This document shows positions 1-64,000 of a stretch of 64,000 nucleotides of DNA, in pieces. The notes under the pieces are model-generated. The model did not search any database. It was not told where the DNA came from and saw only the letters and a list, made by a program, of their open reading frames with translations. This stretch comes from Lysobacteraceae bacterium (GTDB lineage Bacteria; Pseudomonadota; Gammaproteobacteria; Xanthomonadales; Xanthomonadaceae): contig JAGWUF010000005.1 in NCBI GenBank assembly GCA_028868545.1, positions 1-64,000 on the forward strand, written 5' to 3'. How positions within the stretch are numbered: position 1 is the stretch's first letter; each line of letters opens with the position of its first letter. A program made the position numbers and the translations under genes.

Positions 1-75
1 CCCTGCCGCCCGCTGATCTGGCAGAACGGCAGCCTGCACTGCATCACCATGCAATTGCCGGAGGGTCTGGTCTGA
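1..75 (+). CDS. aguA: Agmatine deiminase, C-terminal fragment (cut by window start)
   Basis: Frame 1 reads PCRPLIWQNGSLHCITMQLPEGLV*, resembling the agmatine deiminase C-terminus; stop overlaps the aguB ATG (TGATG). Confidence 0.7.
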   Translation, partial: PCRPLIWQNGSLHCITMQLPEGLV

Positions 76-962
76 TGTCCAGGTACAGCAAGCTTCCCGT
101 CGCGCTGGTGCAGGAGCGCAACCACGGCGACGCCGAAGCCAACCTCGCGGTGATCGAAACCCGCGTGGCCGAGGCCGCCAACTCCGGCGCGAAACTCGTC
201 CTGCTGCAGGAACTGCACAACGGCGCGTACTTCTGCCAGCACGAGTCGGTGGACGAATTCGACCTGGCCGAACCGATCCCCGGCCCCTCGACCGCGCGCC
301 TGGCGGCGCTGGCGAAACGGCACGGCGTGGTGCTGGTGAGTTCGCTGTTCGAAAAGCGCGCCACCGGGCTGTACCACAACACCGCGGTGGTCTATGAGAC
401 CGATGGCAGCATCGCCGGCAAGTACCGCAAGATGCACATCCCGGACGACCCGGGCTTCTACGAGAAGTTCTACTTCACGCCGGGCGACCTTGGCTTCAAC
501 CCCATCGACACCTCGGTGGGCCGCCTCGGCGTGCTGGTGTGCTGGGACCAGTGGTATCCGGAAGGCGCGCGGCTGATGGCGCTGGCCGGCGCCGAACTGC
601 TGCTGTATCCCACCGCGATCGGCTGGGATCCGGATGATGCGCAGGACGAGAAAACCCGCCAGCGCGATGCATGGGTGTTGTCGCATCGCGGCCATGCCGT
701 GGCCAACGGCCTGCCGGTGCTGTCGTGCAACCGCGTCGGCCACGAACCCTCGCCACTGGGCGCGTCCGGCATCGACTTCTGGGGCAACAGCCATGTGCTT
801 GGCCCGCAGGGCGAATTCATCGCCGAAGCCGGCACCGAGCCGACCCTGTTGCTGGCCGAGGTGGACATGCAGCGCAGCGAGCACGTGCGGCGGATCTGGC
901 CATTCCTGCGCGACCGCCGCATTGATGCCTATGGCGATCTGGTGAAGCGCTACCGTGACTGA
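75..962 (+). CDS. aguB: N-carbamoylputrescine amidase (nitrilase superfamily)
   Basis: Full ORF; nitrilase motifs LQELHNGAYFCQ, KYRKMHIPDDPGFYEKFYF, VLVCWDQWYPEGAR. Confidence 0.93.
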   Translation: MSRYSKLPVALVQERNHGDAEANLAVIETRVAEAANSGAKLVLLQELHNGAYFCQHESVDEFDLAEPIPGPSTARLAALAKRHGVVLVSSLFEKRATGLYHNTAVVYETDGSIAGKYRKMHIPDDPGFYEKFYFTPGDLGFNPIDTSVGRLGVLVCWDQWYPEGARLMALAGAELLLYPTAIGWDPDDAQDEKTRQRDAWVLSHRGHAVANGLPVLSCNRVGHEPSPLGASGIDFWGNSHVLGPQGEFIAEAGTEPTLLLAEVDMQRSEHVRRIWPFLRDRRIDAYGDLVKRYRD

Positions 963-2166
963 CATTTCCGCAGCGGCACCCCACTTCAGCGACCAGCCCG
1001 TCATCGAACTCGAACGCGACGGCGTCCACTACACCCTGCTGGGCACCGCGCATGTCTCGAAAGCCAGCGTCGATGCGGTGCTGGCCGCAATCGACAGCGG
1101 CCGCTTCGATGCGGTGGCGGTGGAACTGGATGAGCAGCGCCACAAGGCCCTGACCCAGCCGGACGCGATGGCGCAACTCGACCTGGTCAAGGTCATCCGC
1201 GAGAAGAAGGTGGCACCGTTTGCCGCCAACCTGGCGCTGGCTGCCTACCAGCGGCGGTTGGCCGACCAGATGGGCATCGAGCCCGGAGCGGAACTCAAGG
1301 CCGCCGCCAGCGAAACCGTGGCGCGCGGCTTGTCGCTGCAATTGATCGACCGCGACGTCGGCATCACCTTCCGCCGCATCCTGCAGGGCCTGCGCTGGTG
1401 GGACCGGATGAAGCTCAGCAGCGGGGTCGTCGCCAGCCTGTTCAGCCACGACGACGTGTCCACCGACGACATCGAGCGGCTCAAGGAAGGCGACATGCTG
1501 GAAGCGAGCTTCGGCGAATTCGCCCAGCAAACGCCCACCCTGTTCGCCACCCTGATCGACGAACGCGACCAGTACATGGCGGCGAAGCTGCGCGAGCGCG
1601 GCGACGGTGCCAAACACGTGCTGGCGGTGGTCGGGGCCGGCCATCTGAAAGGCATGGCGCGGTATCTGGCCGAAAGCCGGGAACCGCCGGCCGCCGTCAC
1701 CGAACGGCTGGTCACGCTGCATGAAAAACGCAACATCCCGTGGATCACCCTGACTCTGCTGGCCTTGGTGTTCGGCGGCATTGCGTGGGGCTATTACCAC
1801 GGCGGCCGCGATCTTGGCCGCGACCTGCTGCTGCAATGGGTGGCCTGGACCTGCGGGCTCACCGCGGTGGGCGCGCTGCTGGCCGGCGCCAACCCCCTGA
1901 GCCTGCTGGCCGGCACGCTGGCCGCCCCGTTCAAGCCGTTCCGCCCCGGCCTGCCCTCGGGCATGTTCAGTGCGCTGGCCGAAGTGCGTCTGCGCAAACC
2001 GGCCTATCCGGATTTCCTGGCCTTGCGCGACGACGCCCAGACCCTGCGCGGCTGGTACCGCAACCGGGTCACCCGGGTGGTGCTGGTGTTCATGCTGACC
2101 AACCTCGGCACGATTGCCGGCGAATGGATGGCCGGCGCGCGCATCCTGGGCAAGTTGTTGCACTGA
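955..2166 (+). CDS. TraB/PrgY family membrane protein
   Basis: GTG start overlapping aguB; N-terminal LLGTAHVSKASVDAV, VVGAGHLKGM; C-terminal TM helices. Confidence 0.85.
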   Translation: MTDISAAAPHFSDQPVIELERDGVHYTLLGTAHVSKASVDAVLAAIDSGRFDAVAVELDEQRHKALTQPDAMAQLDLVKVIREKKVAPFAANLALAAYQRRLADQMGIEPGAELKAAASETVARGLSLQLIDRDVGITFRRILQGLRWWDRMKLSSGVVASLFSHDDVSTDDIERLKEGDMLEASFGEFAQQTPTLFATLIDERDQYMAAKLRERGDGAKHVLAVVGAGHLKGMARYLAESREPPAAVTERLVTLHEKRNIPWITLTLLALVFGGIAWGYYHGGRDLGRDLLLQWVAWTCGLTAVGALLAGANPLSLLAGTLAAPFKPFRPGLPSGMFSALAEVRLRKPAYPDFLALRDDAQTLRGWYRNRVTRVVLVFMLTNLGTIAGEWMAGARILGKLLH

Positions 2167-2179
2167 ACGCCACGCTGCG

Positions 2180-2200
2180 AAGCCGGGCAACCGCCGGCTT
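2180..2200. terminator. Hairpin between convergent traB-like gene and lysS
   Basis: AAGCCGG-gcaaccg-CCGGCTT. Confidence 0.5.
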
Positions 2201-2215
2201 GCACGCCAATGCGGT

Positions 2216-3721
<1,506 letters not shown>

Positions 3722-3741
3722 GACGGTTCGTCTTTTTTGCT

Positions 3742-3826
3742 CGTCATTCCCGCGAAGGCGGGAATCCGGTTCTTGATTAGCAGCAGCTGCAGCAAAGGCT
3801 GGACTCCCGCCTTCGCGGGGGTGACG
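3742..3826. repeat. Inverted-repeat (REP/MITE-like) element between prfB and lysS
   Basis: CGTCATTCCCGCGAAGGCGGGAATCC ... GGACTCCCGCCTTCGCGGGGGTGACG; each arm is also a hairpin; spurious translation contains VIPAKAGIR...WTPAFAGVT. Confidence 0.85.
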
Positions 3827-3841
3827 GCCTGTATCGGCGAC

Positions 3842-4970
3842 TCACGCCGCGTCGCTGCGTTTCGCCCCGGCTTCCAGCCCGGACTTCAGGCTGGCTTCCA
3901 CGAACTCGTCGAGGTCGCCGTCCAGCACCTTCTGGGTATCGCTGCGCTCGATGCCGGTGCGCAGATCCTTGATGCGGCTCTGATCCAGCACGTAATTGCG
4001 GATCTGGCTGCCCCAGCCGATGTCGGACTTGGTGGCTTCCAGCGCGTCCTTTTCGGCGTTGCGCTTCTGCACTTCGAGTTCGTACAGCTTCGCCTTCAGC
4101 ATCTTCATCGCGCGGTCGCGGTTGGCATGCTGGCTGCGCTCGGTCTGGCAGGCCACCACCGTATTGGTGGGCACGTGGGTGATGCGCACCGCCGACTCGG
4201 TCTTGTTGACGTGCTGACCGCCAGCACCCGAGGAGCGATACACGTCGATCTTGAGGTCGGCCGGGTTGATCTCGATGTCGATGTCGTCGTCCACTTCCGG
4301 CGACACGAACACGCTGGTGAAGCTGGTATGGCGACGGTTGTCGGAATCGAACGGCGACTTGCGCACCAGCCGGTGCACGCCGATTTCGGTCTTCAACCAG
4401 CCATAGGCATAGTCGCCCTCGACCCGGAAGGTGGCGGACTTGATGCCGGCCACGTCGCCGCCGGACACTTCCATCAGCTCGGCCTTCCAGCCGCGCGACT
4501 CGGCCCAGCGCAGGTACATCCGCAACAGCATTTCCGCCCAGTCCTGCGCCTCGGTGCCGCCGGCGCCGGCCTGGATGTCGACGAAGGCGTTGCAGCTGTC
4601 CATCTGGCCCGAGAACATGCGCTGGAACTCGATCGCCTCCACGCCCTTCTCGTACTGGTCGACGTCGGCCACCACCGCCTGCGCAGTGTCCTCGTCGTCT
4701 TCCATTTCGGCCAGTTCCAGCAGCTCGCCGGCGCCAACCAGGCCGTCCTTCAGGTTGCGGATGCCGTTGACGGTCTTGTCCAGCAGCGAACGCTCGCGCC
4801 CCAGCGCCTGCGCGCGGGCGGAATCGTTCCAGACGTCGGGATGTTCCAGTTCGCGTTCTACTTCTTCCAGGCGCTCGCGCTTGGTGTCGTAGTCAAAGAT
4901 ACCCCCGGAGCGCATCGAGCCGACCGGTCAGGTCGACGATGCGGGCTCGGATGGGATTGAGTTCGATCAT
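3842..4970 (-). CDS. prfB: Peptide chain release factor 2, expressed via programmed +1 frameshift
   Basis: ORF 3842-4915 matches RF2 (GGQ motif [20 protein letters not shown]); upstream frame [28 protein letters not shown] joins it through CTT TGA C. Confidence 0.96.
4893..4907 (-). promoter_or_regulatory. prfB: prfB programmed +1 ribosomal frameshift signal
   Basis: Minus strand reads CGGGGGTATCTTTGAC: SD-like GGGGG, slippery CTT, in-frame TGA, then C. Confidence 0.95.
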
Positions 4971-5044
4971 GTGGGAAAACTGCAGGGTAAAGACCGGCCA
5001 TTATACGGCCTTGTCATCCGTTCCTCGCGCCGGACACCCGCCGC

Positions 5045-5386
5045 TCAGGCCATTTTTTCCACATCGGTGGTGAAGCTGGAACCGCAGCCGCAGCCGCCGG
5101 TGACGTTGGGGTTGTCGAACGTGAACTGCGAATTCAGGCCCTGCTGGACGAAGTCGATGCAGGTGCCATCCACCTGCGACAGGCTGGCGGCGTCCACGTA
5201 GATGCGGATGCCGGCGTCCTCGAACACCATGTCGCCCTCGCAGGCGTTGCGCGCCACTTCCACCTTGTAGCCCCAGCCCGAACAACCGCTGCGGGACACG
5301 CCGAAGCGCAGCCCCAGCGCAGTGGGATCCAGTTCCAGATAGCCCTGCACGCGGGTGCGGGCGGCGTTGGTCAAGGAAATGCTCAT
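5045..5386 (-). CDS. Iron-sulfur cluster assembly accessory protein (HesB/IscA/ErpA family)
   Basis: [17 protein letters not shown]..., conserved Cys: SGCSGWGY and GGCGCGSSF. Confidence 0.85.
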
Positions 5387-5448
5387 GCGGGCATTGTAGC
5401 TCGAGTAAACTTGCGAACTATTTCGTGTTTGCAACGCAGGATTTCAAG

Positions 5449-6849
<1,401 letters not shown>

Positions 6850-6852
6850 TGC

Positions 6853-7170
6853 GTGAACGCTGATCTTGTCCTGTTTTTTGCATTGACCTGCTTCGCGACG
6901 TCGATCGCCGGCGCCACCGCGTTCGTGATCTTCTGGCCGCTGACGCTGGTGCACCTGCGCGACCGCCACCCGCAACTCGTTGCCCAACTCGGCCCTGGCG
7001 CCTTCCTCAAGCCCGCCGCGCTGTGGTGGCTGCTGCGCGGCGGTTATCGCAACGCCGCCGACCACAGCCTGTCGGGACTGGCCACACCTTCGCGCATTTC
7101 CCTGCTGGTGATCCTGGGCGGGATCGCGATGGGCGGCGTGCTGTGGATCATCGGCAAGGGGTTGGCATGA
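6853..7170 (+). CDS. Small membrane protein, unknown function
   Basis: Short ORF directly after asnS with two hydrophobic segments. Confidence 0.65.
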   Translation: MNADLVLFFALTCFATSIAGATAFVIFWPLTLVHLRDRHPQLVAQLGPGAFLKPAALWWLLRGGYRNAADHSLSGLATPSRISLLVILGGIAMGGVLWIIGKGLA

Positions 7171-7475
7171 GCGAAACGGACAACGACAGCTGGTGGCTGG
7201 CCACGCTGGGCCGCACCGTGGTGTGGGCGCGCCTGCGCGAGCGCGAGGCCGGCACCGCCGAGGTGTTCGACAGCGACGGCAACACCCTCGCCTACGACAG
7301 CATCGACACCGCGCGCGCCGCGCTGATGGACGCCGAGTTCGTGGCGTTCGAGGGGCTGGATGAAGACGATGCGCTGGCGCGCGGGTTTTCGCTGGCCGAA
7401 GTTGCGCCGCCACGCGCCGGGGATGACGCGCAACTGCGCAGCCTGATGCTGCAATCGCTGGGCGCGCGGGCCTGA
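7167..7475 (+). CDS. Conserved hypothetical protein
   Basis: ATG overlapping the previous stop (ATGA); MSETDNDSWWLATLGRTVVWARLREREAGTAEVFD... Confidence 0.65.
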   Translation: MSETDNDSWWLATLGRTVVWARLREREAGTAEVFDSDGNTLAYDSIDTARAALMDAEFVAFEGLDEDDALARGFSLAEVAPPRAGDDAQLRSLMLQSLGARA

Positions 7476-7477
7476 AC

Positions 7478-9241
7478 TTACCCGGCCGGTGGCGCCGGCT
7501 CCGTGGTTGACGCCGGTGCCGGGCGCACGCTGCCATTGTCTTCCTGCAAGGCCGGTTTGAAGGGAATCTCCGGGGCCTTGCGCCCGGTCGAATTCTGCTC
7601 GTTGGCATCCGGATCCACCGGCAGGCAGCCGCCACCGAACTGCAACAGCGACACCACGCATTTAAGTTTCAGCTTGGTGCCGGGTATCGGAATCGACATT
7701 TCCTTGATGCCCTTGCGCACCCACTCCTGCAGCAGGTTGCCTTCGGGAATCCAGTATTTGTCGAAACGGGTGCCGCGATATTCCAGACCGGGACGCTTGA
7801 GCCAGGTGCCGGAACGATCCAGATCGATGCCGCTATTCTTCGACCACTGATCCGGCAGGCGTGCACTGCCGTCGGCGTTGAACAGGCCATCCTTGCCGTC
7901 CCCATTGTGGCCATTGCCATTGCCATGACCTGCACCCGTGCCCGCGGCGTTGCGGGTGGAGGCCCCCCAGTCATCGCTCTTGCCAGCGCCGGGCCAGCCG
8001 CCGGGTGCCGGTTTCAGGCCCGGCCCGGCACCTGCTCCAACAGCACCCATCCCGCGTCCACCGGCCTGTGCCGCGTGTACGCCCGCGCCCTGCCCGGCTT
8101 GCGCCTGCCCGTTGCCAGCGGCATTGGTCTTGTTGCCACCGGCACCTGCGGTTGCGGCCTGGCCGCTGGCGGCACTGCCCTGTCCGGGATGGGCAGCCAC
8201 CGCGCCGCCATCGCCCGCACGCATCGGCAACTCCCGCACCTGCCCCTGCAACTGTGGCACCTGCACATCGCGGGTGGTGTTCTTGCTGGCCACCGCCCGC
8301 TGTTGGGTGAGTGCTTGCGCGTTGGGGGTAAATACCTCCAGCGCCTGCACTTGGGTCTTCAATTCCGGTGCGCGCAGGGGGACATCGCGGGGCTTGACTT
8401 GCAAGGTATGCACCGGCTGCGCCTCCAGCGTTGCCACCGCTTCCACCTGCTGCTGCGGCTGGGCATCGCGCAGCTTCACCTCCGGCATCACCACCGTGCG
8501 CTCACGCGGTGGTGGCAACTGGAAGCTGTCCGGCTGCGGCTGCGGCACGTTGCTGACTTGCAGTTGCTGCGCCGCCGTTGCCTCTGCCGGCACCGGCTTG
8601 GGCTGTTGCAAGGTCGGTGCCGCTTGCTCGGCGGTCAATGCCGGGGGAGGTGACACGGATACCTGCTCCAACGCCACGTCCGCACGCGAATCGGCGTTGC
8701 CGGAGGCCGGCTGCCCCGGCTTCGTGGCGGGCTGGCGGGCAGCAGAGGCCGCTGCCGGCGCAGACTCGGCACCGGCATTGGCCAAGGCGCCACCGCCCGT
8801 CGCCACATTGCCGCGCCCGATGAATTCCACCTGCACCGCCTCGGATGCCTCGTCTTCCTGCTGCTGCGCCAGCGCCAGAAACCGCAGGTACATCAGCCAC
8901 AGCAACAAGGCCGCCAGCACCAGATGCAACAGGATGTCGATGGCGCCCACGCCGATGCGCAAGCCGCGATCTTCCCGCGGGTTGGCCGGACGGCCCAGCC
9001 GCAACAACTGGAAGAACGGCGCCCCCAGCCCACCGCGCTTGCCCACTGCCTGCTGCGGCCGCAGGACAAGCGTGTCTACCCAGGCCTGTGGCGGGGCGTG
9101 GCGTATCGGGGCGGCCTGTTGCTGCAGGGTATCCAGCCAATCCTGCCAGCCCACAGGCAGACCGGTTGCGATGTCCGTGCGCCCGGTCTTGAGCAGACGC
9201 CGCTGATTGAGTGCGGCGATGACGTCATTGGCTGTCGTCAC
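7478..9241 (-). CDS. Inner-membrane protein with long low-complexity Gln/Pro/Gly/Ala region (transmembrane repetitive protein-like)
   Basis: Single TM IDILLHLVLAALLLWLMYLRFLAL, then low-complexity sequence and a C-terminal domain with KLKCVVSLLQFGGGCLPV. Confidence 0.65.
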   Translation of the reverse strand: MTTANDVIAALNQRRLLKTGRTDIATGLPVGWQDWLDTLQQQAAPIRHAPPQAWVDTLVLRPQQAVGKRGGLGAPFFQLLRLGRPANPREDRGLRIGVGAIDILLHLVLAALLLWLMYLRFLALAQQQEDEASEAVQVEFIGRGNVATGGGALANAGAESAPAAASAARQPATKPGQPASGNADSRADVALEQVSVSPPPALTAEQAAPTLQQPKPVPAEATAAQQLQVSNVPQPQPDSFQLPPPRERTVVMPEVKLRDAQPQQQVEAVATLEAQPVHTLQVKPRDVPLRAPELKTQVQALEVFTPNAQALTQQRAVASKNTTRDVQVPQLQGQVRELPMRAGDGGAVAAHPGQGSAASGQAATAGAGGNKTNAAGNGQAQAGQGAGVHAAQAGGRGMGAVGAGAGPGLKPAPGGWPGAGKSDDWGASTRNAAGTGAGHGNGNGHNGDGKDGLFNADGSARLPDQWSKNSGIDLDRSGTWLKRPGLEYRGTRFDKYWIPEGNLLQEWVRKGIKEMSIPIPGTKLKLKCVVSLLQFGGGCLPVDPDANEQNSTGRKAPEIPFKPALQEDNGSVRPAPASTTEPAPPAG

Positions 9242-9255
9242 GCGCGCATGATCCG

Positions 9256-9846
9256 TCAGGCCTCACGCGCCATGTACGGCGCATTCCCGGTGGCATGGTC
9301 GGTGGAATCCCGCACCCCGGTCACGCCCTGCACTTTCTCCAGCAGGGTTTTTTCCACCCCCTGCTTCAAGGTGATGTCGACCATGCTGCAGCCGTGGCAG
9401 CCGCCGCCGAAATTGAGCACCACGACACCCTCGGCGGTGATTTCGGTGAGGGTGACATGGCCCTTGTGCATGGCCAGTTGCGGATTGATGTCGTTTTCGA
9501 TCACCCAGCGCACGCGTTCGACCAGCGACGCGGTTTCGCCGGGCACCACGCCCTTGATTTTGGGGGCGCGAATCTGCAGCTGGCCGCCGGTGGTCTTGAG
9601 TTCGTAGTCGATTTCGGCCCCGTCCAGAAACGGCGCACTGGGTGCATCCAGCCACAGGGTGAAGCCGGCGCAGTCGATCGCCCACTCGTCGCCTGTGAGC
9701 TCGTCTGGCTCGGCAAACTCCAGCCGCACGTCGGCGCGGACGGTGCCGGGATTCTGCGCCGACAGACGCACCCCCAGACCCGGAATGGCCTCCCGTTCGA
9801 TCAGCTTGCGAAAATGGGTTTGCGCAGTTTCTGAAATCTGGATCAT
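9256..9846 (-). CDS. nfuA: Fe/S biogenesis protein NfuA
   Basis: N-terminal A-type domain plus C-terminal NifU domain with [18 protein letters not shown]. Confidence 0.95.
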
Positions 9847-9893
9847 GCCGGTATTCTAGCGGCCAGCCGCACCGCTGCGCGCAAGGAATTTGC

Positions 9894-10232
9894 ATGAACG
9901 ACCTGATCCCGCTTGCCCGTGCCCACTGCGTTCCACGCCGGGGCCATGAACACCGCCTGACCGCCGCCAGCATCCGCGAGCTGATGCCGCAACTGCCGGG
10001 TTGGGCGCTGGAGGAAGACGGGCACGCGCTGTGCAAAACCTTCACCTTCCCGGACTACTACCACACCATGTCCTTCGTCAACGCACTGGCCCATGTGGCC
10101 AATGCCGAGAACCACCACCCCGACCTGTCGGTGCATTACGACCGCTGCGTGGTGCGCTTTTCCACCCACGACGTGGGTGGCCTGAGTGAAAACGACTTCA
10201 TCTGCGCGGCGAAGGCGGAGCTGCTGGCGTGA
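9894..10232 (+). CDS. phhB: 4a-hydroxytetrahydrobiopterin dehydratase
   Basis: FTFPDYYHTMSFVNALAHVANAENHHPDLSVHYDRCVVRFSTHDVGGLSENDF. Confidence 0.93.
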   Translation: MNDLIPLARAHCVPRRGHEHRLTAASIRELMPQLPGWALEEDGHALCKTFTFPDYYHTMSFVNALAHVANAENHHPDLSVHYDRCVVRFSTHDVGGLSENDFICAAKAELLA

Positions 10233-11182
10233 GCGCGCGTCATCCCGTTTTCGCCCTCCTCCTGCTGCCACTGTTCGCGCTTGCGCAGCAACAGCCGGGC
10301 ATTTCCCCGCAGGCGCTGAACACACAGGCGATGGCCGCCTACGGCAGCAAGGATTTCGCCACCTGCGCCCGGCTGCTGGGCCAGCTGGTCGACGATCCTG
10401 CGCTGAAGCCCGGCGCATCGCTGGTCTACAACGCCGCCTGCTGCCAGTCGCTGGCCGGCAATCCCGCCGCAGCGCTGGCGCTGCTGGATCGGGCCTCGAC
10501 CCTCGACACGATTGCAGTGGCGAATATCGAGGCCGACGCGGACCTTGCCGCCGCACGCGCCCTGCCGGAGTGGCCGACGCTGCGCAGCACGCTGATCCAG
10601 CGCGAAGACGCGCGACTGGCGGGCCTCGACCGCGAACTGCGCAAGGAACTGCTGGCGCGGCAGGTGCTGGATCAGGACATCCGCAAGCGCGCCAGCGCGG
10701 CCGGCAATCCGCCACCCAAGGCGCTAATGGATGAATGGGGGCGCATCGACCACGGCAACACCGAGTGGATGAAGACCGTGCTGGCCCGCCACGGCTGGCC
10801 CGGCAAGAGCCTGGTCGGCAAGGACGGTGCCAGCGCCGCATGGCTGTTCGTCCAGCACGCAGACATGGACAAGCCCTTCCAGAAGCAGGCCATCGCGCTG
10901 CTGGAAGCCGCCGTGGCCAAAGGCGAGGCGGAAGGCAAGGATCTGGCCTACCTGACCGACCGCATCCTCGTCGGCGAAGACAAGCCGCAGCGCTACGGCA
11001 CTCAATACCACGAGGTCGACGGCAAGCTGGTACCGCAGCCGATCGAGGATCGCGAACACGTGGACGCGCGTCGCGCCGCGGTCGGGCTGTCGACGCTGGC
11101 CGAGTACGACCGGGTCATGCAGGCCAACTATCGACCGCCCCCCGGATCGGTCGGCACAGCAGCTCCCGGCAAGCCGGATTAA
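10229..11182 (+). CDS. Secreted/periplasmic protein of unknown function, TPR-like N-terminus and DUF6624-like C-terminus
   Basis: Signal-like start; C-terminal HGWPGKSLVGKDGASAAWLFVQHADMDKPFQKQ...QRYGTQYHEVDGKLVPQPIED. Confidence 0.65.
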   Translation: MSARHPVFALLLLPLFALAQQQPGISPQALNTQAMAAYGSKDFATCARLLGQLVDDPALKPGASLVYNAACCQSLAGNPAAALALLDRASTLDTIAVANIEADADLAAARALPEWPTLRSTLIQREDARLAGLDRELRKELLARQVLDQDIRKRASAAGNPPPKALMDEWGRIDHGNTEWMKTVLARHGWPGKSLVGKDGASAAWLFVQHADMDKPFQKQAIALLEAAVAKGEAEGKDLAYLTDRILVGEDKPQRYGTQYHEVDGKLVPQPIEDREHVDARRAAVGLSTLAEYDRVMQANYRPPPGSVGTAAPGKPD

Positions 11183-12144
11183 GCCAGCCGGTCCAGCACC
11201 TCGATCAACTCCGGCACCAGCGGCGCATTGAGCAAGTACGGGGTTTTGCCGTCATCCAGCGCAAATTCCAGCGTCGATGCGTGCAAAAACAGCCGTTTCA
11301 ACCCAATTTGTTCACGAAGCCGCTTGTTCGCCGCAAGATCGCCGTATTTATCATCGCCGGCCACCGGGTGGCCGATGTGCTGGGCGTGCACGCGAATCTG
11401 ATGGGTACGGCCGGTTTCGATGCGGATTTCGCAGTAACTCTGGCCACCACGTCGTTCCAGCACCCGGAAATGGCTCATCGACGGCTTGCCGGCCGGGTTG
11501 ACCTGCACATGCCGCTCGCCGCCCTGGCGCAGGCCGACGTGCAACGGTGCGTCCACGCTCATGGTGCCGTCTGGCATGCGTCCCACCAACAGCGCCAGAT
11601 AGCGTTTTTCGATGCCAGATCCATGATCTTCACGTAACAATCGCTGAAGTTCTGATAATGCCGCGCGTTTCTTGGCCAGCACCAGCAGGCCCGAGGTATC
11701 CCTGTCCAGTCGATGCACCAACTCCAGGCTGTCGCGCGGGCGCAGGGCGCGCAGGGTTTCGATCACGCCGAAGGAAATCCCGCTGCCGCCGTGGCTGGCG
11801 ATGCCGGACGGCTTGTTGATGGCCAGCAGGCGGGCGTCCTCGAACACGATGGATGCTTCAAGCGCTGTCAACAGGCCTTTTGGCGGCGAACGTCCTTCAT
11901 CTTGCGACGATTCGAGCCGAACAGGCGGAATTCTGACTTCATCCCCCGCCTCCAGCTTGCGCTCGGCCTTGGCCCGCCCACCGTTGATCCGCACCTGCCC
12001 GCTGCGCACCAGCTTGTAGATCAGCGAGCGCGGCGCACCTTTGAGTTGCCCCAGCAGGAAATTGTCCAACCGCTGGCCGGTGCGGTCTTCAGGAACGCGA
12101 ACCGTTCGGGCACCGAGGCTGGCGGGGGGGGCAGGCTGTGTCAT
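11179..12144 (-). CDS. rluC: 23S rRNA pseudouridine synthase RluC
   Basis: S4-like N-terminus (QRLDNFLLGQLKGAPRSLIYKLVRSGQVRING) and catalytic HRLDRDTSGLLVLAK; start at MTQPAPPASLG. The 1506-aa track ORF is an artefactual extension. Confidence 0.93.
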   Translation of the reverse strand: MTQPAPPASLGARTVRVPEDRTGQRLDNFLLGQLKGAPRSLIYKLVRSGQVRINGGRAKAERKLEAGDEVRIPPVRLESSQDEGRSPPKGLLTALEASIVFEDARLLAINKPSGIASHGGSGISFGVIETLRALRPRDSLELVHRLDRDTSGLLVLAKKRAALSELQRLLREDHGSGIEKRYLALLVGRMPDGTMSVDAPLHVGLRQGGERHVQVNPAGKPSMSHFRVLERRGGQSYCEIRIETGRTHQIRVHAQHIGHPVAGDDKYGDLAANKRLREQIGLKRLFLHASTLEFALDDGKTPYLLNAPLVPELIEVLDRLA

Positions 12145-12159
12145 CGGGGGCTGATCTGC

Positions 12160-12603
12160 TACACTCGGGGGGCGATGCAAGGGTTTGATTTCGCAGGAAG
12201 TGTCGGGCGATGCACTGCCCATCCGGCCGAAAGCCGGCCTGCCTGGCGAGCCCCGCCGCAGTGACGTTGGCCACCACCCTCGGGGTGGACATGTTAACGG
12301 CTGCGCGGCAAACCTGCCCATTGCCGGCACCCTGCCGTGACTGCATCCGTTGAACAACGCCCCGTGCGACGCGCCCATTCCAAAGGTTTGTGGCGGCGGT
12401 CGCCGGCCCCGCAACATATAAAACCAAGGAACAGGCGCTCCCGCGGTACGCCGTGGTGTTGCAGCGCTGGACAACTCAGGAGCGGTACGGCAAGCGTTGG
12501 ACGCTGCCGCGCGCTTGCGGTGACCAGAGGCAATACGCCCCGGTGTCCCGTGCATTGCCCCTCCCGACCGGGAGCGGGCAAGGACGCGCACGAGGAACAC
12601 ACA
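12160..12603 (+). promoter_or_regulatory. rne: Candidate rne promoter (-10 like TACACT at 12160-12165) and long structured 5' leader
   Basis: About 430 nt non-coding leader between divergent rluC and rne, several GC-rich hairpins (e.g. CCACCCTCGGGGTGG). Confidence 0.5.
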
Positions 12604-15600
12604 ATGAAGCGAATGCTCATCAACGCCACGCAGGCGGAAGAACTGCGGGTGGCCATCGTCGAAGGTCAGAACCTGTACGACATCGACATCGAACAGCCGT
12701 CCCGCGACAACAAGAAATCCAATATCTACAAGGGCCGGATCACCCGGCTGGAACCCTCGCTGGAAGCGGCCTTCGTGGAATACGGCGCCGACCGCCACGG
12801 CTTTTTGCCGCTGAAGGAAATCTCCCGCGACTACTTCCAGGCCGGGGTGGACCACCACAAGGCCGGCATCAAGGAACTCCTGCGCGAAGGCCAGGAAGTG
12901 GTGGTGCAGGTGGACAAGGAAGAGCGCGGCAACAAGGGCGCTGCGCTGACCACCTTCATCTCGCTGGCTGGCCGCTACATGGTGCTGATGCCGAACTCGC
13001 CCACCGCCGGCGGCGTCTCGCGCCGGATCGAGGGCGACGATCGCGCCGAACTCAAGCGCGCGATGGACGCACTGAACATTCCCGACGACATGGGCGTGAT
13101 CATCCGCACTGCCGGTGTCGGCCGCGACGCGGAAGAACTGCAGTGGGATCTGGACTACCTGCTGAGCATCTGGCGCGCGATCGCCGAGGCTGCACTGAGC
13201 AAGCCGGCGCCGTTCCTGATCTACCAGGAAAGCCGTCTGATCGTGCGCGCCCTGCGTGACTACATGCGCAGCGACATCGGCGAAATCCTGGTGGATACCC
13301 CGGAGATGTTCGCCGAGGCACTGGAATTCGTCGAGCAGGTGATGCCGCACAACAAGCGCAAGCTCAAGCACTACACCGACGACACCCCGTTGTTCAACCG
13401 TTTCCAGATCGAGTCGCAGATCGAGTCGGCCTATGAGCGCACCGTGCGCCTGCCCTCCGGCGGCGCACTGGTGATCGACCAGACCGAGGCGCTGACCGCC
13501 ATCGACGTCAACTCGGCGCGTGCCACCAAGGGTGGCGACATCGAGGAAACCGCGTTCAACACCAACCTGGAAGCCGCCGAGGAAGTGGCCCGTCAGCTGC
13601 GCCTGCGCGACCTGGGCGGGCTGGTGGTGATCGACTTCATCGACATGACCTTGGGCAAGCACCAGCGCGATGTCGAGAACAAGCTGCAGAACGCGCTGAA
13701 ATACGACCGTGCACGCGTGCAGCTGGGCCGCATCAGCCGCTTCGGCCTGATGGAAATGAGCCGCCAGCGCCTGCGGCCCAGCCTGGGCGAAGCCAGCCAG
13801 ATCGTGTGCCCGCGCTGCGAAGGCCATGGCCGCATGCGCAGCATCGAATCCTTGAGCCTGTCGATCATCCGCGTGGCCGAAGAGCACGCGATGAAGGACA
13901 ACACCGGCCAAGTTCTGGTGCAGGCCCCCGTCGAAATTGCCAACTTCCTGCTCAATGAAAAGCGCAGTGCGCTGCGTGAAATCGAGCAGCGCCACGATGC
14001 CCCCATCGTGATCGTGGCCGACGAACAGCTGCAGTCCCCGCACTACGAAGTCACCCGCATCCGCAGCAACGAGATGGGCGAGGAAACCAGCAAGCCCAGC
14101 TATCAGCGGGGGACTCCGCGCAAGCTGAACACCATTGCGCTGACCAAGGCGCAACTCAACATCCCGCCGCCGGCCGTCACCAAAGTACATCCGGTGCAGC
14201 CTGCACCACTGCGTGAACCCAAGCCGATGCCGCAGGAGGCACTCGCCGCACCCGTTGCCACCGCACCACACACCGCACCGGCAGCGGCTGCGCAAACCGG
14301 CACCGGCGTGATCGGCTGGTTGCGCGGCCTGTTCAGCGCCGCGCCGCCCGCCCCCGCTGCCGCCGCAACTCCGGCTGCCGCCCCACCGCAGGGAGGCCAG
14401 CAGCGCCGTGACGAGCGCGGCAATCGGCGCGACAACCGCAACAAGGGTGAATCGCGGCGCGACGAGGGCAAGCAGCGCGACAACCGCAACGATCAAGCCC
14501 AGAAGCAGCAGCCGACCCCGCAGCAACCAAAACAGAAATCGCAACAGCCGCAGCAGACACAGAAGCAGCAGGCACAAAAGCAGGAGACTCGTCCGGACAA
14601 GCAACCTGCCCCGGACAAGCAGGATCGCCAGCAGCCGCAACAGAAATCCCCCAAACCGCAGCGGCAAGAACGTGCAGAACCGGCAACCGGCACCGTGCAG
14701 TCCGGGAATGCCCAACCCGCAGCAGAGCCCTCCGCAACCGCTGCCGTCGCGGCAACCGCCGCAGCTGCGGCGGTCACGCTCACGGCTGCGGCCACTGCGA
14801 CCGAAGGTGCTGTCGAACAGCTGCAAACTGCCAGTCCGGACAGTGCTGATGTCAACCCGGTCAACGCCGCCACCGATGACAATGCCGCCTCCGAAGGGAC
14901 TGGCAAGCGTCGTCGCGGTCGCCGTGGCGGTCGGCGTCGGCGTCGCGGGCAAGGCGATGCCGCCGGTCTGGCCGATGATGCGGGTAGTGATGGCGAGGAT
15001 GGGCTGGAAGAAGTACTGGATCGCGATGGCGCGCAGCCGGAGTTCGATTTCGACGATATCGAGCCTGCAGCTTCGGTCGCCGTCGCCGCGACACCCGCAG
15101 TGACAGTACCGGCCGCGGTCGTGACCGTTGCCGACACGCCTGCATCCAGTGGCACCACCCCGAAGCCCGCCGCGTTGCCGCCGGAAGCAACAACCGGGCA
15201 GGCGTCGATCGCCATCATCCAGGACATCGCGGCCCAGGATTCCCTTCCCCTGATTGTCACCGAAGTGGTGTCGAGCGCGGAGCCCGTCGCCACTGCTCCC
15301 CTGCCGCCCGTGGATGCCGTCACCGCAACGGCCTCGGCAACCATGATCGAGCCCGCAGCCGCAGAAATCGTCGAACCCGTCACGCCATCCAGCCCGGCAA
15401 TCGTCAACATGCTCTCGGACGCGCCGGCCACGCAGACCACTGCATCGGCAACGGCATCCACCGTGGCCGATGCCAGCGAGGACGACGCGGATGCGGCGGC
15501 CATGCAGCGCGCCGAGAAACTGCGTGGCTTGTTCGAAACCGCAAAACACGACGTGCTGCCCGCGCCTGCGGCAGCGGCCACGAGTGTCACGTCCGAAGCG

Positions 15601-15648
15601 GCCAGCCCCTCGCCGCAAGCGACACCGGAAACGCACCACGACGCCTGA
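12604..15648 (+). CDS. rne: Ribonuclease E
   Basis: [30 protein letters not shown]..., S1 domain, Zn-link [10 protein letters not shown], Arg/Gln/Pro-rich C-terminal scaffold. Confidence 0.96.
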
Positions 15649-15660
15649 TCGGCGTCGTGG
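15636..15660. terminator. Perfect hairpin including the rne stop codon
   Basis: CCACGACGCC-tgatc-GGCGTCGTGG. Confidence 0.65.
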
Positions 15661-15683
15661 CAGCGGTGGCCTCGTGCCATGGC

Positions 15684-15712
15684 AGGCACCCGTGCGCAAG
15701 GCACGGGTGCCT
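15684..15712. terminator. Second hairpin between convergent rne and the response regulator gene
   Basis: AGGCACCCGTGC-gcaag-GCACGGGTGCCT, 12-bp perfect stem. Confidence 0.6.
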
Positions 15713-16365
15713 CAGTGCACGATGCTGGCAGGATCCACCAACCCGTACTGGCTGGCCAGGCGGGCCAGCGCGATCGTGTCGTGAATGCCCAGCTTGTCGA
15801 ACAGCCGCGCCTTGTGCGTGTTGACCGTCTTCGCGCTCAAGCTCAGCCGTTTGGCGATGGATTCCTGACGCAGGCCCTGATTCAGCAGCAATGCCACTTC
15901 CAGTTCGCGTGGCGTCAGGCTGTCGAAGGGGGAAGCTGAATCCCCATGCAGGCCTGAAAGCGCCAAACCCTGCGCAATTGAGCTGGCCAGATATTTGCGG
16001 CCTTTCGCGACATCGCGCACGGCACGCAGCAGTTCCTCGACATCGCAGGCCTTGCCGACATAACCATAAGCACCGGCCTCCAGCAGGCGTCGGGGCATCG
16101 GGCCGTCTTCCAGCACCGAGACCGCAATCACGCGACAGCCATAATCGCCGCGCACCACGCGCTCGGTGAGCTCCAGCCCGCTCAGTCCGGGCAGGTGCAG
16201 GTCACAGAGCACGATGTCGGGCTTCATGCTGCGAATCTCCGGCAAGGCATCTTCCGCACTCTCGGCATCCCCGACCACCTCGATATCGGGCTGCTCGCCC
16301 AGGATGAGCCGGAAGCCGGTCCGCACCAGTGCGTGATCGTCAACGATGTAGACCTTGATCGTCAT
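15712..16365 (-). CDS. NarL/FixJ-family response regulator (GacA/UvrY-like)
   Basis: REC domain (YIVDDHALVR, DIVLCDLHLPGLSGLEL) plus LuxR HTH (LTPRELEVALLLNQGLRQESIAKRLSLSAKTVNTHKARLFDKLGI). Confidence 0.9.
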   Translation of the reverse strand: MTIKVYIVDDHALVRTGFRLILGEQPDIEVVGDAESAEDALPEIRSMKPDIVLCDLHLPGLSGLELTERVVRGDYGCRVIAVSVLEDGPMPRRLLEAGAYGYVGKACDVEELLRAVRDVAKGRKYLASSIAQGLALSGLHGDSASPFDSLTPRELEVALLLNQGLRQESIAKRLSLSAKTVNTHKARLFDKLGIHDTIALARLASQYGLVDPASIVH

Positions 16366-16487
16366 GCCGCTTCCCCTGTCGGCTCCCCCGAGCCATGCAC
16401 GTCAGGCTAGCCCCTGCCCGCACGAATGCCTAGCAGGGTATGCCCTGTTGATGGGTAGGGAAAGTCTGATCGTCTATTCGACGGGGC

Positions 16488-16527
16488 AATGAACGGCCTG
16501 CGAACCCGTGGTTCGCAAGCAGGCCGT

Positions 16528-16532
<5 letters not shown>
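16488..16532. terminator. Long hairpin overlapping the guaA stop codon
   Basis: AATGAACGGCCTGCGAACC-cgt-GGTTCGC-aa-GCAGGCCGTTCATT. Confidence 0.7.
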
Positions 16533-18087
<1,555 letters not shown>

Positions 18088-18179
18088 GTGTTTGGCATTC
18101 AGGGGGTGATCGTTGCCGTCCATGGCGTGACATCACGACCTTCGGATCGCCCTGCCCGTCCATCCATGGCCGGGCGTTC

Positions 18180-18216
18180 GGTGGCGCGCGAACCAGTGGT
18201 TCGCATGCGCGCCACC
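18180..18216. terminator. Long hairpin immediately downstream of guaB
   Basis: GGTGGCGCGCGAACC-agt-GGTTCGC-at-GCGCGCCACC; shares a core with the hairpin at 16488-16532. Confidence 0.65.
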
Positions 18217-19677
18217 TCACCCCGCGCGGTAATTCGGCGGTTCCTTGGTGATCTGCACGTCGTGGACGTGGCTTTCGCGCTGGCCGGCGCCGGTCACCTT
18301 CACGAACTGCGGTTTGTTGCGCATGTCATCAATCGTGGCGCAGCCGACGTAACCCATCGTCGCGCGCAAACCGCCCATCAACTGGTGCACCACGCCCGCC
18401 AGCGGGCCGCGCACCGGCACCCGGCCTTCGATGCCTTCCGGCACCAGCTTGTCGGCATCGGCGGCGTCCTGGAAATAACGATCCTTCGAACCCTTTTCCA
18501 TCGCCCCGAGCGAGCCCATGCCGCGGTAGCTCTTGTAGCTGCGACCCTGGAACAATTCGATCTCGCCCGGCGACTCCTCGGTGCCGGCGAACAGGCCACC
18601 GATCATCACGCTGGACGCGCCGGCCACCAGCGCCTTGCCGATGTCGCCGGAGTAGCGGATGCCGCCATCGGCGATCAGCGGGATGCGGTCCTGCAACGCG
18701 CTGGCCACCATGTCTATCGCGGTGATCTGCGGCACGCCGACGCCTGCAACGATGCGGGTGGTGCAGATCGAGCCGGGGCCGACACCCACCTTCACCGCGT
18801 CCGCGCCTGCGTCCATCAGTGCCAGCGCGGCGTCGCCGGTGACGATGTTGCCGCCGATCACCTGCACCTGCGGGTAGTGCTTCTTGACCCAGGCGACGCG
18901 CTCGATGACGCCCTGCGAGTGGCCGTGCGCGGTGTCCACCACGATCACGTCCACGCCGGCGGCCACCAGCGCCTCGATGCGCTGCTCGGTATCGCCGCCC
19001 ACGCCGACCGCGGCGCCGACCAGCAACCGCTCGCTGGCGTCGTAGGCGGCGTTGGGGTTGTCGGACTTCTTCTGGATGTCCTTGACGGTGATCAGGCCGC
19101 GCAGTTCGAAATCGTCGTTGACCACCAGCACCTTCTCGATCCGGTGCTTGTGCAGCAGGCCCATCACCTCATCGTCGCTGGCGCCTTCCTTCACCGTGAC
19201 CAGTTTTTCCTTCTTGGTCATGATGTGGCGGATCGGGTCATCCAGCTTCTTCTCGAAGCGCATGTCGCGGCCGGTGACGATGCCGATCAAGTGGCCGGAC
19301 TCGTCCACCACCGGCACGCCGGAGATGTTGCGCGCGCGGGTCAGTTTGAGCACTTCGCCGATGCTGGTGTCGGGGCCCACGGTGAACGGGTCGCGGATCA
19401 CCCCGGCTTCGAAATTCTTCACCCACGCCACCTGCGCGGCCTGCGCCTGCGCGGTCATGTTCTTGTGGATGATGGAAATGCCGCCCAGCTGCGCCATCGC
19501 CACCGCGAAGCGTGCTTCGCTGACGGTATCCATCGCCGCCGAGGCCAGAGGCAGGCGAATGCGCAGGTTGCGGGTCAGGCGCGTTTCCAGCGACACATCC
19601 TTGGGCAGGACGATGGAATGCGCGGGGACGAGGGAAACGTCGTCGTACGTCAGTGCTTCAGCCTGGATGCGGAGCAT
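18217..19677 (-). CDS. guaB: IMP dehydrogenase
   Basis: [21 protein letters not shown]..., CBS domains, [20 protein letters not shown] active-site loop. Confidence 0.96.
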
Positions 19678-19762
19678 CGGCAGTCCCGTGGGAAGTGGGG
19701 AAGCGCGTCATTGTACCGCTTTTTCCGGCAGCTTCGGGGGAAACCGCCGATCAACGAAACAA

Positions 19763-20632
19763 TCAGCCCTGCGCGCAGTCCGCCAGCTCCGCCGCTTCCA
19801 GCGTGTTCTGCATCAGCGTGGCCACGGTCATCGGCCCCACCCCGCCCGGCACCGGGGTGATCCAGCTGGCGCGCTGCGTGGCGGCGTCAAAGCCGACATC
19901 GCCCACCAACCGGCCGTCGTCCAGCCGGTTGATGCCGACGTCGATCACCACCGCGCCTTCTTTCACCCATTCGCCCGGGATCAACCCCGGCCGGCCGGCC
20001 GCCACCACCAGGATGTCGGCCTCGCCCACATGCCGCTTGAGCACGTCCATCGGAGTGAACTTGTGGCAGCTGGTCACCGTGCAGCCGGCAATCAGCAATT
20101 CCAGCGCCATCGGTCGGCCAACATGGTTGGACACGCCGACAATCGTGGCGCTCTGCCCGCGCACCGGCTTGTCGGTCCAGGCCAGCAACGTGGTGATGCC
20201 GCGCGGGGTGCACGGGCGCAGGCCGAACTGGCGCAGCGCCAGATGGCCGACGTTCTGCGGATGGAAGCCGTCCACGTCCTTGCTGGGGTGGATGCGCTCG
20301 ATCAGCGCGCTGGCGTCGCGGATGCCGGGCAGTGGCAGCTGGATCAGGATGCCATGGATGCGCGCATCGGCATTGAGCTGGTCGATCAGCGCCAGCAATT
20401 CGGTTTCGGTGGTGCCGGCCGGCAGATCGTAGTCATGGGCCTCGATCCCCACTTTTTCAGCCGCACGTTTCTTGTTGCGCACGTACACCGACGAGGCCGG
20501 GTCGCTGCCCACCAACACCACCGCCAGCCCGGGTCGCGATTTGCCGGCGGCCAGGCGTGCATCCACCTGCGCCTTCAGGCTGTCCAGCAGGGTGTCGGCG
20601 ATGCGTTTTCCATCGAGAATGCGGGCGGTCAT
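19763..20632 (-). CDS. folD: Bifunctional methylenetetrahydrofolate dehydrogenase/cyclohydrolase
   Basis: [74 protein letters not shown]. Confidence 0.95.
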
Positions 20633-20822
20633 GCAGGGGTCTGCTGGCGGAAAGTGCGCATTATCGCCCAGCCGCCGTCCGGCAGGCGACGCATCGGGCG
20701 AACAGGTGTAGGTTATGGGCGTGGCAGGGGGGCTGCGACGTCATTCGTGGCTGGCCGGCACCCCGCGCTGCAGGCGTTTCCCACTTCAGTACGGCACTCC
20801 ACACCAGTCGGCGAGGGGCAGC

Positions 20823-21029
20823 ATGGCAATCCTTCAGGGCGAATGCCCGAAATGTGGCAAACGGATTTTGCATGTCAACGTGGAACAGATCGTGGGCATG
20901 GTGGATGGCAGCAGCAAGGCGCGATGCCTGAGCTACAGCTGCATCCACTGCAACACGGTCCTGGGCGTCCAGATCGACCCGCGTTCGAAGCCACGCCTGC
21001 GCAGCAACAAGCCTGCGCCCGCCAGCTGA
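20823..21029 (+). CDS. Small (68 aa) zinc-ribbon-like protein, unknown function
   Basis: MAILQGECPKCGKRILHVNVEQIVGMVDGSSKARCLSYSCIHCNTVLGVQIDP...; CxxC...CxxC. Confidence 0.6.
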   Translation: MAILQGECPKCGKRILHVNVEQIVGMVDGSSKARCLSYSCIHCNTVLGVQIDPRSKPRLRSNKPAPAS

Positions 21030-21036
21030 CGTTTTC

Positions 21037-22074
21037 TCAACTTCCACCAGGCAAGGGATCGTCCGGCTTGCCCAGCGCCGGCTGCCCGGGCGCGGGACAA
21101 CGCGGCACGCCCGAGCCCAGCACGCAGTTGACACAGCAGGCCTCCGGCACCGGCGGGTTGCGCTGGAACCCGGGTGGTGCCACCGGCCCGATGCGTGCCA
21201 GCTCGTCCTGCGATTTCAGCTGCAGCAGCACCACCCAATCCTGTCGGTTGAAATTGCAGGCGGTTTCGTCGTCGAGAGTGCAAGGCGCGTCGTCCTGGCT
21301 GCGATACGCCAGCTCCGTCAGCCGCCCCTGTGCATCCACCGGCAGCCTGCGCAGGGTCACTGCCTGCTGCACATTGCCGCCAATGGCGTAGACCTTGCCG
21401 GCATCGATGGCGACGATGATGTCGCAATGCATGGGCAGGCCACTGCCGCCCTGGTCGATCAGTCTGACCAGCCCGTCGTAGCCCTGGATGCGACGGCTGC
21501 GATTGAAACAGAGCAGGTCGCCGGTCTGAACCGCGCTGCTGGCGGGGGCCACGAAGCGATACGGGCTGGCGGCGTCCTTGCGGGCGGCACGCACGTAATC
21601 GAAATGGCTGGGTGAATCATGGAACCCGGGCACACCGGCACGTTCCATCACCCAACTGATGAAGGCAGCCGACCACGGGTTGTCGATGATGAACCCTCTG
21701 CATCCAAGCCCGGGATAGGACAAGCTCATTGCCGCCATGCTGCAGTCGCTGGCACCCGACTTGTACGCCATGGCCGGCAGCAAGCCACTGGCTTGCCAGT
21801 AGAACGCCACCCGTCGCCAGGGGGCGCCGCCATCTTTCAGCCCGGTGTCTTCCGCTTCGTAGGCCGGCAGGTTCGCCAACCGGCCGGCGTCGTCGATGAA
21901 CGGCCGATTCCACCGCAGGTATTCCTCACACGCCACCGCCGCGACCCGGGTGGCGACCTGTGCATCCGTCTGGCGCTGGCTCAGCGTCGGGCACTGATCC
22001 GCGGCCCCGGCAACGCCGCATCCCGACAGCAGTCCCAGCATCAGCAGGGCATGCATCCATGCTTTGGGCATCAT
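21037..22074 (-). CDS. DUF2272-like lipoprotein
   Basis: MMPKAWMHALLMLGLLSGCG lipobox; FIIDNPWSAAFISWVMERAGVPGFHDSPSHFDYVRAA. Confidence 0.75.
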   Translation of the reverse strand: MMPKAWMHALLMLGLLSGCGVAGAADQCPTLSQRQTDAQVATRVAAVACEEYLRWNRPFIDDAGRLANLPAYEAEDTGLKDGGAPWRRVAFYWQASGLLPAMAYKSGASDCSMAAMSLSYPGLGCRGFIIDNPWSAAFISWVMERAGVPGFHDSPSHFDYVRAARKDAASPYRFVAPASSAVQTGDLLCFNRSRRIQGYDGLVRLIDQGGSGLPMHCDIIVAIDAGKVYAIGGNVQQAVTLRRLPVDAQGRLTELAYRSQDDAPCTLDDETACNFNRQDWVVLLQLKSQDELARIGPVAPPGFQRNPPVPEACCVNCVLGSGVPRCPAPGQPALGKPDDPLPGGS

Positions 22075-23207
22075 CGGCTTGCATCCCCGGCGCAATGCGC
22101 CACTTCATCGACATATCCCTGGAAAGCGCGATCCGGGGCGCACACCGGACACTGCGGGTCGGCATCGATGCGGAACTCGCGGAAGTGCATGCCCAGCGCA
22201 TCGAATTGCAGCAGCCGGCCCACCAGGGGCTGGCCGATCTGCAACAGCAGTTTCAGCACCTCGGTCGCCTGCAGCAGCCCCAGCACCCCCGGCAACACGC
22301 CCAGCACCCCGGCTTCGGCGCAATTGGGGGCCGCATCGGCCGGCGGCGGCTCCGGAAACAGGCAGCGATAGCACGGCGCACTGCCACGCTGGCGGCCGGC
22401 ATCGAACACGCTGAGCTGGCCTTCGAAACGGTGCACCGCGGCATGCACCAGCGGCTTGCGCAGGTGCACGCAGGCATCGTTCAGCAGGTAGCGCACCGGG
22501 AAGTTGTCGCCGCCGTCCACCACCACGTCGACGCCCTCGAGCAGGCGCTCGACATTGGCTGCGGTGACGCGTTCGCGCACGGCCTCGATGCGGGTGCGCG
22601 GGTTCAACGCGGCCAGCGCCTGCGCCGCCGATTCCACCTTCGCCACGCCGATGCGCGCATCCGTGTGCAGGATCTGCCGCTGCAGGTTGCTGCGATCCAC
22701 CACGTCGTCATCGACGAGGCACAGCATGCCCACTCCGGCCGCGGCCAGGTAGTACGCCGCTGGTGAGCCCAACCCGCCGGCCCCCACCAGCAGCACCCGC
22801 GCGGCTTCGAGCTTCTTCTGCCCGCCCAGGCCCACTTCCGGCAGGCGCAGGTGGCGCGAATAGCGCTCGCCGAAATCGGTGTCGATGTCGGGTTTGATCA
22901 TCGGCAGCCCGGCCGCTTCCCAGGCGCGGGTGCCGCCGGCCACCGACCACAGATTGCGGTAGCCCAGCGCGGCCAGTGCGGACAGGCATTGCGCCGAACG
23001 CACGCCGGCCTGGCACAGCAGCAGGATTTCCGCGTCGCGATCCGGCAGGCATGCAGCCGGATCTTTCAGCAGGTCTTCGCGGACGATGCCCCGCGCACCG
23101 GCGGCCATGCCCAGCGCACGCTCGTGCTCGGCGCGCACGTCGATGAGCAGCGCGCCGGCCTGTTGGCGGGTGTGGGCGGCGGCGGGAGACAGGCGGCGAA
23201 GGTTCAT
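22071..23207 (-). CDS. moeB: Molybdopterin-synthase adenylyltransferase with N-terminal rhodanese domain
   Basis: Rhodanese LLIDVRAEHERALG...LLLCQAGVRSAQC; ThiF/MoeB VLLVGAGGLGSPAAYYLAAAGVG, ERYSRHLRLPEVG. Confidence 0.88.
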   Translation of the reverse strand: MNLRRLSPAAAHTRQQAGALLIDVRAEHERALGMAAGARGIVREDLLKDPAACLPDRDAEILLLCQAGVRSAQCLSALAALGYRNLWSVAGGTRAWEAAGLPMIKPDIDTDFGERYSRHLRLPEVGLGGQKKLEAARVLLVGAGGLGSPAAYYLAAAGVGMLCLVDDDVVDRSNLQRQILHTDARIGVAKVESAAQALAALNPRTRIEAVRERVTAANVERLLEGVDVVVDGGDNFPVRYLLNDACVHLRKPLVHAAVHRFEGQLSVFDAGRQRGSAPCYRCLFPEPPPADAAPNCAEAGVLGVLPGVLGLLQATEVLKLLLQIGQPLVGRLLQFDALGMHFREFRIDADPQCPVCAPDRAFQGYVDEVAHCAGDASR

Positions 23208-23222
23208 GCGCCGATTATCCGC

Positions 23223-23819
23223 TCAAGCGCCATCCGCAGGCAGGCATCCGGCGGCAGCCAAGTCCGCCGGCGTGTTGAGATTACCGAAGCGCAGTCCGGC
23301 GAATGTCACCGCCGGCAGCGCCAGCGTCGTTTGCAGCGCCTTCACCGAATACTCGCCTTCGGCCAGTGCGGTGGCCAACGCGGCGCGCAGCGTATCCACG
23401 CGATACAAGGCCATCAGCGGTTGCAGGCCGTCGTCGTCGCGCGCCACCGCGCCCTGCCCGCCTTCGGCTGCGCCCGCATCTGCCAACGTACGCAGCACCT
23501 GCGCATCCACATGCAACACATCCACCGGCAAGGTGAATAGCCACGGGGTTTCACAGGCATCGGCCAGGGCGTGCAAGCCACCCAATGGGCCAAGATCGGG
23601 CTGCCTGTCCGGCAAGGCACGCAGCCCGTGTGGCAGGTAACGCGGCAGGTCGCGGTTGGCGCTCACCAGCACCGCTCCACACACGCCCGCCAAGGCTTGC
23701 GCATGCCGCAACACTTGCGGCTGACCATCGCGTTCGATCCAGGCCTTGTCGCGCCCGCCCAGCCGGCTGGCGCGGCCACCGGCCAGAATGCCCAGCGTGA
23801 CGGCGGCAGGCTCCAGCAT
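23223..23819 (-). CDS. mobA: Molybdenum cofactor guanylyltransferase
   Basis: LGILAGGRASRLGGRDKAWIERDGQPQVLRHA; next to moeB. Confidence 0.88.
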   Translation of the reverse strand: MLEPAAVTLGILAGGRASRLGGRDKAWIERDGQPQVLRHAQALAGVCGAVLVSANRDLPRYLPHGLRALPDRQPDLGPLGGLHALADACETPWLFTLPVDVLHVDAQVLRTLADAGAAEGGQGAVARDDDGLQPLMALYRVDTLRAALATALAEGEYSVKALQTTLALPAVTFAGLRFGNLNTPADLAAAGCLPADGA

Positions 23820-25219
23820 CAGCCGCCGCGCTTCACATGCCGCATCAGCCGGCGCTTCTTCTCGACCTGGCGGTCGGTCAGCACGTTCTTCTTGCCTTCG
23901 TAGGGATTGCTGTTTTCCCGGAACACGAAGCGAATGGGTGTTCCCACCAGCTTGAAGCGCTTGCGGAAAAAGTTTTCAAGGTAGCGCTGGTAGGTCGCGC
24001 TGAGCGTCTTCAGGCGGGTGCCGTGCACCACGAAGGTCGGCGGGGTGTCGCCGCCCGGATGGGCGAAGCGCAGCTTGGCCACATGCCCGCGCACCACCGG
24101 CGGCGGATTGGCGGTATACGCGGCCTCGATCGCGCGGGTCACGTCGGCGGTGCTGAACACATGCGTGGCCGATGCATGGGCGCGGTGGATGGCCTTGAAC
24201 AGCTCGCGCAGGCCGGAACCGTGCAGCGCGGAAATGCGCACGCGCTCGGCCCAATCGACGAAGCTCAATTTGCGCGCGGCCAGTGCTTCGGCCTGCTGAC
24301 GCTCGTAGTCGGTGCGGCCGTCCCATTTGTTGAGCACGATGACCAGCGCACGGCCGGCATCCAGCACCGCGCCCAGCACGGTGGCGTCCTGGTCGGTGAC
24401 GCCTTCGCTGGCGTCCAGCATCAGCACCGCCACCTGGCATTGCTCGATGGATTGCAGGGTCTTGAACGCGGAAAACTTTTCCACCGCCTCTTCCACCCGC
24501 CCGCGGCGGCGCAGGCCGGCGGTATCGATCAGGCGGTATTTGCGGCCATCGCGTTCCAGATCCACCGCGATGGAGTCGCGGGTGGTGCCGGGCACGTCGG
24601 AGGCGATCATGCGTTCTTCGCCGAGGATGCGGTTCACCAGCGTGGACTTGCCGACGTTGGGGCGACCGACGAAGGCGATGCGGATGCGGGCGGGGTCGTC
24701 GTCCAGGGTTTCGGTGCTGCCTTCTTCGGGCAGCAGTTTCACGGCCTTGGCCAGCACCGCGTCGATGCCGGTGCGGTGCGCGGAGGACACCGGCAAGGCA
24801 TCACCGAAGCCATAGCGGGAAAACTCCGCCATCGCGGCCTGCACGTCGATGCCGTCGGATTTGTTGACCACCAACAAGGTGGGCTTGGCTTGCTTGCGCA
24901 GCCAGCGCAGGATGTCGTCGTCCAGCGCCGAGGCACCCTCGCGGCCATCGACCACGAACAGGATCAGGTCGGCCTCCTCGGCAGCGGCGCGCGATTGTTT
25001 CGCGGTGGCGCCGGCCAGGCCTTCGTCCACGCCGGCAATGCCGCCGGTGTCCACCAGCACGAACGGACGCCCCTCCACCAGCCGGCAAACGCCGTAGTTG
25101 CGGTCGCGGGTGACGCCGGGTTCGTCATGCACCAGCGCATCGCGGGTGCGGGTCAACGCATTGAACAGCGTGGACTTGCCGACATTGGGACGCCCGACCA
25201 GGGCTACGAGGGGAAGCAT
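23819..25219 (-). CDS. der: Ribosome biogenesis GTPase Der
   Basis: Two GTPase domains: [18 protein letters not shown] and [19 protein letters not shown]. Confidence 0.96.
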
Positions 25220-25276
25220 GGGCTCGAACCTTCACGGTGGATGCAGGGCATCCGGAAAGAAAACGGAAACAACTGC

Positions 25277-25300
25277 GGCCCCGGCAGGGTAGCCGGGGCC
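25277..25300 (-). terminator. Rho-independent terminator downstream of bamB
   Basis: GGCCCCGGC-aGGGTa-GCCGGGGCC; T-rich tail on the minus strand (TTGTTTCCGTTTTC). Confidence 0.7.
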
Positions 25301-25333
25301 GTGCAGGGTTGCCAGCAGCGAGGGGAACCTGCG

Positions 25334-26518
25334 TTATTGCGCCAGCGAAAACGCAGTCAGCTTGCCGTCGATGCTTTGCACGATGGCCAGGCCATTGGCC
25401 ACCACCGGCTTGCCGGTCACGGCCGCGCCCGCCTTGCTGCGGGCGGCAAAGGCACCATCACTCAGGCGAATCCAGTGCACCACGCCTTCGAGATCGCCGA
25501 CCACCGCGTAATCCCCCTGCACCGTGGGTGCCGAGACATTGCGATTGAGCAGGCCGGCTTGTTGCCACAGGCTGCCGCCGCTGTTCTTGTCCAGCGCCAC
25601 CACATTGCCATTCTTGTCGGTGATGACGATCGCGGCACTGCTGATGCCCACCCCGCGGGCACCGCCATGCTCGCTGTCCCACATGACCTGGCCGCTCGGC
25701 CCATCGATGGCTGCGGTGTGATTCTTGTAGCTGCTGGCATACAGCACGGTGCCGTCCAGCACCGCCTCACCGTCCACGTCCGCCATGCGCTCCAGTTCGG
25801 TACGGCCGTCCGGCTCGGCAACCGCCGTCGACCAGATCACGTTGCCATCGTTCCGGTTCAGCGCAGTCAGCGTGCCATTGTCGCCACTGACGAACAAAAT
25901 GCCCGGCCCCAGCGTGATGCCGCCGGTACCGCGCACGGTCAGTGCGGGAATGTCCGCACTGTAGAACCAGCGCCGCTCGCCGCTGACGGCATCGAATGCC
26001 GTGACCCGGCCGTCATTGGAGTGCACGTACACCATGCCGCTGGCAATCACCGGGGCGGACAGCACTTCGTTGTTGACCTTGGCCTTCCATTTTTCCTGGC
26101 CGTTGCCGGCATCCAGCGCAATGACTTCGCCCTTCAGCCCGCCGGCCACCACCAACCCGTCTCCGGCGCCCGGGCCGCCACTCAGGCGGGCCTTGCTGTC
26201 GTAATGCCACAGCGACTGGCCGGTGGCCAGATCGAAAGCCGACACCCCACCGTCCACCGCGGCTGCATACACATGGTCGCCATCGACGACCGGGTGCTGG
26301 CCGATGCCCAGATCCTTCTCGCCCTTGCCCACCGACACCGACCACACCCGGTTGACGGTGACAACGGGGGCGAAATCCACCAGTTTGGCCGGCTCGCCGG
26401 ACTTGTCCTTGCTGCGGCCACTGAACATGTTCTTGACGCTGCTGCAGCCCGACAGCACCGCCACCGCAATCGCGGCGGAGGCCAGAACACGCAGCATGTG
26501 GTGCTTGCCCAGACTCAT
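25334..26518 (-). CDS. bamB: Outer membrane assembly lipoprotein BamB
   Basis: Lipobox AVLSGCSS; PQQ-like beta-propeller repeats; next to der and yfgM-like gene. Confidence 0.92.
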   Translation of the reverse strand: MSLGKHHMLRVLASAAIAVAVLSGCSSVKNMFSGRSKDKSGEPAKLVDFAPVVTVNRVWSVSVGKGEKDLGIGQHPVVDGDHVYAAAVDGGVSAFDLATGQSLWHYDSKARLSGGPGAGDGLVVAGGLKGEVIALDAGNGQEKWKAKVNNEVLSAPVIASGMVYVHSNDGRVTAFDAVSGERRWFYSADIPALTVRGTGGITLGPGILFVSGDNGTLTALNRNDGNVIWSTAVAEPDGRTELERMADVDGEAVLDGTVLYASSYKNHTAAIDGPSGQVMWDSEHGGARGVGISSAAIVITDKNGNVVALDKNSGGSLWQQAGLLNRNVSAPTVQGDYAVVGDLEGVVHWIRLSDGAFAARSKAGAAVTGKPVVANGLAIVQSIDGKLTAFSLAQ

Positions 26519-27162
26519 CAGTTCTTGTCCTCGGTATGTGGCGGCGTGCCGCCAGCTTCGATCAGCTTCATTTCAGTCAGCCGATGCTGTGGCGCCCCCA
26601 CGTCCATCAAACCCAATGCCTTGCGGTAGGCCTCTTGTGCCTTGGCGAAATCCCCCAGCACGAATTGCGCATCGCCGCGCGCATCCAGCACCGCGGCATT
26701 GCGCTCGTCGGTCAGCATGGCCAGCGCATCCTTGGACTTGCCCGCATCGATCAGCAGCCGCGCCAGCCGCACCTGCACCACCGGGCGCAGATCCGAATCG
26801 ACCTGCCGAATGCCACGCAGGGTGACGATGGCGTCCTCGCGCTTGCCGGCATCCACCTGCGCCTTTGCCAGCTGCAAGGCTGCCAGTGTGCCCAGCGTGG
26901 GGTTGCCCTTGTCCAGGCTGGCCAGTACCGCCTTGCCCTTGTCCGCCGGAATCTTGCCCTCTTCGAACGCGGCCACGCTCTTGCCATAACCGGCATTCAC
27001 GCCCATGTCCGTCTCCAGCCGCTGCTTCTGCCACCAGTTCCAGCCGGCAATCACCGCCAGACCCAGTGCGACCCCGCCAATCAGGCCGAAGGCGTTGCTG
27101 CGAAACCAATTGCGGACCTGTTCACTCTGTTCGTGTTCGTTGAGCAGTTCGTCGATCGCCAT
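26518..27162 (-). CDS. YfgM-like tetratricopeptide inner-membrane protein
   Basis: MAIDELLNEHEQSEQVRNWFRSNAFGLIGGVALGLAVIAGWNWWQ... Confidence 0.85.
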   Translation of the reverse strand: MAIDELLNEHEQSEQVRNWFRSNAFGLIGGVALGLAVIAGWNWWQKQRLETDMGVNAGYGKSVAAFEEGKIPADKGKAVLASLDKGNPTLGTLAALQLAKAQVDAGKREDAIVTLRGIRQVDSDLRPVVQVRLARLLIDAGKSKDALAMLTDERNAAVLDARGDAQFVLGDFAKAQEAYRKALGLMDVGAPQHRLTEMKLIEAGGTPPHTEDKN

Positions 27163-27231
27163 GCTGCCTCTCGCCCGCCTTCGGCAGCGGGACGTCAAAA
27201 TTCATCGAATGGGAAACGCCGGACGCAGCCT

Positions 27232-28050
27232 TCAATCCTGGGCGGCCAGCGAACCGTCGGAGGATACCGCAAAGCGGGCGACGTTCGCGCGGGCGTGCTC
27301 GCTCACGTTCAGTGGCTGGCCATTGACTTCCATCTGCACGACAGCGGCATTGCCGATCGTCAACCGTTGCACCTGGTCAACCGGAAAACGCTTTTCCGCC
27401 CCGTCCGTCAGCATGGCCTTCGCCAGGACACTGCCATCGCGCCCCACCACTTCCAGCCAGGACTGGCCACTGGCGCGCAACACGACGTCGTTCGCCGGTT
27501 CCTGCTGAAGACTGGGCGCCATCGGCGTCATCGGCGCCATCGAAGCCACCACCGTGCGGGGGGCTGCCGCCACCGCAGGCTTGCCGGGCACCGTGACGAC
27601 CACCGGCGTATCCAGCGCCGCCACCGTCGCCGGGGTACTGTTCAAATGCTGGCGGGTGGCCACCCAGGCGGGGATGGCCAACGAGAGAGTCAGCACGATA
27701 TAGACCAGCCGCCGGCCGATCTGCTCGGCCCACCATTGCGCCTTGGGCGTATGGGTACGGCTGATCAGTTGGGTGGGCTGCACCGGCTCGACATTCAGCG
27801 CTTCCATCATCGGCGCCGTGGTCAGGCCCAGCAACCGCGAATAGCTGCGCACCTGGCCGCGCACGAACACCGGCGCCCCCAGGCGCGACCAGTCCTCGGC
27901 TTCCAGCGAGCGCACCACCCGTGCCGGCATCCGCAGGCGGGCTGCAACATCATCAATGCTCAGGCCCGCCGCCTCGCGCGCATCGCGCAGGCGCACGCCG
28001 CAACCGGCAAGGGCCTGGTGGGTCGAGTCGGAAGAAAACTGTGGGCTCAT
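27232..28050 (-). CDS. rodZ: RodZ-like cytoskeletal protein (HTH, TM, DUF4115-like C-terminus)
   Basis: N-terminal RLRDAREAAGLSIDDVAARLRMPARVVRSLEAEDWSRLGAPVFVRGQVRSYSRLLGL; TM; C-terminal domain. Confidence 0.78.
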   Translation of the reverse strand: MSPQFSSDSTHQALAGCGVRLRDAREAAGLSIDDVAARLRMPARVVRSLEAEDWSRLGAPVFVRGQVRSYSRLLGLTTAPMMEALNVEPVQPTQLISRTHTPKAQWWAEQIGRRLVYIVLTLSLAIPAWVATRQHLNSTPATVAALDTPVVVTVPGKPAVAAAPRTVVASMAPMTPMAPSLQQEPANDVVLRASGQSWLEVVGRDGSVLAKAMLTDGAEKRFPVDQVQRLTIGNAAVVQMEVNGQPLNVSEHARANVARFAVSSDGSLAAQD

Positions 28051-28855
28051 TGCGTGCGCGGTATCGAGGGTGAACCGGGGGGAATCGCCTGCAAACGTGA
28101 AAGATAGCGCGAAGCGGCCGCGTTGTCGCCAAGTTTTTGCTCGACCTCGGCCGCCAGCCGCAATCCCGTTGCATCGTCCGGCTGCAGAGCCAGCCAGCGT
28201 TCGACGAATGCCCGTGCCTCCAGATTGTTGCCGCGTTCGGATTCGAGCTTCGCCATCCCCGCCAAGGCAGTCAGATTCTGTGGATCCACGGCCAGCGCAC
28301 TGCGCCAGCGGGATTCGGCCTGCAACGGCTGCCCCGCCCGGATCGCGCAGGTTCCGCCATTGACCATGGCACCGACCGGGGTGGGGTAACCGGGATCCGC
28401 CAGCGCGCGATCGAACCAGGCCAGCGATTGCGCCGCCTGCCCGGTTTCGCACAGCCAGCCACCGTAGTTGTTGGCATACAGGCCATCATTGGGGCGAAGA
28501 TCCACCGCCGCCTTGTAGGCCCTGCCGGCGGCGGCCATGTCGCCGCGTGCCTGCGCGATCGCACCCAGCAAGGTCTGCCCATCCCCGGACTCGGGCTTGG
28601 CCTTGAGTGCCTTGCGGGCAATCCGCTCGGCTTCGTCCAACTGGCCCTGCTGGTACAGTTCCGTGGCCACGGCCAGCAGCATCATCGGATCGGTACTGTC
28701 CCTGCCCTTCTTGCCGCTGACATCGTAGGTCGGTGCGATCTGCGTGAACCCCCGCGGCTGCGCGCTGGGACGGATCAGGGTCAGGCGTTCCAGCTGGGTA
28801 CAACCCGCCAGCAGCACGCACCCCAGCAAAGCCGACACGACGGCAGACTTGTGCA

Positions 28856-28859
<4 letters not shown>
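28047..28859 (-). CDS. pilF: Type IV pilus biogenesis TPR lipoprotein (PilF/PilW)
   Basis: Lipobox LLAGCTQ; TPR repeats; directly downstream of rlmN. Confidence 0.85.
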
Positions 28860-30088
<1,229 letters not shown>

Positions 30089-30097
30089 GGCGTCGGC

Positions 30098-30523
30098 TCA
30101 GCGCGCGTAGACGTCGGTGGCCGGGAAGAAATACGCGATCTCGATCGCCGCGTTCTCCAGCGAGTCCGAACCATGCACGGCATTGGCGTCGATGCTGTCG
30201 GCGAAGTCGGCGCGGATGGTGCCGGCGGCGGCGTCCTTCGGGTTGGTGGCGCCCATCAGTTCGCGGTTCTTCAGCACCGCGCCCTCGCCTTCCAGCACCT
30301 GCACCATCACCGGGCCGGAGATCATGAACTCGACCAGCGCCGCAAAGAACGGCCGCTCGCGGTGGACGGCGTAGAAGCCTTCGGCCTCCTGCTTGGACAG
30401 GTGCTTCATCCTGGCGGCAACGACCTTCAGGCCGGCCTTCTCGAAGCGGGAATAGATTTCGCCGATCACGTTCTTGGCAACGGCATCGGGCTTGACGATC
30501 GAAAGGGTGCGCTCCAGCGCCAT
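30098..30523 (-). CDS. ndk: Nucleoside diphosphate kinase
   Basis: [39 protein letters not shown]...[18 protein letters not shown]. Confidence 0.96.
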
Positions 30524-30570
30524 GGGATTCTCCGGATGTGGCGGGCGTCCTTGCCGGAGCACCCGAGGAT

Positions 30571-30601
30571 AACAGAAAAACCCGCGTACTGGCGCGGGTT
30601 T
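30571..30601 (-). terminator. Intrinsic terminator hairpin in the probable ndk leader
   Basis: Minus strand: AAACCCGCG-ccagta-CGCGGGTTTTTCTGTT. Confidence 0.75.
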
Positions 30602-30772
30602 GGCCGATATGGCTAGGGCGAATTCTAGCTGATTTTCGCCCCGCCTCGCAGCCCGGCGCGAAGAAATCATCCCGGGGCTTCGATTCGACACTCTTCACCA
30701 GGCCGCAAGCAACACGCGAGGACAATTGCGACGGCGGTTGCAAGAACAATCGCGGGTTGCACCGAATGGGCG

Positions 30773-30801
30773 TTGACGTACGCATGCGTACGGAGTAATT
30801 T
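30773..30801 (+). promoter_or_regulatory. Putative promoter plus operator of the TetR/fad operon
   Basis: TTGACG-N17-TAATTT; perfect palindrome CGTACGCATGCGTACG at 30777-30792. Confidence 0.65.
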
Positions 30802-30833
30802 CGAACAAGCGTTTGATTCGAAGTGGAGGTTCC

Positions 30834-31460
30834 ATGGCCCTGCAACACTTCTCGACCAAGGATCGCATCCTGCACGCGGCGGAAGACCTGTTCGCGCAGC
30901 AGGGCTTCGCTTCGACCTCCCTGCGCCAGGTCACCAGCCGCGCCGACGTCAACATCGCGGCGGTGAACTACCACTTCGGCAGCAAGGACAACCTGGTCAA
31001 CGAAGTCTTTCGCCGGCGCATGGACGAGATGAGTGCGCAACGCATCGCGGCATTGCAACAGGCCGTCACCGCCAGCCCCGGCCAACTGGAGCCGATCCTG
31101 GCCGCTTTCATTGAACCCGCGCTGGCCATTGCGCAGGATCGCCACGGCGGCAGCGCCTTCATCCGCGTCATCGCCCGCGCCTATGCCGAGAGCAACGACA
31201 GCCTGCGCAAATTCCTGTCCGACCAGTACGGCTACGTGCCGCGCGAATTTGCCAAAGCCATCCATGCCTGCGTGCCGGCATTGGACAAGGAAGAGCTGTA
31301 CCGCCGGCTGGATTTCCTGTCCGGCGCGCTGACCTATGCCATGGCCGATTTCGGCCTGATCAAGCGCCCGGCCGGCGTTTCCGGGGCCGCCCATCGCCAG
31401 CGCGCTGCCAAGGCGCTGATCCGTTTCGCTTCAGCCGGCTTTCATGCCGATTCCGCCTGA
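30834..31460 (+). CDS. TetR-family regulator, PsrA-like (fatty-acid degradation regulator)
   Basis: MALQHFSTKDRILHAAEDLFAQQGFASTSLRQVTSRADVNIAAVNYHFGSKDNLVNEVFRRRMDEM; upstream of beta-oxidation genes. Confidence 0.82.
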   Translation: MALQHFSTKDRILHAAEDLFAQQGFASTSLRQVTSRADVNIAAVNYHFGSKDNLVNEVFRRRMDEMSAQRIAALQQAVTASPGQLEPILAAFIEPALAIAQDRHGGSAFIRVIARAYAESNDSLRKFLSDQYGYVPREFAKAIHACVPALDKEELYRRLDFLSGALTYAMADFGLIKRPAGVSGAAHRQRAAKALIRFASAGFHADSA

Positions 31461-31481
31461 ATTCTCAAGGAGATAGGAAAC

Positions 31482-33854
31482 ATGTCTCATAAATTGCATG
31501 TACGCCGCGCTGCGGTGCTGGGTGCCGGCGTCATGGGCGCGCAGATCGCCGCCCACCTGACCAATGCCGGGGTCGATACCGTGTTGTTCGACCTCGCCGC
31601 GAAGGACGGCCACCCCGACGGCGTGGTGCTGAAGGCGATTGCCAACCTCGGCAAGCTCAGCCCCGCTCCGCTGGCCAGCAAGGTATTGGCCGAAGCGATC
31701 ACGCCCGCCAACTACGACGGCGGCCTGGACCAGCTCAAGGACTGCGACCTGATCATCGAGGCGATCGCCGAGCGGATGGACTGGAAGCAGGACCTGTACC
31801 GGAAGATCGCGCCGTTCGTGCCGGCGCATGCGGTGCTGGCCTCCAACACCTCGGGTCTGGGCATCAATGCACTGGCCTCGGTGCTGCCGGAGGAGATGCG
31901 CCATCGCTTCTGTGGCGTGCACTTCTTCAACCCGCCGCGCTACATGCATCTGGCCGAATTGATTCCCGCCAACACCACGGACGCCGCCGTGCTGGAAGGC
32001 CTTGAAACGTTCCTGGTCACCCAGCTCGGCAAGGGCGTGGTGTACGCCAAGGACACCCCGAACTTCATCGGCAACCGCATCGGCGTGTTCTCGATCCTGT
32101 CGGTGATCCACCACACCGCCGCGTTCAAACTCGGCTTCGATGAAGTGGACGCCCTCACCGGCCCGCTGCTGGGCCGCCCGAAGTCGGCCACTTATCGCAC
32201 GTCCGATGTGGTGGGCCTGGACACCATGGCGCACGTCATCAAGACCATGGCCGACACCCTGCCAAACGACCCGTGGCATGGCTTCTTCCAGTCACCGTCA
32301 TGGTTGGCCGCGCTGATCGGCAAGGGCGCGTTGGGGCAGAAGACCGGCGCCGGCATCTTCCGCAAGGTCGGCAAGGACATCGTGGTGCTGGATCTTGAAA
32401 AGCAGGACTACCGCGTCGCCGACCGCGCCGCCGCGCCGGAGGTGGTGGAAATCCTCAAGCTGAAGAACCCGGTGGAGAAGTTCGCCCGGTTGCGTGAAAG
32501 CCAGCACCCGCAGGCGCAGTTCCTGTGGGCCTGCTTCCGCGATTTGTTCCATTACAGCGCCTTCCATCTGGCCGACATTGCGAATACCGCGCGCGACGTG
32601 GATCTTGCGATCCGCTGGGGTTACGGTTGGGCGCAAGGCCCGTTTGAAACCTGGCAATCGGCCGGTTGGCAGCAGGTGGCGGCGTGGATCAATGAAGACA
32701 TCGCCGCCGGCAAGAGCATGAGCACTGCTGCACTGCCGGCGTGGGTGCTTGACGGCCGCAGCGGCGTGCACGCGGCGGAGGGCAGCTACAGCCCGTCGCG
32801 CAACGCCGTGCAGCCGCGCTCCGCCCTGCCCGTGTACCAGCGCCAGCGCTTCCCCGATCCGCTGCTGGGCGAAAAGTTCGCGCCGGGCACCACCGTGTTC
32901 GAAAACGACGGCCTGCGGATGTGGCACGACGGCGACGACGTGGCCGTGGTCAGCTTCAAGACCAAGATGCACACCGTCTCCGACGCGGTGCTGGATGGCT
33001 TGCAGGAAGCGGTCTCGCGCGCCGAGCGCGACTTTGCCGGCATGGTGATCTGGCAGCCGAAGGAGCCGTTCTCCGCCGGCGCCGACCTGTCGGGCGCGAT
33101 CGGCCTGCTGCAAGCCGGCAAGCTGGATGCGTTCGAGGCGATGGTGGAGAACTTCCAGCGCACCAGCCAGCGCATCAAGTATTCGCTGGTGCCGGTGGTT
33201 GCGGCCGTGCGCGGGCTGGCGCTGGGCGGTGGCTGCGAATTCCAGATGCACAGCGCGAAGACCGTGGCGCATCTGGAAAGCTACATCGGACTGGTCGAAG
33301 CCGGCGTGGGCCTGCTGCCGGCCGGCGGCGGGCTGAAGGAATTCGCGGTGCGCGCATCAACTGCCGCAGGCCCCGGCGGCGACGTGTTCGCCGAGCTGAA
33401 GAAAATCTTCGAAACCGTGGCGATGGCCAAGGTGTCGAACTCCGCGGTCAACGCCAAGGAACTGGGCCTGCTGCGCGCCGGCGACAAGGTCGTCTTCAAC
33501 GCCTTCGAGTTGCTGCATATCGCCAAGGCCGAAGCACGCGGGCTGGCCGAGGGCGGCTACCGCCCGCCGCTGCCGGCCCGCAAGATCCAGGTGGCCGGCG
33601 ACGTCGGCATCGCCACCTTCAAGATGCTGCTGGTCAACATGCTGGAAGGCCGCTTCATCAGCGACTACGACTACGAGATCGCCGAGCGCATCGCCACTAT
33701 TTTGTGCGGTGGCAAGGTCGATCGCGGTGCGCTGGTGGACGAGGAATGGTTGCTCAAGCTGGAGCGCCAGCACTTCGTCGAGCTGGCCCAGCAGGAAAAG
33801 ACCCAGGCCCGCGTGCTGCACATGCTGAAGACCGGCAAGCCTTTGCGGAACTGA
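31482..33854 (+). CDS. 3-hydroxyacyl-CoA dehydrogenase/enoyl-CoA hydratase (FadN-like domain order)
   Basis: N-terminal AAVLGAGVMGAQIAAHLTNAGV; C-terminal crotonase MVIWQPKEPFSAGADLSGAIGLL, VRGLALGGGCEFQMHS. Confidence 0.9.
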   Translation: MSHKLHVRRAAVLGAGVMGAQIAAHLTNAGVDTVLFDLAAKDGHPDGVVLKAIANLGKLSPAPLASKVLAEAITPANYDGGLDQLKDCDLIIEAIAERMDWKQDLYRKIAPFVPAHAVLASNTSGLGINALASVLPEEMRHRFCGVHFFNPPRYMHLAELIPANTTDAAVLEGLETFLVTQLGKGVVYAKDTPNFIGNRIGVFSILSVIHHTAAFKLGFDEVDALTGPLLGRPKSATYRTSDVVGLDTMAHVIKTMADTLPNDPWHGFFQSPSWLAALIGKGALGQKTGAGIFRKVGKDIVVLDLEKQDYRVADRAAAPEVVEILKLKNPVEKFARLRESQHPQAQFLWACFRDLFHYSAFHLADIANTARDVDLAIRWGYGWAQGPFETWQSAGWQQVAAWINEDIAAGKSMSTAALPAWVLDGRSGVHAAEGSYSPSRNAVQPRSALPVYQRQRFPDPLLGEKFAPGTTVFENDGLRMWHDGDDVAVVSFKTKMHTVSDAVLDGLQEAVSRAERDFAGMVIWQPKEPFSAGADLSGAIGLLQAGKLDAFEAMVENFQRTSQRIKYSLVPVVAAVRGLALGGGCEFQMHSAKTVAHLESYIGLVEAGVGLLPAGGGLKEFAVRASTAAGPGGDVFAELKKIFETVAMAKVSNSAVNAKELGLLRAGDKVVFNAFELLHIAKAEARGLAEGGYRPPLPARKIQVAGDVGIATFKMLLVNMLEGRFISDYDYEIAERIATILCGGKVDRGALVDEEWLLKLERQHFVELAQQEKTQARVLHMLKTGKPLRN

Positions 33855-33864
33855 TGTTTTTGCC

Positions 33865-33962
33865 CCCTCTCCCCTTGCGGGAGAGGGCTGGGGTGAGGGG
33901 CAGGCTTCGGCAAGCGCCCCTCTCCCGCCCTTCGGGCACCCTCTCCCACAAGGGGAGAGGGG
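33865..33962. repeat. Inverted-repeat element between fadN-like and fadA-like genes
   Basis: CCCCTCTCCCCTTGCGGGAGAGGG ... CCCTCTCCCACAAGGGGAGAGGGG, 24-nt arms with one mismatch. Confidence 0.8.
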
Positions 33963-33987
33963 AAACCCAAACTTTTTGGAGTCTCAC

Positions 33988-35196
33988 GTGAGCAAGCAAA
34001 TCCAGGACGCCTACATCGTCGCCGCCACCCGCACCCCCGTGGGCAAGGCGCCCAAGGGCATGTTCCGCAACACTCGCCCCGACGACATGCTGGCACACGT
34101 GCTGCGCAGCGTGGTGGCGCAGGCACCGGGCATCGACGTCAACCGCATCGACGACGCCATCATCGGCTGCGCCATGCCGGAAGCCGAGCAAGGCATGAAC
34201 GTGGCGCGCATCGGCGTGCTGCTGGCCGGCCTGCCCAACACGATTGCAGCACAGACCATCAACCGCTTCTGCTCCTCCGGCCTGCAGGCGGTGGCGCTGG
34301 CGGCCGACCAGATCCGGCTGGGCCACGCCGACCTGATGCTGGCCGGCGGCACCGAGTCGATGAGCATGGTGCCGATGATGGGCCACAAGGTGGCGATGGC
34401 GCCGTCGGTGTTCGACAACGACCACGTCAATATTGCGTACGGCATGGGCATCACCGCCGAGAAGGTGGCCGAGGAATGGAAGGTCTCGCGCGAGGCGCAG
34501 GACGCCTTCGCGCTGGCCTCGCACCAGAAGGCATTGGCCGCGCAAGCCGCTGGCGAATTCCGCGATGAAATCAGCCCGTATGACATTGTCAGCCACCAGC
34601 CGGATCTGGCCGATGGCAGCCGCATCCTGACCCGCAACACGCTGGCCGAGCACGATGAAGGCCCGCGCCCGGACACCTCGCTGGAAGGACTGGCGAAGCT
34701 GCGCCCGGTGTTCCGCAACGGCCAGCTCGGCGGCAGCGTGACCGCCGGCAATTCCTCGCAGATGAGCGACGGCGCCGGCGCGGTGCTGCTGGCGTCGGCG
34801 CAGGCGATCAAGGATTACGGGCTGACCCCGCTGGCGCGCTTCGTCAGCTTCAGCGTGGCCGGCGTGCGCCCGGAAGTGATGGGCATCGGCCCGATCGCAG
34901 CGATCCCGAAGGCGCTCAAGCAGGCCGGGCTGAGCCAGGACCAGCTGGACTGGATCGAACTCAACGAAGCCTTCGCCGCGCAGTCGCTGGCGGTGATCCA
35001 CGACTGCGGGCTGGACCCGGCCAAGGTCAACCCGCTGGGCGGCGCGATTGCGCTCGGTCACCCGCTGGGTGCGACCGGCGCGGTGCGTACCGCGACCATC
35101 GTGCACGGCCTGCGTCGCCGCCGGCAGAAGTACGGCATGGTGACCATGTGCATTGGCACCGGCATGGGCGCGGCGGGGATTTTCGAGGCGCTTTGA
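33988..35196 (+). CDS. fadA: Acetyl-CoA C-acyltransferase (3-ketoacyl-CoA thiolase)
   Basis: INRFCSSGLQAVALAADQIRLGHADLMLAGGTESMS; C-terminal GGAIALGHPLGATGAV, CIGTGMGAAGIFEAL; GTG start. Confidence 0.92.
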   Translation: MSKQIQDAYIVAATRTPVGKAPKGMFRNTRPDDMLAHVLRSVVAQAPGIDVNRIDDAIIGCAMPEAEQGMNVARIGVLLAGLPNTIAAQTINRFCSSGLQAVALAADQIRLGHADLMLAGGTESMSMVPMMGHKVAMAPSVFDNDHVNIAYGMGITAEKVAEEWKVSREAQDAFALASHQKALAAQAAGEFRDEISPYDIVSHQPDLADGSRILTRNTLAEHDEGPRPDTSLEGLAKLRPVFRNGQLGGSVTAGNSSQMSDGAGAVLLASAQAIKDYGLTPLARFVSFSVAGVRPEVMGIGPIAAIPKALKQAGLSQDQLDWIELNEAFAAQSLAVIHDCGLDPAKVNPLGGAIALGHPLGATGAVRTATIVHGLRRRRQKYGMVTMCIGTGMGAAGIFEAL

Positions 35197-35248
35197 TGGC
35201 TTTCCCGCAGCCTTGGTCGCAGCCTTGGCCGCAGTTTTGGCCTGCCCC

Positions 35249-35270
35249 CACGCCGCCTTCGGGCGGCGTG
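35249..35270 (+). terminator. Terminator hairpin downstream of fadA-like gene
   Basis: CACGCCGCC-TTCG-GGCGGCGTG followed by CTTCTTCC. Confidence 0.65.
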
Positions 35271-35306
35271 CTTCTTCCCCGTGTTCGTTCCAATCGAAAC
35301 CGCTGC

Positions 35307-35335
35307 TTGACAACTCTCGCTGCAGTGCAGCACAG
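35307..35335 (+). promoter_or_regulatory. Candidate thr operon promoter
   Basis: TTGACA at 35307-35312; weak -10 about 17 nt downstream. Confidence 0.4.
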
Positions 35336-35342
35336 TCGACCC

Positions 35343-35417
35343 ATGTCCCGCCGCATGACCACCACCACGACCATTACCACCGGTACCTCGCCGGTGCGGT
35401 CGGTCATGCCTGGATAA
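35343..35417 (+). CDS. thrL: Threonine operon leader peptide
   Basis: ATG...TAA encodes MSRRMTTTTTITTGTSPVRSVMPG, 8 Thr and 1 Ile clustered, upstream of thrABC. Confidence 0.88.
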   Translation: MSRRMTTTTTITTGTSPVRSVMPG

Positions 35418-35437
35418 CCCATCCCAGACAACACGGC

Positions 35438-35459
35438 CCCCGCAGCAGAGATGGCGGGG
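35438..35459 (+). promoter_or_regulatory. Hairpin in the thrL-thrA spacer (candidate attenuator stem)
   Basis: CCCCGC-agcagagatg-GCGGGG; no clear U-tract. Confidence 0.45.
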
Positions 35460-35505
35460 TGCGAATCCCGACGCGACGCGACGCGGGGCTTCCACCGGAG
35501 GCTCC

Positions 35506-37989
35506 ATGGATTCGTCGCCACTCGATCCGCCCCAACCCGTTTGCCGCGCGCACAAGTTCGGCGGCAGTTCGCTGGCCGATGCCGCGCGCATCCGTCATGT
35601 CGCCGATCTGTTGCTGGCCGATGACGCCGCACGCCAGATTGCCGTCACCTCGGCGATGCAGGGCACCACCAATGCGCTGGTCGCGCTGGGCGAAACCGCC
35701 ACCGCCGGCGGCGATTGGCAGGACGCACTGGACGCACTGCGCCAGCGTCATCGCGACACCGCGCGTGCATTGCTGGAACAGCCGGATGCGGTGCTGGCGC
35801 GGATCGACGCGCTCTGCGGCGAGCTGGCCGACCTGCTGCAGGCCACCTCGCTGCTGCGCCAGCCGGGCCGCACCGCACTGGAACGCATCCACGGCATGGG
35901 CGAAGTGCTTTCGACCACGCTGCTGCACGCGCACCTGCTGGAACGCGGCGGCGACTACGCCCTGCTCGACGCGCGCGAGGTGCTGGTGGTGCGCCATACC
36001 GACCTTGGCGCGGTGGTCGACTGGGATGCCAGCGCGGCGCTGCTGGCCGACTGGCGCGCGCGCCATCCGCAGCCGCGGGTCAACGTCACCGGCTATGTCG
36101 CCCGCGACGAACACGGCCTGCCCACCACGCTGGGCCGCAACGGCAGCGACTACTCCGCGGCGATCTTCGCCAGTCTGTTCGCGACCGACGAATTGCACAT
36201 CTGGAGCGATGTCGATGGCGTGCTGTCGGCCGATCCGCGGATCGTGCCGGAAGCGGTGCCACTGGCAGCGATGAGCTATCGCGAGGCCTGCGAACTGGCC
36301 TATTTCGGCGCCAAAGTCATCCATCCGCAGACGATGACACCGGCGATCGCACGCGGCCTGCCGATCCTGATGCGCAACACCTTCCGCCCCGAATTCCCCG
36401 GCACCCGCATCGATGCCGTGGGCGACCGCAGCAGTGGCCCGGTGAAAGGCCTGACCCTGGGCAGCAATCTGGCACTGGTGTGTCTGGAAGGCGCCGGCCT
36501 GATCGGCGTACCCGGCACCGCCGAACGCGTGTTTGCCGCCCTGCACGCGGCGCATATTTCGGTGGTGATGATCTCGCAGGGCAGCTCGGAACACTCGATC
36601 TGCTGCGTGGTGCACGAACGCGAGGCCACCGCCGCGCGCGACGCCCTGCGCGAGGCGTTCGCCCGCGAGCTGGCCGGCGCGCAGGTGCAGGGCGTGACGA
36701 TGCTGGCCGGCATCAGCGTGCTCGCGGCGGTCGGCGACGGCATGGCCGGCACGCCGGGGGTGGCGGCACAGATGTTCGAAGCGCTGGCGCGCGCCCGCGT
36801 CAATATCCGCGCGATTGCGCAAGGCGCGTCGGAACGCAATATCTCGGTGGCGATCAACAGCAGCGATGCCACCCGCGCCCTGCGCGCGGTGCACGCCTCG
36901 TTCTGGCTGTCGCCGCAGACCATTGCCCTGGCGGTGATCGGCCCCGGCAAGGTCGGCAGCGCCCTGCTCGACCAGCTGCAGGCAGCGCTGCCGCGGCTGC
37001 GCGAACGCCACAACATCGACCTGCGCCTGCGCGCGCTGGCCAGCCGCAGCTCGCTGTGGTTGTGCGAACACGGCGACGCCAGCGACTGGCGCACGCGCAT
37101 GCAGGCCGCCCCGTCCGCCGATGGCCTCGATCAACTCGCAACCCACCTGCTGGACGCGCACCTCCCCCACGCCGTGGTCATCGACTGCAGCGCCAGCGAC
37201 AGCGTGGCGCAACGCTATCCGGACTGGCTGGCCACCGGCATCCACGTCATCACCCCGAACAAGCAGGCCGGCGCCGGGCCGCTGGCACGCTACGAGGCGA
37301 TCCGCGCGGCCAAGGCGAAAAGCGGTGCGCGCTTCCGTTACGAGGCCACGGTGGGGGCCGGCCTGCCGGTGATCTCCACCCTGCGCGATCTACTGGACAC
37401 CGGCGACGAACTGCTGGCCATCGAGGGAATTTTCTCCGGTACGCTGGCCTGGCTGTTCAACATGTACGACGGCAGCAAGCCCTTCTCCACGCTGGTGCGC
37501 GAAGCGCATGCGCTGGGCTACACCGAACCCGACCCGCGCGACGATCTGTCCGGCACCGACGTGGCACGCAAACTGGTGATCCTGGCGCGCGAATCCGGCA
37601 TGCCGCTGTCGCTGGCCGACGTGCAGGTGGAAAGCCTCGTTCCCGAAACCCTGCGCGGTGCCGACCGCGACGACTTCATGGCCGGGCTGGAAACCCTGGA
37701 CGCACCGATGCGGACGCGGCTTGACGCCGCCCGCGCCAACGGCTGCGTGCTGCGTTATGTCGCGCGGTTGGAGCGTGATGGCAAGGCGTCCGTTGCGCTG
37801 CGCGAACTTCCCGTCGACCATGCTTTCGCCCACCTGCGCCTGACGGACAACTGCGTGTCGTTCACCACCCGCCGCTACTGCGACAACCCGCTGGTCGTGC
37901 AAGGCCCCGGTGCCGGGCCGGAAGTCACCGCCGCCGGCGTGTTCTCCGACCTGCTGCGGCTGGCCGCCGCGCTGGGAGCGAAGCTGTGA
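35506..37989 (+). CDS. thrA: Bifunctional aspartate kinase/homoserine dehydrogenase
   Basis: N-terminal [40 protein letters not shown] domains; HSD VTPNKQAG-type motif and [24 protein letters not shown]. Confidence 0.96.
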
Positions 37990-38918
37990 GCGCCGCACGA
38001 GGCGAAGCGCGGGCATTCGCGCCCGGCTCGGTGGGCAACGTCGGCGTCGGTTTCGACGTGCTCGGCCACAGCATCGCCGGTATCGGCGATGTCGCCACCG
38101 TGCGCCGCATCGAGGAACCGACGGTGCGCATCAGCGCCATCCGCGGCACCGTCACCGAGCTGCCGCTGGAGGCCGAACGCAACACCGCCGGGATGGCGCT
38201 GATCGCGCTGCGCGAGGCTCTGGCACTGCCGTTCGGATTCGAAATCGACATCGAAAAAGGCATCCCGCTGGGCTCGGGCCTGGGCGGTTCGGCGGCGTCC
38301 TGCGTGGCCGCACTGGTGGCCGCCAATGCCCTGCTGGACGCACCCCTGCCGCGCGCGGCGCTGTACCCGTTCACCCTCGCCGGCGAGGCCGTGGCCAGCG
38401 GCGGCAAGCACGGCGACAACGTCGGCCCGATGCTGCTGGGCGGGTTGGTGCTGGCCACCTCGGATCGACTGACCAAGATCGACGTGCCCGCCAGTTGGCA
38501 CGCGGCGGTGGTACATCCGCACGCCGTGCTGGAAACCCGCCGCGCGCGCGAAGCGCTGGCCGGGGCCTATGCGCTGAAGGAGTTCGTGGCGCAGAGCGCG
38601 AACCTGGCGCAGGTGCTGCTGGGCTGCGAGCGCGGCGATGCGGCACTGGTGCGCTCGGGCCTTGCAGACGTGCTGGTGGAACCGCGCCGCGCGCCGCTGA
38701 TCGAAGGCTTCGCAGCGGTGAAGCACGCCGCACTGGACGCCGGCGCGATGGGCGCCAGCATCTCCGGTGCCGGCCCCAGCGTGTTTGCGTGGTTCGAAGA
38801 CGAAGCCCAGGCACGCCGCGCCAGCACCGCGATGGTGGCCGCGTTCGCCGCCGCCGGTTTCGCCAGTGACGTCCATCTTTCCCCGATTGCCGGCCCCGCC
38901 GCCGAGGTTCTGCCATGA
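37986..38918 (+). CDS. thrB: Homoserine kinase
   Basis: GHMP motif [25 protein letters not shown]; overlaps thrA by 4 nt. Confidence 0.95.
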
Positions 38919-40207
38919 AGACCTACAGCACACGCGGCCGCGCGCCGCAGGTTTCCATTTCCGAGGCCATCGCCGCAGGGCTGGCCCCCGACGGCGGGCT
39001 ATACCTGCCGGAAAGTTGGCCGCGATTTTCCACTGCCGATTTCGACGGTGCAGACACGTTGGCGGATGTCGGCCAGCGTTTGTTGCAGCCATTTTTTGCA
39101 GGCGACACCCTGGAAGCGGCCTTACCCGCAATCTGTGCCGATGCCTTCGCCATCGCGCCGCCGCTGGTGGAGTTCGGCAAGCCCGGCGACTTCCTGCTGG
39201 AGCTGTTCCACGGCCCCACCGCCGCGTTCAAGGACTACGGTGCGGCTTTCCTCGCCGGCTGTCTTGCGGCGCTGCCGCAGGGCGACAAGCCGTTGACGAT
39301 TGTCGTGGCCACCTCCGGCGACACCGGCGCAGCGGTGGCCGCGGCCTTTCACGGCCGGCCCGGCTTCCGCGTCGCCATCCTCTATCCCGATGGCCGCGTC
39401 TCATCACGACAAGCGCACCAGCTGGGCTGCTTCGGCGACAACGTGCAGGCGTACAAGGTGGACGGCAGCTTCGACGACTGCCAGCGGCTGGCCAAGGCCG
39501 TGCTGGCCGATGCCGATTTCCGCAGCGAAGTGCCGCTGGGCTCGGCCAACAGCATCAGCCTGGGCCGGCTGCTGCCGCAGGCGGCCTACTACGCGCACGC
39601 CGCCCTGAAGCACTGGCGCGCGAGCGGTCATGCGCTGAATTTCGTGGTGCCCACCGGCAACCTCGGCAATGGCCTGGCCTGCCTGCTGGCGAAGCGCATG
39701 GGCCTGCCGATCGGCGAGGTGGTGCTGGCCAGCAACGCCAACACCGTGCTACCGGACTTCTTCGCCGGCGGCGACTACGCGCCACGGCCCAGCATCGCCA
39801 CGCTGGCCAACGCGATGGACGTGGGCGCGCCCAGCAACTTCGAGCGCCTGCAGTTCCTGTATCCCGATGCCAGCGAGCTGCGCCGCACGCTGCGCGCCGA
39901 AGCGGTGAGTGACGCGCAGATCCGCGCCGCCATCGTCCGTGTCCGCGACGAGCGCGGCCACGTCATCTGCCCGCATACCGCCTGCGCCGCCGAGGTGCTG
40001 GACCGCTTGCGCGCGTGCGGCGAACCCGGCGACTGGGCCGCCGTCGCCACCGCCCACCCGGCCAAGTTCCCGGAAGTGGTGGAACCGCTGCTGGGCGAGG
40101 CCATCGTCCCGCCGCCCGCGCTGGCGGCGATGCTGCAACGGCCAAGCCACGCGCAGGGGCTGGCCAACGATGTGGCGCTGCTGAAGGAATGCTTGCGCAA
40201 CGCCTGA
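38915..40207 (+). CDS. thrC: Threonine synthase
   Basis: [48 protein letters not shown]; overlaps thrB by 4 nt. Confidence 0.95.
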
Positions 40208-40303
40208 GTCTACCGGGCATTCCGCGCAACCAGTTTGGGCGAATCAACAGGCAAGGCCGACGGACTGGCGAAATCCGCCATGAATGGGATAATGGTCGGT
40301 CAA

Positions 40304-40380
40304 GGCCCCGTAGCTCAGCTGGATAGAGCGTCCCCCTCCTAAGGGGAAGGTCGCCCGTTCGAATCGGGCCGGGGTCGCCA
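40304..40380 (+). tRNA. tRNA-Arg (anticodon CCT), CCA encoded
   Basis: GGCCCCG acceptor, TAGCTCAGCTGGATAGAGC D-arm, anticodon loop CTCCTAA, GTTCGAATC T-loop, GCCA end. Confidence 0.95.
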
Positions 40381-40495
40381 GGAACAGGAATTACGTGTCG
40401 TGAAGCGGCGGCGAGTGGGGATTTCCCGCCGGCGCTCGTCTTCCCATGGGTTCCTTGATCCCACCCATTCGATAACCCCGTACCCGGAGTCCGCC

Positions 40496-42028
40496 ATGTC
40501 CCATCCCGTCCTCACTGCGCTCGGCCTTGCCGCCACCGAATCCGGTACCTACCTTGGCAATGGCGAATGGTCGAAGACCACCGATGCCGGCGTGATCGAG
40601 CCGGTCAACCCGTCCAACGGCGAAGTGCTGGGCCGCGTACACGCGTCCTCGCAGGCCGACTACGACCTGATCGTCGAACGCGCGCAGGCCGCCTTCAAGG
40701 TGTGGCGCACCACCCCGGCGCCGCGCCGTGGCGAGGCGATCCGCCTGTGCGCCGACGCGCTGCGCGAGCACAAGGACGCGCTGGGTTCGCTGGTGGCGCT
40801 GGAAATGGGCAAGTCGAAGCCGGAAGGCGACGGCGAAGTGCAGGAAATGATCGACATCGGCGACTTCGCCGTCGGCCTGTCGCGCCAGCTGTACGGCCTG
40901 ACCATGCACAGCGAGCGCCCCGGCCACCGCATGTACGAGCAGTGGCACCCGATCGGCCTGGTTGGCATCATCAGCGCGTTCAATTTCCCGGTCGCGGTGT
41001 GGGCCTGGAACAGCTTCGTCGCGGCGGTGTGCGGCGACATCTCCATCTGGAAGCCCTCGCCCAAGGTGCCGCTGTCGGCGATTGCCTCGATGAAGATCTG
41101 CAACGAAGCGCTGCGCAAGGGCGGCTTCCCCGACATCTTCTTCCTGTTCAACGACGCCGGCAGCGACCTGGCGCAGCAGTTCGTGGACGACAAGCGCGTC
41201 GCGCTGGTCAGCTTCACCGGCAGCACCAAGGTCGGCCGCATGGTCGGCGAGCGCGTCGCCCGCCGCATGGGCCGCAGCCTGCTGGAGCTGGGCGGCAACA
41301 ACGCGATCATCCTCGATGAAACCGCCGACCAGAAGCTGGCGATTCCGGGCATCGTGTTCGGCGCGGTCGGCACCGCCGGCCAGCGCTGCACCACCACCCG
41401 CCGCCTGATCGTGCACGAAGCGGTGTACGACGAGGTGCTGGCCAAGCTCATCACCGCCTACAAGCAGGTGGAGGGCAAGATCGGCGACCCCACCGACCCG
41501 GCCAACCTGATGGGCCCGCTCAACAGCCGTGACGCGGTGGACGCCTATCTGGATGCCATCGCCAAGGCCAAGGCTGCCGGCGGCACCGTGGAAACCGGCG
41601 GTGCGGCGATCGACCGTCCCGGCAATTTCGTCCTGCCCACGATCGTCACCGGCCTGAGCAACGACGCCGAGATCGTCCAGCACGAAACCTTCGCGCCGAT
41701 CCTGTACGTGATGAAGTATCGCGATCTGGGCGATGCCATCGAGATGCAGAACGCGGTGCCGCAGGGCCTGAGCTCGTCGATCTTCACCACCAACCTCAAG
41801 CGCGCCGAGGCGTTCCTGTCGGCGGCCGGCTCCGACTGCGGCATCGCCAATGTCAACATCGGCACCAGCGGCGCCGAGATCGGCGGCGCGTTCGGTGGCG
41901 AAAAGGAAACCGGCGGTGGCCGCGAATCGGGCTCGGATGCGTGGAGGGCCTACATGCGCCGCCAAACCAATACAATCAATTATTCCGATGCACTGCCGCT
42001 GGCGCAGGGCATCAAATTCGATCTGTAA
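40496..42028 (+). CDS. ALDH7-type aldehyde dehydrogenase (alpha-aminoadipic semialdehyde dehydrogenase-like)
   Basis: [60 protein letters not shown]. Confidence 0.88.
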
Positions 42029-42037
42029 GGAACGCCC

Positions 42038-42334
42038 ATGAACACGCCTGTGCGTCAGACCAATACCCTTGCCGTGGTCAGCCTGGTCTGCGGCATCCTG
42101 GGGTGGACCGTGCTGCCTTTCCTCGGCAGCGTGGTTGCCGTCATCTGCGGCCACATGGCGCGTGGCGAAATCCGCCGCTCGCAAGGCCTGCAGGAAGGCG
42201 ACGGCATGGCCGTGGCAGGGTTGGTGATGGGCTATCTGGTCATCGCGCTCTCGGTGCTGGCCGTGATCGCGGTGATCCTGTTCTTTGGCGGGCTGGCAGC
42301 CGTGCTGGCCTTCGCCGGCGCGGCCGGGCACTGA
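42038..42334 (+). CDS. DUF4190-like small membrane protein
   Basis: [41 protein letters not shown]. Confidence 0.75.
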
Positions 42335-42338
42335 GCGT

Positions 42339-43394
42339 TTGTACTCGCTGGCACGCCCGTTCCTGTTTGGCGTCGATGCCGAGCGTGCGCACGGCATCGG
42401 CCTGCTGGCGCTGGAAGCCGCCTATCGCAGCGGCATGCGCTCGCTGTTGGCCAAGCCTCCAAAACCGATGCCGGTCAAGGTGCTGGGCCTGACCTTTCCC
42501 AATCCGGTGGGTCTTGCCGCCGGCATGGACAAGAACGGCGCGCATATCGACGCCCTGCTGGCGCTGGGGTTCGGGTTCGTCGAAGTGGGCACGGTGACGC
42601 CGCTGCCGCAGGCGGGCAACCCCAGGCCGCGGATGTTCCGACTGCCCGAACAGCAGGCGGTGATCAACCGCATGGGCTTCAACAACGACGGCGTGGACGT
42701 GCTGGTGCGCAATGTCGAACGCGCCCGGCGCAAGACCGGCTTGCTGGGCATCAACATCGGCAAGAACAAGGACACCCCGAACGACCGCGCCGAGTTCGAT
42801 TACCTGCTGTGCCTGCGCAAGGTCTATGCGCTGGCCGACTACGTGGCGGTCAACATTTCCTCGCCCAACACCGCCGGTTTGCGCGAATTGCAGGAAGAAC
42901 AAGCGCTGCGCCGGCTGATCAGCATCCTGCGCGACGAGCAGGAAAAACTGGCCGCCAAGCACGGCAAGCGCGTGCCGGTGCTGGTGAAGGTGGCACCGGA
43001 TCTGTCCGAAAGCGACATCGATGCCTGCGCGCGTGTGCTGGGCGACCTGCGGGTGGATGGCGTGATCGCCACCAACACCACGATTGCCCGTGATGGCGTG
43101 GCCGGGCTGGCCCTGGCCGAGCAGAGCGGCGGGCTGTCGGGCGCACCCTTGATGAGCCAGGCCACCACCGTGCTGCGGATGTTGCGCACGCGCCTGCCCG
43201 ATGACATTCCGTTGATCGGCGTGGGCGGCATCCTGCAAGGTGCGGACGCCGCCACCAAGCAGGCCGCCGGTGCGGCACTGGTGCAGACCTATACCGGCCT
43301 GGTGTATCGCGGCCCGGCCTTGATCGGCGAGTGCGTGGACGCCCTGCGTCGGCGCAAGGAAGCCCCCAGTCGCGGGCATCTGCCACCGGAATGA
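42339..43394 (+). CDS. pyrD: Dihydroorotate dehydrogenase (quinone)
   Basis: TTG start likely; [55 protein letters not shown]. Confidence 0.95.
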
Positions 43395-44446
43395 ACGCGG
43401 CCAGCGGCAACGGCTACCGCATCGTCGAGAACGCGCGTCTCGATGCGCGCAATACGTTCGGCGTCCCGGCACGCGCACCGCTGCTGGTGGAAGTCACGGA
43501 TGCTGCCGCGCTGCCCGAACTGTTCGGGTATGCCATGTTGCGCGCGCCCTCCACATTGATCCTGGGCGGCGGCAGCAACCTGCTGCTGGCGGGCGATGCC
43601 CCGGGTGCGGTGCTGGCGCTGGAGACGCGCCGGATCGAACGCCTGCGCGACGACGGCAGCAACGTCATCCTGCGCGCCGATGCCGGCGTGGTCTGGCACG
43701 ATTTCGTGTTGTGGGCGCTGGGGCATGGCCTGTGCGGGCTGGAGAATCTGGCACTGATTCCGGGCACCGTGGGCGCCGCACCGATCCAGAACATCGGCGC
43801 GTACGGCGTGGAAGTGGGCGAGCACATCCACGCGGTGGAAGCCTTCGACCGCCAGCAGCACGCCACCGTGCGGCTTGCTGCGGCGGCGTGCGCATTCGGC
43901 TATCGCGATTCGCTGTTCAAACGCCAGCCGGACCGCTACCTGGTGACCGCGGTGGAGTTCAACCTGTCGCGCACCTTCGTGCCACGGCTGGGCTATGCCG
44001 GCATCGGCGAGGAGCTGCGCGCCATGGGCATGGCCGAGGCGCCGCGCGCCGCGCAAGTGGCCGAAGCCGTGATCCGCATCCGCCGGCGCAAACTGCCCGA
44101 CCCGGCGATAGTCGGCAATGCCGGCAGCTTCTTCAAGAATCCCATCGTGCCGCTGGCCCGGGCCGAGGCACTGCAGTCGCAATTTCCAGCACTGCCGCTG
44201 TTTGCAGGCAGCGATACCGGCAGCCGAAAACTCTCGGCGGCCTGGCTGATCGACCAATGCGGCTTCAAGGGCCGGCGCGACGGCGATGCCGGCGTCTCCG
44301 CCGAGCACGCGCTGGTGCTGGTCAACCACGGCCATGCCACCGGCCTGCAATTGCTGGCGCTGGCACGCAGGATTGCCGAAGCCGTGCAAGCGCGGTTCGG
44401 CGTGGCGATCGAGCCGGAGCCGCGCATCATCGGGGCGACATGGTGA
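43391..44446 (+). CDS. murB: UDP-N-acetylenolpyruvoylglucosamine reductase
   Basis: [53 protein letters not shown]. Confidence 0.95.
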
Positions 44447-45387
44447 GCGCGAATCCGCATCGCCAGCACCTGCATGCCGCCCTGCTGATGCTGGGCAGCA
44501 CGCTGGGCTTCGGCCTGATGGCGATCTTCATCCGGCTGGCCTCGAAGACCATCCCGACCTGGGAAGTGGCGTTCTTCCGCAACCTGTTCGGGTTTCTCGC
44601 CCTGCTGCCATTGCTGTTCGCCCCGGCGCTGCGGCAACCCAGGCCTCTGCAGGCCTTTGCCGACAGCGTGCGCACCCAGCAATTCCCGCGCTACCTGCTG
44701 CGCACCATGATCGGCATTGCCAGCATGTTCTGCGGGTTCTGGGCGATTGCCCACCTGCCGATGGCGCAGGCGATTTCGCTGACCTATTCCTCGCCGATCT
44801 TCGTCACCATCGCCGCCATCTTCATGCTCGGCGAGAAAGTGCGCATCCGCCGCTGGCTGGCGGTGGGTGCCGGTTTCATCGGGGTGCTGGTGATCGTGCA
44901 GCCATGGTCGCATGCGTTCAGCCAGGCCTCGCTGGTGGCCGTGGCCGCGGCGGTGCTCAGCGCACTGGTGGCGATCCAGATCAAGCAGCTTTCGGCGATC
45001 GACAAGGCCGACACCATCGTGTTCTGGACCTATGCGCTGTGGGTGCCGATGGCGCTGCTGCCGGCCCTGCTGGATTGGCATTGGCCACAGGGCAGCACCT
45101 GGCTGTGGTTGCTGGCCACCGGCCTGATGGGCACCACCGGGCAATTGCTGTGGACGCGCGCGCTGAAGCTGGGGGATGTCTCGGCGCTGACGCCGATCAG
45201 CTTCATGCAATTGCCCATCGTCACGCTGGCCGGCTGGCTGCTGTTCGATGAAACCGTGGGCGCCGCAACCCTGATCGGTGCCGGCATCATCCTGGCCTCC
45301 ACGTTCTACATCGCCCATCGCGAAGCGGTGCTGCTGCGCAAGGCCGCCACGCGCGCGCCCAGCGAAGCCAAGCTGCCGGGCGAATAG
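44440..45387 (+). CDS. EamA/DMT-family transporter
   Basis: About 10 hydrophobic segments; LMLGSTLGFGLMAIFIRLASKTIPTWEVAFFRNLFG. Confidence 0.88.
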   Translation: MVSANPHRQHLHAALLMLGSTLGFGLMAIFIRLASKTIPTWEVAFFRNLFGFLALLPLLFAPALRQPRPLQAFADSVRTQQFPRYLLRTMIGIASMFCGFWAIAHLPMAQAISLTYSSPIFVTIAAIFMLGEKVRIRRWLAVGAGFIGVLVIVQPWSHAFSQASLVAVAAAVLSALVAIQIKQLSAIDKADTIVFWTYALWVPMALLPALLDWHWPQGSTWLWLLATGLMGTTGQLLWTRALKLGDVSALTPISFMQLPIVTLAGWLLFDETVGAATLIGAGIILASTFYIAHREAVLLRKAATRAPSEAKLPGE

Positions 45388-45477
45388 GCGGCCTCGACGC
45401 AAGATGAAATGCCATGCCTGCCACGCAGGGAGTCATCGACCGGCGGTACACTCGACGCAACCACGCGGCATCCAGGC

Positions 45478-46377
45478 ATGACCCAGGATCAGGATCAAAC
45501 CGATACCACGCAGCGCACGCTGTACAGCGACGGGCCGGCCCGTGCGACCAGGCGGTCGGCCTGCGTGGTCGTGATCCATGGCGAAGGGCTGGGCCGCAGG
45601 CTGGACATCGGCACCCTGCCCGTGCGCATCGGGCGTTCGCCCGAATCGGATCTGCAAGTCGCGCACAAGAGCGTCTCGCGGCAGCACTGCGAAATCCGAC
45701 TGCAGGACGACCGCTATCTCCTGCGCGACCTGGGTGCCACCAATGCCACCCGGCTCAATGAATCAAGGCTCGCCGGCGAACGCCCGCTCGCCGATGGCGA
45801 CCAGATCACGGTGGGCGAAAGCATCCTGAAATTCATCAGCCACGACAGTCTGGAAGCCAGCTATCACGAGGAAATCTATCAGCTCGCCGTGCATGACCCG
45901 CTGACCGACCTCTACAACCGCCGGCATTTCTGCGAGACATCGGACAAGGAAATCAGCCGCGCACTGCGCCATGCACGGCCACTGGCGTTGTGCATCATCG
46001 ATGTCGATCTGTTCAAGCCGATCAACGACCGCTACGGCCACATCCAGGGCGACGATGTCCTGCGCCGGATCGCCGGCATCCTGCGTGCCCATCTGCGCAG
46101 CGAGGATGTTGCCGCGCGCATCGGTGGCGAGGAGTTCGCGCTGCTGCTGTCCGAATGCGAGATGGCCGCCGCCCGTCAGCATGCCGAACGCCTGCGCGAA
46201 GCCGTGGCCAGCACCTCGTTCACCCTGGCCGGCGACCCGTTGCAGGTCACCATCAGTCTCGGGGTTGCCGGGCTGGCCCCGGGCTGCGACACCCGCACCG
46301 CCTTGATGGCGGCCGCCGATGCCGCGCTGTACCGGGCCAAGCACGAAGGCCGCAACCGCGTCTGCGTGGCACCCTGA
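45478..46377 (+). CDS. FHA-GGDEF protein (putative diguanylate cyclase)
   Basis: FHA: RIGRSPESDLQVAHKSVSRQHCEIRL; GGDEF: DPLTDLYNRRHF...RIGGEEFALLL. Confidence 0.9.
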   Translation: MTQDQDQTDTTQRTLYSDGPARATRRSACVVVIHGEGLGRRLDIGTLPVRIGRSPESDLQVAHKSVSRQHCEIRLQDDRYLLRDLGATNATRLNESRLAGERPLADGDQITVGESILKFISHDSLEASYHEEIYQLAVHDPLTDLYNRRHFCETSDKEISRALRHARPLALCIIDVDLFKPINDRYGHIQGDDVLRRIAGILRAHLRSEDVAARIGGEEFALLLSECEMAAARQHAERLREAVASTSFTLAGDPLQVTISLGVAGLAPGCDTRTALMAAADAALYRAKHEGRNRVCVAP

Positions 46378-46411
46378 GCGAGAGGCTGGCGCAACGACCG
46401 GGGCCTGCCGG

Positions 46412-48376
46412 CTAGAGGTAAGCCTCCACATCGACCTCGCACAGCTGCTCGTCGCTCAGGTACTTTTCCGAATAGGCCCGGTACACGCCCGAGCGCAGGA
46501 ACAGGGCGAACAGTTCCGGATCCAGATGTTGCTCGCGGCTCATCCTGGCCATGATGGCAAGGGCTTCTGCCAGCGTCTTGCCCGGCTTGTACGGGCGATC
46601 TGCCGCGGTCAACGCTTCGAAGATATCGGCAACCGCCATCATCCTCGCCTCCATGCACAGCTGGCTGGCATCCAACCGGCGCGGGTAGCCGGTGCCGTCC
46701 AGTTTTTCGTGATGCCCGCCGGCGATTTCCGGCACGCTGCGCAGATGCCGGGGCAGTGGCAGCGCATCCAGCATGGTGATGGTCAGCACGATGTGCTGAT
46801 TGATCTTGTAGCGTTCTTCCTCGGTCAAGGTGCCGCGCCGGATGCCGAGGTTGTGCAGCTCGCCGAAGTCATACAGCAAGTCCGGCACGCTCATCGCAAA
46901 CCCCCAGCGGCTGCCCTCCGGGATGCGCTCCTGCGGCGGGCGCGGCACGCGGTGCTCCGGCTTGTCCGCCAGCAGGGCTTCGGTCACCGGCAGCGGCAAC
47001 GGCGGCTGGGTGCGCCTGGCCAGTTCGTCGCGGGACAGCCCCAGCCGGTCATCCAGCGTGCGCTGCCATTGGCGTGCGGCGATCTGCTGCAGACGCAGGC
47101 ACTTCTCGTCGGACATGAACTCGCTGCCGACGTTGCACTCGGCCACGAACGCGAACTCCGCATCCAGCGTCTGCAACAAGGCATCCCGCTGCACCGCCAA
47201 TGCCTGCGCATCCCCGCCCTGCGCCACGCCGCGCCAATAGTCGATCTGCGCATCGCGCTTGAGCACCTCGAAACGGGTGCGAATCTCGTGGATGCGGTTG
47301 TTCACCGTTTCCAGTTTGGTCGCCTTGTCCACCACGTACTCGGGGGTGGTGACCTTGCCGCAATCGTGCAGCCAGCCGGCGATGTACAGCGCTTCCCACT
47401 GTTCTTCATCCAGCGCGAATTCCGCGAACGGGCCCTCGGTCATGTCGCAGGCAGCACGCGCCAGCATGAAAGTCAATTCCGGCACCCGCGTGCAATGCCC
47501 GCCGGTGTAGGTGCTCTTGGCATCGATGGCATCGGCCACCATCCGGATGGTGGCATCCACCATCGCTTTCTGCGCACGCAGCAGCTCCTGGGTTTCCAGT
47601 GCGGTGGCAGCGCTGGCGGCCAGGGCCTCGATGAAGCTGGCACTGGTGGCGTCCACTTCGCCATCCTTGAACAGCACCAGCATGCCCAGCAGCGACTCGC
47701 GACGATCCAGCAACGGCACCACCAGTGCGGTGGCCTCGGCAAACTGCGCATCCACCCCCAGCGTGGCCAGTTCCGTCACCGACAAATGGCTGCTGACACG
47801 CTGCAGATAGGCGCGAGCACGCGTCATCGCCTCCGGCATGGCATGCGGATCCAGTGGCGGCAGATCGGGGGCGGGTTTGGCCTTGCCGCCCTCCACATCG
47901 AACGCAGCCACCCGCAATTCCTCGCCGCTGGCATCGGCCAGATACAGCAGGCCACCGCGGGCACCGGCGATATCCACCAGCTTGTCCAGCAGCCACGGAC
48001 GCAAGACATCGAAATCGGTTTCGGTGGACAGCCGGCGGTTGATGCGCAGGAAGCGCCGCATCGCATCGCGCATCAGGTCGAACCCGTAGCCAAGCTCCTC
48101 GATTTCGCGCACCGCGGAATGGATCACCGGATGATCGGTGAAATCGAACCGCCGCACGGCCTCGGCTTCGTGCGCCAATCGCGCCAGCGGCGCGGCAATT
48201 CGTCTGGCCATGAACAGCGCCACCAGCGCGGCGACCACCAGCAGCACGACGAACTCCCACATCCCCGGCACCAGATCGCCGAACCAGCGCAACACCGCAC
48301 CGGTAACGGCCACCAGCCCCACTGCCAGCAGCGTGATATGCAGATACAGCGGTGCGCCGCGGTGCTTGTGCTCCAT
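46412..48376 (-). CDS. Membrane protein with GAF-like and HD-GYP domains (putative c-di-GMP phosphodiesterase)
   Basis: N-terminal TM/HAMP-like region; HD AGWLHDCGKV; GYP HHEKLDGTGYP. Confidence 0.88.
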   Translation of the reverse strand: MEHKHRGAPLYLHITLLAVGLVAVTGAVLRWFGDLVPGMWEFVVLLVVAALVALFMARRIAAPLARLAHEAEAVRRFDFTDHPVIHSAVREIEELGYGFDLMRDAMRRFLRINRRLSTETDFDVLRPWLLDKLVDIAGARGGLLYLADASGEELRVAAFDVEGGKAKPAPDLPPLDPHAMPEAMTRARAYLQRVSSHLSVTELATLGVDAQFAEATALVVPLLDRRESLLGMLVLFKDGEVDATSASFIEALAASAATALETQELLRAQKAMVDATIRMVADAIDAKSTYTGGHCTRVPELTFMLARAACDMTEGPFAEFALDEEQWEALYIAGWLHDCGKVTTPEYVVDKATKLETVNNRIHEIRTRFEVLKRDAQIDYWRGVAQGGDAQALAVQRDALLQTLDAEFAFVAECNVGSEFMSDEKCLRLQQIAARQWQRTLDDRLGLSRDELARRTQPPLPLPVTEALLADKPEHRVPRPPQERIPEGSRWGFAMSVPDLLYDFGELHNLGIRRGTLTEEERYKINQHIVLTITMLDALPLPRHLRSVPEIAGGHHEKLDGTGYPRRLDASQLCMEARMMAVADIFEALTAADRPYKPGKTLAEALAIMARMSREQHLDPELFALFLRSGVYRAYSEKYLSDEQLCEVDVEAYL

Positions 48377-48435
48377 CTTCGCCCCCCTGGCGTGTCCGGC
48401 AGATCGAGTCTAGCGCAGTCCGCCGGCCATGACGG

Positions 48436-49689
48436 TCATCCGGCGGGGCCGGCGCGATAGCGGCGATCGACGTAGGTGTCGATCAGTGTGATGAATTCCT
48501 GCGCGATGTGTTCGCCGCGCAGGGTGACGGTCTTCTCGCCATCCACGAACACCGGCGCCGATGGCGCCTCGCCGGTGCCCGGCAGGGAAATGCCGATGTT
48601 GGCGTGACGCGACTCGCCCGGCCCGTTGACCACGCAGCCCATCACCGCCAGCGTCATGTTCTCTGCGCCGGGATGGCTGATCTTCCATTCCGGCATCTTC
48701 GCGCGCACGTGCTCCTGCACCACCTTCGCCAACTCCTGGAAGAACTCGCTGGTGGTGCGCCCGCAACCCGGGCAGGCCGTCACCATCGGCGTGAACGCGC
48801 GCAGGCCCATGGTCTGCAGCAACTCCTGCGCGACGATCACTTCCTGGGTGCGCGAGGCGCCCGGCTCCGGCGTCAGCGAGATGCGGATGGTGTCGCCGAT
48901 GCCTTCCTGCAGCAGCACGCCCAGCGCCGCGCTGGAGGCCACGATGCCCTTGCTGCCGATGCCGGCTTCGGTGAGGCCCAAATGCAGGGCGAAGTCGCTG
49001 CGCCGGGCCAGGTCGCGGTACACCGCGATCAGTTCCTGCACGCCGGACACCTTGGCGCTGAGGATGATTCTCTCGGTCGGCAGGCCCAGCTCCACCGCGC
49101 GCTGCGCCGATTCCAGCGCCGACAGGATCAGCGCCTCGCGCATCACCCGGCCTGCATCCCACGGCTCGGCGCGCTGCGCGTTCTCGTCCATCAGCCGCGC
49201 CGCCAGTGCCTGATCCAGCGAGCCCCAGTTGGCGCCGATCCGCACCGGCTTGCCGTAGCGGATCGCGAATTCGATCAGCTGCGCGAACTGGGTGTCCTTT
49301 TTCTTGCCGAAGCCGACGTTGCCGGGGTTGATGCGGTACTTCGCCAGCGCTTCGGCGCAGGCCGGCTCGTTGCCCAGCAACGTGTGGCCGTTGTAGTGGA
49401 AGTCACCGATGATTGGCACGTGCACGCCCATCATCGCCAGCCGCTCGACGATCCGCGGGATCGCGGCGGCGGCATCGGCGGTGTTCACCGTCACCCGCAC
49501 CAGCTCGGAACCGGCGCGCCAAAGCTCGCCGATCTGCTTGCTGGTGGAGGCCACGTCGGCGGTATCGGTATTGGTCATCGACTGCACGACGACCGGCGCG
49601 CCGCCACCCACCTGCACGCCGCCGATGTCGACGGAACGGGTGATGCGGCGGGCAAGCGGGCCGAAGAGGTCTGGGGCGAGTGTGGTCAT
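48436..49689 (-). CDS. ispG: 4-hydroxy-3-methylbut-2-en-1-yl diphosphate synthase
   Basis: [53 protein letters not shown]. Confidence 0.96.
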
Positions 49690-49714
49690 GCGGGCATTTT
49701 AGCGGGCTACTCGC

Positions 49715-49831
49715 TTCCGGGGTCTGCCTGCCCCCTGCGGTTCGCCGCTTAGGCTCCGCATCCAGCTCCGATGCGCGGCCGCGCGCCATCCATGGCGCGC
49801 TCGAACCGCAGGGGGCAGGCAGACCCCGGAA
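49715..49831. repeat. Highly structured palindromic element between divergent ispG and xseA
   Basis: Perfect 30-nt arms TTCCGGGGTCTGCCTGCCCCCTGCGGTTCG / CGAACCGCAGGGGGCAGGCAGACCCCGGAA around two inner hairpins (49757-49775; 49781-49800). Confidence 0.9.
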
Positions 49832-49883
49832 CCCACCTCCACGCGAAGAGCAGTCAGTCGCCCATTGACGCTACGATGCCCCC

Positions 49884-51215
49884 ATGCAGCGCCCCGCCCA
49901 CATCCTCACCCCCAGCCAGCTGAACACGCTGGCGCGCGACCTGCTGGAAGGCAGCTTTCCCAGCGTGGTGGTGGAGGGCGAGATCGGCAACATCGCGCGG
50001 CCGTCGTCGGGCCACCTGTACTTCACCCTCAAGGACGCGCGTGCACAGGTGCGCTGCGCGCTGTTCAAGCCCAAGAGCCAGTGGCTGAACTTCGTCCCGC
50101 GCGAAGGCCTGAAGGTGCTGGCGCGCGGGCGGTTGACCCTGTACGAGGCGCGCGGCGACTATCAGCTGGTGCTGGACGGGATGGAAGACGCCGGCGAGGG
50201 CGCGCTGCGGCGGGCGTATGAAGAACTGCAGGCGCGGCTGCAGGCGGAAGGGCTGTTCGATGCCGCCCGCAAGCGCACCCTGCCCGCTTTCCCGCGCCGG
50301 ATCGCGGTGCTGACTTCACCCTCCGGCGCGGTGATCCGCGACATCGCCAGCGTGCTGCGGCGGCGCTTTCCCTTGCTCGATGTCGAACTGCTGCCGGTGC
50401 CGGTGCAAGGCGAAGGCGCGGCAGCCCAGATCCGCAACACGCTGCTGCGCGCCGACGCCAGCGCCCGTTATGACGTGCTGCTGTTGGCCCGCGGTGGCGG
50501 TTCGCTGGAAGATTTGTGGGCCTTCAACGACGAAGCACTGGCGCGCGCGATTGCCGCCTGCGCCACGCCGGTAGTGTCGGCGATCGGCCATGAAACCGAT
50601 TTCTCGCTGAGCGACTACGCCGCCGACCTGCGTGCGCCCACACCGTCGGCTGCGGCCGAGTTGCTGGTGCCCGATGCCGCCGTGCTGGCGGCGCGGCTGG
50701 CCACCCTGCAGCGGCAGTTGCAGGCCCAGCAGGCGCATGCCCTGCGCCAGTACATGCAGCGCAGCGATCGCGCCTTCCTGCGGCTGCAGGCGCAGCGCCC
50801 GCAGGCGCGGCTGGCGGCGCAGGCACAGCGTGCGGCACAGGTGCGGCTGCGGCTGGACAACGCCATTGCCCGCCGGCTGGAACGCGAGCATGCGGCCCTG
50901 CGTCATGCCGACGCCGTGTTGCGTGCCCGGCACCCGCAACGCCACCTGCAACAGCTGCGCGAACGCCTGCACCTGCTGGCGCAGCGGCCGCAGGCCTTGA
51001 TTGCCCAGCGTCTGCAGCACGAAACCCTGCACTTGCGCGGCCTGGCCCGCGCCTTGCATGCGATCAGCCCGCTGGCCACGGTGGCACGCGGCTACAGCAT
51101 CCTGCAACACGACGACGGTCGCATCATCCGCCGCCGCGAGGATGCCGCAACCGGTGACCGCCTGCGCGCACGCCTGCAGGATGGCGAATTGCAGGTGCAG
51201 GTGGTCGAACCATGA
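49884..51215 (+). CDS. xseA: Exodeoxyribonuclease VII large subunit
   Basis: [70 protein letters not shown]. Confidence 0.95.
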
Positions 51216-51257
51216 CGCAGCCGCCCGTGCTGCGGGCGGCACGGCCGCAATGCCGGA

Positions 51258-54107
51258 TCAGGTGTTGGCCAACGGCATCGGCTGGCTGAACAGGAAGCCC
51301 TGCGCGTAGATGCAGCCCAGTGCCTGCAGCTGGTCGCGCTGGTGTGCGCTCTCCACGCCTTCGGCGATCTGCTCGATGCCCAGGCTGTTGGCCAGTGCCA
51401 GGATGGCGCGAATCACCGCCACGCTTTCGTTGCAGGTGTCGCCGTCCAGCCCGGCCACGAAACTGCGGTCGATCTTCAGGCTGGCAATCGGGAAACGGTG
51501 CAGGTACGACAACGCCGAGAAGCCGGTGCCGAAATCATCCAGTTGTGCCAGCACCCCGTGCTGGCGCAGCAGATCCAGGCATTCCAGCGTGCGCGGCGCA
51601 TCGTCCAGCAGTGCCACCTCGGTGATTTCCACCCGCAACCGCGCCGGTGCCACGCCATGCGTTTCCAGCAAGCTCAGCAGGCGGCTGGCGAAATCCGGCA
51701 CCCGGAAATGCCGCGGCGAAACATTGATCGCCACATAGCCCGGCAGGACGTGGCGGGCCATGTCGGCAACCACCCGCTCGTACATCAGCCAGTCGATCTG
51801 TTCGATCAGGCCGCTTTCCTCGCCCACGTCGAGGAACTCGCCGGGCGCAAGCACGCCCCGTTGCTCGTGCTGCCAACGCAGCAGCGCCTCGTGCCCGATG
51901 GTCTTGCCGGTCTGCAGGCAGACGATGGATTGATAGTAGGGAATGAAGCGCTCGGCCTGGATGGCGCGGCGCAGGTCGGTTTCCAGATCCAGCGCACGAA
52001 TCGCCTCGCGGTGCATCTGTTCATCGAACAACACGCACTGGTCGCGGCCGCCACTCTTGGCGCGGTACATCGCGGCGTCGGCGTCGCGCAGCATTTCCTC
52101 GCCATTGCGATAGCGGGGATGCCAGATCGCGATACCGATACTGGCCCCCGGATACAGCTCGCGCCCCGCCACCCAGACCGGGATGGACAACGACGACAGC
52201 ACCCGGCTCGCCAATTCCTCCGCCATTTCCGGGCCTTCCAGCCCTTCTGCCAGGATTGCGAATTCGTCGCCGCCCAGGCGCGACACCACATCATTGCTGC
52301 GCACGCTGCCGACGATGCGGCGCCCGACTTCCACCAGCAGCTCGTCGCCCACCGCATGCCCCACGCTGTCATTGACCAGCTTGAACCGATCCAGATCCAT
52401 GAACAGCACGGCGAAGCACGCCTCGGGATGGTTGCCGGCCACCGTGATCGCCCGTCCCAGCCGTTCCAGCAACTGCACCCGGTTGGGCAGGCCGGTCAGC
52501 ACGTCGTGGGTGGCCTGGTGGATCAACTTGCGCTCGGCGCGCAAGCGCTCGCCGATCTGCTCCACCAGTTCGGCATTGGCTTCGGCCAGCTCCCGGGTGC
52601 GCTCGCTGACCCGATGCTCGAGGCTGGAATGCGCCTGCATCAGTCGATCCTGCGCCAGCTTGCGGGTCAGGCCGCTGCCGATGTGGATGGCGACGAAGGT
52701 CAGCAGGTCCTGGTCGCGGTAGTTGAACATGATGTCGCGCGAATAACTCTGCACGGCGATCACGCCCACCACCTTGTCTTCCCGCAGCAACGGCACGCCC
52801 AGCCAGCACTGGGCCATGGTGCCGAAATCGCCCACCCGTCCTTCCGCCCGCAGACGCAGGATGACGTCGCGGTCGGCCAGCATCGGTTTGCCGGTTTTCA
52901 ACACGTATTCGGTCATCCCGTCGGCGGGTTTGCGGGCCTTGCGATCGGCATCGCGCTCATCCACCGAATACGGGAACTCCAGCATGCTGCCGTCTTCGGA
53001 CAAGGTGGCGATGTAGAAATTCCGCGCATACAGCAGGCCGCTCACCGCGTCGTGCACCTCGGCATAGAAATGCGCCAGGCTCTCGCTGGTCATCGACAGC
53101 TCGGCAATGCGGAACAACGCACGCTGGATGTCCTGGATGCGCTTGCGCTCCATCACCTCCGCTTTCAGGTCCTCGTTGGTGCGCTGCAATTCCACGGTGC
53201 GCTCCGCCACCCGCACCTCCAGGCGATTGCGTGCCTCGCGTCGCTCCAGCGCGGTCAGCACGTGCTGGGCCACGAACGCCAGCAGGATGCGGTCGTCTTC
53301 GGTATAGGCGTTGGCCTGCCGGTAGTGCTGCACCACCAGCGCGCCGGCCACGCGTTCGTCGCGGCTCATCGGCACGCCCAGCCAGTCGGCGCTGTCGGGG
53401 CCGCTGACGTCGGAATGGCCGATGCCATGTGTCTCGCGCAGCACCATCGAAGGCCCGCGCAGGGTTTCGCCGGAACGCAGCAGGTGCAAGGTCAGGCTGT
53501 TTTCCAGCTCGGCAATCGGGATTTCCAACTCCGGGTCGTTGACGAACGGATCCAGCTGATCGACGAAATAGATGAACCGCATCGACTGCCGAAGATCGTC
53601 GTAACGCACGATGTAGAAGTTCTCGGCATACATCAGCTCGCCGACGATGGCATGCACGCGCCGCAGCATCACCGGCAATTCCAGGTTGCTGCCGGCCAGA
53701 TCGGCGATCTCGTACAGGGCTTGCCGCAGCTGTTCGGAACGCTGCAGGGTGTCGATCCGGTTGTTGGCGAACTCCAGCCTTGCCGCCTGCTCCACCAGCA
53801 ACCGCGCCACATGCATCCAGCGCTCGATCGCATCCTGGCTCAACGGCTGCGGGCAGCTGAACACCACGCACAGCGCAATGCCTTCCGGCCCCAGCCAGGG
53901 TAGCCGCAGGGCACCCTCCGCCGGATTGCCGGCACCGAACAGTTCGCACCCCTTGCCCAGTGCCGCGTGCTGCCATTCCACCCGCACCCGCGCGCCGGCA
54001 GGCAGCAACCGGGCCAGGTGCTCGGCAACACCCGCAAACGCACCCGCGCGCCGACGATGCTCAGAATCCTTGGAAGGCAGGGTTGCCACTGTCAAGCTTG
54101 CGTTCAT
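51258..54107 (-). CDS. GAF-domain GGDEF-EAL protein (c-di-GMP turnover)
   Basis: GGDEF RLGGDEFAILAEG; EAL YYQSIVCLQTGKTIGHEALLRW; two GAF-like N-terminal regions. Confidence 0.9.
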   Translation of the reverse strand: MNASLTVATLPSKDSEHRRRAGAFAGVAEHLARLLPAGARVRVEWQHAALGKGCELFGAGNPAEGALRLPWLGPEGIALCVVFSCPQPLSQDAIERWMHVARLLVEQAARLEFANNRIDTLQRSEQLRQALYEIADLAGSNLELPVMLRRVHAIVGELMYAENFYIVRYDDLRQSMRFIYFVDQLDPFVNDPELEIPIAELENSLTLHLLRSGETLRGPSMVLRETHGIGHSDVSGPDSADWLGVPMSRDERVAGALVVQHYRQANAYTEDDRILLAFVAQHVLTALERREARNRLEVRVAERTVELQRTNEDLKAEVMERKRIQDIQRALFRIAELSMTSESLAHFYAEVHDAVSGLLYARNFYIATLSEDGSMLEFPYSVDERDADRKARKPADGMTEYVLKTGKPMLADRDVILRLRAEGRVGDFGTMAQCWLGVPLLREDKVVGVIAVQSYSRDIMFNYRDQDLLTFVAIHIGSGLTRKLAQDRLMQAHSSLEHRVSERTRELAEANAELVEQIGERLRAERKLIHQATHDVLTGLPNRVQLLERLGRAITVAGNHPEACFAVLFMDLDRFKLVNDSVGHAVGDELLVEVGRRIVGSVRSNDVVSRLGGDEFAILAEGLEGPEMAEELASRVLSSLSIPVWVAGRELYPGASIGIAIWHPRYRNGEEMLRDADAAMYRAKSGGRDQCVLFDEQMHREAIRALDLETDLRRAIQAERFIPYYQSIVCLQTGKTIGHEALLRWQHEQRGVLAPGEFLDVGEESGLIEQIDWLMYERVVADMARHVLPGYVAINVSPRHFRVPDFASRLLSLLETHGVAPARLRVEITEVALLDDAPRTLECLDLLRQHGVLAQLDDFGTGFSALSYLHRFPIASLKIDRSFVAGLDGDTCNESVAVIRAILALANSLGIEQIAEGVESAHQRDQLQALGCIYAQGFLFSQPMPLANT

Positions 54108-54285
54108 CTTTCCGCATATTGCCTGCAACCGTTGCTGGATGCCACGTCTTTCATCTCTCGCTTGCCAACCCCGGCCCCGGCCTTGATCCGTTGACCCGGG
54201 CATGTCCCGCCCGCTTGCCACGCGCCCGCATCGCCCCGCACTCTTCCCGCCGGCAGCGGCTGCCCGTACCCTGTGGCCGGTGGAG

Positions 54286-54828
54286 ATGCCCGATGTCAGT
54301 GATGAAGCCTTGATGCTGGCCTATGCCGCCGGTGACGTCGGCGCATTCGAGCGGCTCTATGCACGCCACCGGCAGAAACTCTATCGCCACCTGCTGCGCC
54401 AGCTGCGCGACAATGCGTTGGCCGATGAGCTGTTCCAGGATGTCTGGCAGCGCGTCATCGCCGCACGCGGCAGCTGGACACCGGATGCAGGCTTTGCCAC
54501 CTGGCTCTACACCATCGCCCACCATCGGCTGGGGGATCACTGGCGTGCGCTCAAGCACCGCCCGGCGGCGCCCGCCGACGCCGAGGAACGGTTGGCGAGG
54601 CTTGCCGACGGGCAGACGCCGGAACGGGTGTTGTCCGATTTCGAACGCCGCCGCCAGCTGCAGTTGGCGCTGGATGATCTGCCCACGGAGCAACGCGAAG
54701 TCTTGCTGCTGCGGCTGGAACAGGACATGACACTGGAAGAGATCGGGCAGGTGACGGGGGCGGGCCGGGAAACGGTGAAGTCCCGCCTGCGCTATGCCAT
54801 GGACAAACTGCGCACGAGGCTGGCCTGA
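54286..54828 (+). CDS. ECF-type RNA polymerase sigma factor
   Basis: FERLYARHRQKLYRHLLRQLRDNALADELFQDVWQRVI (region 2), LPTEQREVLLLRLEQDMTLEEIGQVTGAGRETVKSRLRYAMDKLR (region 4). Confidence 0.9.
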   Translation: MPDVSDEALMLAYAAGDVGAFERLYARHRQKLYRHLLRQLRDNALADELFQDVWQRVIAARGSWTPDAGFATWLYTIAHHRLGDHWRALKHRPAAPADAEERLARLADGQTPERVLSDFERRRQLQLALDDLPTEQREVLLLRLEQDMTLEEIGQVTGAGRETVKSRLRYAMDKLRTRLA

Positions 54829-55751
54829 TGTCCCTGCCCCCGCGCGAACCGTTGAGCCCCGAAGAGCGCGCCCTGGCGGCCCGGCTGCCGCGTCCGGCCG
54901 GCCGCAGCGAGCCCGATGCCGGACTGGATGCGCGCATCCTCGCCGCGGCGCAGGCAGCCGTGCAGGCCACCGCCCCCCCTGCTGCGCCGGCGCCGGCGCC
55001 GGTGGCGCACCCGCCACGGCAGCGGGCCGCACGGCGCTGGGCCACGCCACTGGCGCTGGCCGCCTCGCTGGGCCTGGCGGTGGGCCTGGCTTGGCAGGTT
55101 CAGCGCGAGCCCCACCGGCCCGCGTCGCCCACCGCCGCCACGGTCGTCACGGCGGCCGCCGAGCAAGCCCCGGCGACGGCACCCGGCAACGCCCTTCCGC
55201 AGCCACCGCCCCCCCCTGCAGGTGCGCTGTCGGCGAAGCAACCGGCAGCGGCTGCACCGCCCGCCGCGCCGACGATGGCCCGCCCGCCCACCCCGGAAGC
55301 CCCGCCGGTGGTGCTGCAAACGCCGCGCGCATTTCCGGCCGAAGCCGCCGCGCCACCCGTCGTCGCGCCCCCTGCCCCGCCCGCCGCGCCGCTGCAGGAG
55401 GCAGAACCTGCCAGCCAGCGCAACGCAACCACCGTCCCTGCTGCCGACGCCCTGGCGGCGCCGGCGCCGGGCCGGCCGGCGGGCAGCCTGAGCAAGGCCC
55501 TGCGGGCCGCCCCACCGCCCGCTGCCGCAGCAGCGGATGCCCCGCTGGAGGACGTGCCGCCGGCCACCATGAACGACCCCGCCGCGCGCGACGCCTGGCT
55601 GCGGCGCATCCAGGCCCTGCAGGCCGAAGGCAACCTGGACGCGGCGCGCGCCAGCCTGGCCGAGTTCCGCCGTCGCTACCCCGATGCAAAACTGCCGGCA
55701 GACCTGCGCAACCTGGACGCCGTGCCGGCAGCACCCGACAGCCGGCGCTAA
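54828..55751 (+). CDS. Putative anti-sigma factor-like membrane protein, Ala/Pro-rich
   Basis: Overlaps the sigma-factor stop (TGATG); one TM (WATPLALAASLGLAVGLAW); C-terminal WLRRIQALQAEGNLDAARASLAEFRRRYPDAKLPADLR. Confidence 0.7.
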   Translation: MSLPPREPLSPEERALAARLPRPAGRSEPDAGLDARILAAAQAAVQATAPPAAPAPAPVAHPPRQRAARRWATPLALAASLGLAVGLAWQVQREPHRPASPTAATVVTAAAEQAPATAPGNALPQPPPPPAGALSAKQPAAAAPPAAPTMARPPTPEAPPVVLQTPRAFPAEAAAPPVVAPPAPPAAPLQEAEPASQRNATTVPAADALAAPAPGRPAGSLSKALRAAPPPAAAAADAPLEDVPPATMNDPAARDAWLRRIQALQAEGNLDAARASLAEFRRRYPDAKLPADLRNLDAVPAAPDSRR

Positions 55752-55760
55752 ACTGCGCGG

Positions 55761-57521
55761 ATGAACTCCCCCTCCCCGGTGCCGCGCAAGGCACCCATCG
55801 GCTCGCTGCGCGCCCTGTGGCCCTTCATCCGCCAGCACCTTGGCCTGTTCATCGCCTGGCTGGTGGCGCTGGCGTGTTCATCCACCGCCACCCTCAGCCT
55901 GCCGGTGGCGTTCCGGCAGATGATCGACCATGGCTTCAGCAGCGGCACCAACATCGACCGCACCTTCGGCTTCGTGCTGGTGGTGATCGTGGCACTGGCG
56001 CTGGCCACCGCCGCCCGCTACTTCTTCGTCACCTTGCTGGGCGAAAAAGTGGTGGCCGACCTGCGCACCCGGCTGTACGCGCATCTGCTGCATCTGGATG
56101 CCGGCTTCTACGACCGCAGCCGCAGCGGCGAGCTGGTCTCACGCCTCACCGCCGATGCCGAACTGCTGCGCAGCGTGATCGCCTCCAGCATGTCGGTGGC
56201 CTTGCGCAGCAGCGTCACCGTGATCGGCTCGATGGTGATGCTGTTCATCACCAGCCCCAAATTGGCGGCGTGGGCACTGCTGGGCATCCCGCTGGCGGTG
56301 GCCCCGATCATCATCGGTGCGCGCCGCATCCAGAAAGTCTCGCGCGCCAGTCAGGACCGGGTGGCCGACGCCAATGCGCTGGCCACCGAGGCGCTGGGCG
56401 CGGTGCGCACGGTGCAGGCGCACTCGCGCGAAGGCTTCGAACGTGGCCGCTACGCGCAGGCGATGGCCACCGCCGTGGCCACCGCGCGCAAACGCATCGC
56501 CGCGCAGGCGCTGGTGACCGGGGTGGCCATCAGCCTGATCTTCGGTGCGGTGATCGTGGTGCTGTGGTCGGGCGCGCACGACGTCATCAATGGCCGGCTG
56601 AGCGCCGGTGCGCTGGGCCAATTCGTGATGTACGCGATGATCGGCGGCGGCTCGGTGGGCGCACTGGCGGAAGTCTGGAACGAACTGCAGAAAGCCGCCG
56701 GCGGCATGGGCCGCATCCACGAGCTGCTGGAAGAGCGACCGGCGATTTCCGCCCCGCAACATCCGGCCACGCTGGCCTTGCCGGTGCGCGGCGACATCCG
56801 CTTCGACGACGTCACCTTCCACTACCCGCAGCGCCCGGATGCACCGGCGCTGGAAGGTTTCAGTCTGCATCTGAAACCGGGCGAAACGGTGGCACTGGTG
56901 GGCCCGTCGGGTGCCGGCAAAAGCACCGTGATCGCGATGCTGCTGCGCTTCCACGACCCGGATCAGGGCCGCATCCTGCTGGACGGGCAGGCCATCGTCG
57001 AACTGGATCCCGCCCGGCTGCGCGAAGCGATTGCGCTGGTGCCGCAGGCCCCGGTGATCTTTGCCGCCAGCGCCGCCGACAACATCCGCTACGGCAAGCT
57101 CGACGCCAGCGACGCCGAACTGCGTCGTGCCGCCGATTCGGCCAAGGCCAGCGGCTTTCTGGATGCGTTGCCGGACGGGTTTGCCAGCGAACTGGGCGAG
57201 CGCGGTGCGCGCCTGTCGGGCGGCCAGCAGCAACGCATCGCGATTGCCCGGGCCTTGCTGAAGGACGCGCCCATCCTGCTGCTGGATGAAGCCACCTCGG
57301 CGCTGGACGCACAAAGCGAGCGCGATGTGCAGCAGGCGCTGGAAAACCTGATGCAGGGCCGCACCACCCTGGTGGTGGCGCACCGGCTGGCCACCGTGCT
57401 CAAGGCCGACCGCATCGTGGTGATGGACCACGGCCGCATCATCGCCGAGGGCACCCACGCCGAGCTGCTGGCGCAGGGCGGGCTGTACGCGGAGTTGGCG
57501 AAGCTGCAATTCCTCGACTGA
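55761..57521 (+). CDS. ABC exporter, fused TM and ATPase domains (MsbA/multidrug-like)
   Basis: Walker A VGPSGAGKSTVIAMLL; LSGGQQQRIAIARALLKDAPILLLDEATSALD. Confidence 0.93.
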   Translation: MNSPSPVPRKAPIGSLRALWPFIRQHLGLFIAWLVALACSSTATLSLPVAFRQMIDHGFSSGTNIDRTFGFVLVVIVALALATAARYFFVTLLGEKVVADLRTRLYAHLLHLDAGFYDRSRSGELVSRLTADAELLRSVIASSMSVALRSSVTVIGSMVMLFITSPKLAAWALLGIPLAVAPIIIGARRIQKVSRASQDRVADANALATEALGAVRTVQAHSREGFERGRYAQAMATAVATARKRIAAQALVTGVAISLIFGAVIVVLWSGAHDVINGRLSAGALGQFVMYAMIGGGSVGALAEVWNELQKAAGGMGRIHELLEERPAISAPQHPATLALPVRGDIRFDDVTFHYPQRPDAPALEGFSLHLKPGETVALVGPSGAGKSTVIAMLLRFHDPDQGRILLDGQAIVELDPARLREAIALVPQAPVIFAASAADNIRYGKLDASDAELRRAADSAKASGFLDALPDGFASELGERGARLSGGQQQRIAIARALLKDAPILLLDEATSALDAQSERDVQQALENLMQGRTTLVVAHRLATVLKADRIVVMDHGRIIAEGTHAELLAQGGLYAELAKLQFLD

Positions 57522-57538
57522 GCCGGTTGCTCGATCTT

Positions 57539-57564
57539 CCCTCTCCCCGCGGGCGGGGAGAGGG
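57539..57564. terminator. Hairpin between convergent ABC exporter and DUF1318 genes
   Basis: CCCTCTCCCCG-cggg-CGGGGAGAGGG. Confidence 0.6.
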
Positions 57565-57608
57565 TGGCGATGCCGGGTGCGGGGCGGCGCGCGCAGCGAG
57601 CCGTGCGT

Positions 57609-58244
57609 TTACTTCTGCTTCCACGCCCCGCCGGCCTGGTACCACCAGCCAGCCTTCGCACTGGCGATCCACTGCTTGGCAAACACGCCGCGGATCTGCT
57701 CTTCCCATTCCGGATGGCCATTGGCCACCGCCACCTCGCGGTACACCGCCTTGCGGTCGCGGTTGTCGTCGGCCACCGCGGAATTGAGCGCCACCCGATC
57801 CTTCAATTCCACCTTCGCCGCATCGCGCACGCTGATCAGGCCATCGCTGGTGAAGCCCAGTGCACCGCTGTCGAACCCGCCACGCAGGCTGCCGTTGAAG
57901 CGCGCCTCCATGCGCGACTGGATGGCCTGGATCGCGGGCGTCTTGATGCTGATGTCCGGTGCCGCCTGCGCCTGCGCGCTGCCGATCCCCAGCAACACCC
58001 ACGGGTCGAACCCATCCAGCTGCATCCGCACCGGCCGGGCCTGCAGGGCCATGCCACCGCCGCCGGCCGGGGCCTCCTTGATCTGCACCTTGTCACCTTC
58101 GCTGATGACCTTTTCCACGAACTGGCGGGCCGCCTCCTTGGCTTCCGCCGCCGGGAAATACACGTTGATCGTCACGCATGCGCTGAGCAGCAACGTGCTC
58201 ACCACCGGCGTGCTTGCCACCGTGAGACCCATCCACTGTTTCAT
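57609..58244 (-). CDS. YdbL-like (DUF1318) lipoprotein
   Basis: Lipobox LLLSACVTINVYFPAAEAKEAA; C-terminal ISVRDAAKVELKDRVALNSAVADDNRDRKAVYREVA... Confidence 0.8.
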   Translation of the reverse strand: MKQWMGLTVASTPVVSTLLLSACVTINVYFPAAEAKEAARQFVEKVISEGDKVQIKEAPAGGGGMALQARPVRMQLDGFDPWVLLGIGSAQAQAAPDISIKTPAIQAIQSRMEARFNGSLRGGFDSGALGFTSDGLISVRDAAKVELKDRVALNSAVADDNRDRKAVYREVAVANGHPEWEEQIRGVFAKQWIASAKAGWWYQAGGAWKQK

Positions 58245-58275
58245 TGCCTTGCTCCTCGTCGTCCGTTGTCCTGCA

Positions 58276-60306
58276 TCAATGAATCACCGGCGCCACGTCG
58301 CCCTTGCTGGCCGCCAGCAGGCGCTCCACCAGGGTTTGCCAGTCCACCGCCCGGTTGTAGCCCACCACCTCCAGCCGGGGCACGCCCGCGCCTTCCACGA
58401 TAGTAAAAGCGTTGCCGTCTGAATGCAGGCCATTCATCGTGCAAATCTGGTTTTCCAGATGGCAGCCAATCCCGATCCGGCGATAGCCGAAGTCCTTGAA
58501 CAGCGCAATCGCCTGGCCTTGCAAGGTCTGGATGAACGAACCGCCACCGACGCTGCCGATATCCTGCACCGCACGCTGGCTGATGCGTTTGCGCACGCCC
58601 GGGGCATCGTCGGTGATGAAGCGCGCATCGAACGCGACCGGCGTCCAGTCCACCAGCCGCAGATCCCGGATGCGGCCATCGAGCTTGCCGGTGATGCTGC
58701 CGAACCCCAGCACCTCGGTCAGCCGCAGCAGGTCCAGATCATCCAGCGCGATGTCCGCACTCAGGCTGGGGGCGGTGCCGAACGGGCGCTCCAGCGCGAG
58801 TTGCGAAAACGCCACCTGGCCATCGAACAACTGCAAGCCCAGCCCGCCATCGAAGTCGATGCGGTCATTGGCGTAACGGGCGCGCGGAATGCTGCCGCCC
58901 AGCTTGCCCTGGAACGCCGGCAAGCCCAGCGCCTGCGAAATCTTCCCGAAATCCAGGCTCTCCAACTGCAGGCCGAACCGGACCTCCAGCCCCGCCGCCC
59001 CCTGCGGTGGCCGGATCACCACATCGCGCAGGCCCAGCGTGCCGTCCATCATCGGAATCCGTACCGGCGCGCGCGTGCGCAACTCGCCCTGGCTGCTGGC
59101 AAACGGCAACGCGGCCGCGCCGAAAGCCAGCCCGTACAACTGCCCACGTTGCCATTGCAGGGCGCTTTCCACCGCCGTCACCGCCGCCGTGTAGCGCAGA
59201 TCCCCGCGCAAACCATCGAACACGAACCGCCCGTTCGGGTCGCGCACGTCCACGTCGTGCAAACGGGCGGTGATCGTTGCCAACCCCGCGCCATCCAGCG
59301 CGGCATCGAGTTCCATCGCACCGTGCAGATCCACGTCGCGCAGGCCGAACAAGCCCATCCAGCCCGACAGGTAGCGCGGCTTCAACGGCGTCATGTCGCG
59401 GCTGTCGGCGTGCACGGCCAGAGCCGCCAGCCCGCCGTCCGCGGTCAGGCGCGCACTGGCCTGTGCCTGCAGGGTGTCGCCGTCCTGCCAGCGAATGTCT
59501 GGCAGCACCCAGCCCGCCCCCGCCGTCCGGGTTGCGCCCAGCTGGAACGCCACCGGCGTGGCCGGCAGCGACACATAGGTGTTGCCGGCCAGGAATTCGC
59601 CGCCGTGCAACTGGCCTGCCACCTGCACGCCGGCATCGGTCGCGGCACTGCGATAGTCCAGCTGCAAGCTGCCGGTCAGCTTCTCGGCCGCAATCCCGGC
59701 ATCCGCCGTCTCGAACCCGGCCGCGCTGACCCCCAGCCGGCCCTGCACGCGCAACGGCGCGGCGGTCGCGGCCACCACCTGCAAGCGCCCATCCAGCATG
59801 CCCGTCCTCCATTGTGCCGCAGGCCAGGCCTGCGCCAGCAACGCCTGCGCCCATGCCAGCGGCAACCGCTGCAACTCCAGCGTGGTCACATCGGGGGTTG
59901 CGGCCAGCCGCTCCAGGGCCATGCGCGATGATCCCTGCGCCAATTGCGCACGGGTGCCGGCGGCATCCAGTTGCACCGCCAATTGCACCGGCGGCAGACC
60001 GCCGGCACGCAACGCACCGGCGCATTGCCAACCCGCGGTGGCGGTGCGCTGCAAGGGGCAACGCCAATGCAAATCCTGATAGTGATACCCCAACCCGGGG
60101 GCATCCACCCTGCCCGCCCACAGCTGCAACTCGCCTTCACTTGCACCGTCGGGCCACTGCAACTGCAGGCGTACCTGCGCCAGCGTCGCCACCGGCGTGT
60201 GCAACTTCGCCACCTGCATCGTCAGCACCCGCGCCTGTGCCACCGGCGCGGCCAGCAGCAGCATCGGCAGCAGCAGCCGCAACGGCAAGCGGGTCAGGGT
60301 TGGCAT
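58276..60306 (-). CDS. YdbH-like (AsmA-like superfamily) protein
   Basis: Signal peptide; repetitive beta-rich sequence; C-terminal VRKRISQRAVQDIGSVGGGSFIQTLQGQAIALFKDFGYRRIGIGCHLENQICTMNGL; adjacent ydbL-like gene. Confidence 0.72.
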   Translation of the reverse strand: MPTLTRLPLRLLLPMLLLAAPVAQARVLTMQVAKLHTPVATLAQVRLQLQWPDGASEGELQLWAGRVDAPGLGYHYQDLHWRCPLQRTATAGWQCAGALRAGGLPPVQLAVQLDAAGTRAQLAQGSSRMALERLAATPDVTTLELQRLPLAWAQALLAQAWPAAQWRTGMLDGRLQVVAATAAPLRVQGRLGVSAAGFETADAGIAAEKLTGSLQLDYRSAATDAGVQVAGQLHGGEFLAGNTYVSLPATPVAFQLGATRTAGAGWVLPDIRWQDGDTLQAQASARLTADGGLAALAVHADSRDMTPLKPRYLSGWMGLFGLRDVDLHGAMELDAALDGAGLATITARLHDVDVRDPNGRFVFDGLRGDLRYTAAVTAVESALQWQRGQLYGLAFGAAALPFASSQGELRTRAPVRIPMMDGTLGLRDVVIRPPQGAAGLEVRFGLQLESLDFGKISQALGLPAFQGKLGGSIPRARYANDRIDFDGGLGLQLFDGQVAFSQLALERPFGTAPSLSADIALDDLDLLRLTEVLGFGSITGKLDGRIRDLRLVDWTPVAFDARFITDDAPGVRKRISQRAVQDIGSVGGGSFIQTLQGQAIALFKDFGYRRIGIGCHLENQICTMNGLHSDGNAFTIVEGAGVPRLEVVGYNRAVDWQTLVERLLAASKGDVAPVIH

Positions 60307-60351
60307 CCGGGACGGCATGGGTGCAGCATACAAACCCCGGAGGTCATCGCG

Positions 60352-61059
60352 ATGAACCCAGGCCTTGTCGCCGCCCTGCCACACCTGTTGCTGGTCGAAG
60401 ACGACCCCACCAGTGCCGCCTTCCTGGCCGAGGCCGCCACCGCCTTCCCGGCGCGGGTGACACTGGCCGGCAGTCTGGCCGAGGCCTTCACGGCCAGCGT
60501 CGGGCAGACCTTCGACCTGCTGTTGATCGACGCCCATCTGCCCGACGGCTTCGGCCACGCCCTGTTGCGGCAACTGCGCCAGCGTGGCATCACCGCGCCG
60601 GCGCTGGCACATACCGCCCAGGCCGATGCCGCCACCAGCGCGCCGCTGCAGGCCGCCGGCTTCCTCGATGTGCTGCAAAAGCCGATGTCCGTGCTCCATC
60701 TGCACGCCGCATTGCGGCAGCACCTGCAGCAGCCGGCACCCTCCCCCCCGATCTGGAACGATGCCGGCGCACAGGCGGCGGTAGGCGGGAACCGGAGCCA
60801 CGTGGCGCAACTGCGGTCGCTGTTCCTGCAGGAACTGCCCGGCCAGCGGAACCGCATCGGTGCCGCCACGGCGCGGCAGGACGTGGTCGCGGTGCGAGCC
60901 GAACTGCACAGGCTGACCGCCAGCTGCGGCTTCGTCGGCGCCGATGCACTGGCACAGGCGGTGCAGGCCCTGCGCGCCGCGCCACTGGAGCCGGCCGCCA
61001 AGGCGGCACTGGACGCCGCCATTGCCGACCTGCTGATGGTGCCACCGGCAACCGCCTGA
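60352..61059 (+). CDS. Response regulator receiver fused to a C-terminal HPt-like domain
   Basis: REC: LLLVEDDPTSAAFLAEAA, FDLLLIDAHLPDGFG, LQKPMS; HPt-like: VRAELHRLTASCGFVGADALAQAVQAL. Confidence 0.8.
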   Translation: MNPGLVAALPHLLLVEDDPTSAAFLAEAATAFPARVTLAGSLAEAFTASVGQTFDLLLIDAHLPDGFGHALLRQLRQRGITAPALAHTAQADAATSAPLQAAGFLDVLQKPMSVLHLHAALRQHLQQPAPSPPIWNDAGAQAAVGGNRSHVAQLRSLFLQELPGQRNRIGAATARQDVVAVRAELHRLTASCGFVGADALAQAVQALRAAPLEPAAKAALDAAIADLLMVPPATA

Positions 61060-61062
61060 CCG

Positions 61063-62727
61063 TCAGCGTGGCGGCATCGCCTGCAAGCGCCCGGCCTCCA
61101 GCCGCAGCACGCGATCGGCCAGCGCCAGGCTGGCGGGGCGATGGGTAATCATGATCACGGTGCGCTGTTTCAGCACGTCATGGCATTCGGCGATGAATTC
61201 GGCCTCGCCCTCGGGGTCGAACATCGCGGTGGCCTCGTCCAGGATCAGGATCGGTGGATCCTTCAGCAGCGCCCGCGCCAACGCCAGCCGCTGGCGCTGG
61301 CCGCCGGAGAGCTTCACCCCTTGATCGCCCACCACCGTGTCATAGCCCTGCGGCAACGCGGTGATGAAAACATGCGCCCGCGCTGCACGCGCCGCGCGTT
61401 CGACTTCGGCCTGGGTTGCCTGCCCGCGCCCGTACACGATGTTCTGGCGCACCGTCGCGTTGAACAGCAGTACCTGCTGTGCCACCAACCCGATCTGCCC
61501 GCGCAGCGCCGACAGCCGGAATTCGCGCACATCCACGCCGCCGATGGCGATGCGCCCCGCCTGCGGCTCCAGCAACCGCAACAGCAGATGCACCAATGTG
61601 CTCTTGCCGGCGCCATTGCTGCCGGTCAGGGCCACGGTTTCGCCCGCCGCAATCACCAGATCGAACCCGGCAAACAACCGTGCACGCCCCGGATAGGCAA
61701 ACCCCACCGCCTCGAACCGGATCTCGCCCGCATGCGGCACCTGCGCCAGCGTGCCTGCATCCACTTCCGGCGCGGCCTGCAGCGCCTCACCCAGACGCTG
61801 CGCCGCACCGCGCGCGGTCTGGGTCATGCCATAGACGTTGGCCAACTGGCCCAGCGGGCTGACCAGCACCAGGCCATACAGGAACAGACTGACCAGTGTC
61901 CCCATGCCGGTTTCGCCGCCCACCACCGAACGCCCGGCCAGCCCCAGCAACAACAGGATCGCGCCCGCCCCGATCACCTGCACCAGCGGCAGAATCGCGT
62001 CTTCCCAGCGCGCCTGCCGGAACTCGCTGGCGAACAGTTTTTCGGCGGCATCCCGATAGCGCTGCGCCTCGGCGGCATCGGTGGCGAACGCCTTGATGAC
62101 CGGCAGCAGCGCCAGGTTCTGCTCGGCCAGCGCGCTCTGGTCGGCCCAGGCCTGCATCGACGCCGCACCCAGTGGTCGCAATTTGCGCCCAAGCAGTTTC
62201 AACACCACGAACAACACCGGCATCAACACCGCGACGCACACCGCCACCAGCGGTGCCATCCGGAACATCAGCAGCAACGCACCGGCCAGGGTGAACAGCA
62301 ACGGCACCAGCGGCACCAGCGCCGCGGTCACGAAACTGCTCAACCGATGCACATCCCCCAGCAGCAGCGCCAGCACATCCCCGCGTTGCCGCGCGTGATG
62401 CCAGGCCAGCGGCAGTGCCTGCAGATGCGCATACAGCTGCGCGCTGACATCGGCCACCATCTGCCCGGACGCCCGCTGCAACTGCATCGCCACCACATAG
62501 CCCAGCGCCTGCTGCGCGCAGATCAACCCGAACAGCAGCCACAGCAACGCCCCCACCTGCTGGTTGAACAACAAGCGGTCGGTCAGCACCCCGCCCAACC
62601 ACGGTTGCGCCAGGGTCGCTGCGCTTTGCACCAGCATCAAACCCAGCGCCAGCAGCAACTGCGGCAGGTGCGGGCGCAGCCAGGTGCGCAGCATCGACCA
62701 CAACGAAGGTTGCGCAAGTGGCGTCAT
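61063..62727 (-). CDS. ABC exporter, fused TM and ATPase domains (possible RiPP exporter)
   Basis: Walker A LTGSNGAGKSTLVHLLL; LSGGQRQRLALARALLKDPPILILDEAT; divergent from PqqD-like gene; start chosen at MTPLAQPSLW (track ORF extends to 62817). Confidence 0.88.
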   Translation of the reverse strand: MTPLAQPSLWSMLRTWLRPHLPQLLLALGLMLVQSAATLAQPWLGGVLTDRLLFNQQVGALLWLLFGLICAQQALGYVVAMQLQRASGQMVADVSAQLYAHLQALPLAWHHARQRGDVLALLLGDVHRLSSFVTAALVPLVPLLFTLAGALLLMFRMAPLVAVCVAVLMPVLFVVLKLLGRKLRPLGAASMQAWADQSALAEQNLALLPVIKAFATDAAEAQRYRDAAEKLFASEFRQARWEDAILPLVQVIGAGAILLLLGLAGRSVVGGETGMGTLVSLFLYGLVLVSPLGQLANVYGMTQTARGAAQRLGEALQAAPEVDAGTLAQVPHAGEIRFEAVGFAYPGRARLFAGFDLVIAAGETVALTGSNGAGKSTLVHLLLRLLEPQAGRIAIGGVDVREFRLSALRGQIGLVAQQVLLFNATVRQNIVYGRGQATQAEVERAARAARAHVFITALPQGYDTVVGDQGVKLSGGQRQRLALARALLKDPPILILDEATAMFDPEGEAEFIAECHDVLKQRTVIMITHRPASLALADRVLRLEAGRLQAMPPR

Positions 62728-62867
62728 CAGTGGCAGCGATGGCGTGTCATCCGGCACAAGGATGCCGGCAACGCGTGCCGGCGTCACCTGGATTCGGCCA
62801 CATGCGCGCTGGATCACCCCCGCGCGTCTCGGCCATACTTGCAGATATCCCTCAGGACGAGACCGCC

Positions 62868-63161
62868 ATGCCCGCTTTCCCGAACAGTGTCACGCTGGAA
62901 AGCCGGCTGGTTCGATCCCCCGATGTCCTCTTCCAGGAAGTGGGCGGCGAAGCCGTGCTGCTGGATCTGGCCAGCGAGCAGTACTTCGGGCTGGATCCGG
63001 TGGGCACGCGGATCTGGGAACTGCTCGATGGCGAAGCGCCGCTGGCCCGCATCCACCACACACTGGCCGCCGAGTACGATGCCAAGCCCGCGCGCATCGG
63101 CGAGGATCTGCTGGCGCTGGCGCAGACGCTGCTGGACGCCGGCCTGGTGCAGCCACGCTGA
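62868..63161 (+). CDS. PqqD-family protein (RiPP recognition element-like)
   Basis: VRSPDVLFQEVGGEAVLLDLASEQYFGLDPVGTRIWELLDGEAPLARIHHTLAAEYDAKPARIGEDLLALAQTLLDAGLV. Confidence 0.85.
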   Translation: MPAFPNSVTLESRLVRSPDVLFQEVGGEAVLLDLASEQYFGLDPVGTRIWELLDGEAPLARIHHTLAAEYDAKPARIGEDLLALAQTLLDAGLVQPR

Positions 63162-63163
63162 CA

Positions 63164-63633
63164 TGTCACGGGCGTTGCGCCAGTGGTGGGCCCTGCCCAG
63201 GCGCGAGCGCGTCCTCCTGCTCGTCCTGATGGGGTTGCAACCGCTGTTGTCGCTGTCGCTGCGCCTGCTGGGCTATCGCCGGACCCGGGCGATGCTTGAA
63301 GCCCTGAGCCAGCGTCCGGCCATGCCGGCCGTCAACCCGGAACAACGGGCCGCCGCACAGCGGCTGGCCGAACTGGCCAATATCGCCGGCCGACGCGGCC
63401 CGGTCGCCAGCACCTGCCTGCGGCAGGCGCTGGCGGTGCATTGGCTGCTGCGGCGCCGGGGCCTGCAGCCGCAGCTGCGGTTCGGCGTGGATCGCATCGG
63501 CGCCACCCCCGACATGCATGCCTGGGTGGAACTGGAAGGCGTCCCGCTGGCGCAGCCGCAGCTGCGGCATCGCGCGTTTCAGCCGGCGACGTCGGCCAGC
63601 ACCGCGGCCACCACCGACTCCAGCGCATCGTAG
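63164..63633 (+). CDS. Lasso-peptide B2-type transglutaminase-like protease
   Basis: GPVASTCLRQALAVHWLLRRRGLQPQLRFGV...DMHAWVELEG; directly follows the PqqD-like gene. Confidence 0.85.
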
Positions 63634-64000
63634 CGGCGCGGATAGTCCAGCCGCCGCAGCGGCACCTCGCGCACCAGCCGCGCGCCGGCGGCCAGGTTGC
63701 GCTTGAGCACCGACGGGTTCTTGATGTCCAGCACGAAGGCGTTCGCGGCCAAGCCGATCAAGGCCTGCGACGGCGACAAGGTTTCGATGGCCGGTGCATC
63801 CACCTTGCCTTCGCCCAGCAGGTAGACGCGCGCCAGCGGCAGCGCACGGTCGCAGTGCGGCAAATCGGTCGCCGCCTCAAGCCGCGGTTTCGGCGAGCCT
63901 TCGACGTAGACGCTGCGGCCCTCGCCCAGCGCCGCGACGCTGTCTTCCCACAGCCGCACGTGCGCGGCATGCGGATGCACGTGGATGCGCGGCTGCGCAA
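63579..64000 (-). CDS. HprK-like serine kinase, C-terminal part (runs off window end)
   Basis: Frame stays open to the window edge (AQPRIHVHPHAAHVRLWEDSVAALG...); C-terminal LSPSQALIGLAANAFVLDIKNPSVLKRNLAAGARLVREVPLRRLDYPRRYDALESVVAAVL resembles HPr kinase-related proteins of RiPP clusters. Confidence 0.65.
   Translation of the reverse strand, partial: AQPRIHVHPHAAHVRLWEDSVAALGEGRSVYVEGSPKPRLEAATDLPHCDRALPLARVYLLGEGKVDAPAIETLSPSQALIGLAANAFVLDIKNPSVLKRNLAAGARLVREVPLRRLDYPRRYDALESVVAAVLADVAG

Follow-up and report, generated by a model that had tools for sequence, protein, structure and literature searches.

The right-hand end of the analysed DNA raises the question of whether a partial set of peptide-modification genes belongs to a lasso peptide system or to another type of RiPP locus, and whether this system could still yield a product. 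The window, i.e. the whole stretch of DNA that was analysed (64,000 nucleotides), corresponds to positions 1-64000 of a contig of 71,226 bp, which is part of a genome assembly of 2.65 Mb in 117 contigs; the 7.2 kb beyond the window edge were also read. A sequence-only reading of the window had described a minus-strand ABC exporter divergent from a PqqD-like gene, a transglutaminase-like B2 protease and a convergent HprK-like ORF open at the window edge. It had proposed an HprK-associated RiPP or lasso module which either continues past position 64000 or represents a non-lasso variant, no precursor or cyclase having been recognised within the window. All of the described genes are present, and family models confirmed the assignments of the exporter (ABC_membrane, ABC_tran), the PqqD-like protein (PF05402) and the protease (NF033537, above its cut-off). 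The locus does continue: directly outside the window lie the N-terminal part of the kinase and then a short precursor, a lasso cyclase and a nucleotidyltransferase-like gene (Table 1).

Table 1. Features of the lasso peptide cluster (contig coordinates, identical to those of the window up to position 64000).
Feature	Coordinates	Strand	Evidence
D, ABC exporter	61063-62817	-	Pfam ABC_membrane (E 6e-33), ABC_tran (E 9e-34)
B1, PqqD-like leader-binding protein (RRE)	62868-63161	+	PF05402 (E 5e-17, above cut-off)
B2, transglutaminase-like leader protease	63163-63633	+	NF033537 lasso_biosyn_B2 (75 bits; cut-off 33)
K, HprK-like kinase, 281 aa	63579-64424 (C-terminal part, 63579-64000, in window)	-	Weak matches to HprK models; fold
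Remnant precursor tail with TGA	64434-64484	-	Similarity to tails of relatives
A, precursor, 45 aa	64485-64622	-	YxxPxL leader (YAAPSL), Thr(-2)
C, Asn-synthetase-like lasso cyclase	64796-66703	-	PF00733 (E 5e-27)
N, NTP_transf_5 protein	66705-67826	-	PF14907 (E 6e-42)

Together, these genes constitute a complete A-B1-B2-C-D-K-N lasso set, of which D, B1 and B2 lie inside the window, K spans its edge, and A, C and N fall within 3.8 kb beyond it. On the minus strand the order is N-C-A-K, convergent on B1-B2, which are in turn divergent from the exporter, and the reading frames of all enzyme genes are free of stop codons. The presence of the cyclase and of a YxxPxL precursor identifies a lasso system and rules out the non-lasso variant, while the proposed HprK-associated module is borne out by the occurrence of A, C and N on the same contig. 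Inside the window, an Asn_synthase match at 17254-17424 is weak (E 1e-4, in a 534-aa frame) and probably derives from a GMP synthase. We consider it likely that the locus is a lasso cluster of the Bsf type, associated with a kinase and a nucleotidyltransferase, that its precursor gene is interrupted in frame by an amber codon three residues past the ring, and that the cluster is probably unproductive following a loss that appears to be recent. By analogy with known systems, the product class of the cluster would probably be a phosphorylated lasso peptide.

The exporter shares 51-72% identity with those of related clusters, except for L040 (39%, over the ATPase part); since homology begins near position 62727, the internal ATG located there is probably its true start. 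B1 also matches the lasso PqqD models NF033536 and NF033530 (E 5e-12 and 2e-9, respectively), under the cut-offs of these models. B2, whose 3' end is overlapped by the convergent K gene, retains the Cys (TCLRQ) and His (HAW) residues in an alignment with 13 relatives and BsfB2. The cyclase is a glutamine-amidotransferase/Asn-synthase protein with an SGGxDS motif, and its best NCBIfam match is the lasso cyclase NF033535 (E 4e-89, below the strict cut-off of the model). A wider scan of contigs from other genomes, with an alignment of C as query, yielded 80 loci, whereas the C sequence by itself gave no matches.

The kinase matches HprK family models only under their cut-offs. An AlphaFold2 model (pLDDT 87, pTM 0.87), for which 19 relatives were aligned, was grouped by Foldseek with PEP carboxykinases and HprK/P, proteins with a common P-loop fold; among solved structures, HprK is the best match of the K family profile. 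The catalytic His97, GxGKS and Asp135-Asp136 motifs are all present. The start of K lies approximately 40 residues further in than that of most related kinases, and Ala occupies the position of BsfK Gly163, as it also does in the kinase of the related locus L026; judging from this late start and substitution, K itself may be altered in this genome. In L026 (genome G081; 7500-8176 and 11224-13186) a frameshift divides the kinase gene, and two ORFs match the exporter, as a result of either decay or sequencing error. The split kinase gene indicates that decay or sequence error affects other members of the group as well.

The encoded precursor reads METKDVSTHVELMGKRTYAAPSLCRLGGLADLTA-SGSKGSPENTA and then TAG. 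The core as encoded comprises 11 residues with a predicted ring SGSKGSPE, and the YAAPSL leader, Thr(-2) and the acidic residue Glu8 (within core positions 7-9) are those of a lasso precursor. The ring fits the motif of kinase-associated relatives: among 36 E8-type cores, read with Tyr(-17) as a ruler (as in PMC10368454) and hand-assembled from pattern matches so that the counts depend on this selection, Gly2 occurs in 34, Ser/Thr3 in 32, Glu8 in 33 and Asp8 in two, the conservation of Glu8 (not that of Gly2 or Ser/Thr3) being partly built in, since the wider-scan pattern demanded an acidic residue at positions 7-9. These cores are 17-43 residues long; 17 of the 36 contain at least two Cys and four end in Ser. 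In a further 10 cores, which form a second group and mostly carry Asp at position 8 or 9, a C-terminal Ser is more frequent (6/10).

These features point to the type of phosphorylation. In the bsf cluster of Bradymonas sediminis FA350, composed of the same seven genes, the kinase phosphorylates Ser3 of the ring (PMC10368454). The locus described here shares with it the A, B1, B2, C, D, K, N set, the YxxPxL leader, Ser3 followed by an acidic residue 8, and the His, GxGKS and Asp-Asp motifs of the kinase. The two differ in residue -2 (Thr here, Ile in bsf) and in residue 8 (Glu here, Asp in bsf), and further in the only distant similarity of K to BsfK, the TAG within the precursor, and the Cys residues in the tails of the relatives. 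The kinases of paeninodin, ThcoK, SyanK and pseudomycoidin (PsmK) modify a C-terminal Ser (PMC9266682); they are likewise HprK-like, and pseudomycoidin also has an N-type protein (PsmN), but a C-terminal Ser is absent from 32 of the 36 E8-type relatives and from the precursor analysed here, whose encoded core ends in Ala and whose remnant tail ends in Cys. C-terminal phosphorylation of the paeninodin type was thus rejected, and the lack of this Ser, together with Ser/Thr3 in most relatives, favours the Bsf type. This refines the sequence-only reading, which had mentioned HprK-like kinases in connection with paeninodin-type phosphorylation. Class IV lasso peptides offer another parallel, as two Cys occur beyond the ring in the cores of relatives and in the remnant tail; however, the encoded core contains no Cys (it is found in the post-TAG tail and in most same-family relatives), and the reported class IV clusters (LP2006, pandonodin, felipeptins) have no kinase or nucleotidyltransferase gene (PMC9266682).

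The fate of the precursor depends on the TAG codon, which rests on one assembled consensus. The 16 codons after it read PGPPKFCTGNTNKRPC and are followed by TGA, 9 bp before the start codon of K, and this frame has suffered no further damage. In a test against 5000 shuffled versions of these 48 bases, all free of stops, the similarity of the post-TAG tail to the L024 tail (ending SCNGNINNTFNMC) was equalled by only 0.04% of shuffles and that to the L026 tail (ending NCTGQVDTTFSSC up to its last Cys) by only 0.02%, values to each of which a correction of approximately 15 applies because these two were the most similar of 15 relatives; the summed score was reached by none of the 5000. A profile of all relatives' tails was less discriminating, its score being reached by 19 of 1000 nucleotide shuffles and by 283 of 1000 residue shuffles. 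In L024 and L026, A is placed between C and K, as in the cluster described here, and CCGACAGGGGG before the start codon is common to L024 and this cluster. A precursor profile, of whose ten rows A is one, matches A with E 3e-13 across the TAG, and with this same profile no further precursor was found in the genome.

Truncation of the precursor by a recent nonsense mutation is the most likely explanation, and its recency is suggested by the enzyme genes, which remain open. Those open genes and the undamaged frame up to the TGA would equally suit a cluster that is intact in the living organism, with a true core in the 28-residue, Cys-containing form and a TAG that stems from an assembly or sequencing error or from a minor-strain allele. 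The fragmentation of the genome is in keeping with such an error, but a single-base consensus error exactly at this codon is a priori improbable, and we regard an intact cluster as unlikely. Given the 17-residue minimum in the relatives and general knowledge of lasso peptides, the encoded core is judged too short to thread with its 3-residue tail, and this allele probably yields no mature lasso peptide. Its ring and leader nevertheless fit the family and the enzymes are open, as would be expected if the 11-residue core were a real product, i.e. a short, phosphorylated, non-threaded macrolactam. Such a product is very improbable, as none of the E8-type relatives has so short a core and the post-TAG codons still resemble the tails of relatives, which would not be expected had the short form served as the product for a long time. 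Amber read-through, giving a full-length precursor alongside the short one, would account for the open, relative-like frame that ends just before K. We hold it to be extremely improbable, since no tRNA with a CTA anticodon (amber suppressor) was present among 46 tRNA matches in the genome, the relatives encode their tails without a stop, and the B2 and C genes also terminate in TAG.

The cluster type itself is already known, but in this genome its precursor gene is interrupted. Homologues of C (E <= 1e-40) occur in 12 of 25 genomes of the same genus, this one included. The neighbourhood comparison proposed earlier revealed, in the same and related genera, clusters in which ABC, B1, B2, C and K are differently arranged, most of them with N, and the wider scan found kinase-associated relatives in Alphaproteobacteria, Cyanobacteria, Acidobacteria and others. 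Compared with loci L018-L028, the cluster (L005 64-8506) looks like a mosaic: the nearest counterparts of B1 and B2 are in L026 (71 and 63%, respectively), those of C in L018/L019 (45-46%) and that of N in L023 (49%). The glycosyltransferase that flanks it has counterparts of 71-76% identity near the cluster in L022, L023 and L028, suggestive of a single chromosomal site whose contents have been exchanged. L022 (8854-11489; genome G262, same family) apparently encodes three precursors that differ in their tails; all have Glu8 and at least two Cys beyond or near the ring, though only one Cys pair is clear in each. In Cyanobium sp. ATX 6A2 (L043), a cyclase 38% identical to C is accompanied by nearby K, N, B1 and B2 matches, which may reflect horizontal transfer. 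Further along the contig (69372-71214; L005 8373-10215), a Y1/IS200-like transposase gene lies among several similar short intergenic repeats, which show up as recurrent peptide strings among the translated ORFs; this looks like a REP/RAYT arrangement. A search of the literature in PMC, which mostly does not cover subscription journals, returned no paper on such clusters in Thermomonas, nor any usable one on pseudogenes of lasso precursors.

By analogy with the bsf system (PMC10368454), B1 would bind the YxxPxL leader and present it to K and B2; K would phosphorylate Ser3 of the core, B2 would remove the leader by cutting after Thr(-2)-Ala(-1), and C would join the amino group of Ser1 to Glu8, giving an 8-residue ring. 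The phosphate may be modified further by N through attachment of a group, a role proposed for PsmN of pseudomycoidin (PMC9266682), and D would export the product. From the allele described here only the 11-residue core would be made, presumably without a mature product. A broader picture, in which Thermomonas-family clusters combine a phosphorylated ring Ser/Thr3 with a tail disulfide, exchange genes between species as separate pieces, and in this genome have retained their enzymes although a stop codon has switched off the product, is put forward tentatively and is rather doubtful as a whole.

For automated genome mining, which would report the 11-residue core as the product, the interrupted precursor serves as a warning. 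With this locus, the small number of kinase-associated lasso clusters studied so far gains a Gammaproteobacterial branch, and the relatives of the locus suggest a testable rule, namely that Gly2, Ser/Thr3 and Glu8 in the ring would predict phosphorylation of the ring rather than of the C-terminus.
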